Assembly (NCBI GenBank): GCA_020342155.1
Contig: CP070842.1
Location: 1,316,823-1,368,304, forward strand
Direction of reading: 5' to 3'
Origin: Dehalococcoidales bacterium
GTDB lineage: Bacteria > Chloroflexota > Dehalococcoidia > Dehalococcoidales > Fen-1064
DNA length: 51,482 bases
Part shown: in pieces, positions 1 to 51,482 of the stretch
Layout: each line of letters opens with the position of its first letter
How positions within the stretch are numbered: position 1 is the stretch's first letter
Position numbers and translations under genes: made by a program
Notes under the pieces: generated by a model
Told to the model about the DNA's origin: nothing
What the model saw: only the letters and a program-made list of their open reading frames with translations
The model's database searches: none

Positions 1-86
1 CCGGCTTCCACCCAGCATCCAGCGGGACAGATACCACAGAGACCCTTCTTCCACTCTAGATTGTGCTCTTCAATTTGTGCCTGCAT
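1..86 (-). CDS. Molybdopterin oxidoreductase, N-terminal fragment (runs off left edge)
   Basis: Only the first 28 or so codons lie in the window. Reading leftwards from the ATG at 86, the peptide starts MQAQIEEHNLEWKKG and contains Cys-Gly-Ile-Cys-Pro-Ala-Gly-Cys, i.e. CxxCxxxC. This is the start of the 4Fe-4S motif at the N-terminus of molybdopterin/tungstopterin oxidoreductases (formate dehydrogenase, DMSO reductase family). The fourth Cys would lie beyond the edge. The frame has an upstream stop and no better start codon. FdhD at 41138-41929, a sulfurtransferase for such enzymes, and an aldehyde oxidoreductase at the right edge fit this reading. The substrate cannot be told from this fragment. 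Confidence 0.6.
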   Translation of the reverse strand, partial: MQAQIEEHNLEWKKGLCGICPAGCWVEA

Positions 87-1101
87 CGATGCTCGACCTG
101 CTATACTTTCACCTAAGACCCCAGCCAGGTTGTCTCCGACTTATATGACCTGCTCCCATTGATTGTACAACTCGTTGGGTGGGGATTGCTACTGTTAGGG
201 CAGTTTGGGGTTTGACTAGAAGGGGCTGCGTTAGCGTTAGTGGACAAAAAGAGAGGAAAAGAGCAAGGTGGTATACTCTGATTACTTTTAACGAGAGGCT
301 GGACAATAGCATTTGGAATTTGAAACTGGTGAGTATGTTCTTTCTCTCTGGCACTTAACACTTTAATAAATGTCTACCTGCGATTTACTGTTCGAGTGAA
401 TGTGTCGGACTGTAGTATACAGGGCTAGTCTATTATCCTCAACCTGATAGAACTTCTTCTTAAATGTCTCTTAAAACACATTATATATCAACACCATCTA
501 TATATAGCTTCATTTCGTAGACCTCAATTAGCATCGCACGTACGACGAATTTAATTATAGGTACGAATTGCGTCACCCTGGGGCCCATATCCAGTGCGAT
601 AATCATCCGGATAGTCGCTTTCAGGGTCGTTTCGTTGTATGTGATGGAGGCTGACGGTGTCTGTCTAGTGCCGTTATTGTGATATTCCACGTGTAGGTTG
701 GTCAGAAGAAACTACATAAGTTGCCGAGAACGGTATTCAGCATCTCTGGTTAATAGAGTGTTATAGCTCTCAACCGCTTTGACACCTAGAGGCAGACCAT
801 TTACAATATTAAAAATCATTAAACCTATTTATAATCTACTAGCCGGTATATTAATACATACGTTTAGGGAGACAAGGAAGACATAACTGTGAATAGACTT
901 TTTATTTAAAGTTATAGTCGTACCTCCTTTGAGGTTGAGCACTTATCAATCTCTCTTTCTTTCCAAATATTCTTTAGTTGTACATATAGCATTACGCACC
1001 TCTGGTTATATATCACCTGCCCGAATTCCCTTAAGTTTATTTATGGCAAGGAGTTGTTCTAAAAATAGGAGCTGTTAAATAGAAAAGAAGAAGGAGGACA
1101 A
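87..1101. other. Long AT-rich intergenic region
   Basis: About 1 kb separates the divergent molybdopterin oxidoreductase start and the peptide-importer operon. It is clearly more AT-rich than its surroundings. The open frames in it (up to about 80 codons on the minus strand) have no convincing ribosome binding site and resemble no family I know. I see no tRNA, repeat array or mobile-element end. It probably carries the two divergent promoters, but no single -35/-10 pair is convincing. Confidence 0.5.
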
Positions 1102-2664
1102 ATGAAGAGAAAATTTTTATGGCTGTTCCTTAGTTGTATCATGGCACTGACCCTTGTAGCGTGGTCCTGTGACGGTGCAGACGGAGAGCAGGAGGAAGAG
1201 GAAGAAGAGGAAGAACCTCAATACGGGGGTACCCTGCGTGTCGCTATGGGCTCGGACACCAACACACTAGACCCCGCCTATGTCACATCTAGTATGGACT
1301 ACGCATTTGGCCAGGCTACTCAGGAAAATCTGATCTGGCGTTCGCATGATGGCACGCTACAACCGAGGCTGGCAACATCCTGGGAACCAAATGAGGACGC
1401 TACAGTCTGGACATTTGAACTACGCGAGGGCGTGACGTTCCATCATGGCAAGGTATTCAATGCTGATGACGTCGTCTTCACTATCAACCGGCTACTTGAC
1501 CCGGTTGTGGGTTCCGTTGCCGCAGCATCACTTGCATCCATCACCGAAGTCACCAAGATTGATAACTACACGGTGCAATTCGAGACCGATAGCCCTAACT
1601 CTTTCTTACCAGAGGCCTTCTGTATCACTCAAGCACGGATAATGCCGTCGGACATTGATCCCGATAGGTTTGATAATGAGGAGTTTGGTACGGGACCATT
1701 TATCAATACGGAGTACCTGCCGGGTGAGCGCGCCGTCTTCGAGCGTAATCCCGACTATTGGATGAAAGATGCTGAAGGAAATGACTTGCCCTACCTTGAT
1801 GAGGTAATCTTCTACTACATGACTGAGCCGGAGACTAGGGCGGAAGCGATTAAGAACAAAAGCGTTGATGTATATCACGAGCTTGATGCCATTTCTGTCG
1901 ACTCTGTCGAAGCCACCGCTGGAGTGTCGGTGTCGGAGGTAGCAAGTGGTACTTACATCAATTTCGCCATGATTGTTACGGAACCACCCTTTGATGACAA
2001 ACTGGTACGGCAGGCGGTGCAGGCAGCGACCGACCGCGAATCGATACTGGAAGTAGCCCTGTTAGGGCGGGGAGTGGTCGCACACGATATACCCATTCCA
2101 CCCACTGACCCGCACAGTGCCCTCTTCGTGGAAAGTCCAGCCTATGACCCTGATCATGCGAGGGAGTTGCTGGAACTGGCTGGATATGATGATGGCATAG
2201 ATCTGACACTATACACCAGCACTATTGGGCCGGGAATGGTGGAAGCCGCCGTGGCATTAAAAGAATCGGCTGAACCTGCTGGCATACGGATTACTATTCA
2301 GCAGGAGCCTGAGGATGTCTACTGGGGTTCTGTATGGATGGTTGAACCCTTTACGGTGGTCAACTGGAATGGACGCCCACCGGACCAGGCCCTCAGCCTC
2401 CGCTACCTCTGCGGCACCGCGTGGAATGAGACATACATGTGTATCCCTGAAATGGACGATTTAATCATTAGAGCACGTGGTGAGACCACGCTTGCAGAAC
2501 GTCAGGTGACATATGCGGAAGTCCAGGAATATCTGATTGATGACGCATCCTGCATAATCGCCGTGTTCAGGCCAGTTTTTATGGGCCTGCTTGACAATGT
2601 CCGTGGGGTCAGCGCCCATCCTAACAACTGGCTATACCTGACGGAGGCGTGGTTAGCGGACTAG
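1102..2664 (+). CDS. Peptide ABC transporter, extracellular solute-binding protein (family 5)
   Basis: This is a 520-residue SBP_bac_5 protein that captures oligopeptides or similar ligands outside the membrane for the importer encoded just downstream. The N-terminus is a signal peptide (MKRKF, hydrophobic stretch, then AWSC), probably a lipoprotein with an imperfect lipobox. An acidic run of glutamates follows before the folded domain, which begins near YGGTLRVA. Family hallmarks are visible: TNTLDPAY, LATSWEPN, FHHGKVFNADDVVFTI near residue 120, and FGTGPF. A good ribosome site (AAGGAGG) ends five bases before the ATG. The ligand cannot be deduced; dipeptide, nickel and sugar binders share this fold. 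Confidence 0.9.
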   Translation: MKRKFLWLFLSCIMALTLVAWSCDGADGEQEEEEEEEEPQYGGTLRVAMGSDTNTLDPAYVTSSMDYAFGQATQENLIWRSHDGTLQPRLATSWEPNEDATVWTFELREGVTFHHGKVFNADDVVFTINRLLDPVVGSVAAASLASITEVTKIDNYTVQFETDSPNSFLPEAFCITQARIMPSDIDPDRFDNEEFGTGPFINTEYLPGERAVFERNPDYWMKDAEGNDLPYLDEVIFYYMTEPETRAEAIKNKSVDVYHELDAISVDSVEATAGVSVSEVASGTYINFAMIVTEPPFDDKLVRQAVQAATDRESILEVALLGRGVVAHDIPIPPTDPHSALFVESPAYDPDHARELLELAGYDDGIDLTLYTSTIGPGMVEAAVALKESAEPAGIRITIQQEPEDVYWGSVWMVEPFTVVNWNGRPPDQALSLRYLCGTAWNETYMCIPEMDDLIIRARGETTLAERQVTYAEVQEYLIDDASCIIAVFRPVFMGLLDNVRGVSAHPNNWLYLTEAWLAD

Positions 2665-2701
2665 GGACTCACTATACTACAAGAGGTCATGTTTAATGGG
2701 T

Positions 2702-2742
2702 GAGCGGCGACCGGGCTATTAATAGCTCCGGACTCGCCGCTC
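2702..2742 (+). other. Intercistronic stem-loop between binding protein and permease
   Basis: A perfect 9-base inverted repeat (GAGCGGCGA at 2702-2710, TCGCCGCTC at 2734-2742) encloses a second small palindrome, GCTATTAATAGC. No T-run follows, so it is unlikely to be a simple terminator. Hairpins here in importer operons usually stabilise the upstream binding-protein mRNA and lower permease expression. That role is inferred from position. Confidence 0.6.
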
Positions 2743-2794
2743 TATCCATAACGAGCCGTACAATGAAGCTTAGACCAAGGCTGGTTACGCTACC

Positions 2795-3739
2795 ATGGTG
2801 AGGTTTCTGGCGGTACGCTTAAGCCTCATCGTCCTTACTCTCCTGGTGGTCTCAGTAGTAATCTTTATGGTTACCGAGGTACTGCCAGGTGACGCCGCCC
2901 AGCAAGCACTAGGCCAATCTGTAACTCCAGAAAGTCTGGAGGCATTACGCGCCAAGTGGGGATTGGACCGCCCCTGTTACGTCCGTTATTTCGATTGGAT
3001 CGGGAGTGCACTGCAGGGTGATTTGGGCGATTCCTATAAGTATAACAAACCGGTCGTCGAGATTGTCGGGCCGAGACTGTATAACTCGATAATCCTGCTC
3101 GTGTTTGCATTTGTGATATCGGTACCGACAGCGGTGATTACCGGTGTGTGGGCAGGAGTGCGTCGCAGCTCGTTCGGAGACCAGTTTGCCAGTATTGTGA
3201 GTCTGGTTGGGATATCGCTGCCGGAGTTCGTCACCGGAATACTGTTCATCGTTATCTTCGCTTCCTGGCTTCACTGGCTGCCCTCATCCAGTATTTTACT
3301 CCCCGGGACCAGCCCGTTGACGAGACCTTCAATCTTGGTTTTACCTACACTCACTATGACCGGTGTCCTGTTTGCCTACATTATGCGAATGACCCGGGCA
3401 AACGTTATTGACGTGATGGAGACTAACTATGTACGCACGGCTATTCTTAAGGGTCTGCCAATGCGACGTATTATTTCCAGACATATCATCCCGAATGCTA
3501 TGCTACCGACAATCAGTGTCATCGCTGTTAATATTGGCTGGATGTTGGGTGGGTTAATCATCGTGGAGAATGTCTTTGCATATCCCGGTATTGGAAGTCT
3601 GCTTCTAGTTGCCATCCAGAGTCGTGATGTTCCCATATTACAGGCGCTGGCATTATTGATTGCCATGACGTATGCCGTCAGTAACCTGCTAGCAGACCTG
3701 AGCTACGGTCTCCTCAATCCACGGATTCGGATATCATGA
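2795..3739 (+). CDS. Peptide ABC transporter permease (DppB type)
   Basis: This 314-residue inner-membrane permease forms half of the translocation channel of the peptide importer. It starts with a transmembrane helix (VRFLAVRLSLIVLTLLVVSV) and the DppB-type ITEVLPGD-like segment, here VTEVLPGDAA. It carries the EAA loop that docks on the ATPase (around NVIDVMETNYVRTAILKGLP) and ends in a typical LADLSYGLLNPRIR motif. Length and topology match the family. The start has only a weak ribosome site, consistent with the hairpin upstream separating its translation from the binding-protein gene. Its stop overlaps the next permease start. Confidence 0.92.
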   Translation: MVRFLAVRLSLIVLTLLVVSVVIFMVTEVLPGDAAQQALGQSVTPESLEALRAKWGLDRPCYVRYFDWIGSALQGDLGDSYKYNKPVVEIVGPRLYNSIILLVFAFVISVPTAVITGVWAGVRRSSFGDQFASIVSLVGISLPEFVTGILFIVIFASWLHWLPSSSILLPGTSPLTRPSILVLPTLTMTGVLFAYIMRMTRANVIDVMETNYVRTAILKGLPMRRIISRHIIPNAMLPTISVIAVNIGWMLGGLIIVENVFAYPGIGSLLLVAIQSRDVPILQALALLIAMTYAVSNLLADLSYGLLNPRIRIS

Positions 3740-4683
3740 TGACGAGTAACACTATAAAAGGAAGAGATTGGACAGCGGTATTCCGTACTGGTGGTTCGGG
3801 AATAACCACCAGTGTACGAGCGCTTAAAAATCAATTCATGCTGGCGTTCCGCACCCCGGCAGGACGCATCGGTTTGCCAATCGTATTGATACATTTAACA
3901 CTTGCCCTTTTTGGTACCTGGCTGGCACCCTATGACGCGACCGATTTTGTGGGGCCTCAACTGGATGCACCGTCCTGGCAGTTCTTAATGGGCACTGACG
4001 TATTCGGACGAGATATCTTAAGCCGCGTGATGAGCGGGGCGGGTTCCATAATTGGGATATCGGCGGCGGGGGCATTGCTGGGTATAGCATTGGGTACCAT
4101 CGTCGGGATGGGCAGTGGCTACAAGGGTGGCAAGACAGACGAGGTTATCATGCGCATCATGGACGGGCTGATGTCGTTTCCGTCCTTACTGATGGCCCTT
4201 CTCGTACTTACAATCTTCGCTTCCAGTGAAATCGGACAGCGGCTTCCTCAAGAAGGTTGGGTTATACTGACAATCGGCATTGTCTTTATGCCCCCGATTT
4301 CCCGGGTAATGAGGAGTACCACATTGGCATTAAAGACTCAGGAGTTCGTCCAGAGTGCGCGTATGCGGGGAGAACCTGCCCCCTATATCATCTTCAGAGA
4401 AATACTGCCCAACACATGGTCTGTTTTGGCCGTAGAGTTGTCCGTAAGACTGAGCTATGCGATTCTACTAGCGTCCTCGCTTGGCTTTCTTGGTCTCGGA
4501 GTGCAGCCACCATCACCTGATTGGGGTTTGATGATAAGTGAAAGTCGGAGATACATCGTGGCGGCACCCTGGGTGGCATTGGCTCCGGCATTCGCTGTAG
4601 CTTCACTTATCATTGGTGTTAATCTTCTGACCGATGGTATCCGGCAAGCTAGCAGGCTTCCACAGAAAGGCACGTATCCATGA
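3736..4683 (+). CDS. Peptide ABC transporter permease (DppC type)
   Basis: This 315-residue second permease pairs with the DppB-like subunit. It has the DppC-type N-terminus: a cytoplasmic lead, a first helix near residue 50, then a periplasmic segment containing MGTDVFGRDILSRV, diagnostic of this subfamily. The EAA loop is around LALKTQEFVQSARMRG. Near the C-terminus it reads LGFLGLGVQPPSPDWGLM, also family-typical. The ATG overlaps the upstream stop, and its own stop overlaps the ATPase start, indicating translational coupling through the operon. Confidence 0.92.
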   Translation: MMTSNTIKGRDWTAVFRTGGSGITTSVRALKNQFMLAFRTPAGRIGLPIVLIHLTLALFGTWLAPYDATDFVGPQLDAPSWQFLMGTDVFGRDILSRVMSGAGSIIGISAAGALLGIALGTIVGMGSGYKGGKTDEVIMRIMDGLMSFPSLLMALLVLTIFASSEIGQRLPQEGWVILTIGIVFMPPISRVMRSTTLALKTQEFVQSARMRGEPAPYIIFREILPNTWSVLAVELSVRLSYAILLASSLGFLGLGVQPPSPDWGLMISESRRYIVAAPWVALAPAFAVASLIIGVNLLTDGIRQASRLPQKGTYP

Positions 4684-6740
4684 ATGAAAAACAACCGGAA
4701 GTAGCCCCACTGGTACAGGTGGACCATCTTACCGTCACCTTCTATACGCCGACGGGTGTGGTTCATGCGGTTCGTGATGCTTCCTTTGAAATTCTGCGTA
4801 GCCAAGTACTCGGTCTTGTCGGTGAATCAGGATGCGGAAAGTCAACGGCTGCTTTCGCAATCATGGGTTATCTTCAGGGGGTAAATCGTGTAGACGGTTA
4901 TATTAGCTTTGAGGGCAAAGACATAACCAAAATGTCTGCCTCCGAAATCCGCAGGCTTCGTGGCGACCGTATTGCCATGGTTTACCAGGACCCGGCTACG
5001 TCTCTAAATCCCTCAATGCGAGTTGGGCCTCAGGTCGAAGAGGTCATACGAACTAATCTTAGGTTAGGCTCTGAACAGGCTCATGAACGTGCTGTGGGAC
5101 TATTCGAAAGTGTTGGACTGGCTGATCCGGAAAACATCGGCAGGCGCTATCCGCACGAGTTGAGCGGAGGAATGCAGCAGCGAATCGTCATTGCTATGGC
5201 ATTGGCGTGCGATCCGGACTTGCTGATAATGGACGAACCTACAACAGGTCTCGACGTGACCACGGAAGCAACAATCTTGGACCTTGTGGTCGACCTCAAG
5301 AGACGCGTTAGGGCTGGTATCCTGTTCGTGAGTCACAATCTTGGTGTTATTGCACGTGTCGCTGATCGCGTTGCCGTGATGTATGCTGGTCAGGTGATTG
5401 AGCAAGCACCGGCACGCGAGTTGTTCAAGAATACTCACCACCCTTACACAGCCGGGCTGTTGTCATGTGTTCCACGGCCAATTTCTGAGGACGAAGTAAC
5501 TACCAAACTCACCAGTATTCCCGGCGTGGTCTATGAAGCGTCAAAGGACGACATTGATGCATGCCTGTTCGCCTCAAGATGCCCGATGGTACAGGACCAA
5601 TGTCAGGAAAAAGCACCTGAGATGTTTAACGCAGGGCATGGGCATGAATCGCGCTGTTTCTTCTGGCGTGATGTCCCAAAGGGACTCTGGGGAAAGGAGA
5701 TACCGCGTGAGGAGATTGGCCACGAAGGCACATCGGTGCTCTCGGCTAAAAATCTGCGAAAGTTTTATGGTCGGTGGCAACGGAAGTACTTATTCTTTGG
5801 CCCTCAGGTGAAACCACCCGTACGAGCGCTTGTGGATGCCGACTTTGATGTCAAGTCAGGCAGAACACTTGGTGTCGTTGGCGAGAGTGGCTCTGGCAAG
5901 ACAACAATGGCACGGACAGTAGCAGGCCTTACACCGCGAAACCGGGGTGAACTTCAGTTGCGGGGAGACGACCTTGCTCCCGAGGTGGAAGAGAGAAGCC
6001 GGCAGCAACGTGATGCACTGCGGATGGTATTTCAGAACCCAACGGCTTCACTAAACCCACAGCTTCCCATCAGCCACGCTATCCTTCGTTCTTTACGGAA
6101 GTTAGCGGGGCTCAGCCGAAGGGAAAGCCGTGAGCGTGCGGCAGAGTTGCTGCAGGCCGTCGGTCTGGATCCTGGATATCTGGAGCGTCTGCCTGGTGAA
6201 TTGAGTGGCGGTGAGCAACAACGAGTTGCGCTGGCAGGTGCATTCGCGGGCAATGCTGAGATAATATTAGCTGATGAAGCGGTTTCATCACTGGATGTTT
6301 CCGTCCAAGCTCAGGTGCTCGACTTGCTGGGGAAACACCAAAGAGAAGAAGGTACTTCGTACATCTTTATATCGCACGATTTGGGAGTGGTGCGCTATGT
6401 TTCCGACGACATCCTGGTGCTCTACGCTGGGCATGTAGCTGAATCAGGACCTGCGGATTGTGTGCTGAAGCCACCGATGCATCCATATACTGAAGCGCTG
6501 CTCTCGGCTGCACCTGTACCTGATCCGGACGCTAAACCGACCTCAATACGGCTACCCGGTGCTGTACCTACCCTCCTCGAACGTTTTCAGGGTTGTTTTT
6601 TCGCCGGGCGTTGTCCTCGTAAGATTGGTCCTATTTGTGACCAGTCTCCACCGCCTCCACGCATTGGGTCAGATGACTCTGACCATATCATCTATTGCCA
6701 CATTACTGCGGATGAATTAAAGACAATACAACAATCGTAG
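4680..6740 (+). CDS. Fused peptide ABC transporter ATPase (DppD-DppF in one chain)
   Basis: This 686-residue protein contains two complete ABC ATPase domains that are usually separate subunits. Domain one has Walker A GESGCGKST (residues 48-56), signature LSGGMQQR and Walker B LLIMDEPTTGLD. Domain two has Walker A GESGSGKTT (about 401-409), LSGGEQQR and a Walker B reading IILADEAVSSLD, with Ala in place of the usual Pro after the catalytic Glu. Each half ends with an oligopeptide-transporter C-terminal region rich in Cys (FASRCPM, FAGRCPR), which in relatives can hold an Fe-S cluster. Such fusions are known in this family. It is the last gene of the importer operon. Confidence 0.93.
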   Translation: MNEKQPEVAPLVQVDHLTVTFYTPTGVVHAVRDASFEILRSQVLGLVGESGCGKSTAAFAIMGYLQGVNRVDGYISFEGKDITKMSASEIRRLRGDRIAMVYQDPATSLNPSMRVGPQVEEVIRTNLRLGSEQAHERAVGLFESVGLADPENIGRRYPHELSGGMQQRIVIAMALACDPDLLIMDEPTTGLDVTTEATILDLVVDLKRRVRAGILFVSHNLGVIARVADRVAVMYAGQVIEQAPARELFKNTHHPYTAGLLSCVPRPISEDEVTTKLTSIPGVVYEASKDDIDACLFASRCPMVQDQCQEKAPEMFNAGHGHESRCFFWRDVPKGLWGKEIPREEIGHEGTSVLSAKNLRKFYGRWQRKYLFFGPQVKPPVRALVDADFDVKSGRTLGVVGESGSGKTTMARTVAGLTPRNRGELQLRGDDLAPEVEERSRQQRDALRMVFQNPTASLNPQLPISHAILRSLRKLAGLSRRESRERAAELLQAVGLDPGYLERLPGELSGGEQQRVALAGAFAGNAEIILADEAVSSLDVSVQAQVLDLLGKHQREEGTSYIFISHDLGVVRYVSDDILVLYAGHVAESGPADCVLKPPMHPYTEALLSAAPVPDPDAKPTSIRLPGAVPTLLERFQGCFFAGRCPRKIGPICDQSPPPPRIGSDDSDHIIYCHITADELKTIQQS

Positions 6741-6937
6741 ATGGCACAAGCAGTTTGGGGTATAGAGAGTACTTGCCTCCAGCTCCCAGTAATTGGCTCA
6801 CATCAGACGGTAGTACACTCAGATGGTGCTCTTCTTCAGGCAAACAACATTACAGTTATTTTGTTATAATGATTATTCTGGAACATCCACCAGTAAGGTG
6901 AGATGTGATGAAATACGGTCAATAGGGGAATAGACTC

Positions 6938-8200
6938 ATGCCCATGTCACATGCGTTTGAGCAACGGTTACATCCGATTCTGCTTGAAGTAGTAAGGGAA
7001 TTTGGTACCCCGTTTCATATCTATGATGAAGAAGGTATCATCAATTCCAGCGAGCTTTTGAAAGAGACTTTCAGAGACGTCTACGGTTTTAAGGAGTACT
7101 TTGCTGTTAAAGCCACCCCCAATCTTGAAATACTGAAGATCATGCAAAGGCTGGGTTTCGGATTCGACTGTAGTTCCGTTCCCGAACTCATAATGAGCCG
7201 TAGTATTGGTGCCATCGGCGAAGACATAATGTTCACTTCCAACAATACCACTCTCGAAGAGTTCAAGGTGGCAGCCACCGATGGCGGGTGCATATTGAAC
7301 CTGGATGACATTACCCTTATCGAGAAAGTGCCAGTGTTTCCTGAACTGATTTGCTTCAGGTATAATCCTGGTCCGAAGCGTACTGGAAATAGAATGATTG
7401 GCGACCCGGTTGAATCGAAATATGGCGTACGCCACGAGCAGATTGTTGAGGCCTACCGACAGGCAATGGAGAGAGGGGTAGAGAGTTTTGGTCTGCATAC
7501 CATGATATGTTCCAACCAACTGGACTATCGGTACATGGTCGAAACCGTGAAAATGCTCATTGAAGTGATTGAACTGATTTCCAGCCAGCTAGGTATTACC
7601 TTCCAGTTTATCAATGTTGGAGGTGGCATAGGTATTCCATATAAGCCAGATGACAGACCTTTTAACATGGCTGCCTTTGCTGAGGAATCCAAAGATCTGC
7701 TTGAGCAGTTCAAACAAAGGGTTGGGTATGTTCCCAGGTTTTACATGGAATCTGGTCGTGCCATAACCGGGCCTCACGGGGCGTTAATTGTCTCGGTAAC
7801 AAATAGGATGTCGAAGTACCGTGAGTATGTCGGTGTCGATGCCTGCATGTCGTCACTAATGCGGCCGGCACTATATGGAGCCTATCATCACATCACAGTG
7901 CTTGATAGTAAAAACAGGCCGGTAGAGACGGTCGATGTTTCCGGTTCCCTATGTGAGAACAATGATAAATTCGCTATCGGACGGCCTTTGCCCAAAGTCG
8001 GGGAGGACGATATATTACTTATTCATGATACAGGCGCCCATGGCTACGCAATGGGATTCAACTATAATGGCCGGCTGCGTCCCAAAGAACTTTTACTGTG
8101 CCGTGATAAAAAGGTGAAGCTGATAAGGCGAGAGGAGACAGTAGCCGACTATCTGAAGACTTTCGATTTTGAATCCCGGGTGATAAGACCCGGTGGATGA
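6938..8200 (+). CDS. lysA: Diaminopimelate decarboxylase-like PLP enzyme
   Basis: This 420-residue fold-type III PLP decarboxylase would convert meso-diaminopimelate to lysine. The cofactor lysine is in YFAVKATPN (K58). The glycine-rich phosphate-binding loop is GGGIGIP near residue 230, and the substrate/dimer motif with the catalytic Cys is SLCENND near residue 345. A TGAHGYAMGFNYNGRLRP-like C-terminal motif is also typical of LysA. The ATG follows an AGGGGAA ribosome site. A TATAAT hexamer lies at 6865-6870 upstream without a clear -35 box. A related decarboxylase acting on another amino acid is possible because no other lysine genes are nearby. Confidence 0.85.
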   Translation: MPMSHAFEQRLHPILLEVVREFGTPFHIYDEEGIINSSELLKETFRDVYGFKEYFAVKATPNLEILKIMQRLGFGFDCSSVPELIMSRSIGAIGEDIMFTSNNTTLEEFKVAATDGGCILNLDDITLIEKVPVFPELICFRYNPGPKRTGNRMIGDPVESKYGVRHEQIVEAYRQAMERGVESFGLHTMICSNQLDYRYMVETVKMLIEVIELISSQLGITFQFINVGGGIGIPYKPDDRPFNMAAFAEESKDLLEQFKQRVGYVPRFYMESGRAITGPHGALIVSVTNRMSKYREYVGVDACMSSLMRPALYGAYHHITVLDSKNRPVETVDVSGSLCENNDKFAIGRPLPKVGEDDILLIHDTGAHGYAMGFNYNGRLRPKELLLCRDKKVKLIRREETVADYLKTFDFESRVIRPGG

Positions 8201-8239
8201 ACCTGGTATTTGTATTGTTTGATGCGTATTTTAGGGTGG

Positions 8240-9031
8240 TTAAATACTACCCAGTATTATCGCCAGACAAATAATAGAGCCTGTGCCCATCATGAATATT
8301 AGAGTTAGAATATAAGCTAGCCTGGGACTGGGGCGGGTAACGAAGAGCCAGGCACATATCAGACCCACTCCGATAAAGACCAGGTCGAGGTACAGGTAGA
8401 TAGTACTGAATTCACCCGTGAAGTAAGCCGCCAGACTAAGGGCGTAGGCGATAATCAGGAAGCTGGCGGTGAATTGCGTCGTGCGCTTTACTCCATATCG
8501 TTTAGGTAGAGTCTGCACACGGGTGACGCGATCTTGTGAAAAATCGCGGATATCGGTCATTCCGCGACCACCTGACATGGCGAAGAAGAACATGCCAGCC
8601 AGGAGTGCCAGCCCTGAATTTAACTGGCCAGCCAGACTACCCATTAGAAAGTAGAGACCTTGTAACAGGCCGAGGGTCAAGGCACGGGCAATAGGCCCTT
8701 CGAACAGGTGGAAAGCCAGACCAGAGATGACAGCCAGAATAATACCCCATGGTATTAAAGCCCAGGGAGCTATTATAGCAATCACAGCAAGGCTAATAAC
8801 AATGAAGACAGACGAGAAGGCCAATCCTGCCGATGGCGGCAGTGAGCCGTCGGTTAGAGGATTGTGACGCGTCTCGGCGCGAGGCCCTTCAGTATCCAGG
8901 TCACGGTCAGCGTAGAAGTCAAGAGAGAAGCCACCTACGGCCAAGCACCAACCTGCCAGAGTCATCCACAGTGAATTTGATACACCCGCACCGGAAGCGA
9001 AAGACGCAGTACCGGCGATTGCGGCCACCAT
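8240..9031 (-). CDS. UbiA-family prenyltransferase
   Basis: This polytopic membrane protein transfers a prenyl chain to an aromatic or polar acceptor, as in quinone, heme or archaeal-type lipid synthesis. The first Asp-rich motif is in the segment DFYADRDLDTEGPR followed by HNPLTDG. The second is in MSGGRGMTDIRDFSQD. The visible ATG gives 263 residues and lacks the usual family N-terminal helix entry. The frame stays open upstream and encodes a plausible UbiA N-terminus (RFLRPVAFFWLLRLNRTI), but no ATG, GTG or TTG is available. A CTG at 9103 with GGAG upstream may be the true start. The acceptor substrate cannot be assigned. Confidence 0.8.
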   Translation of the reverse strand: MVAAIAGTASFASGAGVSNSLWMTLAGWCLAVGGFSLDFYADRDLDTEGPRAETRHNPLTDGSLPPSAGLAFSSVFIVISLAVIAIIAPWALIPWGIILAVISGLAFHLFEGPIARALTLGLLQGLYFLMGSLAGQLNSGLALLAGMFFFAMSGGRGMTDIRDFSQDRVTRVQTLPKRYGVKRTTQFTASFLIIAYALSLAAYFTGEFSTIYLYLDLVFIGVGLICAWLFVTRPSPRLAYILTLIFMMGTGSIICLAIILGSI

Positions 9032-9154
9032 TATTGTACGGTTCAGGCGCAGTAACCAGAAGAAGGCAACGGGTCTTAAAAATCGAGGATTGGTTTTAAT
9101 CAGGTTAATTCTCCGATGAATGCGTGTTCCAGAGCCGTATTGGGCTGATTATGG

Positions 9155-9856
9155 CTATGCATCTGAAGGCAGGTATATGGCGAATCTACAGACCTCATCC
9201 CCATTGAGGACAGTCTGCAATACTTCTACTTTAACCGGTTTCTGCAGAATTTCTTCCCAGATGCCCTTATAATAGCCAGCCCCACAATAGCAATAAGTCA
9301 AAGAGATGGTTTCTGAGGTTTTTAATATGTCTCTCACTCTGGGGCAATGGCAATAGTACTGCCGTTTGATTTCAGGGTCTGTTTCCCTCATATATTCGAT
9401 AAGATTACCGCTTTTAGGTATCTTGGTGGCTATTATCTTGCTGCCTTCTTTGATACCTGCTAAACCCCATCCCCTCTCGATTATTACCTCAGCCAGCGTA
9501 TCGTCCAATCCAAGAGAGTTTCTCAGCAGTGCTTCGAATTGCCCCTGTAACCTCTGGTGCGCCAGGTCAAGATCTCCAGTCACTTTATATTCTTGCCTTA
9601 TTCTCTGCAACTCTGCTTTGGGGTAATTGCAGGCACAACCAGTCATAAGTTCTCGGCGCTTCTCTTGGTCTATAAGCGAGTCCGTTCGGTTCATGGCTGC
9701 CTTGGTCCAGTCTATCACCTCTTGCGGACTGGAATGTGCCGATAGCGCTTCACTCCCTTCCATTACTTTGCGCCGGATTTCCTCTCCTGCAATTATGTCT
9801 AAACGATTTGATAACTTTGATAACCAGGCACGCTCAAAATCCTGTATTTCTGCCAT
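9155..9856 (-). CDS. Cysteine-rich protein resembling DUF6144
   Basis: This 233-residue soluble protein has three Cys clusters: TGCACNYP near residue 73, YYCHCPRVRD near 168 and TYCYCGAGYYKGIWEE near 188. The C-terminal stretch VEVLQTVLNGDEVCRFAIYL resembles the end of 4-vinyl reductase (V4R)-like hydrocarbon-binding domains. I believe it belongs to the DUF6144 family, recalled by pattern rather than search. The Cys arrangement suggests bound metal or an Fe-S cluster. Function is unknown. It is transcribed on its own, toward the UbiA gene. Confidence 0.55.
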   Translation of the reverse strand: MAEIQDFERAWLSKLSNRLDIIAGEEIRRKVMEGSEALSAHSSPQEVIDWTKAAMNRTDSLIDQEKRRELMTGCACNYPKAELQRIRQEYKVTGDLDLAHQRLQGQFEALLRNSLGLDDTLAEVIIERGWGLAGIKEGSKIIATKIPKSGNLIEYMRETDPEIKRQYYCHCPRVRDILKTSETISLTYCYCGAGYYKGIWEEILQKPVKVEVLQTVLNGDEVCRFAIYLPSDA

Positions 9857-10017
9857 GTTTCCACCTCTTTATCTCACGTATCTTGTCTTCAGTTTTCCTG
9901 GTTGGAACCCATTCTGATTGTTTAATACTGCAACAGCCTCAGAATGCTCAATTATACCATAATTCGTAATGCGGCTATGACGCCTCGGATTGGGTGGCAA
10001 TGGACTGCGTTGCCTGA

Positions 10018-10869
10018 CTACTGCTTGTCTGGCGGTCGGGCATTGGGATTGGCTGTGCTAAGGAGAATACTGTCATCTGCGAAAAGTTCACCACTGGCCC
10101 GTTCGAAAGCAGTCACCAGGTTCTGCACTGTCAGGTTCTTTCGTTGCTTATGGTCCAAGTCAACGATTATCCTGCCCTTATGCATCATGATAAGACGGTT
10201 ACCATAACGGAGTGCCAGTTCCATATTATGCGTTACCATCATGGTGGTCATCTTCTCTTGTTTAACAATCGCTTCACTTAACTCAAGCACTATTCGGGCT
10301 GTATTTGGGTCTAGTGTGGCGATATGCTCATCGAGTAGTAGCAACGACGGTTTACTCAGAGTAGCCATTACCAGGGCTAGGGCCTGTCTTTGTCCTCCTG
10401 AAAGCGTACCTACCGGAGTGGTTAGTCTATCCTCCAATCCTAGTCCAAGTGGGATCAATCCCAAACGGAATTGCTCCCGGCGTTGTTTATTAGTCGCTAT
10501 ACCTAGTCCCCTCGACTGACCCCGCATCAAGGCTAGTGATAGGTTTTCTTCTATACTCATCTTGGCAGCTGTACCTATGTGTGGGTCTTGGTATACTCTA
10601 CCAATATACTGAGCGTGCCTATGCTCACTTAGATTTGTAATATCGCTACCGTTAATGATAATCTTACCGCCTCTTTCAGGTGGATAGACGCCGGCGATTA
10701 CGTTGAGAAGTGAAGTTTTTCCAGCGCCGTTACTACCAATAATAGTAATGAAGTCCTCAGCGTGAACATCCAGATTAATATTATCCAGTGCCATCACCAT
10801 ATCAACAGTAGCTCTGGCAAATACCTTACTGACACTCCTGAGTTGCAATAAGCTGTTGTTCCCGCTCAT
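10018..10869 (-). CDS. ABC transporter ATP-binding protein (TrpZ-type)
   Basis: This cytoplasmic ATPase of about 283 residues powers the importer formed with the adjacent permease and binding protein. Walker A is GSNGAGKTS, the signature is LSGGQRQALAL and Walker B is LLLLDEHIATLD; His after the catalytic Glu is usual in this subfamily. I chose the ATG at 10869 because AAGGA precedes it. A start at 10911 is possible but lies inside the permease gene. The frame gives the sensible N-terminus MSGNNSLLQLRSVSKVF. It is the last gene of the three-gene operon. Confidence 0.88.
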   Translation of the reverse strand: MSGNNSLLQLRSVSKVFARATVDMVMALDNINLDVHAEDFITIIGSNGAGKTSLLNVIAGVYPPERGGKIIINGSDITNLSEHRHAQYIGRVYQDPHIGTAAKMSIEENLSLALMRGQSRGLGIATNKQRREQFRLGLIPLGLGLEDRLTTPVGTLSGGQRQALALVMATLSKPSLLLLDEHIATLDPNTARIVLELSEAIVKQEKMTTMMVTHNMELALRYGNRLIMMHKGRIIVDLDHKQRKNLTVQNLVTAFERASGELFADDSILLSTANPNARPPDKQ

Positions 10870-10883
10870 TATTAATCCTTCAT

Positions 10884-11798
10884 CTACATCCTGGCGGCTG
10901 GAGGTACCCACTCATGTCGTAGCTTCTTCTGTATATACGGGATTGCCAGGGCGATGATGACCAGTACAGCCGTGATAAGTTTTAAATTACTGGCACTTAC
11001 TAAGTGAAATCTAAGCGCGACACCGATAAATAGGCGGTAGATAAAAGTACCACCTACTACTGCCAGCAAAATAGCCGTAACACCCCGGGGACGGAATATC
11101 GCCTCACCGATTATTACCGATGCCAGTCCCATAACAATCATCCCTATACCCATGCCAACATCAGCTCCCCCACCACGTTGGGCGAGTAAGGCACCAGCGA
11201 GTGCTACGAGTCCGTTTGAAATAGAGACGCCGAGTATTGTGGTCATATCAGTGTTACCCCCGAGACCACGCACCATCTGTTCATTCTCACCTGTAGCCCT
11301 CAGGGCCAGACCTATTTCAGTTCGCAGAAACCAGTTTAATATAAGAAGTATGATGATAGCGAGTATCACCATGAATATGATTGACAGGGTGACCTTGTCA
11401 TCGATTCCCAGGAACTGAGAGACCTGGTCAAAGACGGTTATCTCACGGAGGAGACCAATATTTGCTTGACCTCCCATCACCATGAGGTTAATAGGATACA
11501 AGGCTGCCATCATGAGTATACCGGCCAGTAGGGCAGTTATCCTGAGCTTGGTATTTAGCAGTGAGGTCGCTAGCCCGGCACACAAGCCGGCACCAAGTGC
11601 AGCCACAGTTGCCAGCCAGGGGTTGACACCGTTAACGATTAATATTGCAGCCACCGCACCACCAAGGGGGTAGCTACCATCTACAGTAAGGTCGGGAAAG
11701 GCAAGCACGCGGAAGGTGAGGTATACACCTATTGCCACCAGGCCATAAGCCAGACCTTCGTAGAACGCAGCGGACAACAGGTTAACTAGGACATCCAA
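10884..11798 (-). CDS. ABC transporter permease (TrpY-type, branched-chain superfamily)
   Basis: This 304-residue integral membrane protein of the BPD_transp_2 type is the channel subunit of the importer. It opens with AFYEGLAYGLVAIGVYLTFRV and DLTVDGSYPLGGAVAA, both typical of permeases paired with ABC_sub_bind binding proteins. Eight or more hydrophobic segments follow, with an ATPase-contact loop around RATGENEQMVRGLGG. It lies between the binding protein upstream and the ATPase downstream on the minus strand. Substrate assignment rests only on family resemblance. Confidence 0.88.
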   Translation of the reverse strand: MDVLVNLLSAAFYEGLAYGLVAIGVYLTFRVLAFPDLTVDGSYPLGGAVAAILIVNGVNPWLATVAALGAGLCAGLATSLLNTKLRITALLAGILMMAALYPINLMVMGGQANIGLLREITVFDQVSQFLGIDDKVTLSIIFMVILAIIILLILNWFLRTEIGLALRATGENEQMVRGLGGNTDMTTILGVSISNGLVALAGALLAQRGGGADVGMGIGMIVMGLASVIIGEAIFRPRGVTAILLAVVGGTFIYRLFIGVALRFHLVSASNLKLITAVLVIIALAIPYIQKKLRHEWVPPAARM

Positions 11799-11868
11799 TC
11801 GCGTGCTTCCTTCCGTCTAGGGCACGTACACCCGCTATTGGTCATTAGATTGTTAGTATGACTACTGG

Positions 11869-12876
11869 TTATGGTGCCAGTTCGTCATATATTGTCATAG
11901 CTTTATCCAGGATATCCTGCGGGATAGTTAATCCATACAGTTCTGCCGCAGCCGTGTTCACCGTATAGCTGAATGTCTCACCCAGCTCTACCGGGATATC
12001 CTCGGCACTCTCTCCCTCCAGTATCCTGACGGCCATCTCGCCGGTCTGGTAGCCAACATCATAGTAGTCAAACCCCAGACAGGCTATGCCACCCTTCTCG
12101 ATTGACGGGTCATCAGCGGCAAAGAATGGAATCAGATTTTCCTCACAGACTCCGAGCACACTCTCAAGGGCGGAGACTACCGTGTTGTCGGTGCCAACCC
12201 AGATAACATCTACCTGTCCGACCAGCGACTGGGCTGCTGTTAGAACATCGGCAGAGGTCGATACCGTTGCCTCCACCACCTCAATGTCCAATGCGTCACA
12301 TACCTCATTGAGGTCTGCGACCAGCACCTGTGAGTTCACTTCCCCAGAATTATAGATGGTGCCTATTGTCTCGACCCCCGGAACTATATCCAGAATAAGG
12401 TCAACGGTGCTGTCCATCTCAATCATGTCACTGGTCCCGGTCACATTCTCTCCCGGGTGGTCCCAGCTCGCGACCAACTGAGCGGCCACCGGGTCGGTAA
12501 CAGCACAGAACAGAACAGGAATACCGGTTCCTTCGGCGGCGTTAATGCACTGCTGGCTGATAGAGGTACCGAAGCTGTATATCAGGTCAACCTCATCATC
12601 AACAAATTTCTGGGCAATGGTCTGTTCGGCAGTCGGGTCACCTTCGGGGTTCTGGAAGTCATACTCGACATTCTCGCCCTCTACATAACCGGCATCTTCC
12701 AGGGCGTCAATGAAACCGTTCCTGGCAGCCTCCATAGCGGGATGGGTGACAAGCTGGGTCAGACCAATGTTATATTCCATCGCCGTCGTGCAGCCACCGG
12801 TAAACGGTACTGCCACGGCAATTAATAGCAATATACATAAAATAGCTGGTAGTTTGGAAAACCATCTCGTTCGCAT
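11869..12876 (-). CDS. ABC transporter substrate-binding lipoprotein (TrpX/ABC_sub_bind type)
   Basis: This 335-residue lipoprotein has an N-terminal signal peptide ending in lipobox FTGGC, so it is anchored outside the membrane. The mature part is a periplasmic-binding fold typical of ABC_sub_bind proteins (PF04392), with GLTQLVTHPAMEAARNGF, AVTDPVAAQLV and a C-terminal LYGLTIPQDILDKA. Streptococcal relatives import tryptophan or other aromatic amino acids. The ligand here is not known. A very strong ribosome site (GAGGAGGAG) precedes the ATG. I looked for a T-box leader upstream and saw none. Confidence 0.88.
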   Translation of the reverse strand: MRTRWFSKLPAILCILLLIAVAVPFTGGCTTAMEYNIGLTQLVTHPAMEAARNGFIDALEDAGYVEGENVEYDFQNPEGDPTAEQTIAQKFVDDEVDLIYSFGTSISQQCINAAEGTGIPVLFCAVTDPVAAQLVASWDHPGENVTGTSDMIEMDSTVDLILDIVPGVETIGTIYNSGEVNSQVLVADLNEVCDALDIEVVEATVSTSADVLTAAQSLVGQVDVIWVGTDNTVVSALESVLGVCEENLIPFFAADDPSIEKGGIACLGFDYYDVGYQTGEMAVRILEGESAEDIPVELGETFSYTVNTAAAELYGLTIPQDILDKAMTIYDELAP

Positions 12877-13125
12877 TTTTACTTACTCCTCCTCAGTTCA
12901 ATTTATCTTAAAGCACCATGAATTACTCGAATTATCTATTTTATTACCTCCTTCCATTACTAATGTAACGATATAATATAACACCATATGATAGCAGCTT
13001 GAGAGGAGATAATCCATACCTATCGCGTAGAGACCTGACCTAACCTGCCAGGATTGCCTCATTTGCTTGATAGAAGTCCTGTGGTTACATTATTTAGACT
13101 GGTCGATAACAGTGGAGACACTTTG

Positions 13126-13398
13126 TTAAAATACCTGCATTTCGTACCCGAGGTGTTCATTCTCGAAGGAAACCACGAACTTTACTTTCTTACCGTTTAG
13201 AAGATGCCCTTCCGACTCTGAGCGTAACTTCCTAAAGTCTGCGGATTCCAGAAAAAGCCTCAGGAGCTCTGCCTTTTCCCTGAGCGTTTCATCGTGGGAG
13301 GTGGTTGTCAGCAGTGTTCTGGTGACGTCGGTATATTCACGTCTGGTAACGGTCTCAATACAGCTGGACAGATCCGGTATCAGCTCAATTACTGCCAT
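13126..13398 (-). CDS. Small hypothetical protein
   Basis: This encodes 90 residues with no family I recognise. It is rich in charged residues, predicted mostly helical (REKAELLRLFLESADFRKLRSES) with a likely beta C-terminus (KKVKFVVSFENE). No signal peptide, membrane segment or Cys cluster is present. A modest AGG precedes the start. It is divergent from the NYN-domain gene, with about 160 bases between them. Confidence 0.5.
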   Translation of the reverse strand: MAVIELIPDLSSCIETVTRREYTDVTRTLLTTTSHDETLREKAELLRLFLESADFRKLRSESEGHLLNGKKVKFVVSFENEHLGYEMQVF

Positions 13399-13477
13399 AT
13401 AGTGTACCTGTAAGCCCTGTCTGGGAATATCTTAGGTGGCAGAATGACGTTTGTCAAAGAGCTAAAAGTTGAAAGGA

Positions 13478-13506
13478 TTGACAATAACCTGCTAAGGCAC
13501 TACATT
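13478..13506 (+). promoter_or_regulatory. Sigma-70-type promoter of the NYN gene
   Basis: A perfect -35 box TTGACA (13478-13483) is separated by exactly 17 bases from TACATT (13501-13506). Transcription would begin about 45 bases before the NYN start codon at 13562. Confidence 0.6.
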
Positions 13507-13561
13507 GGAGTGGAATATGCTAGGGACTGTGTGAACCCTGGCGGTAATGGGGAGGTTTTAG

Positions 13562-14515
13562 ATGACAACAGGCGAACCTATGGCTGACCGGCAACTTGCT
13601 GTGCTGATCGATTTTGAGAATGTCGGCCTTGGCTCAATACAATGGCTGTTCGACCAGTTATCACATGTCGGGCGAATTATTGTGAAGAGGGCTTATGGTG
13701 ACTGGTCCACGGCTGGCAGTAGGCGGGACCAGCTCCTTCAGCTCGGGATTGAGCCAATCCAGTTGTTTCACGCTGCTCTATCGAAGAACTCCAGTGACAT
13801 CAGGCTTGCCATTGATGCTGTTGAATTACTATACCAGTCGCCAGTAGATACCTTCGTAATAGTTTCTTCCGATAGTGATTTTGTCTCGCTGGTGAACCGC
13901 CTTCGGGCTGCGGGGAAGGCGGTGATTGGAGCCGGGCGTGAGGAAACAGCACCACACTCATTGGTGATATCATGTGACCGTTATTACTACCTGGAGAAAA
14001 CCGGTCGTCAGCGTACAAAGATACGCTCTGGTATAAGGAAGAAAAGAGATACCCTGCTAACACGTGCTGTTGAGGCATCAATTGATGAGGAAGGGCGGGT
14101 TGTTGGGAGTAAGCTCCATCAGACAATCCAGCGCCTCGACCCAAGCTTTGATTTTCGTGCTCTGGGTTACGCTACTTTTGCCAAGTACCTGGAGGCTTCT
14201 CCTGGAGTAAAGGTTATTCGCCCGAGAGGGGTCGGTGATGTCACCGTGGAACTCACTGAGCAGGGGTTGACTGTGGCCACAGAGCCGCAGGATTTAGCAG
14301 GCTGGGATACTAGGGTTGATGCTGCCTGGTCGAAACGGGCGGGAATATCGGGACAGTCTATTCCGGGACCCAATGCGGCTGCCGATGCTGCTAAATTCCT
14401 TGGTGTCCGTAAACTCAGTGCCTCACGTTACCGGACATTGCAGACCCTGCTCGATGCCAGCGAGCTGCTAAGTGGTAGATGGAAGCGTGATGGCAACGCG
14501 GTAATCAGGCGTTAG
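13562..14515 (+). CDS. NYN-domain (LabA/DUF88-like) protein with C-terminal OST-HTH domain
   Basis: This 317-residue protein joins a PIN-like NYN nuclease fold to a LOTUS/OST-HTH RNA-binding domain. The NYN acidic residues are in LIDFEN (D17), SSDIRLAIDA and SSDSDFVSLV. The OST-HTH part lies around residues 170-235 (GSKLHQTIQRLDPSFDF, GYATFAKYLE). The architecture is typical of bacterial DUF88 proteins thought to act on RNA, though substrates are largely unknown. A GGGGAGG ribosome site precedes the ATG, and a clear promoter and terminator flank it, so it is probably monocistronic. Confidence 0.85.
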   Translation: MTTGEPMADRQLAVLIDFENVGLGSIQWLFDQLSHVGRIIVKRAYGDWSTAGSRRDQLLQLGIEPIQLFHAALSKNSSDIRLAIDAVELLYQSPVDTFVIVSSDSDFVSLVNRLRAAGKAVIGAGREETAPHSLVISCDRYYYLEKTGRQRTKIRSGIRKKRDTLLTRAVEASIDEEGRVVGSKLHQTIQRLDPSFDFRALGYATFAKYLEASPGVKVIRPRGVGDVTVELTEQGLTVATEPQDLAGWDTRVDAAWSKRAGISGQSIPGPNAAADAAKFLGVRKLSASRYRTLQTLLDASELLSGRWKRDGNAVIRR

Positions 14516-15108
14516 TATCCGGTTTGAGCTCTTATTTTGATAAATCAAGTACTTTTACTTTGTATGATGAGTAAGTAAATGCCGCGCTAAAACCGTCCCT
14601 AAGGCGAGGTAATATGAAGACATAAAAGGGCACTCAGGTGTCCTTTTTCCTTTTCTCCACGTAAGTTTAGGGAATCTTTAGAAAATAACACTGATTCTTT
14701 AGCCTTTGTTTTGCCTATCTGCCTTACGCTGAAACTGCTGTGACGGCTTGGAAAAAGCTGGGGCACGGAGAAACATGCAGGATTTGACAACATGAGTGCT
14801 GCCCGGGGCAGTTGGGATGGTGGCGTCTCTAGTGATTGGAGTGGGTGGATGGAGGGGCTCATCGAGCACTGTAAAGGCATGAGGTGTTTCCTCCGGTACC
14901 ATATTACCTGGCAGGTAGCCCGGACCTCTCCGATTGATGAGATGCTGTTATACGATGTAAGGCATGGTCTGCCAGAAACGGGAGGGACAGTTAACGCTTT
15001 CGACGAGATTGACTGGTTACTTCTCCTTCCACTGCGTGCGGTTACTAGGCGGCAGATTGTTTCAAACTGACATTTGTGATAGAGGTTCTGCAAAGGGGAC
15101 TGGGTGAA
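14516..15108. other. Intergenic region with terminator and a doubtful small frame
   Basis: This gap holds the terminator of the NYN gene near its left end. A 92-codon open frame lies at 14792-15070. It has no ribosome site, no recognisable domain and no homologue I know, so I do not call it a gene. It could be the decayed end of a gene once upstream of the response regulator. Confidence 0.4.
14624..14656 (+). terminator. Rho-independent terminator after the NYN gene
   Basis: The arms AAAGGGCAC (14625-14633) and GTGTCCTTT (14638-14646) form a nine-pair stem with one G-U pair and a TCAG loop, followed by a T-rich tail. It lies about 110 bases after the NYN stop. Confidence 0.65.
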
Positions 15109-15507
15109 GTGAAGAAATGCCCGACAATCCTGGTGGCCGATGATGAAGAACAGCTGCTGAAGGTGCTTAAGGTCAGCTTCGGTCTGGAGGGATTTGAGGT
15201 TGTTACGGCCAACGATGGTCTGGCTGCCTTAAGGGCTTTTGAGGGAAGTCAACCTGACGCGGCAGTCCTTGATATCGGGATGCCCGGGGTAGACGGTTTT
15301 GGGGTTCTCCAGTTTATTCGAGAGCGCTCTAACATTCCGGTAATCCTGGTAACAGCCAGCGACGAGCCGTCATACCAGCGTCGCGCTCTGGCTGCTGGTG
15401 CCGATGGGTACATGACCAAACCGTTTGATTGGGCCGAGCTCGTAGACAGGGTCAGATCCAAGCTAAGTGCCCCTGTACCCCGGCGTCGGCAGCGCTCGGT
15501 AAATTAA
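15109..15507 (+). CDS. Single-domain response regulator (CheY-like receiver)
   Basis: This 132-residue protein is a lone phosphoacceptor receiver domain with no output domain. The acidic pocket is D11/D12 (LVADDEE), the phosphorylated Asp is D55 (AVLDIGMPG), the switch Thr is T82 (LVTAS) and the conserved Lys is K104 (MTKPF). I chose the GTG at 15109 because the receiver fold begins right after it; a GTG at 15076 would add 11 unneeded residues. No histidine kinase is adjacent, so its partner must be elsewhere. Output probably occurs by protein-protein contact. Confidence 0.85.
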   Translation: MKKCPTILVADDEEQLLKVLKVSFGLEGFEVVTANDGLAALRAFEGSQPDAAVLDIGMPGVDGFGVLQFIRERSNIPVILVTASDEPSYQRRALAAGADGYMTKPFDWAELVDRVRSKLSAPVPRRRQRSVN

Positions 15508-15754
15508 GGTTTATCTATCCTATCCTCAGTCTTCTCTTTCAAGAAACTCATATCTTCGATGTAATGGTCTTCTCACCTCTTTCTGTAGATTTTCCCACAC
15601 TTAATTTCTCCCCTCTATAATCTTATTGTCATTACTTACCTGAAATCGTTATCAGATAAGATGTGATTTGATTTGTGTGGTTACAACAGATAGAATAAGG
15701 CAAAATAATACCTGGGATGAAGAATTATTTGGAACTGATCAGGGAGGTATAGTA

Positions 15755-17002
15755 ATGGATTTCTCTCTGGAGTATACCGAGGAGCAGGAACATTTTGCCG
15801 GAGAGGTGCGGGAATGGATAAAAGAAAACATTCCCGATGGCTTGGTAAATTTTCGAGACCCGATGAAGAAGACTCGTGAGCAGTGGGAGCTCCGACGTGA
15901 AATAGGGCGCCGACTCGGTAAGAAAGGCTGGCTCTTCGCCGGATACCCCCCTGAGTATGGTGGTGGTGGTATCGGTTCAGATAAGCGTTTTGTTATCAGT
16001 CGGGAGTTTGAAAAAGTGGGGGTAGGCTATCCACCGTTCTATGATTCTGCGAGGCTGGCAGTCGGCCCAATACTATCTCTGGGCACCGACGAGCAAAAAC
16101 AGCGTTTCTTGCCACCTATTTTTCGTGGTGAAGTCACCACCTGGCAACTCTTTACCGAGCCAGAAGCAGGTACCGATGAAGCTAACCAGCAGACCGATGC
16201 CCTGAGGCATGATAAAGAAGGTGAGTACTTCATAGTTAATGGAAGTAAAATTTTCGTCGGTGGAATCTATGCACCACCAAACCAGTTTCTACTGCTGACA
16301 CGAAGCGACCGTGAAGCAGCACGCCACGAAAACCTGGCGATGTTTTTGGCTCCGGCTGACTTGCCGGGGATTACCATTAATCCGCTGCCACTTTTTGTCT
16401 CCGGTACCTTAGCCCAGGTTAATGGCCCGACTGCGGACTCGTCACCGGCAATCAAGCATCAGGTCTTCTTTGACGATGTCCGAATTCATGAGTCCTTTCT
16501 GATAGGGGGAGATAGGGACGGCTGGCGTGTAACCACGGCTACCCTGGATGTCGAACACGGTGGTGGTCAGTCAGCCATACCGCTGGAGAATACGGCGGTG
16601 AAACGTTTTATCGAGCAATGCCGGAGTAATCCGAGGATACAGAGGCGACTCAAGGAAAATCCACAGCTGTTGGAAAGCGTCGTTGATATATTTATCTCTA
16701 GCGAAATAGTGAGGTTGTGGGGCTTGCGTAATGCCTGGATAGCCGATAGCGGTCAACGCGCCCCTTATGTCGGTCCGCAACTAGGCCTTTATACCAAGAT
16801 AATCGGCGGTGAAATAATTGAGAGTCTGGCCAGGGTACTCGGACCATATACCTTTATTGAAAGCACTGAGTGGTCACTGGCAGAGGACATTTTTGAGGTG
16901 GTGCAACGGGCTGGCCTTTGCTTCGCCCCGGCCGGTACTCCTGAGGCACAAAAGATAATTATCTCACGCGCGTTAGCCATTGGCCGTGAACCTCGAAGAT
17001 AG
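15755..17002 (+). CDS. Acyl-CoA dehydrogenase family protein (first of pair)
   Basis: This 415-residue flavoenzyme subunit would oxidise an acyl-CoA thioester to the 2,3-enoyl-CoA. The N-terminal domain starts at MDFSLEYTEEQEHFAGEVREW. The FAD/substrate loop reads TEPEAGTDEANQQTDALR near residue 145. The C-terminal end APAGTPEAQKIIISRALAIG is typical of the family. The ATG at 15755 follows GGGAGG and fits the family start; an upstream start at 15668 is unlikely. It is coupled to a second, shorter acyl-CoA dehydrogenase. Such pairs often form heterotetramers acting on steroid, aromatic or branched side chains. Confidence 0.88.
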   Translation: MDFSLEYTEEQEHFAGEVREWIKENIPDGLVNFRDPMKKTREQWELRREIGRRLGKKGWLFAGYPPEYGGGGIGSDKRFVISREFEKVGVGYPPFYDSARLAVGPILSLGTDEQKQRFLPPIFRGEVTTWQLFTEPEAGTDEANQQTDALRHDKEGEYFIVNGSKIFVGGIYAPPNQFLLLTRSDREAARHENLAMFLAPADLPGITINPLPLFVSGTLAQVNGPTADSSPAIKHQVFFDDVRIHESFLIGGDRDGWRVTTATLDVEHGGGQSAIPLENTAVKRFIEQCRSNPRIQRRLKENPQLLESVVDIFISSEIVRLWGLRNAWIADSGQRAPYVGPQLGLYTKIIGGEIIESLARVLGPYTFIESTEWSLAEDIFEVVQRAGLCFAPAGTPEAQKIIISRALAIGREPRR

Positions 17003-17039
17003 ACAGGAAAAGTCACTCCTTAGATATGGAGGTAAGTTG

Positions 17040-18164
17040 ATGAAATTGGACCTGGGTCTTTCCGAAAATGAAGAGATGCTGAAGAAGACAGCATTGGACT
17101 TTATGCGCCGTGATGCTACCAAAGAGGTAGTGCAGAACCTTCAGGACACTGATACCGGCTGCACCACAGAGCTGTGGCAGAAGATGGCCGGGTTGGGATG
17201 GGCAGGTATCATTATCCCGGAGGAATACGGTGGTACTGGAAGTACTCTGACCAGTGCCGGGGTTCTGTTAGAAGTCCTGGGTACCGGTCCGCTGCCGGGG
17301 CCACTTTTCTCTGCAAGTATACTGGGCAGCTCTATTATTATGGAGGCCGGTACCGAAGAGCAGAAGAGACAGGTCCTGCCAGCCATTGCCAATGGTTCAC
17401 AGGTGGTGACGCTGGCGATGACCGAACCCGACTTCAGTTGGGAACCGGGAGCAATTCAGACAAAAGTCAGCCACAGTAATGATGGTTTTACCCTCGATGG
17501 TGTCAAGCTGTTTGCCTACGATGCCGGAGCGGCTACTCACCTTATCGTAGCGGCAAGTACTGGTGATGGAATCGGACTCTTCCTGGTGGATAGAAAGTCA
17601 GAAGGCCTGTCGGTGACTCGGCTGCCCGGTTATCTGGCCGGTCAGACCTTTGAGGTTAAGATGGACTCGGTAAGAGTACCACAGGCAGCCTTGCTTGGGG
17701 AAAATGCAAATAACCTGCAAGCCCTGGAGAGCGCTATCACACGGTCAATACCGGTGCTCTGCGCCTATAAAGTAGGCGGCTGCCAGGCACTGGTAGACAT
17801 GACTATCCTGTACAGTCGTACCAGGGTACAGTTCGGACAACTGATTGGTCGTTTCCAGCGGGTACAGGACATGATTATCGAGATGGTAAACCAGCTTGAT
17901 GCGGCGCGCTGGACTACCTACGAATGTCTCTGGAAGCTGGATGCAGATAGACCGGCTGCTGAAAGTGTTCACATGGCCAAGGCTGTCACCAGCGCAGCTT
18001 ACTGGGAGGCATCTACTTTAGCCCATCGGGTATTCAGTGGCATAAGCTATGCAAAAGATCATCCGGCGAGCTTTCACACCAGGGCATCCCGAAGTTTGTA
18101 CCACTACCTGGGTGACCCTGCCTATCACCGGCAGCGGCTGGCAAAATTACTGACTGGAGTGTAG
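17040..18164 (+). CDS. Acyl-CoA dehydrogenase family protein (second of pair)
   Basis: This 374-residue partner of the preceding dehydrogenase has the start MKLDLGLSENEEMLKKTALDF behind a GGAGG ribosome site. Family marks are GLGWAGIIIPEEYGGTGST, a middle-domain LAMTEPDFSW, and RVQFGQLIGRFQRVQDM in the helical C-terminal domain. The segment that in many catalytic subunits reads like GGIGFTWEH is FSGISYAKDH here. This subunit may therefore lack the usual base and depend on its partner, as in heteromeric dehydrogenases. That is inference. It follows the first gene by 37 bases, in one operon. Confidence 0.86.
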   Translation: MKLDLGLSENEEMLKKTALDFMRRDATKEVVQNLQDTDTGCTTELWQKMAGLGWAGIIIPEEYGGTGSTLTSAGVLLEVLGTGPLPGPLFSASILGSSIIMEAGTEEQKRQVLPAIANGSQVVTLAMTEPDFSWEPGAIQTKVSHSNDGFTLDGVKLFAYDAGAATHLIVAASTGDGIGLFLVDRKSEGLSVTRLPGYLAGQTFEVKMDSVRVPQAALLGENANNLQALESAITRSIPVLCAYKVGGCQALVDMTILYSRTRVQFGQLIGRFQRVQDMIIEMVNQLDAARWTTYECLWKLDADRPAAESVHMAKAVTSAAYWEASTLAHRVFSGISYAKDHPASFHTRASRSLYHYLGDPAYHRQRLAKLLTGV

Positions 18165-18229
18165 CTTTCCTGACGAAGCTATTTGATGATTAAGCCCGCG
18201 TTTAGTTGTGTTCGGTGGTGTGGTCTGGC

Positions 18230-18988
18230 TCAGCAATCACGTAACGTGGCAATATAATTAGCCACCTCGGTAAAGCCATCGCCGCAGTGAAGGTCACTCG
18301 TATATCTGGCTACCCTTTGGACTGCCTGTCGCTGCTCATTGGTAAGTCTCGGGTTGGGTATCAGAACACTGTAGGGGAAGAGTTCAAATAGTGAGATATC
18401 AGTAGGCGAATCGCCAATGACTACTGTATCCGTTGATGACAAGCCCTGGTAGCCTATTTCATTAAGCAGCCTCAGTAGAGTCCTTCCCTTGCTGATGCCC
18501 CTCTCCATCAGATGCAGAACATAGCCGGAATCGTAGTACTGTATGTCTCTCAGTTGTTCCTGCACGACTTTGTGAGCGATACCATTAATAAAAAATACCA
18601 CGTCAACAAGACGCTCGGCATTATCTTCTCGCTCCCTGATGGCGCCGGGGAAGAGTTGCTTTATTCTGTTCAACTCTTTGAGCGCTGGTTCCCGGGAATA
18701 GCCGAGATTCAAGATTTCGCTGTCGGGTTTTAGCTTGGCGACACCGCCGTTTTCGGCGATTATAGGTCCACTGATGTCAAGTTGCTGTGCCAGAGCTTCA
18801 AGGTTGGATAAGTGCCGACCTGATACGAATCCCACAGTGATGCCGCATTGCTCCAGTTGGCGTACCGCTTCACAGGCAGAGGGACTCTCGGAACCATCTT
18901 CATCCGTGAGCGTTCCATCGACATCAGCCATGACCAGTCGGATGTGACGGGCTAGCTCTGGCGAAATCTGTTTGTAGTTTGAAGTCAT
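18230..18988 (-). CDS. HAD-superfamily phosphatase (subclass IIB, phosphoglycolate/SPP-like)
   Basis: This 252-residue phosphohydrolase has the HAD motifs in order: motif I MADVDGTLTDEDG near residue 20 (nucleophile and acid Asp), motif II FVSGR near 56, a Lys in GISKGRTLLRLL near 170, and motif IV VVIGDSPTDISLFE near 193. The cap between motifs II and III is of the IIB alpha/beta type. Relatives include archaeal phosphoglycolate phosphatase and sucrose- or mannosyl-3-phosphoglycerate phosphatases. The physiological substrate cannot be chosen from sequence. It is convergent with the dehydrogenase pair. Confidence 0.82.
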   Translation of the reverse strand: MTSNYKQISPELARHIRLVMADVDGTLTDEDGSESPSACEAVRQLEQCGITVGFVSGRHLSNLEALAQQLDISGPIIAENGGVAKLKPDSEILNLGYSREPALKELNRIKQLFPGAIREREDNAERLVDVVFFINGIAHKVVQEQLRDIQYYDSGYVLHLMERGISKGRTLLRLLNEIGYQGLSSTDTVVIGDSPTDISLFELFPYSVLIPNPRLTNEQRQAVQRVARYTSDLHCGDGFTEVANYIATLRDC

Positions 18989-19141
18989 AGCTTGTTATAT
19001 ATACTCTATGTATAAAGTGCCTCTGTTTACAGTTTAACTCATTAGCGGCGTGAATTGAAGGCCTTTACTGTGAAACCCACAATGCCACTCTATACAGATT
19101 ACATAATGATATGAAGCTCAGGAGGATAATTAGCTCTGCCT

Positions 19142-19873
19142 TTATAAAAGGTAATTAACACTTGAGGAAGCTTTGCCTTCAGGGATTTCAGGGATTATCG
19201 GTGGGTTGTATCTTTCCAAGGTCTTACGCGTAACACGGAAGAGGAAGTGGTGTTCCATGACTCGTGCGTATACTCTCCTATCTCGCCTTCTCATATAGTG
19301 TAGTTGCGGGATATTGTTCTCAGCAATAAAAGCTTTTGAACGTTTGAATCCCAGACCTGCCATGAGTTCACCCATATTAGAAGAGGAATGAATACCCTTA
19401 TCACGGAACCGCTCAAGCACGTAGGTGTTTTCAAACATCATCTCATCTTCCTTTAGCTCAGGGTACCGGTTTTGGAGTCCAGCATTTTCTATATCCCGTG
19501 CTGTCATTACCCATCTGATAGAGCACACTTCATTAGTGTCAGTGGTCTTCTGGACATATGGAGTACCAATACCTCTTTCGTGGTACCACTTTCTTATCAA
19601 GAGGTCGTATTTACCGGCATTGCTCTCGTTATTCATCTGGTTAAAGATTTCCTGCACATCTTCCTCAGTAGCTCGGACGGTGATAGAGAGAAATCTGGGA
19701 GGAGGAGGGGAGATATTAATATCACCTTCTGAATACAGAAAGACCGTGCGGCTGTAGAGCTGGTGTGCCAGCTTCCGTAGGGCAAAACGTAGCCCGGCAT
19801 ATCGAAGGGTCAACAGGCCAAAATGGACAACCGATACCACCCGCCTTAATTTAGTCAGTAAAACTTTTAACAT
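19142..19873 (-). CDS. Acetyltransferase-like (GNAT-like) protein, downstream paralogue
   Basis: This 243-residue protein is the second of two adjacent paralogues. The N-terminus is hydrophobic and basic (VVSVVHFGLLTLRYAGLRFALRK), perhaps membrane-associated. The central and C-terminal part resembles a GNAT fold: an ENTYVLERFRDKGIHSS segment like the RGkGiG acetyl-CoA loop, then AENNIPQLHYMRR, then LFRVTRKTLERYNPP. Substrate and role are unknown. Its start lies three bases after the stop of the upstream copy. An extra tail (GKASSSVNYLL) is absent from the other copy. Confidence 0.55.
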   Translation of the reverse strand: MLKVLLTKLRRVVSVVHFGLLTLRYAGLRFALRKLAHQLYSRTVFLYSEGDINISPPPPRFLSITVRATEEDVQEIFNQMNNESNAGKYDLLIRKWYHERGIGTPYVQKTTDTNEVCSIRWVMTARDIENAGLQNRYPELKEDEMMFENTYVLERFRDKGIHSSSNMGELMAGLGFKRSKAFIAENNIPQLHYMRRRDRRVYARVMEHHFLFRVTRKTLERYNPPIIPEIPEGKASSSVNYLL

Positions 19874-19876
19874 TGC

Positions 19877-20596
19877 TTATTCATTTTCTCCCGGAATAGT
19901 GATAGGAATAGGTGGGTCGTATCTTTCCAGGCTCTTACGGGTGACCCGAAAAAATAAGTGGCGCTCGAGAACTCTCTCAGATACCTTGGTATCCCAGCCT
20001 TTTAAGGCCCGCAGTTCGATGATGTTATCTTCAGCAACCTGGCCTTTGATTCGTGATAATCCCATACCTTGCGTAATTTTATACATGTTTGAAGATGTCT
20101 GAACGCCCTTGCTCCGGAATCGCTCGAGGGTATAGACGTTCTCTAGTATGAATTCGTCCTCTTCGAGTTTGGGGAACCTGTCAGCGAGTCCTGTCTTCTC
20201 TATATTTTCTGCGGTTGCTAGCCATCGTATACAGCACATTTCGTTGGTATCGATGGTCTTCTGGACATATGGAATACCTAAACCCCGTTCGTGGTGCCAT
20301 TTCCTCACTAGTAACTGGTACTTCCCGGTGTTACTCTCGCTATGCATCTGGTTAAAGACTTCCTTCACATCTTCCTCAGTGGCTCGGACAGTATAGGATG
20401 GAAATCTAGGTGGGCGCACAGGGGCTGTCATTTCCCCTGTAGAATATAAAAATACAGTATGACTATAGAGCTGGTGTCCTAACTGCCGTAGGGCAAAACG
20501 TAGTCCTGCATATCGTAAGGTCAACACGCCAAAACGGATAACGGCTACCACACGCTTGGCTTTGTTATATAATGCTCTGAATACACTCATTCTCAT
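19877..20596 (-). CDS. Acetyltransferase-like (GNAT-like) protein, upstream paralogue
   Basis: This 239-residue protein is strongly similar over its whole length to the gene just downstream. Shared blocks include TLRYAGLRFALR, TVRATEEDV, YHERG/HHERG, PYVQKT and LFRVTRK. Like its neighbour it has a hydrophobic N-terminal segment and a probable GNAT core (VYTLERFRSKGVQTSSN). The tandem arrangement indicates gene duplication followed by divergence. Two possible ATG starts lie two codons apart; the first is used here. Function is unknown. Confidence 0.55.
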   Translation of the reverse strand: MRMSVFRALYNKAKRVVAVIRFGVLTLRYAGLRFALRQLGHQLYSHTVFLYSTGEMTAPVRPPRFPSYTVRATEEDVKEVFNQMHSESNTGKYQLLVRKWHHERGLGIPYVQKTIDTNEMCCIRWLATAENIEKTGLADRFPKLEEDEFILENVYTLERFRSKGVQTSSNMYKITQGMGLSRIKGQVAEDNIIELRALKGWDTKVSERVLERHLFFRVTRKSLERYDPPIPITIPGENE

Positions 20597-20732
20597 AATG
20601 CTAGTTTATAGTGTAGAGGGAGTACGTGTGTTTAGGGTTGGAAATGAGTCATAGTATAGTTACACTTCCTAGGTTTGTAGGCCATTCGCTATAAAAACTC
20701 TGTCAGATAAAACTGTCCCGTCCATCTTCGTG

Positions 20733-21854
20733 TTAAACACTCAACTCACCACGCAGCTTTATAAAAGAAAGAAGGTTGTCACGACCGATGATACCAACGA
20801 TGTCCCCGTTGTTTACTACGAGCACCTGGTTAATGTCTTCTTCAGTGAGAACTCTGAGGACGGTGGAAAGTTCGTCGTCAGGTGATACCGATTTTAGATT
20901 TGCGAACGGTGTCATTACTTCACTCACCTTTTTCGTTGTCCAGAGAGTACGGGGAACTGCCCGGATATCGTGCAATGTCACCAGGCCTAAGACGCGACTA
21001 TCGGTTGTTACCGGAAAGCAACGGCGACCGATGGTCAGAACGTGCTCATTAACTAAGGTGTCAACAGTGAGTTCCGGGTCTATCGGCGGACAGTCTCGTG
21101 TCATTACTTCTTGCGCAGTGTGACCGTGCAGCATGTCCAGCAGAGCGACCTGCTGGTAGCTACCCAGAGCAGTATTCTCAAGGAACCAGCCAATTAAAGC
21201 CAGTATGAGTCCGTTAAGCCAAAGTCCCTGGAAAATGAGAAATACTCCACCGAAGATGAAGAGGTAGCCTACTCCCCGACCAATGTTGGAAGCGATTTTG
21301 GTCGCCCGGCGTAGGTCTTGATTCCGCCACCATAGGATTGACCTGAGGACGCGCCCCCCGTCTAAGGGGAAGCCCGGAATGAGGTTGAAGACCGCAAGAG
21401 ATAGATTAATTAAGCTAAGCCAGAAGGTAATAGCCGAGACAAAGTCATACCGGGGATCCGCCCAGAGCAGAATGGCATAAAAAATGCCAGCAAATACTAA
21501 GCTAGTCAGGGGACCTGCTAAGGCTATACGCAGCTCATCAATAGGTCGCTTGGGTTCCTCAGTCATCTGAGATACCCCACCTAAGATGAATAATGTAATC
21601 GAATGTACCCGGATACCAAGCCTCTGGGCGACGATACTGTGCATCAGCTCATGCGCCAAGACTGAGCCAAAGAATAGCAGGCTGGTTATAATACCGGCGA
21701 TGAGTGAGGTAGACCAGTGCCAGTCAGGAAATGCTAGCGGGAAGTAATTGGTGCTCAGCGACCATGTTACCAGTGCGAAGACAATGAACCAGGTGTAGTT
21801 CAGCCTGAGGGATATGCCAAATACCCTGCCAATGGGTATGCCACCTCGTAGCAT
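20733..21854 (-). CDS. Site-2-type M50 metalloprotease with CBS pair
   Basis: This 373-residue membrane-embedded zinc protease has HELMH at residues 68-72 and the third-ligand motif NLIPGFPLDGGR near 160, flanked by about six transmembrane helices. The C-terminal region holds two CBS domains (roughly 240-370; VMTRDCPPIDPE and EVMTPFANLKSVSP) that may sense adenine nucleotides. The architecture matches the SpoIVFB/Rip3-like group, which cleaves membrane-bound regulators. An AGAAGG ribosome site precedes the ATG. No obvious substrate such as an anti-sigma factor lies next to it. Confidence 0.88.
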   Translation of the reverse strand: MLRGGIPIGRVFGISLRLNYTWFIVFALVTWSLSTNYFPLAFPDWHWSTSLIAGIITSLLFFGSVLAHELMHSIVAQRLGIRVHSITLFILGGVSQMTEEPKRPIDELRIALAGPLTSLVFAGIFYAILLWADPRYDFVSAITFWLSLINLSLAVFNLIPGFPLDGGRVLRSILWWRNQDLRRATKIASNIGRGVGYLFIFGGVFLIFQGLWLNGLILALIGWFLENTALGSYQQVALLDMLHGHTAQEVMTRDCPPIDPELTVDTLVNEHVLTIGRRCFPVTTDSRVLGLVTLHDIRAVPRTLWTTKKVSEVMTPFANLKSVSPDDELSTVLRVLTEEDINQVLVVNNGDIVGIIGRDNLLSFIKLRGELSV

Positions 21855-22047
21855 TATACCTTCTACTCCAACCTTCGTTAGCCACTGCCAACCTCGGTAT
21901 AAGTCAGCAATAGACCTATGTCATCTTCTTTAATTGTATTCTACACACGAAGTTAAGTCCAATGCCGCTCTTTTAGACACTCAGGCTTCGATATTTCATA
22001 TTAACTGGAACCCGATCTGCTACTGACTGTATGGAGTGCCAGGGAGA

Positions 22048-23208
22048 TTATGAATCGCCGTTGGATGACTGTTTCTCGAGTGTAATTAGTATTAGGCGTA
22101 AAGCCCGTTCAGTAGTGTTAGTGATTAAACCACTGGCATTGGTAGAGGATTCCTCCAGACTAATTGGGCCCGGGGAAATGCTTAAGGCAGCGTCGATGCC
22201 ATACTGGTTCAGTTCCTCATTGGTGATGGCAAGCTCCCCGGCGATGGCTACAACCGGGACTCCAGATACCTTCGCTCGTGCGGCGACACCAGTGACTGTT
22301 TTGCCAAATATAGTTTGTGTGTCTATCCTGCCTTCTCCGGTGAAAACGAGTGCCGCCCCCTCTAAATGTCTAGATAGTCTTGTGGCTTCGCAGATGATAT
22401 CTATTCCAGGCATTAGTTCAGCACTGAGAAAGGCTACCAGGCCAGCACCCAGCCCACCAGCTGCTCCGCCACCTGGCATATCAGTGATATCAATACCCAG
22501 TTCCTGCTTGATGACAGTAGCATAGTTTGCCAGGGCTTTATCGAGTTGCTGGCACATATCTTTGGTAGCCCCCTTCTGCGGACCGTAGACCAGGGATGCA
22601 CCTTGTACGCCACACAGTGGATTGGTCACGTCACAGGCAACTGTAACTTTACATACCGCGAGTCGAGTATCCAATCCTGAGACATCTATCTGTTTTAAAC
22701 GGTCCAGGGCTGCCCCACCCCGGGGAAGCTCGTTTCCCCCATCGTCCAGAAACCTTACCCCGAGTGCCTGGGCCATGCCGGCGCCACCATCGTTGGTGGC
22801 ACTACCTCCGATCCCAATAATCAACTTGCGACAACCTTCATCAAGGGCTGCTCGGATGAGCTCTCCCGTGCCATAGGTAGTGGCAATCATGGGATTCAAT
22901 ATGTCAGGTGGCACCAGGGTAATCCCGGATGCAGCCGCCATTTCAATGATGGCAGTACTCTTGTCACCAAGGATACCCCAGGTAGCAACTACCTTTTCGC
23001 CCAGTGGCCCGGTTACTTCACTGGTGATGAACCTGCCCCTTGTGGCTGATACCAGTGCATCGACCGTGCCCTCGCCACCATCGGCCATTGGTACCAGCAC
23101 CATACTGGCATTGACAAGGACGTGCTGGATACCGCGTGCCATGGCGTCGGCTACTTCGCGGGCGGAGAGGCTTCCTTTAAAACCCTGCGGGGCAATAACT
23201 ATCTTCAT
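22048..23208 (-). CDS. Glycerate 2-kinase (GarK/GlxK type)
   Basis: This 386-residue kinase phosphorylates D-glycerate with ATP, normally giving 2-phosphoglycerate. Family I glycerate kinase marks are the start MKIVIAPQGFKGSLSA, PMADGGEGTVDAL near 50, GIGGSATNDGGAGMAQALG near 130 and GGAAGGLGAGL near 245. Length and motifs are full-size. The start is 13 bases after the prepilin peptidase stop, so the two are probably co-transcribed although functionally unrelated. Confidence 0.92.
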   Translation of the reverse strand: MKIVIAPQGFKGSLSAREVADAMARGIQHVLVNASMVLVPMADGGEGTVDALVSATRGRFITSEVTGPLGEKVVATWGILGDKSTAIIEMAAASGITLVPPDILNPMIATTYGTGELIRAALDEGCRKLIIGIGGSATNDGGAGMAQALGVRFLDDGGNELPRGGAALDRLKQIDVSGLDTRLAVCKVTVACDVTNPLCGVQGASLVYGPQKGATKDMCQQLDKALANYATVIKQELGIDITDMPGGGAAGGLGAGLVAFLSAELMPGIDIICEATRLSRHLEGAALVFTGEGRIDTQTIFGKTVTGVAARAKVSGVPVVAIAGELAITNEELNQYGIDAALSISPGPISLEESSTNASGLITNTTERALRLILITLEKQSSNGDS

Positions 23209-23221
23209 TGTTCCTGTTCGA

Positions 23222-24049
23222 CTACGGGAATAGCCCCAGGTACCAGCTGAGAATATTGTTGCCGAAAAGTAAGGTTACAATGGTTGCCAGCGAGAGGTAG
23301 GGGCCGAAGGGAATGGCGTCTTTTCGCCCCTTTATCTTTAACAATAGAAGTGTCCCACCCACCAAACCACCGACGACTATTGCTCCCAGAATGGCGACAA
23401 AGACCAAAGGAAAACCAACCACGAGGCCAATCAGACCTGCCATCTTAACATCCCCGAAACCCATGCCAGCAGGGAAGACCAGAGCCGGTATCAGGAGCAG
23501 AACAAAGCCGGTAACGCCACCAGTAACACCAGTAACAGTGCGGGCGGCTACATCAGGCAGGGACAGGAATGCTGGTGGAGCTGATGCCACAAGGTCTGGT
23601 TGATTCAGAGAAATGGCTAGCAAAAGTGCTACTATTACCGCTGGGTAAACAATCCGGTTGAGGATGAGCTGGTGCTCGAGGTCAATACCCAGAATAACGA
23701 TGAAAATGCAGGAGTAGAAGGCGGTAACGACCAACTGCACTGTCTCAGAGGTCGTCGGGTACACCATGTAATACCAGTAGAGGAAGCCGAAGAGGGTACC
23801 AGTGCCTACTTCCACCCAGAAAACACGCCATGGTATCAGTGCCCCACAAGAGCGGCAACGGCGGCGTAGCCACAGGTAACTAAACACAGGGATGAGGTCA
23901 ATAGGTGCCAGGCGGTGCTGGCAGGCGTCACAGTAGGACGGTGGTCTGACTATGGACTTCCCTAGCGGTAAGCGGTCAATACAGACATTGAGAAAGCTAC
24001 CGACAACGGTGCCCAGCAAAATAAAGACGACAATCAGAGCAATATCCAT
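23222..24049 (-). CDS. Prepilin peptidase / N-methyltransferase (A24)
   Basis: This 275-residue polytopic inner-membrane aspartyl protease cleaves type IV prepilin-like leader peptides. The cytoplasmic methyltransferase loop has zinc-type Cys pairs at C40/C43 and C65/C68, followed by IPWRVFWVEVGTG. The catalytic aspartates lie in GIDLEHQLILNR and GMGFGDVKMAGL (a GxGD-type motif). No pilin or secretion genes are in the window, so its substrates are encoded elsewhere. Confidence 0.92.
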   Translation of the reverse strand: MDIALIVVFILLGTVVGSFLNVCIDRLPLGKSIVRPPSYCDACQHRLAPIDLIPVFSYLWLRRRCRSCGALIPWRVFWVEVGTGTLFGFLYWYYMVYPTTSETVQLVVTAFYSCIFIVILGIDLEHQLILNRIVYPAVIVALLLAISLNQPDLVASAPPAFLSLPDVAARTVTGVTGGVTGFVLLLIPALVFPAGMGFGDVKMAGLIGLVVGFPLVFVAILGAIVVGGLVGGTLLLLKIKGRKDAIPFGPYLSLATIVTLLFGNNILSWYLGLFP

Positions 24050-24096
24050 GTTGCTCTATTTTGCCTTTTTTTATAAGTCTGGTCAACTCAAAAGGT

Positions 24097-24125
24097 TTGC
24101 ATTACCATGGGGTTGTATATATAAA
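24097..24125 (+). promoter_or_regulatory. Promoter upstream of the gene remnant
   Basis: TTGCAT (24097-24102), a 17-base spacer, then TATAAA (24120-24125). It lies about 60 bases before a good ribosome site (GGGAGG) and ATG at 24187. Confidence 0.5.
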
Positions 24126-24186
24126 ATTGGCGACACGAGCGCACATTCGGTGTACTTGAACAAGTAAAGAAGGGAGGTTTAATAGA

Positions 24187-24288
24187 ATGAGAAAGCGGTT
24201 ATTACTTATCGGTCTGGTCTTGTCCTTACTCCTGACTTTGCTGGTGACGGGGACAGCAGTCGCTAAAGCTGAGAACCAGCGGTATTGA
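24187..24288 (+). CDS. 33-residue signal-peptide-like small frame
   Basis: The ATG at 24187 follows GGGAGGTTTAATAGA. The peptide begins MRKRLLLIGLVLSLLLTL and ends in TAVAKAENQRY, i.e. a textbook secretion signal with an Ala-x-Ala cleavage site and almost no mature part. It ends in TGA, and the DNA immediately continues in another frame as a receiver-domain fragment. It may be a tiny secreted peptide, but more likely it is the 5' end of a gene lost by deletion, joined to the remnant that follows. Confidence 0.4.
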   Translation: MRKRLLLIGLVLSLLLTLLVTGTAVAKAENQRY

Positions 24289-24484
24289 ACTCTATAAGCA
24301 TACGCAGAAACGAATGCCATCCTTATCAAAAAAGGTCGTGTTTATTACCGGTGACATAATGAGTGGGGATACCAGGAGCTTCCTTTCAAGGACCAAGGCC
24401 CATTATATTGTCAAACCATTCAGTGCTGAACGGTTGCGGAAAGAAGTAAACGGGATACTGACAGACCATTCCTGGGTGAAGTGA
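24281..24484 (+). pseudogene. Remnant of a response-regulator receiver domain
   Basis: Read from 24281 this gives a receiver C-terminal half: GIELYKHTQKRMPSLSKK, then VVFITGDIMSGDTRSFL, then YIVKPFSAERLRKEV, ending in a TGA at 24482-24484. The conserved switch Thr (ITGD) and Lys (VKPF) regions are clear. The phosphorylated Asp and the first half are missing and there is no start codon. The pattern resembles the C-terminal receiver of hybrid histidine kinases. It is out of frame with the signal-peptide frame it overlaps, so this is a deletion scar. Confidence 0.7.
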
Positions 24485-24489
24485 TTCTA

Positions 24490-24540
24490 TTGACAACGCT
24501 ACTCGTATTGTGATAAAGTTAGATGCAAATGCTACGCATT
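24490..24540 (+). promoter_or_regulatory. Promoter and candidate operator of the fur-like gene
   Basis: TTGACA (24490-24495), an 18-base spacer and TAAAGT (24514-24519) form a likely promoter. Just downstream, near the expected start of transcription, is the dyad AATGC-TAC-GCATT (24528-24540). A dyad at the start site suggests autoregulation by the Fur-family protein encoded next. Confidence 0.5.
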
Positions 24541-24573
24541 ACTATTTATTATTAAGACAGTTGTGAGGGTATT

Positions 24574-25020
24574 ATGATGAACAACAAAAGCGCTCATTCT
24601 AGCCGAAGCCGCCGTGATTTGACCACCACCGGTTTAAGAGCAACCAGCCAGCGAGCTATAATACTCGACATAATCAGGAAGAGTGAGTCTCACCTGGATG
24701 TTGATGAAATCTATCGGCGGGCGAGAAAAAGAGAACCACGTATTAGTCTTTCGACGGTCTATCGAAGTCTACATCGGTTTAAAGAAATGGGCCTTGTAGA
24801 AGAACATCATTTCGGTGAACATCACCACCATTATGAGGTGAAGCCAACCTCAGCGCACCATCACCTGATGTGTCTTAGCTGTGGACGTGTTATTGAGTTC
24901 GACTATGATCTATCACGCCAGATAATGGAGAACGTACCTGAGACCAGGGAGTTTGAAATTACCGAAACGGAACTGCGCATGACTGGTTATTGTCACAAAT
25001 GTCGAAAGAAGGGAATGTAA
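24574..25020 (+). CDS. Fur-family metalloregulator
   Basis: This 148-residue metal-dependent repressor has an N-terminal winged helix (LRATSQRAIILDIIRK, then SLSTVYRSLHRFKEMGLVEEH). The dimerisation domain carries the His-rich sensor segment GEHHHHYEV and HHHLMC. Two Cys pairs (CLSCG near 109, CHKCRKK near the end) form the structural zinc site. It sits just before feoB, so iron-responsive control is the natural reading; Zur or PerR specificity cannot be excluded. Divergent flanking dyads may be its operators. Confidence 0.88.
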   Translation: MMNNKSAHSSRSRRDLTTTGLRATSQRAIILDIIRKSESHLDVDEIYRRARKREPRISLSTVYRSLHRFKEMGLVEEHHFGEHHHHYEVKPTSAHHHLMCLSCGRVIEFDYDLSRQIMENVPETREFEITETELRMTGYCHKCRKKGM

Positions 25021-25034
25021 TTCTTTTTTTTATC

Positions 25035-25049
25035 CTTATTGCGAATAAG
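25035..25049 (+). promoter_or_regulatory. Palindrome between fur-like gene and feoB
   Basis: CTTATT-GCG-AATAAG is a perfect 6-3-6 dyad placed 40 bases before the feoB start. It is preceded by a T-run that may terminate the fur transcript. The symmetry and position suggest an operator, probably for the Fur-like or DtxR-like protein. The sequence is not a classical Fur box. Confidence 0.4.
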
Positions 25050-25089
25050 AAGCATTTGAATAAACCCGTAGGAACGAAAATTAGGCGTT

Positions 25090-27099
25090 ATGACAAAACT
25101 CAAACTTTTCAGACGTCAAGGCACTAGTCAAAAAACAGGGGAGACAGAGTTCCAGGAGAGTCTGGTAAAAATAGCCATTGTCGGTAATCCTAACGTCGGC
25201 AAGAGTGTTGTCTTCAATCGATTGACTGGCCGTCATGCGGTTATATCCAATTACCCGGGGACGACCGTAGATGTATCTCGCGGAAAAGCAAATCTGGACG
25301 GGAGACAGGTTGAGATTATTGACACCCCTGGGATGTACTCCTTCCTTCCCCTTACTGAAGAGGAGCGGGTAGCCAGAAAGATAATACTTGAAGAGGAACC
25401 AGAGGTTGTCCTGCACGTGGTAGATGCAAAAAACCTGGAACGGATGCTTCCTCTGACCATTCAACTCATTGAGGCAGGACTGCCTGTGGTGCTTGAACTC
25501 AACATGATGGACGAGGCAGAGAGTAACGGGTTAGAAATTGATATCACAAGACTGGAGCATGAAATAGGTATCCCTGTTGTGGCCACAGTAGCGGTGACTG
25601 GTCGAGGTATGGATACTCTGTGGCAAACCATCGCATCAGCGAGACCGCCACGCTGGCAGACGCCGGTACAGCATGGAGAAGTAGTGGAAGCAGCACTCCA
25701 TCGTATAACAGGTATACTCCGGGGAAATTATAATATTTCCAATAGGAGTATAGGTCTGTTTCTCCTGGAAGAGGATAGGGAGATTACCGAACATGTCCGG
25801 GAGAAGGAGGAAGCCAACTTTGACTCGATCCGGGAGGTAGTAATCCAGACGAGAGATGCATACAGTCAGCCTTTAAGTTATGTTATCACGCTGAGTCATC
25901 AGCAGAGGGTTAAAGATATTCTGGGTGATGTAATAGCCTCGCATGATAAGGTCCGCCAGGGATTTGCCGAGAAATTAAGCCGGGCGATGATGCATCCCTT
26001 GAGTGGAGGTCTCATCTTCCTTTTCGTCACCTTTGTCGGTCTATATCTATTCGTTGGTGTCTTTGGCGCCGGCATCTTGGTTGATTTCATTGAAGGGACA
26101 GTATTCGGTCAGTGGATTAATCCCTGGCTTACTGACATAAGCACCCGTTTTATACCGTGGGAAATTGCGCGTGATTTGCTGGTTGGTGACTATGGTATCT
26201 TTACGCTAGGCCTTACCTATGCCTTTGCCATCGTACTTCCCATCGTCGGTACATTCTCACTGGTCTTTGCTATCATCGAAGACAGCGGTTACCTGCCCCG
26301 CTTGGCGATGCTGATTGACCGGCTCTTCAAGTTTATTGGCCTCAACGGTAGGGCGGTGATACCGATTGTGCTTGGCTTCGGTTGTGATACCATGGCAACA
26401 ATTGTTACCCGGACCCAAGAGACGAAGCGAGAGCGGGTTATCACGACTTTATTGCTAGCGCTGGCCATACCATGCTCTGCTCAACTTGGTGTTATTTTCG
26501 GTATCTTGTCTGGCAGCACGGCGGCACTGTTCATCTGGATAGGCACACTTATTCTGGTGTTCCTGCTGGTGGGTTCCCTCGCGGCAAGAGTACTCCCCGG
26601 AGAGCGAGCCAGCTTTTACATGGAGGTGCCGCCATTGAGATTGCCCCGAATATCAAACGTGTTAAGCAAAACAGCCTCCCGACTGGAATGGTACCTAGTC
26701 GAGGTGTTGCCCATGTTTATCATCGCTAGTGTTGTCCTCTGGCTGGGGGAGCTAACAGGGGTGTTTTCCTACATCATAAGCGGACTGGAGCCGGTGGTTG
26801 AGTCCATCGGTGTGCCGGGAGATGCCGCAGTTGCCTTTTTCTATGGATTCTTCCGACGCGATTTTGGGGCAGCCGGACTGTACGACCTGCATAGTGCTGG
26901 AATATTGACCGGTATACCGCTGGTGGTATCTGCCGTGACTATAACCCTATTCGTGCCCTGTATTGCCCAATTTCTGGTAATGGTTAGGGAGAGGGGAATC
27001 AGGACAGCGCTGAGTATTGCTTTATTTATCTTTCTCTTCGCCTTTCTGGTGGGATATGTTCTAAACTGGATACTGACCGGATTGGGAGTAACGATATGA
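25090..27099 (+). CDS. feoB: Ferrous iron transporter FeoB
   Basis: This 669-residue inner-membrane Fe(II) importer has an N-terminal G domain: G1 GNPNVGKS (residues 32-39), G2-like YPGTTVD, G3 DTPGMYS, and an atypical G4 reading NMMDEAE. The helical spacer follows. The membrane domain has the gate motifs PIVGTFSLVFAIIEDSGYLPR and GFGCDTMATIVTRTQETKRER. A basic, non-conserved lead of about 25 residues precedes the G domain. Its stop overlaps the next ATG. FeoA function is supplied by the third gene of the operon. Confidence 0.95.
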   Translation: MTKLKLFRRQGTSQKTGETEFQESLVKIAIVGNPNVGKSVVFNRLTGRHAVISNYPGTTVDVSRGKANLDGRQVEIIDTPGMYSFLPLTEEERVARKIILEEEPEVVLHVVDAKNLERMLPLTIQLIEAGLPVVLELNMMDEAESNGLEIDITRLEHEIGIPVVATVAVTGRGMDTLWQTIASARPPRWQTPVQHGEVVEAALHRITGILRGNYNISNRSIGLFLLEEDREITEHVREKEEANFDSIREVVIQTRDAYSQPLSYVITLSHQQRVKDILGDVIASHDKVRQGFAEKLSRAMMHPLSGGLIFLFVTFVGLYLFVGVFGAGILVDFIEGTVFGQWINPWLTDISTRFIPWEIARDLLVGDYGIFTLGLTYAFAIVLPIVGTFSLVFAIIEDSGYLPRLAMLIDRLFKFIGLNGRAVIPIVLGFGCDTMATIVTRTQETKRERVITTLLLALAIPCSAQLGVIFGILSGSTAALFIWIGTLILVFLLVGSLAARVLPGERASFYMEVPPLRLPRISNVLSKTASRLEWYLVEVLPMFIIASVVLWLGELTGVFSYIISGLEPVVESIGVPGDAAVAFFYGFFRRDFGAAGLYDLHSAGILTGIPLVVSAVTITLFVPCIAQFLVMVRERGIRTALSIALFIFLFAFLVGYVLNWILTGLGVTI

Positions 27100-27284
27100 T
27101 AAAATGTCCGCTCTGCGGATACGAATATAACGAAGACCAGATACAGTCCGTCTGTCAGGGATGTCCCCTCCATGGGAAATGCAGTCTGGTAAAATGTCCT
27201 AACTGTGGTTATGAAGTACCACGTCAGTCAAGATTATTGAAAGCGCTCCGGATGCTAAGGAGGAAGCGAGATGAGTCTGAGTGA
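27096..27284 (+). CDS. Small zinc-ribbon protein in the feo operon
   Basis: This 62-residue protein has Cys pairs CPLCGY near residue 4, CQGCPLHGKC near 21 and CPNCGY near 35, followed by a basic helix (SRLLKALRMLRRKR). It probably binds zinc, or iron given its setting. The start overlaps the feoB stop (ATGA) and its end overlaps the next gene, so all three are translationally coupled. It occupies the place of FeoC-like accessory genes in other operons. Its specific role is not known. Confidence 0.75.
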   Translation: MIKCPLCGYEYNEDQIQSVCQGCPLHGKCSLVKCPNCGYEVPRQSRLLKALRMLRRKRDESE

Positions 27285-27993
27285 AAGAGCTGAAGAGGTA
27301 CTGGAGACTTTGTGGATCGCCATTGAGGAGAATAAGAAAGACAGAGTTCTCCTGGATACACTGGGCAAACGGGCCGTCGATGAATTGTTAAAGGCTGGTT
27401 TTGTCTCCATGTCCGATAACATTGTGGCCTTAACTGCCACCGGAAAGCCCGAGGCCAGGAGTGTTGTCCGGAGGCATCGGCTTGCGGAAAGGCTGCTGCA
27501 TGATGTTCTGGGTAGTGAGGAGAATATAATGCACGAAGCGGCCTGTAAATTCGAACACCTGCTTAACAGAGGGCTGGATGATAATATCTGCACTTTATTA
27601 GGCCATCCCAAGGTATGTCCCCACGGCAAGCCAATACCACCCGGTAGGTGTTGTCAGGAGGAGCAGGTGGAAATGAGGAGGCTGGTCTATCCACTCTCTC
27701 AATTGGCACCGGGACAGCAAGGCAAGGTCGCCTACGTTTACGCTGCCGAGGCTGATAAATTGCGGAAGCTGATTGCTCTGGGTATCCTACCCGGAGCGTC
27801 TTTAAAGCTGATACAGAAGTTCCCATCTTATATATTTGAGGCCGGTCATACTCAATTCGCTGTTGATGAGCAGGTGGCTGATGCCATCTACGTTCGTTTG
27901 GTAGACGAAGAAACGCCTGAACTACCACCGGTTGAAGCCGGGAAACACCGACGTCGCTGGAGAGGACGAGGCTGGCTACCAGGTCGACAGTAA
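27271..27993 (+). CDS. DtxR-like regulator fused to a FeoA domain
   Basis: This 240-residue protein has an N-terminal helical part resembling a DtxR winged helix, a metal-binding dimerisation domain (RRHRLAERLLHDVLG, EHLLNRGLDDNICTLLGHP, CPHGKPIPPGRCC), and a C-terminal SH3-like FeoA domain (LAPGQQGKVAYVYA, GILPGASLKLIQK). The HTH region looks shortened: between the first helix and AVDELLKAGFV, the usual recognition-helix stretch is compressed. DNA binding is therefore uncertain. A basic tail (RRRWRGRG) ends the protein. It may act as FeoA for FeoB, as an iron-sensing regulator, or both. Confidence 0.82.
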   Translation: MSLSERAEEVLETLWIAIEENKKDRVLLDTLGKRAVDELLKAGFVSMSDNIVALTATGKPEARSVVRRHRLAERLLHDVLGSEENIMHEAACKFEHLLNRGLDDNICTLLGHPKVCPHGKPIPPGRCCQEEQVEMRRLVYPLSQLAPGQQGKVAYVYAAEADKLRKLIALGILPGASLKLIQKFPSYIFEAGHTQFAVDEQVADAIYVRLVDEETPELPPVEAGKHRRRWRGRGWLPGRQ

Positions 27994-28021
27994 CTTCGCG
28001 TTTACCCCCGAAGTTTTTTTC
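27992..28021 (+). terminator. Rho-independent terminator of the feo operon
   Basis: AACTTCG (27992-27998) and CGAAGTT (28009-28015) form a seven-pair stem with a 10-base loop. It overlaps the DtxR/FeoA stop codon and runs directly into a T-tract. Confidence 0.8.
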
Positions 28022-28039
28022 AATAACCTTATAAAAGAT

Positions 28040-28082
28040 TTGAACAGGACCAATGTATATATGTTATAATACATATATACAT
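28040..28082 (+). promoter_or_regulatory. ArsR promoter with a perfect dyad enclosing the -10 box
   Basis: A 12-base arm ATGTATATATGT (28053-28064) and its exact reverse complement ACATATATACAT (28071-28082) flank TATAAT (28065-28070), which is the -10 hexamer. A TTGAAC/TGAACA -35-like box lies at 28040-28046. A repressor on this dyad would directly block RNA polymerase, so autoregulation by the ArsR protein is the obvious model. Confidence 0.75.
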
Positions 28083-28111
28083 ATAAAGGAACAGTTATAC
28101 AGGAGATTCAT

Positions 28112-28447
28112 GTGGCAGACTATGACACAGAGCTTTACGCATTGAAGGCAGAACTCTGCAAAACGTTCGCTGATCCAAAACGCCTTATGATTATCGAAGA
28201 ATTACGAAGTGGCGAGAGGTCAGTCGGTGAGTTGGCTGAGAGGTTGTCAGTACCGCATGCAGTCGCTTCACGACACCTGGCGATACTACGCGAGCGGGGT
28301 GCTGTAAGGACCCGGCGCGAGGGCACAAACATCTTCTACAGTCTGGCTGACTCCAGAATTGGTGAGGCGTGTCAACTCGTCCACCAGGCTCTGCTGGGGT
28401 TTATGGAGAGGAATCGGGCACTGGCGGAGAAAGTGATGCGTTCCTAA
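28112..28447 (+). CDS. ArsR-family transcriptional repressor
   Basis: This 111-residue winged-helix protein has KTFADPKRLMIIEELRSGERSVGELAERLSVPHAVASRHLAILRERG-type sequence, with the recognition helix around residues 44-60. The GTG at 28112 follows AGGAG. No CxC (arsenic/lead) motif is present. Two cysteines, C16 in helix 1 and C87 in the C-terminal helix, are the only ones and could meet at the dimer face. The genes downstream handle sulfur (DsrE, TusA, DsrMK-like), so persulfide sensing through these Cys is plausible but inferred. Confidence 0.88.
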   Translation: MADYDTELYALKAELCKTFADPKRLMIIEELRSGERSVGELAERLSVPHAVASRHLAILRERGAVRTRREGTNIFYSLADSRIGEACQLVHQALLGFMERNRALAEKVMRS

Positions 28448-28458
28448 CCGATACAAAG

Positions 28459-28489
28459 GGTAGCAGCTACCAATAATATATAGTATAAT
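28459..28489 (+). promoter_or_regulatory. Promoter and palindrome before the first dsrE-like gene
   Basis: TATAAT lies at 28484-28489. The position 17 bases upstream, where a -35 box should be, is occupied by the perfect dyad GGTAGC-A-GCTACC (28459-28471). This looks like an operator overlapping the promoter, and its sequence differs from the ArsR dyad. Confidence 0.45.
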
Positions 28490-28535
28490 CTGGCACTACT
28501 GTCATGTGTAATAATTGCACGGGAGGTGTTGTACG

Positions 28536-29021
28536 ATGATGGCAGAAGAAAAGAAGAAAAAGGCTGCGATGGTTGTTCTCAGTGGAGACATGGACAAGCT
28601 GTTTGCCGCTTTTATAATTGCTAACGGGGCCGCGGCAGTGAACATGGAAGTCACCATGTTCTTCACATTCTGGGGCCTGCGGGCACTGAAGAAAAATGTC
28701 GCTACCGGGAAGAGCTTATTTGGTCGGATGGTGGGTTTGATGTACGGTGGTGATATCACTAAAGCTAATCCCAGCAAGTTCGGGTTCTTCGGGCTGGGGC
28801 GGTGGATGTTCAACAAGATGATGAAGAGTAAGAACGTCGTTTCACTGCTGGAGATGAGGCAACTGGCTATTGACCTTGGGGTCAAGATGTACGGTTGCCA
28901 GATGAGCATGGATGTCATGGAGATTTCCAGAGAAGACATGATTGATGAAGTAACCGACTGCGTTGGTGCCGGGTTTTTCATTGAGCAGGCACAGCAGGCC
29001 GACTTCACCATGTTTATCTAG
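28536..29021 (+). CDS. DsrE-family sulfur-transfer protein (first copy)
   Basis: This 161-residue protein of the DsrE/DsrE2 type is expected to carry sulfane sulfur as a Cys persulfide. The start of the fold (VVLSGDMDKLFAAFIIANGAA) and the carrier Cys C121 in MYGCQMSMDVM are clear. About 20 extra residues (near 58-80) are absent from the second copy at 38840. I chose the ATG at 28536 because GGGAGG lies a proper distance upstream. The tusA gene follows within 20 bases, and the DsrMK-like membrane complex comes next, suggesting sulfur delivery linked to electron transfer. Confidence 0.85.
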   Translation: MMAEEKKKKAAMVVLSGDMDKLFAAFIIANGAAAVNMEVTMFFTFWGLRALKKNVATGKSLFGRMVGLMYGGDITKANPSKFGFFGLGRWMFNKMMKSKNVVSLLEMRQLAIDLGVKMYGCQMSMDVMEISREDMIDEVTDCVGAGFFIEQAQQADFTMFI

Positions 29022-29038
29022 TTAGAAAGGGGAGAGAA

Positions 29039-29329
29039 ATGGCTAAAGAGAAAGCTAAATCGAAGCAAGAAGCCAGTGAGAAGACAGAAAAGACCGCGGG
29101 TAAGGTTGACCTGGAACTGGATCTCAGAGGGTTGATGTGTCCCTTACCGATGGTCAGGGTCAGTCAGAACATCAACAAAGTACCCGTAGGCGGGGTAATT
29201 AGAGCAGTAGCTACTGACCCGGGAAGCCTTGCTGACATTCCGTCTTGGGCAAGGACTACGGGTAATGAGGTCCTTAAGACCGAGCGTGATGGCAAGGACA
29301 TTATTTTCCTGGTAAAGCGGGTCAAGTAG
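29039..29329 (+). CDS. TusA-family sulfur carrier (first copy)
   Basis: This is a 96-residue TusA/SirA-like protein. A charged, lysine/glutamate-rich lead of about 22 residues precedes the domain, which starts LELDLRGLMCPLPMVRVSQ. The carrier residue C34 is in the CPxP motif. The family passes persulfide sulfur to partners such as DsrE, and in Dsr systems to DsrC. It lies between dsrE and the DsrM-like gene. The long lead is unusual for TusA and is missing from the second copy. Confidence 0.88.
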   Translation: MAKEKAKSKQEASEKTEKTAGKVDLELDLRGLMCPLPMVRVSQNINKVPVGGVIRAVATDPGSLADIPSWARTTGNEVLKTERDGKDIIFLVKRVK

Positions 29330-29331
29330 TC

Positions 29332-30057
29332 GTGAACTGGCTTTCCTTTCTGCTTGCCGGCGTACTGGTGTACGTCGCAGTAGCTGTTTTCCTGGTGGGT
29401 ACTGTCTTCCGCGTATACTATTGGTTAAAAGTGCCTAGGAGCAGTATTAGACTAGGCATATTCCCACAGGCGAATAGCCAGCGCGGTAGATTTCTGCAAT
29501 GGGCCAGAGACACATTTCTCTTTTTACAGGTGCTCGATGTCGATCGGCCGATGTGGCTTTTCGTGATACTGCTGCATATCGGTGGTTTAGCAGCGTTTGT
29601 CGGCCACCTGAGATTAATACAGGAGTTCACACCACTGGCGACTGCTCTTGGTAAAGAGGGAATGGGGCAGTTTTCACTCATCAGCGGTGGCATTGTCGGG
29701 ATAGTGCTACTGGTATCAGTGATTTACTTGCTGTCCCGGCGTTTCAAATCACCTTACCGGGACTTATCTACCCCGGAGGACTACTTTCTGCTCATCCTTA
29801 TATTTATGGTTCTGCTTATGGGCAACCATCTTCGCTTTTTCGGACATGTAGAGGTAGAGGCTTATCGGGCGTATGTCCATAGCCTGCTGACCTTCAGCCC
29901 GGAATTCCCGGTCGAACTGGCAGAGTCGGGGACAAGGTGGGTTTTGGTAACTCATGTCACCTTGTCCAACCTGTTGCTTATCTACCTGCCCTTCAGCAAG
30001 CTTGTCCACTATATCGGGACTTACGCGGTTAATCTGGTAAGGAGTGAAGCACGGTGA
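29332..30057 (+). CDS. DsrM/NarI-like cytochrome b membrane subunit
   Basis: This 241-residue protein has about five transmembrane helices of the nitrate reductase gamma/DsrM/HdrE type. Candidate heme ligands are in ILLHIGGLAAFVGHLRL near residue 85 and in the last helices (VTHVTLSNLL, KLVHYIG). It starts with GTG two bases after the tusA stop and ends overlapping the DsrK-like start. It should exchange electrons between the quinone pool and the iron-sulfur subunit encoded next. Confidence 0.82.
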   Translation: MNWLSFLLAGVLVYVAVAVFLVGTVFRVYYWLKVPRSSIRLGIFPQANSQRGRFLQWARDTFLFLQVLDVDRPMWLFVILLHIGGLAAFVGHLRLIQEFTPLATALGKEGMGQFSLISGGIVGIVLLVSVIYLLSRRFKSPYRDLSTPEDYFLLILIFMVLLMGNHLRFFGHVEVEAYRAYVHSLLTFSPEFPVELAESGTRWVLVTHVTLSNLLLIYLPFSKLVHYIGTYAVNLVRSEAR

Positions 30058-31370
30058 ACAAGACTGAGCTCAAAACCATCACCGGTGTGCTCGAACAAGG
30101 AATGAACCGACAACTCCTTTACTACCTCGATGTCTGCACGAGGTGCTCCATCTGTAAGGATGCCTGCCACCAATATGTCTCCACCGGGGATGTTCTGTTC
30201 CTTCCGGCCTACCGTGCCGAGCTTATACGCCGGGTATATAAGAAATACTTCACACGGTCAGGTCTGTTTCTCCCCTCACTTTACGAGGCTAGGGAGTCTG
30301 ATGATCGCCTATTGGACGAGCTATACCGCTCTACTTATGCATGCACCGGGTGCCGCCGCTGCATGTATTACTGCCCTTTCTCGATTGATACCACATGGGT
30401 ATTAGGAGTAGCCAAGGCAATGTTAATTGCTGCCGGGAAAGGTGCCCAGATACTTACAGAACTGGCCGGAGCAGCCGTCTCAAAGGGTGAAAACATCGAC
30501 CTTTTTAAAGACATTATGCTCGACCTGAATAAGGAGACCGAGAAGGAACTCCAGAGTCTGATTGGCGACTCAAAAGCCACTATTCCGATTGAAAAGGAAG
30601 GGGCGGACATATTATACGCGGCTCTGGCGGGGGTGCATAGTATACTGCCGCCGTCTGTTATCTTCCATAAAGCCGGCCTCAACTGGACACTATCATTGTT
30701 TGAATCAGCCAATTACGGGTATTTCCTCGGTGATGTGGAAAAGGGCCGAATTATCGCTAAAAGGATTGTGGATGAAGCTAAGCGCCTCGGAGTGAAAGAG
30801 GTGGTCATTTCGGAATGTGGCCATGCCTACCGGGTAATGCAGTATCTCTACGAGACCTGGGCTAAAGAAGAGCTGTCTTTCGGGGTAACGGCTATGGTGG
30901 AAATTATCGCCCGTCTTATCGAGGAGGGTAGTATAGAAATACCTTCAGGTAAGGAGCGTAAGATAGTTACGTATCATGACCCGTGTCAGGTAGGAAGAAA
31001 TGCCGGTTTCTACGAGGAGCCGCGATATGTTCTTAATCAAGTAGCATCAAATCTACGCGAGTTGAATCCCAGCCGTGAAAAGAACTGGTGCTGTGGCGGC
31101 GGTGGGGGGCTGGTCGCCCAGCCGGAATTTGACGAGTTTCGAATCAAGACGGGCGAAAGAAAAGCAGAGCAGATTAAGCAGACTCGTGCCGGGCTTGTCG
31201 TCAGCCCCTGTGAGAACTGTCGACTTCAGATAACAGCTTTAAATGAGAAATATGATATGGGTGTTAAGGTAACCGGCTTGTCTGATGTGGTAGCCAACCA
31301 GCTAATCGGGCGTGACATCGCTACGTCATTTGAGGCAGGACAAACCGAAGAACCAGAGGACGAGGATTAG
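30054..31370 (+). CDS. DsrK/HdrD-like iron-sulfur subunit
   Basis: This 438-residue protein has two 4Fe-4S ferredoxin motifs (C28, C31, C34, C38 in CTRCSICKDACH, then CTGCRRCMYYCPF near residue 100). Two CCG-type regions follow: HDPCQVGR and NWCCGGGGG, with SPCENCRLQ near the C-terminus. CCG domains hold the noncubane cluster that handles disulfides or persulfides in heterodisulfide reductase and DsrK. With the membrane subunit it forms a DsrMK-like pair. No sulfite reductase (DsrAB) or DsrC is in the window, so the substrate is open; a disulfide or TusA/DsrE-bound sulfur is plausible. Confidence 0.86.
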   Translation: MNKTELKTITGVLEQGMNRQLLYYLDVCTRCSICKDACHQYVSTGDVLFLPAYRAELIRRVYKKYFTRSGLFLPSLYEARESDDRLLDELYRSTYACTGCRRCMYYCPFSIDTTWVLGVAKAMLIAAGKGAQILTELAGAAVSKGENIDLFKDIMLDLNKETEKELQSLIGDSKATIPIEKEGADILYAALAGVHSILPPSVIFHKAGLNWTLSLFESANYGYFLGDVEKGRIIAKRIVDEAKRLGVKEVVISECGHAYRVMQYLYETWAKEELSFGVTAMVEIIARLIEEGSIEIPSGKERKIVTYHDPCQVGRNAGFYEEPRYVLNQVASNLRELNPSREKNWCCGGGGGLVAQPEFDEFRIKTGERKAEQIKQTRAGLVVSPCENCRLQITALNEKYDMGVKVTGLSDVVANQLIGRDIATSFEAGQTEEPEDED

Positions 31371-31399
31371 AGAGGTTTGTGGGACAGGAGGAGAGGATA

Positions 31400-31585
31400 A
31401 TGCCACTTTACGAATATGAATGTACGAAGTGCGGTGAAAGGTTTGAGTTACGCCGCAGCATTGCAGACAGAGATGCAGATTTAGAGTGCCCCGAATGCCA
31501 AGATGCGCACCCGCGCCGGCTTTGCTCAATATTCGGCAGGGTGATGACAGCCAGACCGGAGTTCTTTAATGCCGGTCCGACCTGA
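31400..31585 (+). CDS. FmdB-type zinc-ribbon protein
   Basis: This 61-residue protein starts MPLYEYECTKCGERFE, the hallmark of the FmdB/CxxC_CxxC_SSSS putative regulator family, with a second pair in LECPECQ. The expected tail is partly altered (LCSIFGRVMTARPEFF). The start is taken at ATG 31400, preceded by AGGAGGAGAGG. It is the last gene of the dsrE-tusA-dsrMK-like unit. The family function is poorly defined. Confidence 0.8.
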   Translation: MPLYEYECTKCGERFELRRSIADRDADLECPECQDAHPRRLCSIFGRVMTARPEFFNAGPT

Positions 31586-31615
31586 GGTAGTTCCTGCTAG
31601 GGCAGTTTGCCTTTT

Positions 31616-32548
31616 TTACAGCAACGCCTCTACCTCGGCGACTTCTTCAGGAGTGAGTTTCCAGTCGCCGGCGGCAACATTGGCATCCACCTGTTCATTC
31701 TTCCGCGCTCCAGCAATGATAGTGGCCAACATCGGTTTTGCCAGCAGCCAGGCAATTGCCAGCTCACCGACGGTATGGTCATGCTCTTTGGCCCAGGACT
31801 CCAGCTTGCCTAATTTACTCCAGTTAGACTCATTAAACATACGCTGGAATCTGGGGTCGGAACCGGCGAGACGGGCACCTTCAGGTGGTGGCTCGCCCTG
31901 TCGGTATTTACCAGTGAGAAAACCGCTGGCCAAAGGGCTATAGGGGATGATACCGATACCATATTGCTGACAGCATGGAACCAGTTCGCGCTCAATCCCT
32001 CGGGATAACAGGTTATACATAGGCTGTGTCGAGATGAACGTGCTGAAGTTGTTTGCCCTGGATATCCATATCGCCTCGCACATCTGCCAGGCGGCGAAAT
32101 TAGAGCAACCGATGTAGCGGACCTTACCTGCCCGGATTAGGTCATCAAGAGCGCGTAGGGTTTCGCCCATTGGTGTCGTCGGGTCGGGGATATGCATCTG
32201 ATAGAGATCGATGTAGTCTGTCTTGAGGCGTTTCAGACTGGCTTCCACTGCCTGCATGATATAGCGGCGCGACCCGCCCCTCTCATTAGGGCCATCACCC
32301 ATCGGATTGGCGAATTTAGTAGCGATAACAAGATTGGTACGCTTACCCTTTATTGCCTTGCCGACGAACTCCTCAGATTGCCCCCGGGCATAAACGTCGG
32401 CGGTATCGATGAAGTTGATGCCTAGTTCAATTGCATGGTGGATGACAGGGATAGAGGTCTGCTCGTCAGCCCACCACCCAAAGTTATTACCACCCAGACC
32501 AACTGCCGAGACATGCAATCCTGAATTTCCAAGTCTTCGATATTCCAT
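31616..32548 (-). CDS. Aldo-keto reductase
   Basis: This 310-residue NADPH-dependent (beta/alpha)8 oxidoreductase has catalytic residues in FIDTADVY (D48, Y53), ATKF (Lys) and YQMH (His), matching the tetrad. The nucleotide-binding C-terminal part contains IIAGARKNEQVDANV. It resembles the YhdN/potassium-channel-beta-like group. It follows the RidA gene by 16 bases on the same strand and may share its transcript. The substrate is unknown. Confidence 0.9.
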   Translation of the reverse strand: MEYRRLGNSGLHVSAVGLGGNNFGWWADEQTSIPVIHHAIELGINFIDTADVYARGQSEEFVGKAIKGKRTNLVIATKFANPMGDGPNERGGSRRYIMQAVEASLKRLKTDYIDLYQMHIPDPTTPMGETLRALDDLIRAGKVRYIGCSNFAAWQMCEAIWISRANNFSTFISTQPMYNLLSRGIERELVPCCQQYGIGIIPYSPLASGFLTGKYRQGEPPPEGARLAGSDPRFQRMFNESNWSKLGKLESWAKEHDHTVGELAIAWLLAKPMLATIIAGARKNEQVDANVAAGDWKLTPEEVAEVEALL

Positions 32549-32564
32549 GTTTGTCCCTCCAGAA

Positions 32565-32948
32565 TTATTTATACGCTACAACCTCAATTTCAATATCAAT
32601 GCTCTCAAGTGGGGATATCGCTTGCATAGCTACTCTAGCAGGTTCATTACCTTTAGTGAAGTATTGACAATATACTTCATTCACTTTATCAAAATCTCTT
32701 AAATCTCTCATATATATGACAGTCTTGACAATATCATCCATAGTTGCACCGCAACCCTCTAGTAAGAACTTTATATTATCTAAAGCCTGTCGCGTTTGCT
32801 CGAGAATAGTACCACTTAGGATTTCCCCGGTTTTGAGGTCTGAAGATAATTGACTGGTTAGAAATAAGAACCTGCCTGCCTGTATAACGTGATTAAAAGG
32901 CAGGTCTGGTTCTGTAATTCCTGGGATAACCATTACTGTCTTTTTCAC
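32565..32948 (-). CDS. RidA/YjgF-family deaminase
   Basis: This 127-residue protein hydrolyses reactive enamine/imine intermediates from PLP enzymes. The conserved Arg R105 is in EPARVAM, with ISPLESIDIEIEVVAYK at the end and a typical ALDNIKFLLEGCGATMDDIVK segment. The gene is visibly more AT-rich than its neighbours, both in the coding part and in the region upstream, which may point to a separate origin. It precedes the aldo-keto reductase in a probable two-gene operon. Confidence 0.9.
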   Translation of the reverse strand: MKKTVMVIPGITEPDLPFNHVIQAGRFLFLTSQLSSDLKTGEILSGTILEQTRQALDNIKFLLEGCGATMDDIVKTVIYMRDLRDFDKVNEVYCQYFTKGNEPARVAMQAISPLESIDIEIEVVAYK

Positions 32949-33170
32949 TTCTTAATTCTCCAAATTACTAATATTCAAGATGATAAGCAATCAGACTTAT
33001 TTGTGCGTTATCCTATCACAATCGAGCTTATCAAACAATTAATAACCTTGCCCCTTATTATTTAAATAACAGTCCACCCAACATCAGGCTAACTTGTAAG
33101 TCAGCAAGGCATGCGGGTAGAATTATAGGTAGCTACGGGCATAATCTGTTTAGCCGAAAAGGAAGTAAAG

Positions 33171-33788
33171 ATGAGCAACAAAATTCCTGGAAATATTAGT
33201 CTGGACGTATACTTCGACTATCTCTGACCCTACGTTTACAACGCAGCGGTCTGGCTGCAGAAGGTCAAAGAAGAACTGGGCTCTCGATTGACAGTCATTT
33301 GGAAATATTTCAGCCTGGAGCAGGTCAACAGTAAGGAAGGTCCTGACTGGAAATTGTGGGAACAACCGGTTGACTACGTCAGTCGAGGCAGGAACGCTTT
33401 CCACGCTGCAGAAGCAGCGCGGGTACAAGGGGAGATTGTCTTTGATACTTTCCACTTCGCTCTACTCAAGGCGAGGCATGAAGATAAAAAAGATATCACT
33501 GACCCGGCTATCCTGATTGAGGTGGCTAAAAGTGTCGGTTTGGATATAGACAGGTTCCGTGATGACCTCAACGACCGACGACTGCTGAATAAACTGGCGG
33601 AAGACCATGTCTTCGCCGTCGAAACTCTGAATGTCTTCGGTACGCCGACTCTGGTCTTCCCGGAGCAACAGGCTGTCTTCTTGAAAATGGCACCACCCCC
33701 CTCCCGCGATGAATCAGTTACTGTATTCGAAGATATACGTCGTCTTGCTGAGGACAGACAACAAATCAAAGAGATAAAGCGACCGTAG
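33171..33788 (+). CDS. DsbA-like thioredoxin-fold oxidoreductase, probable selenoprotein (in-frame UGA)
   Basis: The frame from ATG 33171 (after AAGGAAG) runs to TAG at 33786-33788 with one internal TGA, codon 19 (33225-33227). Around it the peptide reads SLDVYFDYL-X-PYVYNAAVWLQ; in FrnE/DsbA relatives this is D-x-x-C-P-W-C-Y, so X is the active-site Cys position. Read through, it gives 205 residues with a DsbA-like helical insert and the cis-Pro loop FGTPTLVF near residue 160. Twenty bases after the TGA begins a GGTCTG loop closed by GCAGC/GCTGC, resembling a bacterial SECIS. A translation starting at 33288 would lose the active site. The alternatives are a point-mutation pseudogene or a sequencing error. 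Confidence 0.75.
33243..33258 (+). promoter_or_regulatory. SECIS-like hairpin downstream of the in-frame UGA
   Basis: GCAGC (33243-33247) and GCTGC (33254-33258) form a five-pair stem around the loop GGTCTG. In E. coli fdhF the apical loop bound by SelB contains GGUCU, about 18 bases after the UGA. Here the loop starts 20 bases after the UGA. The spacing and loop match what a bacterial SECIS needs. Confidence 0.65.
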
Positions 33789-33798
33789 TCCCTGCTGT

Positions 33799-34686
33799 TT
33801 AACTAAGCAGAATGTTCTTTATCTTTTCAGCATAGTCCTGGCTGTCTGTGTCATCGGTAATGAGTTCAATTTTCTCCGGTGATGTCACGCCTAGACCAAG
33901 CTCAACTGCTCGAGCGATCTGGTCCTGTTCAAAAACCCGTCCCAGGCTCACCTCTGGGGTAGTCCCTAGTTCGCGTAGTATGGTTACCCCCACGGCATCA
34001 ATTGCCACCCGGTCGTTGCTGGCAAGCACCACATTAGCGTTGGCTCGAGTACCCTGGGCAGGACCGCCATGAGTGAAAGCTTCGACACCATCAAGCACAA
34101 TCAGGTCAGGAGAATAAGCACTGTTTATCTCGGCAATCATCTGACGCTGATGCGACGAGGTGTGTAGTTCTCTCATATAAGGACTGCCGCCGGGCACCAT
34201 GCCCACCGAGTTTTTCATTGACAGGGTGAAATGACCGCCGAAAGCGTGCGTTTTTAAACAACAGGTCTGCACGATGCATTCCGCTTCTGCGTATATCCTG
34301 GGAAACTGAAAACCGTCCTGCCAGTGGCTGTTTTCAGGATGGAAATGTATCCAGCCTTCCGGGCTCATTTCCTGCAGGTTAAGAATATCGAAACCCAGTT
34401 CCTGCGACAGCTTAAAAATGCCCTTCTTTTCCATCACGGTACGAGTACTGTCTCCTGGCCCACTGCGTTCAGCCAGGGTGATACTGCTGGCACCCATTTT
34501 ATTAAGGTTCTGTATCAGAGCACGGAGCGTATCGATATGGGTCGAGCCGGGAGTGGGATCAGCTGAATTAAAGTTAGGTTTGAGAACTATTGCCTTTCCT
34601 TTTACGGGATTAGAGTTAATCAGAACGATTGCCCTCCGCACTCCATCGGCACGGTTATTGGTGCGTACCAGACTCACTTTTGTCAT
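33799..34686 (-). CDS. DUF362-family protein
   Basis: This 295-residue protein belongs to DUF362 (PF04015). Its hallmarks are VLKPNFNSADPTPGSTH near residue 35, CCLKTHAFGGHFTLSMKNSVGMVPG near 145, and LDGVEAFTHGGPAQGT near 200. Many members carry a C-terminal ferredoxin domain; this one does not. The biochemical role of the family is unknown, with links to Fe-S or redox processes. It is convergent with the probable selenoprotein, 10 bases apart. Confidence 0.85.
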   Translation of the reverse strand: MTKVSLVRTNNRADGVRRAIVLINSNPVKGKAIVLKPNFNSADPTPGSTHIDTLRALIQNLNKMGASSITLAERSGPGDSTRTVMEKKGIFKLSQELGFDILNLQEMSPEGWIHFHPENSHWQDGFQFPRIYAEAECIVQTCCLKTHAFGGHFTLSMKNSVGMVPGGSPYMRELHTSSHQRQMIAEINSAYSPDLIVLDGVEAFTHGGPAQGTRANANVVLASNDRVAIDAVGVTILRELGTTPEVSLGRVFEQDQIARAVELGLGVTSPEKIELITDDTDSQDYAEKIKNILLS

Positions 34687-34871
34687 TATAGCCTCCTCTA
34701 AGACAGGTGCTTATCTTTCCTCAGAAAATCACGTAAGTAATTCTTGATGTTGATGGCAGAGTTGTTATAGAGGTTAGTCTTCATTCTTCATTTCAGTATC
34801 ATTTTAACGTATGAGTGCTTCTCAAGTATAGCTAATCTATTTATACATCAGTAGAATTACTTTTAGGGGTA

Positions 34872-34900
34872 TTGACAACAACAAATAAAAGAACTATACT
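34872..34900 (+). promoter_or_regulatory. Strong sigma-70-type promoter of the coiled-coil gene
   Basis: TTGACA (34872-34877), exactly 17 bases, TATACT (34895-34900). Transcription would start near 34907, giving an untranslated leader of about 190 bases. Confidence 0.75.
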
Positions 34901-35007
34901 AAACCCCCTTGAAATATACTAAAACGTACAATATTGACACTCGTCTATACTCTGCCCCAGCGTAAGGTAATAGGTATATTGCTGGAGGTGGGTGGTGAGG
35001 GATGGTT

Positions 35008-35055
35008 AAGAGCACTAGAACCGTCAGATGAATGGTGGCGGTAGCTGGTGCTCTT
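35008..35055 (+). other. Stable hairpin in the leader of the coiled-coil gene
   Basis: AAGAGCAC (35008-35015) pairs perfectly with GTGCTCTT (35048-35055). Inside, after a small internal loop, ACCG pairs with CGGT. No T-run follows, so it is not a simple terminator. It ends 40 bases before the start codon and leaves the AGGAGG ribosome site free. Confidence 0.5.
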
Positions 35056-35095
35056 CTTATTATCAAACAAATCTTAGGTGCATTAGGAGGTCGAC

Positions 35096-35719
35096 ATGAA
35101 AATCTGGGCAATTACAGTAAGTGTACTCCTTGCAGGAGCAGTCGGAGCAGGTACGTTTTTCTATATCGACCTGTCTGGCGACGTGGATACTGCTAATGCG
35201 GAGATTGCTACCCTGGAAGGGGACAAAGCTGCACTGGAGGCAGATGTTACAGAGTTGGAAACAGACCTGGCTGACACAGAAGCAACATTGGCTGATACCG
35301 AAACAGAACTGGCTGACACAGAAGCAGACCTCGCAACTGCAGAGGCTGACCTTACTGCTGCGCAGAGCCAGATTTCCACCCTGCAAAGCAGTTATGCCGC
35401 GGCGCAGAGCAGAGCCAATAGCCTGCAAACTCAATTAAATACAGCCGAAAGCCAATATGAGAGTCTACAGCAACAGGTAGACGCATGTAATCCATACGGA
35501 GAGATCCTTGAGAAGTATTACTTTGTACCAGGCGGTTATTTTACGATGTATGAGATACTTGACGTGACATTATTGGTGGAGGCCACGGGTGACGCCGAGC
35601 TCATGGAATTATGGGATACTTACTTAGAATATGACACACCAGAAAATGCTTATAATTTCTGGGTTGCCGTCTGGGATGGATTATGGGAGACATTGTGCGG
35701 AGCGGGGACATCAGTCTAG
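35096..35719 (+). CDS. Membrane-anchored or secreted coiled-coil protein
   Basis: This 207-residue protein has an N-terminal hydrophobic segment (MKIWAITVSVLLAGAVGAG) serving as anchor or signal. A long acidic coiled coil follows at about residues 30-125, built of near-exact seven-residue repeats (LADTEAT, LADTETE, LADTEAD). The C-terminal globular part is aromatic-rich (PYGEILEKYYFVPGG, NFWVAVWDGLWETLCGAG) and resembles no family I know. The repeated DNA suggests slippage expansion. It has its own strong promoter and AGGAGG site. A cell-envelope structural or scaffolding role is a guess. Confidence 0.7.
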   Translation: MKIWAITVSVLLAGAVGAGTFFYIDLSGDVDTANAEIATLEGDKAALEADVTELETDLADTEATLADTETELADTEADLATAEADLTAAQSQISTLQSSYAAAQSRANSLQTQLNTAESQYESLQQQVDACNPYGEILEKYYFVPGGYFTMYEILDVTLLVEATGDAELMELWDTYLEYDTPENAYNFWVAVWDGLWETLCGAGTSV

Positions 35720-35792
35720 CACCAATAATGCTAACAGGCACGTATATGCTTGCATTTCACCAGTGAGGATGCGACCAAGGGGTTTCTTCTGG

Positions 35793-35822
35793 GGACAGCA
35801 GGCCCTCAGTGGTCTGCTGTCC
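35793..35822 (+). terminator. Strong hairpin between convergent genes
   Basis: GGACAGCAGGCC (35793-35804) and GGTCTGCTGTCC (35811-35822) form a 12-pair stem with one G-U pair and a six-base loop. It lies between the coiled-coil stop (35719) and the thi4 stop (35831). There is no clear T-run, but the position fits a shared transcription end or mRNA 3' boundary. Confidence 0.55.
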
Positions 35823-35830
35823 TCCATTAT

Positions 35831-36604
35831 CTATCTTAACAATTCAACCGTGAGCTCCGCTACTTGTTTTCCAGAGATAATCATTCCACCGAATATAGGG
35901 CCCATGCGCGGGTACCCATAGACTGCATTGACTGCCATGCCGCTTGTCAGTAATCCAGGATAAACCTCTCCGGTCTTGGCCACAAGGTCTTTCTCTCCGT
36001 GTTCAGCCCACATTGGTTTTTCGCCCACCACCTCACCGGTAGAGGTGTTCAACCTGGCACCAATTTTACGCACTACTATGCGGCAAACCTCGGCATCATG
36101 GCCGGTAGCATCGATTACCCACTTAGATTTTATTGACAATGGGTCAACATGAAGATTCGCCATGGTCACGGCGCTCCAGTTTAAGACCAGTCCTGATACA
36201 CGGTCTTCTTCACGAATCATTACATCTTCAACACTAATCAGGTTAAAGATACGGGCGCCTGCCTTAACACACTGGTAGCAAAGGGCAGATACAGCCTCCA
36301 CGGAATCAGCTACATAGTATCCTGGCTGGTACTCTATAGTAGTCACTCCCATCTCATCCAGAATGGGTTTGGCTTCGTCCTGTACAACAATACGGTTGAA
36401 CATCATCCCACCTCCCCACATCCCGCCACCAATACTGAGTTTCCTTTCATAAATTGCCGTCTTTACGCCTTTTCTTGCCAGGTAATATCCGGCTGTCAAA
36501 CCGGAAGGTCCTGCACCTGCGATGGCCACATCTACGTCCAGATAATTTACAAACTCATCTGTAAAACTCTGTGTGATTGCCTTCGAAATAACTATATCGT
36601 CCAC
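35831..36604 (-). CDS. thi4: Thiazole synthase Thi4, His (sulfide-dependent) type
   Basis: This 257-residue FAD/NAD-fold enzyme makes the thiamine thiazole precursor from NAD and glycine. The Rossmann start is [29 protein letters not shown] near 60 and [11 protein letters not shown] near 165 are Thi4 hallmarks. Yeast Thi4 donates sulfur from its own Cys205 and works once. At the equivalent position this protein has H152 ([12 protein letters not shown]), as in methanogen Thi4 enzymes, which are catalytic and use free sulfide. That fits the sulfide-centred gene content nearby. A TPP riboswitch controls it. Confidence 0.92.
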
Positions 36605-36693
36605 TATTGACCTCTCTTGATATTATTCTAAATACGCATATCTATTTATCACAGAACCGGCCCTGTGGATAGATGGTGGCCGCAGCGAATAAT

Positions 36694-36734
36694 TAAAAAA
36701 CCAGAAGTGGGAAGTGTAACGAGGTCTTCTGGTT
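36694..36734 (-). terminator. Transcription attenuator of the TPP riboswitch
   Basis: On the minus strand AACCAGAAG (36734-36726) pairs with CTTCTGGTT (36707-36699) and runs into a T-tract (36700-36695). It begins right after the aptamer, so it is the expression platform: TPP binding should favour this terminator. Confidence 0.85.
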
Positions 36735-36819
36735 CCTTACTTCCCTACGCTCGCATTACCGAGATCAGGTTCCAAGGGTCGTCCCTGTGGGACTCTCAGC
36801 CTTTCAGCTCCCCTAGTCG
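36735..36819 (-). promoter_or_regulatory. TPP riboswitch (THI element)
   Basis: Read on the minus strand the conserved THI-box blocks occur in order: GGGGAGC, GGCTGAGAG, then ACCTGATCTCGG-TAATGC-GAGCGTAGGGAAGT. An ACT/AGT pair can close P1 at the outer ends. It lies directly upstream of thi4 and ahead of an intrinsic terminator, so high thiamine pyrophosphate should switch thi4 off. Confidence 0.95.
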
Positions 36820-36835
36820 ATATTCAATTTCTTAT

Positions 36836-36865
36836 ACTATACAGGGCAATGCCTGTAAATGTCAA
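36836..36865 (-). promoter_or_regulatory. Promoter of the thi4 transcript
   Basis: On the minus strand TTGACA (36865-36860), an 18-base spacer and TATAGT (36841-36836). Transcription would start just before the riboswitch. Confidence 0.7.
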
Positions 36866-36882
36866 CGTGAACAAGAAGAAGG

Positions 36883-36911
36883 GGCACCTGCCGAAGGATT
36901 TAGCAGGTGCC
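36883..36911 (-). terminator. Terminator of the homocysteine synthase gene
   Basis: On the minus strand GGCACCTGC (36911-36903) and GCAGGTGCC (36891-36883) form a perfect nine-pair stem, followed by a T-rich tract. It lies 28 bases after the hcyS stop and just before the thi4 promoter. Confidence 0.8.
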
Positions 36912-36938
36912 CTTGGTTGCGCAGGTCAGGTATTCTGG

Positions 36939-38147
36939 CTAGCCGTTTATCGGCCGCTCCTCCAGATTCTTGAATTTGATACCGGATTCTGCTCCTGGTA
37001 CTGGTGCTACCGGTTCGGTGAGCAGGAATTTTCCAGACTTTATCCACTCCTTCAGCATCTCGGCAAGCTCCACTGCTTTGGGATAGCTTGACAGGGAGGC
37101 CGTTGGTACTTCCTGGCCCTGAACCGTTATCGTCCCCGACCTGAGACTGGCATAGTCAATCTCACCAAGAACATCGGGCTTTCTCTGGGGATAAGCCTCG
37201 GAGTAATCGACTATAGCAGCGACGATGTCCTCGTCCCTGACCGCCGTATAGCGCACGACTTCCTCATTGAGTATCGGTATCGGGACACCGATAGCTACTG
37301 TCATCGTGGTGCCGTAACCGACCATGCTTGTCCCCCGGAGCCACTCGGGTCTCATCTGTTTAAGGTCACCGATTAGTGCCAGTGTACCTGCTGGTCGGCG
37401 TGGTACGCCGTTGCCCGAACGGGAGGCACTGGGATTGTGCTGTGTACCGTGCCAGGCAATGTAGCCGACACCACCTCCGATTAGAATCCTCGTCCCGACA
37501 CCGAGTGTCTTATACAGAGGGTCATTGAGCAGGGGAGAAAGCTGCCCGGCGCTGCAGTAATTGGCATTGCCGAGCTGTGGTTTAAGGACACCCATATAAG
37601 TGTAGATTGTCTTATCGGACAGATTCACGGCCACATTGTAGTTCTGGTAGGCGTTACGGATGTTGAACAGGGTCGCCTCGTTGATATCAGCAATATTTAT
37701 CCAGGTCTCGAGTCTCCGGCGAGGATAGCAGTCCGTCCCATATGCCCTGGCCGTCAAACTGATGTCCTTACCGGCTACCAGGTCTTCGATGACATGACCA
37801 CCACCATAGTTGAAATCACCGGGGTATGCTTTGTTCCTGGGGTCGTCATCCGGAACCGCGGTTACACCGATGAAAAGATCCACTGCCGCTAGCCCGGTGT
37901 AAGCAGGGACATCATTCAGGCAGACTTCTCCACCACCAAGCTTTATACGTGGCTGGGCGTGTCCTACATTGAGGAAGGCACCAGAGGAGCACATCGGCCC
38001 GAAGGTGCCGGTAGTAACAACATCTACTTCCCGGGCTGCCTCCTCCACACCTTTTTCTTGAACAATATCGATTATTTCTTCGGCAGTGACAACCACTGCC
38101 TGACCCTGGCTGATTTTTTCGTTTATCTCAGCGATTGATTTCGACAT
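36939..38147 (-). CDS. Homocysteine synthase-like protein (DUF39, HcyS type)
   Basis: This 402-residue DUF39 protein is of the kind linked in methanogens to making homocysteine from aspartate semialdehyde and sulfide, without O-acyl-homoserine. Conserved marks are TTGTFGPMCSSGAF (C53), GTDCYPRRRLETWINI, NANYCSAGQLSPL and GGVGYIAWHGTQHNP. The partner ferredoxin-CBS protein (HcyF-like) is not next to it. The GAGAGG ribosome site is eight bases from ATG and is exactly complementary to the 5' end of its own leader. It has its own promoter and terminator. I am confident of the family; activity in this organism is inferred. Confidence 0.88.
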   Translation of the reverse strand: MSKSIAEINEKISQGQAVVVTAEEIIDIVQEKGVEEAAREVDVVTTGTFGPMCSSGAFLNVGHAQPRIKLGGGEVCLNDVPAYTGLAAVDLFIGVTAVPDDDPRNKAYPGDFNYGGGHVIEDLVAGKDISLTARAYGTDCYPRRRLETWINIADINEATLFNIRNAYQNYNVAVNLSDKTIYTYMGVLKPQLGNANYCSAGQLSPLLNDPLYKTLGVGTRILIGGGVGYIAWHGTQHNPSASRSGNGVPRRPAGTLALIGDLKQMRPEWLRGTSMVGYGTTMTVAIGVPIPILNEEVVRYTAVRDEDIVAAIVDYSEAYPQRKPDVLGEIDYASLRSGTITVQGQEVPTASLSSYPKAVELAEMLKEWIKSGKFLLTEPVAPVPGAESGIKFKNLEERPING

Positions 38148-38152
38148 ATTGG

Positions 38153-38330
38153 TAACCTCTCAAATAGCATTTTGTCAACCGTAGATTGCCCTTTCGGGCA
38201 GCACATTAGCCATAACATGGAGGTTATCCTTTCGATCTGCCATGCTATAAAAGAAGTAGTTTTCAGGTTTGTGGCTAATGCAACCATGTGCTGCCCCCCT
38301 TTCTGCTACAGATGCCTCAGAGAGAGGTTA
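38153..38330 (-). promoter_or_regulatory. Structured leader of hcyS, candidate translational riboswitch
   Basis: On the minus strand TAACCTCTC (38330-38322), at the very 5' end of the transcript, is exactly complementary to GAGAGGTTA (38161-38153), the ribosome site. The same 5' CCTC can instead pair locally with GAGG. Between them, GGGCAGCAC (38296-38288) pairs with GTGCTGCCC (38204-38196) and ATTAGCCA (38279-38272) with TGGCTAAT (38212-38205), leaving an eight-base bulge. CATGG and CCATG form an inner hairpin. The 3' strand of the long stem can alternatively form GCCC-GAAA-GGGC (38199-38188). It matches no riboswitch I recognise. Confidence 0.65.
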
Positions 38331-38340
38331 GTAAAAATTC

Positions 38341-38370
38341 ATTATATCACAGCGAGACCATATCTGTCAC
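38341..38370 (-). promoter_or_regulatory. Promoter of hcyS
   Basis: On the minus strand GTGACA (38370-38365), an 18-base spacer and a perfect TATAAT (38346-38341). Transcription would start near 38334, so the leader is about 187 bases and begins with the anti-ribosome-site sequence. Confidence 0.7.
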
Positions 38371-38472
38371 TATTTCGTGCCTAGTAGTACCGCCTAGTAG
38401 TCTAAACTGGGTCTGGCTTCTATGAGACATTAGTTACATACTGATACGCGGTTGTGGGTCTACAATTATGCT

Positions 38473-38540
38473 GGCCGGTGGGCGAGGCTTGCGGGAAGAT
38501 GATGGGATAGTGGAGAAAGTGTCTTGAACGCTTGCCGGCC
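38473..38540 (+). other. Long inverted repeat upstream of the second tusA
   Basis: GGCCGGTGGGCG (38473-38484) pairs with CGCTTGCCGGCC (38529-38540) as 12 pairs, three of them G-U, around a 44-base loop. A TTGACA at 38547-38552 with TAACCT 17 bases on may be the operon promoter. In that case the repeat lies upstream of transcription and would be a DNA element. If a promoter further upstream is used, it is a leader RNA hairpin. Confidence 0.4.
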
Positions 38541-38602
38541 TTAACTTTGACAAGCTGATAAAGATGGAGTAACCTACTTAGACCAAATCGGAGGCAACGT
38601 AA

Positions 38603-38824
38603 ATGGCTGAAATAAAGGTCGATTGTATCGGTGAGACCTGCCCGGTGCCACTGGTGGAAACCCGCAAAGCGCTACGGAAGGCAGAACCGGGTGACATTGT
38701 CGAGGTAATCGGTACTCATCCTTCTTCAAAAAAAGAGATACCGATGGCGGTAAAAGCCCTGGGGCTGGAGCTACTTGAGGTGACAGATGAAGGGGATACC
38801 TGGCGCATCAGGATACGCAAGTAG
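38603..38824 (+). CDS. TusA-family sulfur carrier (second copy)
   Basis: This 73-residue TusA domain without a lead begins MAEIKVDCIGETCPVPLVETRK. The carrier C13 lies in CPxP, with a second Cys (C8) just before it. The rest (GDIVEVIGTHPSSKKEIPMAVKALG) is standard. A GGAGG site precedes the ATG. It opens a four-gene operon with DsrE, an IscS-like protein and an IscU-DUF59 fusion, so its likely job is delivering persulfide sulfur to Fe-S assembly. Confidence 0.9.
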   Translation: MAEIKVDCIGETCPVPLVETRKALRKAEPGDIVEVIGTHPSSKKEIPMAVKALGLELLEVTDEGDTWRIRIRK

Positions 38825-38839
38825 CCGGAGGAGATAGAT

Positions 38840-39271
38840 ATGGCTGACAATGAAAAGAATAAAGCTACCATCATCGCTCACAGTGGTGACATGGATAAAA
38901 TATATAGTGCTCTCATAGTTGCTAACGGAGCTCTGTCCATGGGTATGGAAGCCTCTATTTTCTTTACCTTCTGGGGACTGCAACGACTCAAGAAGGACGG
39001 GCTGGAGAAAGGACCTCTCTCCAAGATGAATATGTTCGGGCTCGGTAAGTGGATGGTAAAGCGGAAAATGAAGGCGTCGAATGTGGCCTCTCTGGAGAGA
39101 ATGCTTCAGGACTTCGTGGAATTGGGAGGTAAAATCCTCGCCTGTGACATGACAATGGAGATAATGGGCATAAAGAAGGAAGACCTCCGCGACGATTTGG
39201 TTTCCGACTACTGTGCCGTCGGGACCTACGTGAATGAGGCCAGGGAATCGGCTATAACCCTGTTTATTTAG
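38840..39271 (+). CDS. DsrE-family sulfur-transfer protein (second copy)
   Basis: This 143-residue DsrE2-like protein is clearly paralogous to the protein encoded at 28536-29021 (shared blocks HSGDMDK/LSGDMDK, FFTFWGL, FGLGKWM/FGLGRWM). The carrier Cys is C102 in ILACDMTMEIMG. It lacks the loop of about 20 residues of the other copy. It is 15 bases after tusA and 19 before the IscS-like gene, so sulfur hand-over among these three proteins is a reasonable model. Confidence 0.86.
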   Translation: MADNEKNKATIIAHSGDMDKIYSALIVANGALSMGMEASIFFTFWGLQRLKKDGLEKGPLSKMNMFGLGKWMVKRKMKASNVASLERMLQDFVELGGKILACDMTMEIMGIKKEDLRDDLVSDYCAVGTYVNEARESAITLFI

Positions 39272-39290
39272 ACTGAAAAAGGAGGATAGC

Positions 39291-40463
39291 ATGGCGGATA
39301 AGACAGTCTATCTTGATAATGCGGCCGCCACCCGGATGGACGAGCGGGTGCTTGAGGCAATGCGGCCATATCTCTTTGATACCTATGCGGTGGCTACCTC
39401 CGAGTTCGGTTATTCTCTGGGCATCGAGGCCCGTGAGGCATTGGATGAAGCAAGAGAGACCTTGGCCAAGGCACTAGGGGCTTCATCCGAAGAGTTTATC
39501 TTCACCTCGGGGTCAACCGAGTCTTCTAACATGGCTATCAAAGGGGTGGCCCTGGCGTTAGGTGAGAAGAAGGGTAAACATCTAATAGTATCCGCGATTG
39601 AAGACTTCCCGGTACTACACAGCGCTCAGGCTCTGGAGAAGCAGGGTTTTCAGGTCACCCTTCTGGAAGTAGACGGCGACGGCCTCGTCAACCTTGACAG
39701 GCTGAGAGATGCTATAACTGATAACACAATACTGGTGTCGATTCAACATGCCAACCAGGAGATAGGCACCATACAGGACATCGAGGCTATCGGAAAGGTA
39801 TGCCGGGAGAAAGGCGTGGTTTTCCACACCGATGCTACTCATACCTTCACACGGGTTGGTCTTGATGTGAGCAAAGTGCCGGTAGACCTGGTTACAGTGG
39901 CAGCCCACACTATTCACGGTCCGAAAGGTATTGGCGGACTGTATCTACGCAAGGGGACGCCATTAACCAAATGGATGGATGGCGGTTTCCAGGAGTTCAA
40001 CCTGCGTGCCGGACTGGAGAATATCCCCGGTGCTGTCGGTTTTACCCGGGCAGCAAAGCTTATAACTCCTGAGGAGACGGAAAGGCTACAGGCGATACGC
40101 GACCATATCATTAAGCGGGCACTCACGGAGATACCGCATTCTACTCTGAACGGTCACCGCTCACACCGACTACCTCAAAATGCCAATGTTACATTTCATT
40201 TCGTTGAAGGCGAGTCAATTACGCTGCACCTGGACATGCGCGGCTTTGCTGTTAGCACCGGTTCCGCCTGCTTCAGTCGCTCTCTGGAGGGGAGCCATGT
40301 TATCTACGGTATCGGCGGTGACCACGAACGGGCACACGGGTCGATTCGGTTCAGCCTGGGACGTTACAACACCATGGAAGAGGCCGACGCTGTGGTTGAT
40401 GCCCTTGCTGAAATAGTGTCGGAGCTAAGGAGCATCAGCCCACTGGGTAAAGAAAATGACTAA
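39291..40463 (+). CDS. IscS/NifS-like protein lacking the PLP lysine
   Basis: This 390-residue protein has the full fold and length of class I cysteine desulfurases (YLDNAAATRMDERV, TSGSTESSN, HANQEIGTIQ). The sulfur-carrying loop is intact: STGSACFSRS, C327. The PLP-binding Lys of SGHK-type motifs is T207 (AAHTIHGPKG, codon ACT at 39909-39911). Two other PLP contacts also differ: the ring-stacking His is D105 (IEDFPVL) and the Gln is H184 (DATHTF). The pyridine-contacting D181 remains. It probably cannot desulfurate cysteine normally. An Archaeoglobus IscS lacking this lysine has been described, from memory. Here it may relay persulfide from TusA/DsrE to IscU. Confidence 0.85.
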   Translation: MADKTVYLDNAAATRMDERVLEAMRPYLFDTYAVATSEFGYSLGIEAREALDEARETLAKALGASSEEFIFTSGSTESSNMAIKGVALALGEKKGKHLIVSAIEDFPVLHSAQALEKQGFQVTLLEVDGDGLVNLDRLRDAITDNTILVSIQHANQEIGTIQDIEAIGKVCREKGVVFHTDATHTFTRVGLDVSKVPVDLVTVAAHTIHGPKGIGGLYLRKGTPLTKWMDGGFQEFNLRAGLENIPGAVGFTRAAKLITPEETERLQAIRDHIIKRALTEIPHSTLNGHRSHRLPQNANVTFHFVEGESITLHLDMRGFAVSTGSACFSRSLEGSHVIYGIGGDHERAHGSIRFSLGRYNTMEEADAVVDALAEIVSELRSISPLGKEND

Positions 40464-40477
40464 GAGGAGGGCCGGAG

Positions 40478-41113
40478 ATGAGGGCACCATATAATGAGAC
40501 GGTAATGGAACACTTCCGACACCCGCACAATGTAGGAAAGATAGAGAATCCTGACGGCAAGGCGACCGAGGGCAGTCCGGCTTGTGGCGACATGGTATCG
40601 GTTTACATAAGTGTCGATGATGCCACGAAAACTCTTTCCGATGTAAAGTTTGAGTCTTATGGTTGCGCCTCAAATATTGCCACCGGCTCGATTATCACAG
40701 AACTGGCCAAGGGAAAAACACTGGACGAGGCCAAGAAAATCACCTGGAAGCAGGCTTCAGATGCTCTCGGCGGACTACCACCTATCAAAGCCCACTGCTC
40801 AGTACTGGCGGTAGAAGGACTGCGAGCTGCCATACAGAATTATGAAGAAAAGCACGGCCTGATAAAAGACAAGAAACCGACCACCCTGGAGGTAGTTCGA
40901 CAGAGGCTAAGGAAGGTAATGGACCCCCTGACCGGCATGGGCCTGGTGCGTGCCAAACTGGTGCAGGAGATTGATGTTAATGATGGTGTAGTGAAGGTGG
41001 TTGTTGACCTGCCGTCTGGTCACCAGTTTGCGTCCGCTATCAAACAAGAAATACATGAAAAATTAGACACACTCTGGGACATTAAAGAGGTCGTGATAGA
41101 CTTCATCGAGTAA
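40478..41113 (+). CDS. IscU-type Fe-S scaffold fused to a DUF59/MIP18 domain
   Basis: This 211-residue protein has an N-terminal IscU domain (about 1-130) with all three cluster Cys: SPACGDM, YGCASNIATG and KAHCSVLA. It is joined to a C-terminal DUF59 (MIP18/SufT-like) domain (about 135-211): VVRQRLRKVMDPLTGMGLV, then VVDLPSGHQF and WDIKEVVIDF. DUF59 proteins help Fe-S maturation, and many have a Cys-Pro where this one reads PSGH, so that Cys is missing. Many NifU-like proteins instead carry a CxxC NifU C-domain. It is the last gene of the tusA-dsrE-iscS-like operon and the natural acceptor of its sulfur. Confidence 0.85.
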   Translation: MRAPYNETVMEHFRHPHNVGKIENPDGKATEGSPACGDMVSVYISVDDATKTLSDVKFESYGCASNIATGSIITELAKGKTLDEAKKITWKQASDALGGLPPIKAHCSVLAVEGLRAAIQNYEEKHGLIKDKKPTTLEVVRQRLRKVMDPLTGMGLVRAKLVQEIDVNDGVVKVVVDLPSGHQFASAIKQEIHEKLDTLWDIKEVVIDFIE

Positions 41114-41137
41114 TCCGGGGGTGTCAGCCCTGACTGA

Positions 41138-41929
41138 TTATAAGCTATCTCGGATTATTCTGTGGCTGTTGGTATAGACATTTGCCCGTTTACCCCTGAC
41201 GAATCCTACCAGCGTGATACCGAGATCTTCAGCCATCTCCACCCCGAGATTGGTAGGGGCGGATTTGGAGATAAGTATAGGGGCGTTTCTTCTGGCTACT
41301 TTAAGGAGTATCTCCGATGATATGCGACCGCTAGTGATAACGAGGCGATCATCTGTAGGGATATCCTTCAGGAGGCATTCTCCAAAGACTTTGTCCATAG
41401 CGTTGTGCCGTCCGATGTCCTCATTAAAAATAAGAATTTCCTTAGTATTACAGAGAGCGGCAGAATGCACCCCGCCGGTGGCACGAAAGGTCTCGGACCT
41501 GTGCTGGAAGTCTTTCATAATAGACAGAATCTCATTTACCGATACTTGGAGTAGAGATTCCACCTTCTCACCTGTGACATCAGTAGCACTATAAAAGGAA
41601 GCCCCACGCCCACACCCCGATGTTATCAATCGATTGAATAAGACTTCGCGATCCAGCACGTTGCCATTTTTTGTCTCTACACGGATAACACCGGTGCCTT
41701 CGTTTAAGGTTACGTTTCCAATTTCTTCACGGCTCGTGATAAGCCCTTCGGAGTAGAGAAAACCGACCGCCAGTTCCTTCTGGTCGGCCGGCGAACAGAG
41801 CATTGTAACCAATTCCTGGTCATTGAGGATGATGGTCAGGGGAAATTCGCGGACAACAGTGTCTTCGATATCACTAATATCTTCTGTACTGAGGCGTAGT
41901 ATATTTACTCTCTCTGTCTTATCTTCCAT
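41138..41929 (-). CDS. fdhD: FdhD sulfurtransferase for molybdenum/tungsten enzymes
   Basis: This 263-residue protein moves sulfur from a cysteine desulfurase to the pterin cofactor, activating formate dehydrogenase-like enzymes. Family marks are VREFPLTIILND, GFLYSEGLI, TSGCGRG (C106), TGGVHSAAL, EDIGRHNAMDK, TSGRISSEI and ISKSAPTNLGVEMA. E. coli FdhD has a CxxC here; this one keeps only the first Cys. Client enzymes may include the molybdopterin oxidoreductase starting at the left window edge. It follows iscU on the same strand with a 72-base gap. Confidence 0.92.
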   Translation of the reverse strand: MEDKTERVNILRLSTEDISDIEDTVVREFPLTIILNDQELVTMLCSPADQKELAVGFLYSEGLITSREEIGNVTLNEGTGVIRVETKNGNVLDREVLFNRLITSGCGRGASFYSATDVTGEKVESLLQVSVNEILSIMKDFQHRSETFRATGGVHSAALCNTKEILIFNEDIGRHNAMDKVFGECLLKDIPTDDRLVITSGRISSEILLKVARRNAPILISKSAPTNLGVEMAEDLGITLVGFVRGKRANVYTNSHRIIRDSL

Positions 41930-42001
41930 GATTATAAATGATCCTGGGGTCTCCTGGAGGGCTACACCGATAAGATAACGAGTGGTGTAGGAAGTGCCGT
42001 A

Positions 42002-42415
42002 TCATTTCTTCTTGGTTTTCGATTTGCCCTTCTTCTGCTTGCTGTGGTAATCGTCAATGGCTGACTTGAGGGCATCTTCGGCGAGGACGGAGCAGTGCAT
42101 CTTGGCTGCAGGCAGTCCACCCAGTGCCTCGGCTACCGTTTTGTTGGAGATTTCCAGTGCCTCATCAATGGTCTTGCCTATGATTATCTCAGTTACCATT
42201 GAGCTGGTGGCAATAGCGGCACCACAACCGAATGTCTTAAACTTGGCATCGGTAATGACATTACCGTTAACCTTAATATAAAGCTCCATGATGTCGCCAC
42301 AGACAGGATTGCCGACATGACCGGTGCCATCCGGGTTTTCCATATCACCGACATTCCGCGGGTTCCGGAAATGGTCCATGACTTTTTCGCTATACAGAGA
42401 TTGAACGTCTGGCAT
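42002..42415 (-). CDS. iscU: Fe-S cluster scaffold IscU
   Basis: This 137-residue scaffold protein has the three cluster ligands in NPVCGDIMEL, FGCGAAIATSSM and KMHCSVLAEDAL, plus the conserved Asp after the first Cys. The tail is strongly basic (KQKKGKSKTKKK). It lacks the DUF59 domain of the other scaffold in the window. It lies just after nifS, so the two form the conventional desulfurase-scaffold pair. Confidence 0.92.
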   Translation of the reverse strand: MPDVQSLYSEKVMDHFRNPRNVGDMENPDGTGHVGNPVCGDIMELYIKVNGNVITDAKFKTFGCGAAIATSSMVTEIIIGKTIDEALEISNKTVAEALGGLPAAKMHCSVLAEDALKSAIDDYHSKQKKGKSKTKKK

Positions 42416-42426
42416 AATAACTTCTC

Positions 42427-43590
42427 CTACTTACGACTTTTCAGTAGTGGTGACATTGCTCTCAACCTGGTCACGATTCGCGGCAGTACCTCCATAACGC
42501 GATTGATGTCTTCTTCAGTAGTCCATTTACCTACGGTAAAGCGTAACGAGCTGTGAGCTTGTTCATGTCCGAGTCCCAGTGCCAGAAGAACATGGGAGGC
42601 TTCGAGGCTGGAAGAGCTGCAGGCAGAGCCAGTGGAGGCACAAATGTTCTCCAGGTCGAGGTTGAGAAGCATTGATTCCCCTTCGACATAATCGATGCTG
42701 ACATTGACATTGTTGGGCAGTCGTTTCGTGGGATGCCCGTTAAGACGTACGCCGTCAATTTGTTTCAGGATACTTTTAATAAGCTGGTCACGGAGACGGG
42801 TCTGCCTCTCTATCTCGCCGGTCATTACCGCAAGGGCAATCTCAGTGGCCTTGCCGAAACCGACAATTCCAGGGACATTCTCAGTGCTGCCACGGCGGTT
42901 TCTCTCCTGACCGCCGCCATGCATGAAAGGGACAAGCTTAGTACCCTTCCTGATATAGAGCGCACCAATCCCTTTCGGACCGTAGAGCTTATGGGCTGAC
43001 ATCGAAAGCAGGTCTACCCCGAGGTCGTCGACATCAACAGGTACCTGGCCTACCGTTTGTACTGCATCGGTATGTAAATAGACTCCTGCCTCTCTGGCAA
43101 TGGTAGCCAGTTCTTTGATGGGCTGTATTGTGCCGATTTCATTATTGGCGTGCATTATTGAAATCAGACATGTCTTGTTGGTAATTACCTTCTGGACATC
43201 ATCGGGGTCAACCAGGCCATCCTTGTCTACGGGTAGAAAGGTCACTTCAAAGCCGCGTCTCTCAAGGAAAGTACAGGTCTCGATGACAGCGTGATGCTCG
43301 ATGGTGCTGGTAATAATGTGGTTACGTTCCGGGTTGGCGAAGGCAACACCTTCTATGGCAGAGTTATCTGCCTCCGTTCCCCCACTGGTGAATACAATCT
43401 CTTCCTCACGGGCACCAATGAGGGTGGCAACCTGCTCTCGAGCCTTCTCGACAGCACCTTTCGCCTCTTGACCATAGGAGTAGATGCTGGAAGGGTTACC
43501 AAAAGAGTCACTAAAATGCGGCAGCATTGCCTTGACGACATCGGGGTGTGTCGGTGTCGTAGCGGCGTAATCAAGGTATATCCGTTTCAT
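42427..43590 (-). CDS. Cysteine desulfurase (NifS/IscS), canonical
   Basis: This 387-residue PLP enzyme releases sulfur from cysteine as an enzyme persulfide. All key residues are present: His in IEHHAVI, Asp and Gln in HTDAVQTVGQ, the PLP Lys in SAHKLYGPKG, and the sulfur-carrying Cys in STGSACSSSS. The start MKRIYLDYAATTP at 43590 fits the family; a TTG at 43611 would add seven residues. It is the direct contrast to the IscS-like protein at 39291, which lacks the lysine. It is co-transcribed with iscU and the cysteine-synthesis genes. Confidence 0.93.
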   Translation of the reverse strand: MKRIYLDYAATTPTHPDVVKAMLPHFSDSFGNPSSIYSYGQEAKGAVEKAREQVATLIGAREEEIVFTSGGTEADNSAIEGVAFANPERNHIITSTIEHHAVIETCTFLERRGFEVTFLPVDKDGLVDPDDVQKVITNKTCLISIMHANNEIGTIQPIKELATIAREAGVYLHTDAVQTVGQVPVDVDDLGVDLLSMSAHKLYGPKGIGALYIRKGTKLVPFMHGGGQERNRRGSTENVPGIVGFGKATEIALAVMTGEIERQTRLRDQLIKSILKQIDGVRLNGHPTKRLPNNVNVSIDYVEGESMLLNLDLENICASTGSACSSSSLEASHVLLALGLGHEQAHSSLRFTVGKWTTEEDINRVMEVLPRIVTRLRAMSPLLKSRK

Positions 43591-43614
43591 CCCTTCTGTA
43601 TCTCCAAACAAGCC

Positions 43615-43857
43615 CTAGCTCTTGATATCTTCCTCGATTATTGGGTCAACTCTGACCCCTCTGGAGGTCACCCAGGCGATTCCCCGCTCGATTTCCTCAG
43701 CCTCGCCTTCGAGTTCTAGGGTTACCCATCCTCTGTCTTCCGTAATATCAGCACGACGGATATTAGTTAGTATCTGGAACTGGTGACTGAGATTATAAAC
43801 GATAGGGTCTTTAAGTTGCTCCTCTGGGAAAGTGAATATCACCTGTCGCTTGACCAT
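43615..43857 (-). CDS. NIL-domain protein
   Basis: This 80-residue stand-alone NIL domain (PF09383) starts KRQVIFTFPEEQLKDPIVYNL and has ADITEDRGWVTLELEGE in the middle. In other proteins NIL domains sit at the C-terminus of methionine importer ATPases, where they bind the substrate, or join ferredoxins in sulfur metabolism. Its place between cysE and nifS suggests binding of a sulfur amino acid or a sulfur-transfer partner role. Confidence 0.85.
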   Translation of the reverse strand: MVKRQVIFTFPEEQLKDPIVYNLSHQFQILTNIRRADITEDRGWVTLELEGEAEEIERGIAWVTSRGVRVDPIIEEDIKS

Positions 43858-43922
43858 TTTGGTCCTCTACTACTGTCGGCTGACAGAGCTGGCATAGATT
43901 AGTATAGCATAATTTATACCTC

Positions 43923-44642
43923 TTATATTCCCCCTCCCTGGCTGAATTCTCTGGCGATTTTGCCTCGACTCCCTTTCAACTCATCATCAGGAACAGTTAC
44001 ACCGGTAGTACTCTCCACCCGTTGTAGACGCTCTTCGAGCTTGTCTTGTTCTCTCAGGACAAGCCGGATGGCCTCAGCCACCGGGTCGGGTAGTCTACCA
44101 TGTTCCAGGGCAGGCGACTCCTCAGTGTGGTCCTCGGTTACCCTGCCCGGTACTCCGACCACGGTTGCCCCAGCAGGGACTGATTTCACTACCACAGAGC
44201 CGGACCCAATCCTGGCGCCATCTCCAATGTTGATTGCCCCAAGGGCAACTGCTCCGGTACCAAAGACAACGTTGTTGCCAACAGTAGGATGGCGTTTGCC
44301 TTTGCTCAAACTGGTACCACCAAGGACGACCCCCTGGTAAATCAGGGTATCATTACCTATTTCGGCGGTCTCCCCGATGACAACTCCAGCACCATGGTCT
44401 ATAAAGAAACGTCGACCAATCTTGGCACCGGGATGAATTTCAATACCGGTAAGGAAACGGCTGAAGTGAGAAGTAAAACGAGCCAGGAAGCGGAGGTGAT
44501 GCTTCCAGAGAAAATGGGCAAAATAGTGAAACCACAAGGCATGTAACCCCGGATAGCAGCAAAGAACCTCAGGTATACTCCTTGCTGCCGGGTCTTTGTC
44601 AAAGACTGTCCTGATATCCTCTCTCAGTGTGCTGAAAAACAT
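43923..44642 (-). CDS. cysE: Serine O-acetyltransferase
   Basis: This 239-residue left-handed beta-helix enzyme makes O-acetylserine from serine and acetyl-CoA. It has the family sequence [36 protein letters not shown] and YQGVVLGG, then hexapeptide repeats with [25 protein letters not shown]. The long C-terminal extension (about residues 180-239, charged) is not part of the core. The GGAGGAGAGG site precedes the ATG. It lies downstream of cysK in the Rrf2 operon. Confidence 0.93.
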
Positions 44643-44684
44643 TCCTCTCCTCCCGTCTTCTTCCTCCCGACCAGTAATACTGCA

Positions 44685-45698
44685 CTAATTTTTCGGTGTT
44701 CCCGGGTAGAGTTCCTGGAAGAGCCAGGTGGACAGGTAACGCTCACCAGTGTCCGGTAAGATAACTACTATCAGCTTACCGCGATTTTCTGGCCGTCCCG
44801 CTATCTGGATAGCCGCCCAGGCGGCTGCCCCGGAAGATATCCCCGCCAGTATTCCCTCTTCCTTGGCCAGTCTACGTGCCATCTGTCCAGCATCATCGTC
44901 ACTGACGGTGATAATCTCGTCGATAAGGTCTCTCTGAAGCACCTCCGGGACAAAACCGGCGCCTATGCCCTGTATCTTGTGTCCCCCCGGTTGCCCTCCG
45001 GAAAGGACTGGCGAGTCAGCGGGCTCAACTGCGACCGCCTTAAAATCAGGCTTCCTTTCCTTCATTAGCTCAGCGACACCAGTAATGGTACCACCCGTGC
45101 CGATACCGGCAACAAGGATATCCACCCGACCATTGGTATCACGCCAGATTTCTTCAGCGGTGGTCACCCGGTGAATTTCGGGGTTGGCTGAGTTTTGAAA
45201 TTGCTGCGGCATGAAGTAGCCAGTATTTTCTGTCACCAGTTGCTCAGCTTTCCGTACAGCCCCCGACATACCCTCCGAACCCGGTGTCAATACCAATTTA
45301 GCGCCAAAGATAGATAGCAATTGACGTCGCTCCAGAGACATCGTATCCGGCATAGTAAGGATTAAACGGTAACCTCTGGCGGCACAGACAAAGGCAAGAG
45401 CGATTCCGGTATTGCCGCTGGTAGGCTCGACGATTACGGTATCTTTCTTGATTAATCCCCGCTCCTCGGCATCGACTATCATGGCCACACCAATCCTATC
45501 CTTAACACTACCGAGGGGATTAAAAGATTCAAGCTTGACTACAACATCGGCCATCGTTCCCTCAGTTATCCGGTTGAGTTTGACCAACGGTGTATTTCCG
45601 ATAAGCTCGGTGGAATCCCTGGCAATACCACGCGTTAGCTTGGGAATCTGCACCGTTTTATGATTTAGTATTTCAACTTTAGCAGTTTGTTCTGACAT
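44685..45698 (-). CDS. cysK: Cysteine synthase A (O-acetylserine sulfhydrylase)
   Basis: This 337-residue PLP enzyme combines O-acetylserine with sulfide to form cysteine. The PLP Lys is K66 in NPLGSVKDR. The substrate loop is [10 protein letters not shown], the phosphate loop [10 protein letters not shown] and the C-terminal Ser motif [11 protein letters not shown]. An N-terminal lead of about 25 residues precedes the core. The ATG at 45698 follows GGAGG; a start at 45716 is less likely. With cysE and nifS it completes a sulfide to cysteine to Fe-S route in one operon. Confidence 0.94.
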
Positions 45699-45734
45699 TC
45701 TTTCAACTCCTCCCAATCCACACCCATAACGGAG

Positions 45735-46178
45735 TTAAATGTAGTACATTATCTCGGCGGTATTTTCCTTTTCTCTCTGTCGTTCCATCAGGTCCCGGAG
45801 TGTGACTGATCTCAGCACCCCGGTCATTGCCTGTCTCAATTCGTCCCAGACCTCGCGGGTAGCACAGGACTGGGACCTCATACATACATTCGGATTGCCG
45901 ACACACTCTACGGGTGAAATAGCACCCTCGAGAAGTTGAATGACTTCGTCTAGCCTTATATCTTCCGGAGCCCTGACTAGCGAGATTCCTCCTTTAGGGC
46001 CCCGTGTACTGGAGATAATACCAGCAGCAAGCAGGGGCGTAATGATATGCTCCAGATAACTTAGCGAAATCCTCTGTCGCTGTGCGATATATTTAAGTAA
46101 GACCGGCTCTTCATCTTGATGCAGCGCCAGATCCAGAAGTGCTCTGGTAGCATATTGCCCTTTGGTGGAAACCTTCAT
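45735..46178 (-). CDS. Rrf2-family regulator with IscR-like cysteines
   Basis: This 147-residue winged-helix regulator begins MKVSTKGQYATRALLDLA and has the Rrf2 RGPKGGISLVRAPEDI segment. Cys at 92, 99 and 105 nearly match the IscR cluster ligands (92, 98, 104), with one extra residue between the first two, so a labile Fe-S cluster is likely. It heads the cysK-cysE-NIL-nifS-iscU operon and presumably regulates it according to Fe-S or cysteine status, as IscR or CymR do elsewhere. Confidence 0.9.
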   Translation of the reverse strand: MKVSTKGQYATRALLDLALHQDEEPVLLKYIAQRQRISLSYLEHIITPLLAAGIISSTRGPKGGISLVRAPEDIRLDEVIQLLEGAISPVECVGNPNVCMRSQSCATREVWDELRQAMTGVLRSVTLRDLMERQREKENTAEIMYYI

Positions 46179-46224
46179 AGTATTTCGTTCTGTATATTGT
46201 TGAGTAATCTTATCTACTTAGTAT

Positions 46225-46253
46225 AGAATAGCATCTTACGGTAAAATTGTCAA
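46225..46253 (-). promoter_or_regulatory. Promoter of the Rrf2-cys-isc operon
   Basis: On the minus strand TTGACA (46253-46248), exactly 17 bases, TATTCT (46230-46225). The region between it and the Rrf2 start is AT-rich and is the likely site for autoregulation. Confidence 0.7.
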
Positions 46254-46333
46254 TCTCGCGCCTGAAAGACGCACTCCTTGACATAGCCTGTTCGTTTATC
46301 TACACTGTGGAAGGTACTTTCAGGGGTACTCGT

Positions 46334-46747
46334 GTGAAGTGTGTTGCGTGTAAAAAGCCGATGATAGTAGTTGAGCACGAGAATATCGAGCTCGACTACT
46401 GTGATAACTGCTCCGGAGTCTGGTTCGACGCTGGAGAAGTAGCGCTTCTCATGGAGGCGATGGGCCTGGAGTCGGCTGGTCTGGATAGCCTTCATCTTGC
46501 TGCTGAGGCGAAGTCTTCTGAGGGAACGCGTAAGTGTCCTGAATGCAATAAGAAGATGAAAAAGATAGCGCTGGGACACACCCCTGAATTAATCATTGAT
46601 GTCTGCCCACAGGAAGATGGCCTGTGGTTTGACAGCGGAGAAGTTGGCCAGCTGGTGGCGCATCTATCCGCTCAGATAGAGGGTACAGAAGATTCTCAAG
46701 AGCGTGTGATTGAGTTTCTGGGAGAAGTATTCAAGGTTCGAGAATAA
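46334..46747 (+). CDS. Double TFIIB-type zinc-ribbon protein
   Basis: This protein of about 137 residues has two zf-TFIIB (PF13453) modules: VKCVACKKPM with LDYCDNCSGVWFDAGEV, and RKCPECNKKM with IDVCPQEDGLWFDSGEV. The second module has one altered ligand position (CPQE). The GTG at 46334 preceded by AGGGG is the likeliest start because the domain begins at once; a TTG at 46247 would add 29 residues. The function of this family is unknown. It lies upstream of lemA-htpX. Confidence 0.75.
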   Translation: MKCVACKKPMIVVEHENIELDYCDNCSGVWFDAGEVALLMEAMGLESAGLDSLHLAAEAKSSEGTRKCPECNKKMKKIALGHTPELIIDVCPQEDGLWFDSGEVGQLVAHLSAQIEGTEDSQERVIEFLGEVFKVRE

Positions 46748-46844
46748 AACAGTCCTGGCTGTGATACTTGCTGAGTCTGATTCTTATCATCAAAGACCAT
46801 TATTACGGATAATAAGTACCCAAAGCATATTGTGGAGGTGTTAA

Positions 46845-47408
46845 ATGATTGCTCTGTACATAGTCCTAGGTGTAATACTGTTACTCCTACTCTTCCTCAT
46901 GGTGACCTATAATGGTCTGGTACGGTTGCGCAACCAAATGCAGAATGCCTGGGCGCAAATTGATGTCCAGCTGAAGCGAAGGCATGACCTCATACCTAAT
47001 CTGGTGGAAACGGTCAAAGGGTACATGCAGCACGAGCGGGAGACGCTTGAGGCAGTCACCAACGCCCGTAATCTGGCCCAACAGGCAGTAGGCCGGGGTG
47101 TTGGTGCCCAGTCTCAGGCTGAGCAGGGACTTAGCGGGGCTCTGTCCAGACTGCTGGCGGTGGTTGAGAACTATCCTGACCTGAAAGCCAACCAGAACTT
47201 CTTAGCACTCCAGGAGGAGCTAACCTCGACGGAGAACAAGATTAGCTTCTCACGACAGTATTATAATGATTCCGTATTGGGCCTCAATAACAAGGTCCAG
47301 ATGTTCCCCTCCAATTTTGTGGCAAACATCACAGGTTTCAAGCTGGGTGAGTTCTTCGAGGTTGAAGCCCCGGCAGAGCGGGAAGCACCCAAAGTAAGTT
47401 TCAGTTAG
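46845..47408 (+). CDS. LemA family protein
   Basis: This 187-residue protein has one N-terminal membrane helix (IALYIVLGVILLLLLFLMV) followed by YNGLVRLRNQMQNAWAQIDVQLKRR, the LemA signature, and LTSTENKISFSRQYYND. LemA proteins expose a helical bundle outside or at the membrane and usually pair with a membrane protease or TPM-domain protein. A GTGGAGGTG site precedes the ATG. The HtpX-like protease follows 18 bases later. Confidence 0.93.
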   Translation: MIALYIVLGVILLLLLFLMVTYNGLVRLRNQMQNAWAQIDVQLKRRHDLIPNLVETVKGYMQHERETLEAVTNARNLAQQAVGRGVGAQSQAEQGLSGALSRLLAVVENYPDLKANQNFLALQEELTSTENKISFSRQYYNDSVLGLNNKVQMFPSNFVANITGFKLGEFFEVEAPAEREAPKVSFS

Positions 47409-47426
47409 CGAGAGGGTATATAAACA

Positions 47427-48653
47427 ATGTGGGAACAGGTTCGGTCTAACCGGATCAGGTCAGTCGTGTTAGTCGGTATGATGGCAGCGCTGTTATTGGG
47501 GGTTGGCTACCTTTTGGGAGAAGCCTTCCTTGATAGTCCTGTTAGTGGTCTGGTGATAGCACTGGTGATACTGGCAGTGCTTAATCTGGTTGCATTCTTC
47601 CAGGGGGACAATATCATGCTGGCGCTTTCACGAGCCCGGAAGATAAAACGTGATGACCACCCCCGGCTCTATAATATAGTCGAAGAAATGAAGATTGCCT
47701 CAGGCCTGGAACGGATGCCCGATGTCTATATCATCGATGACCAGGCCATGAATGCCTTTGCCACTGGCCGGGATGCGAATCATGCCTCGGTGGCTGTGAC
47801 TGCTGGACTCCTTCAGGCATTGAACCGTGATGAGTTGCAGGGGGTTGTCGGCCACGAGCTGGCCCACATTAAGAACCGTGATGTCCTGCTGATGTCTTTG
47901 TGTGGCGTCTTACTCGGGGCGATAGTTATTCTTGCCTGGTACGGTTCCCGCATAATGCTTTTCGGAGGGATGGCCGGAGGGCGACGTAGCTCACGGGGTG
48001 GTGGCGGCGGCGGCGGTGGAATAATCATAATCGTGGCAATTGTCCTGGCGATACTGGCACCTATATTAGCTCAGCTCATCTACTTTGCCATCTCTCGAAA
48101 ACGGGAGTACATGGCGGATGCATCATCGGCCCTTTACACCCGGTATCCCGAGGGTCTGGCCTCAGCACTGGAGAAGCTGGGAGGTTCCAAGATACAGGTA
48201 CAAGGGGCCAATCAGGCAACTGCCCCGGCCTACATCATAAATCCCTTCCGCGAGAAAGGAAGAGCTGCTGCTGACCTTACCAGCACCCATCCACCAATCT
48301 CCGAACGCATTCGCATTCTACGCTCTATGGGTGGCGGTGCTTCTCTGGCAGACTACAATAAGTCCTACCAGAGTATTCATAAAGGTGGTAAGCCGGTTTT
48401 TTCCGGTGCTACGCTGGCTGGTGCTGGCATAGTTGATGTTAGAGCGGCTGTACCAGAGGCGGCACCAACCGAGCACGAGCCGAGTAAAGCAGAACGTACC
48501 CGTGAAGTATCCAACCTGATGTGGCGGATGAATAAATACGAGACAGTCGACTGTGACTGCGGTACCAAACTAAAGATACCCCCAGACTTCAAACGAAGCA
48601 ATATCAGGTGTCCGCACTGCGGCCGTATCAATAATGTCAGACCAAACCGGTAG
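47427..48653 (+). CDS. HtpX-like M48 membrane metalloprotease with C-terminal zinc ribbon
   Basis: This 408-residue protein has two N-terminal transmembrane helices and the zinc protease motif HELAH (residues 143-147) after AFATGRDANHASVAVTAGLL. A glycine tract (RGGGGGGGG) precedes a further long hydrophobic stretch. The third ligand is in SRKREYMADASSAL, and THPPISERIRIL is also typical. Beyond the normal end there is an extra domain with C-x-C and CPHCGR (about residues 370-405), a zinc ribbon not found in classical HtpX. It should degrade misfolded membrane proteins. Confidence 0.92.
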   Translation: MWEQVRSNRIRSVVLVGMMAALLLGVGYLLGEAFLDSPVSGLVIALVILAVLNLVAFFQGDNIMLALSRARKIKRDDHPRLYNIVEEMKIASGLERMPDVYIIDDQAMNAFATGRDANHASVAVTAGLLQALNRDELQGVVGHELAHIKNRDVLLMSLCGVLLGAIVILAWYGSRIMLFGGMAGGRRSSRGGGGGGGGIIIIVAIVLAILAPILAQLIYFAISRKREYMADASSALYTRYPEGLASALEKLGGSKIQVQGANQATAPAYIINPFREKGRAAADLTSTHPPISERIRILRSMGGGASLADYNKSYQSIHKGGKPVFSGATLAGAGIVDVRAAVPEAAPTEHEPSKAERTREVSNLMWRMNKYETVDCDCGTKLKIPPDFKRSNIRCPHCGRINNVRPNR

Positions 48654-48675
48654 CAGACATTGTGCTTTATCACCA

Positions 48676-48704
48676 TTGACTTCACCTATACCAACCAGTA
48701 TAAT
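48676..48704 (+). promoter_or_regulatory. Strong promoter of the ABC-F gene
   Basis: TTGACT (48676-48681), exactly 17 bases, TATAAT (48699-48704). The start of transcription near 48711 leaves a leader of about 160 bases before the ATG at 48872. Confidence 0.7.
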
Positions 48705-48718
48705 TACTTTGATTTGCA

Positions 48719-48784
48719 ATGCTATATATAGCTGAAACCAAACTCAATAGCCTACCATTGTTTGTTTCGCCTTTTTGTGTCTGA
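48719..48784 (+). other. Possible upstream leader peptide of the ABC-F gene
   Basis: An ATG at 48719 opens a 21-codon frame (MLYIAETKLNSLPLFVSPFCV) ending in TGA at 48782-48784. The stop falls within the hairpin GCCTTT (48769-48774)/AAAGGC (48784-48789). No ribosome site precedes it; if the transcript begins near 48711 it could be nearly leaderless. Confidence 0.3.
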
Positions 48785-48871
48785 AAGGCCTGCCTCACAC
48801 TCTTCCTTATCTAACTGTGCCCATTTTTATTCGTTAATGTCGTATACTCCTGTCCTGGAGATATATACAAA

Positions 48872-50827
48872 ATGTTGAACATACATAATATTAGTAAATC
48901 TTACGGAGATAAAACGCTATTCAGCGCTATCAGTCTTACGGTTGGCCCTAAGGACCGGATCGCTGTCATCGGGGCAAACGGTTCAGGGAAAACGACCCTG
49001 TTTGACATCATCGCAAACAAGACCAGTCCGGACAGCGGCGGTGTCACCATTCGGAAAAAGACCACCATCGGATACCTGGAGCAGGATATTGCCATCTCTC
49101 CCGAAGGATACCTACTCGAAGATGTGGCTGCTGCCTCACCACAGATAGCACAGTTAGCCGACCGGATTGAGTTACTCCAGAACAAGCTAGCGGAACAGAG
49201 CACTGCTCACGACCATGAGAGGCTATTACATGAATTGGGAGAGGCTCAACATGCCTATGAGGTGACCGGTGGCTATGATATTGAGCACAAGGCAAGAATC
49301 ATCCTTTCCGGTCTTGGTTTTAATGAAGATGATTTCCAGCGACCGATGACTGACTTCAGTGGCGGCTGGTTAATGCGCGCCCGGCTGGCCAAACTCCTGC
49401 TTATTCAGCCCAACCTACTTTTGCTTGACGAGCCGACAAACCACCTTGACCTGGAGTCATTCATCTGGTTCGAAAACTACCTGGACAGCTACGCGGGAGC
49501 CGTCATGGTGACTTCTCACGACCGGGCATTTCTCAATCGGGCTGTTAGTAAAGTACTCGCCTTTGAGGTAGACGGGGTCTTCTTTCACAACGGCAACTAT
49601 GATAGCTATATCACTACAAGACAAAAGGAACTGGAGACAAGGCAGGCTGCCGCTAAAAGACAGGACGCGAAGATAAAGCATGAAATGCGTTTCATTGAAC
49701 GGTTCCGTGCCAAGAATACTAAGGCTAGCCAGGTGCAGAGTCGTCTCAAGCGCCTTGAGAAAATGGAGAAGGTGGTTGTGCCGAGGGCTACCAGGAAGAT
49801 TCGGTTTACATTTCCCACACCTGTCAGGAGTGGAGAGGAAGTAATATCTCTCAGTCACATCCAAAAGGCCTATGGTGACAACGTCGTCTACCGTAACCTT
49901 AATCTGGTGCTTAACCGGGGTGACCGGGTGGCGTTGGTGGGCCTGAATGGTGCTGGCAAGACTACCTTGCTTAGAATTCTGGCGGGGGTGTTGTCTTATG
50001 AAGCAGGCGAGCGCAGACTGGGGCACAAAGTGAGTACAGCCTACTATGCTCAGTACCAGCTCGAGCTTCTCGACCCGGCAAACAACGTTTTTACTGAATT
50101 ACAGCGGGCTGCCCCTGAAGAGACGGAACAGAAGCTAAGAGGGCTTGCCGGAGCCTTTCTCTTTAGCGGGGATGACGTTTTTAAAGAAGTATCGGTGCTT
50201 TCCGGTGGGGAGAAGGCGCGTGTTGCTATTGCCAAGATGCTGGTCAGACCGGCCAATTTCCTATTGATGGATGAGCCAACCAACCACCTTGATATTACTT
50301 CGCGGGAGATTCTGACCGATGCTCTGGAGGCCTACCGTGGTACTCTCTGCTTCATTACCCATGACAGAACTCTCATTCGTCAGATTGCTAACAAGATTAT
50401 CGAGATAAGAAAGGGACAGTTGCAGTTATTTCCCGGGGATTATGATAGCTACCTTTACTGGAAAGAATCCAAAGAGAATGAAGCTGTTCCGGTCAAACAG
50501 GCCGTTTCGGTAGTCTCCCGTGACAAGCGACAACAGCGTAAGACAGCCGAGAGTGAAGCAAGAAACCAGTACTACCGCAGGAGCGCTCCAATCAGGAGAC
50601 GAATTACTGGAATTGAAACTGAGCTTAAACAGCTCGAAGAACAGCTTCAGGAAATCGAGCAGCGGTTTTCCGACCGGGAGCAATACACTGACGGTAGCCA
50701 GATGGTTAATACCATTGATAAACACCGCCGTCTTAAGGAGGCTATTGGTCAGCTAACGAACGAGTGGGAGAGGCTATCTGTTGAATCTGAGGAGATGCGG
50801 CGGAGGTTCATTGAGCACGAAAGCTAA
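48872..50827 (+). CDS. ABC-F family ATPase
   Basis: This 651-residue cytoplasmic protein has two ABC domains in one chain and no membrane segments. Domain one has Walker [10 protein letters not shown], signature FSGGWLMR and Walker [13 protein letters not shown]. Domain two has [17 protein letters not shown] and [12 protein letters not shown]. The linker between them is long and basic ([21 protein letters not shown] region). A C-terminal coiled coil (about 560-651) follows, as in Uup/YdiF-like members. ABC-F proteins bind the ribosomal E site and rescue or protect stalled ribosomes. A role in antibiotic resistance cannot be judged. Confidence 0.93.
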
Positions 50828-50848
50828 CTCGATTTGATAGAGTGATGC

Positions 50849-51482
50849 TTACCTGCTTTCCGGCAAGTTCAGATCTTTAGCTATATATTCCAGCCCTAGC
50901 TCCCGCAGCTTTCCATAGGTAGGTAGGCCACTCTCCCTGTCGTAACCCCGTTCTTCATAGTAGTCGTCAAGGAATCGTTCGAGATCTTTGCGAGTGAGGT
51001 TAACGGTCCTGCCGTAGTCCATGATGTGACGTTCCTCGCCGGATTGTAGCAAGGGTTGGAACCACGCTTCCGGGGCGTGGTCATGCCGTCGGTCGAATCC
51101 CTCCCGGGCATTAAGGAGCTTGCCTATAGTCCAGGCCCGTTCGGCAGCCTGCATTAGCTCTTCGGGTGAGCATTCAATGCCAGTCACTGCTGCATAAAGG
51201 GTGGTAATAGTATCGATGTGGTAGAACCGGTTGACCTGTGCCCTATTACATAGGCTGAGGCAATTAAACAGGGCATACCAGTCTTCGCTGTATTTGCTAT
51301 ACCGACCCGGGTTGAAAACACCCGACTCTTCGAGTCGCTTTAAGGCTTCCGCAGGAACGCCCATTCGTTCTCCATGTCTGATGAAGTCAGTCAGCGGACG
51401 CCCCGTGTCGTACGAAGGTGAACCGGCAGCCGCAACATGGGCACCACGTGGGGTGGTCATTTGCTCGAATTCCATGGTACCG
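50849..51482 (-). CDS. Aldehyde:ferredoxin oxidoreductase family, C-terminal fragment
   Basis: The frame enters from the right edge and ends at 50849, leaving about 210 residues. The segment FEQMTTPRGAHVAAAGSPSYDTGRPL matches the region of tungsten-containing aldehyde:ferredoxin oxidoreductases where a catalytic-side Arg-Gly-Ala motif occurs. The helical C-terminal domain (LFNCLSLCNRAQVNRFYH, AVTGIECSPEELMQAAERAWTIGKLLNAREGFDRRHD) is typical, including the conserved E-R-x-W and LxNxREGF-type motifs. These enzymes oxidise aldehydes or reduce acids with ferredoxin. The cofactor-binding N-terminus lies outside the window. Confidence 0.88.
   Translation of the reverse strand, partial: GTMEFEQMTTPRGAHVAAAGSPSYDTGRPLTDFIRHGERMGVPAEALKRLEESGVFNPGRYSKYSEDWYALFNCLSLCNRAQVNRFYHIDTITTLYAAVTGIECSPEELMQAAERAWTIGKLLNAREGFDRRHDHAPEAWFQPLLQSGEERHIMDYGRTVNLTRKDLERFLDDYYEERGYDRESGLPTYGKLRELGLEYIAKDLNLPESR

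Follow-up and report, generated by a model that had tools for sequence, protein, structure and literature searches.

An in-frame UGA, very probably read as selenocysteine, at the single catalytic position of a DSBA-fold gene from a Dehalococcoidales bacterium

A single TGA in an otherwise intact frame

An open frame with one internal TGA may be a decayed gene, a gene that truly stops there, or a gene in which the codon is read as an amino acid. The frame at 33171-33788 raises this question. A reading of the DNA from its letters alone (the sequence-only reading) had proposed that it probably encodes a new DsbA/FrnE-like selenoprotein, within what we call the window, i.e., the whole stretch of 51,482 nucleotides that was analysed. 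The frame opens with ATG at 33171, ends with TAG at 33786-33788 and, as had been claimed, is interrupted by one TGA only, at 33225-33227 (codon 19). The features of the locus are as follows.

33160..33163, + strand: probable Shine-Dalgarno sequence AGGA, 7 nt 5' of the ATG, recognised from the sequence
33171..33788, + strand: coding sequence of the putative DSBA-fold selenoprotein, 205 aa, ATG start, TAG stop, UGA at codon 19
33225..33227, + strand: UGA codon for the putative Sec19, at the alignment column where the Cys homologues have their single catalytic Cys
33243..33258, + strand: candidate apical hairpin of a bacterial SECIS, GCAGC / GGUCUG / GCUGC, with its loop 20 nt after the UGA
33639..33650, + strand: codons of GTPT (residues 157-160), which correspond to the cis-Pro loop that the thioredoxin fold generally has; P159 and T160 are invariant in the family

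The active site reads DYL-U-PYVY. The UGA does occupy the first active-site position, as proposed, but the suggested match to a CxxC-type motif (D-x-x-C-P-W-C-Y) does not hold: the motif is U-P-Y-V, and the second Cys of CxxC is therefore absent.

TGA or Cys at position 19 in all relatives

Five orthologues found in the same family of genomes, 69-80% identical to the window gene, all have the TGA. We extended the comparison to 57 non-redundant full-length relatives, taken from 393 genomes of the class and from named genomes of Thermomicrobiales and others. Their alignment has TGA at position 19 in 44 members and Cys in the other 13, and no member has another residue, so that the comparison with homologues on which the proposal hinged came out as Sec or Cys only. 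The UGA form spans many families, and the tree of the relatives requires six Sec/Cys changes. Outside this alignment, a phylum-wide search returned a few further Sec members and many members without the stop. One UGA form belongs to a named strain, Thermalbibacter longus CFH 74404 (L073 5001-5588), which makes experiments possible.

All members keep the stretch that precedes codon 19 (DVYFDY or a similar sequence), and the Cys members read straight through the position of the UGA. The family motif is D-Y-x-U-P-x-V, and the invariant residues are D16, Sec19, P20, P159 and T160. The resolving Cys is absent: besides the Sec/Cys column, the 57 members have no second conserved Cys column. Values of dN/dS lie between 0.01 and 0.21 in 11 of the 12 computable pairs and reach 0.52 in one close pair, a pattern of substitutions that indicates purifying selection on the gene.

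These data weigh on two other explanations. The first is a pseudogene or a sequencing error, i.e., a nonsense codon that arose by chance, which would account for the interrupted frame and for a hairpin that is weak when taken singly (see below). We regard its probability as close to nil, given that the same codon recurs in 44 genomes of many families with Cys in the rest, that dN/dS is well under 1 in nearly all pairs, and that the genome has the full Sec machinery. The second is that translation does end at the UGA, leaving a short leader upstream, and that a shorter protein is made from a downstream start, e.g. the TTG at 33288 (166 aa). A mechanically defined open reading frame does exist at 33288-33788, but its product would be a thioredoxin fold without its first beta strand or its active-site residue, and the conservation of the stretch before the UGA, together with the uninterrupted Cys members, also makes such a start very improbable. 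Because of the UGA/Cys conservation and the dN/dS values across relatives, neither decay, nor error, nor a true stop survives as an explanation.

The selenocysteine machinery is encoded in the genome

The sequence-only reading had named selA, selB, selD and tRNA-Sec as the genes to look for, and all four were found in the genome. The tRNA-Sec (UCA), selB, selA and selD are clustered within ~4.5 kb, at ~379.9-384.3 kb of the genome, and all score above cut-off. The selD gene, which lies beside the three others, is itself a UGA gene, with the motif GAGUASK (L078 1444-2538).

Among 50 genomes, SelB is above cut-off in 39 of the 41 with a UGA form and in 5 of the 9 with a Cys form, counts that ignore relatedness. 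The two UGA genomes without SelB above cut-off are assemblies of 63% and 88% completeness. In two genomes that are 97% and 95% complete (G027 and G063), SelB is absent and the Cys form is present. These results show that UGA forms track SelB and that the Cys form is retained in some lineages after the loss of selB.

One could also suppose that the UGA yields Cys, or is read by a near-cognate tRNA, and does not specify Sec, since the sole other residue at position 19 is Cys. However, TGA is an ordinary stop in the window, as had been noted, and ends two nearby genes (29332-30057 and 31379-31585); tRNA-Sec, SelA and SelD are present, SelD being encoded by a UGA gene; and the UGA forms follow SelB. 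We thus give this decoding a very small chance.

A SECIS-like hairpin supported at the level of the family

The hairpin lies where it had been placed, its stem starting 15 bases and its loop 20 bases past the UGA. The 5' arm GCAGC (33243-33247) and the 3' arm GCUGC (33254-33258) enclose the loop GGUCUG (33248-33253). Published limits for bacterial SECIS elements are a loop of 3-9 nt with an early G, located 16-37 nt after the UGA, a stem of 4-16 bp and an energy of at most -7.5 (PMC13188914). The window element lies within them, with a distance of 20 nt, the 6-nt loop GGUCUG, 5 bp and -8.0 kcal/mol in this check (-9.5 kcal/mol with RNAfold). A search of Rfam gave no RNA family match at the hairpin. 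Taken alone, the window hairpin is not significant: its shuffle z ranges from -1.0 to +0.4, depending on the stretch that is folded, and a test with synonymous codons gives p 0.09.

The signal emerges when the family is considered. The strict bSECIS model, with a contiguous stem, is satisfied by only 17 of the 44 UGA members, against 5.6 expected. Synonymous-codon shuffles leave the protein unchanged, and 13 other offsets served as sliding controls. In this test the 44 UGA members have a mean z of -1.9 at the hairpin site, with p <= 0.05 in 23 of them; z is near 0 at the other offsets (-0.5 to +0.3), and the Cys members have -0.9 at the hairpin site. Hence, the site is more stable across UGA members than the protein sequence demands. 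We also searched for covariation in 20 UGA sequences, hand-chosen for having the stem in the register of the window. In this chosen set, 4 of the 7 stem pairs have changes on both sides, and stem covariation is 0.245; shuffling lowers it to 0.156, and sliding to 0.093 or less. By inspection, the stem is shifted by one base in part of the f33 lineage. The SECIS proposal is thus upheld for the family, by the protein-controlled and covariation tests, and not by the hairpin of the window on its own.

The Sec/Cys alternation, the Sec machinery and this family-level signal bear out the central claim. From these sequence comparisons, we consider it very probable that the gene encodes a selenoprotein and that its UGA is read as Sec.

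Fold, structural relatives and proposed mechanism

The protein matches the Pfam family DSBA (PF01323) with an E-value of 1.8e-15 and 57.7 bits, the gathering cut-off being 25.6. In its AlphaFold model (pLDDT 87, pTM 0.86), Sec19 stands directly before the helix 20-39, and the DSBA fold is matched by both Foldseek and VIA. The protein is read as a cytosolic enzyme with this predicted fold. The closest solved structure by VIA-align is DR2335 of Deinococcus radiodurans (PDB 7dk9, 7dka), with Z 24.3, rmsd 2.1 over 192 residues and 30% identity. It has the same fold and a single conserved Cys at the place where the window protein has Sec: Sec19 aligns with C24, the residue whose change from Cys to Ser distinguishes 7dk9 from the C24S mutant 7dka. 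The DR2335 group is described as single-Cys, without experimental data or reported function (PMC8945050).

Rv2466c (Z 19) comes next, followed by YjbH, the kappa-class GST and FrnE (about 16). FrnE and Rv2466c share the DSBA superfamily with the window protein, at Z about 15-19. Rv2466c is only about 20% identical to it, and the Rv2466c Pfam model is below cut-off. FrnE, which is predicted to be cytosolic, uses a CxxC motif, and DrFrnE adds a C-terminal CxxxxC (PMC8945050). In contrast, the window gene has no second Cys: a CxxC or UxxC of the FrnE type was not found, the window having UPYV and the second-Cys position never being Cys in the 57 members. The description of the gene as FrnE-like is therefore not supported, since CxxC is absent and the closest structure is DR2335 rather than FrnE.

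As residue 19 is the only conserved Cys/Sec and the resolving Cys is absent, we lean towards a monoselenol mechanism: the protein is probably a thiol/disulfide enzyme of that type, and not a FrnE with CxxC. In the mechanism that we propose, the cell's own SelA, SelB, SelD and tRNA-Sec would decode the UGA as selenocysteine, with the hairpin 20 nt downstream acting as the SECIS. Sec19 would then directly precede the first helix, where thioredoxin-fold enzymes usually carry their catalytic residue. Its selenolate would attack a disulfide or another electrophile, and the resulting selenenyl-sulfide would be released by an outside thiol, which may be a low-molecular-weight thiol or a reductase protein.

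A FrnE-type paralogue was also observed. It has CPWC in the genus of the window (own genome, L002 1360-1989) and UPWC, with TGA, in the sister genus (L016, L017, L018 and L021), the longer motif DYIUPWC being found in L017, L018 and L021. Judging from these motifs, Sec and Cys would have been exchanged a second time within the superfamily.

Relation to known DsbA-like selenoproteins

The claim that the gene is new is doubtful: with reference to Peng et al. 2016 (PMC5029168), a catalogue of 2026 (PMC13188914) already lists a 'DsbA-like protein form 2' with the motif DxxUP and the domain PF01323 (example MDP6049977.1). The window gene shares with it PF01323, one Sec and D-x-x-U-P without a following Cys; DYLUPYV is an exact fit, which places the gene within the known DsbA-like selenoproteins. 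Compared by motif and domain description, the two are likely identical in kind. The catalogued example is annotated in the crotonase/enoyl-CoA hydratase family, and nothing in the window gene explains this annotation. We considered a crotonase fusion in one locus (L048), where an open frame of >450 codons lies upstream, and rejected it: by eye the frame is nothing like enoyl-CoA hydratase and looks like the noise of a G+C-rich genome.

The 'DsbA-like protein form 1' (UxxC, COG2761) comes from the Sargasso Sea selenoproteome (PMC1088965). It has in common with the window gene the DSBA fold and Sec as the first active-site residue, but it keeps the resolving Cys, which the window gene does not. 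The DYIUPWC paralogue of the sister genus has the form 1 motif. A literature search on FrnE selenoproteins gave nothing relevant. It is also conceivable, if rather unlikely, that the gene represents a separate Chloroflexota family, distinct from the catalogued DxxUP proteins, of monoselenol DSBA-fold enzymes with their own chemistry with a small thiol or substrate.

The gene offers a clean and testable example of Sec and Cys replacing each other in an enzyme that otherwise has a single thiol, the Cys forms occurring where SelB has been lost, and could help to assign a function to the uncharacterised DR2335 group. No NCBIfam model covers the family, the only match being NF041057 (thioredoxin-like (seleno)lipoprotein), far below cut-off; annotation is thus likely to truncate such genes or to label them as broken.

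Genomic neighbourhood

Other families of the class have the gene beside rnc (RNase III), the genes being named by eye (L069, L085, L087, L090, L091, L093, L095, L098, L100 and L102), and several of these loci have the CCA-adding enzyme on its other side. The conserved neighbours (RNase III, CCA-adding enzyme, FtsY) give no functional clue, rnc and the CCA-adding enzyme being housekeeping genes. In the lineage of the window, the gene sits elsewhere than beside rnc. Translations read by eye at 28515-31370 of the window give consecutive DsrE-like, TusA-like, membrane cytochrome-like and HdrD/DsrK-like iron-sulfur proteins, a row that is perhaps an operon for sulfur transfer and electron transport.
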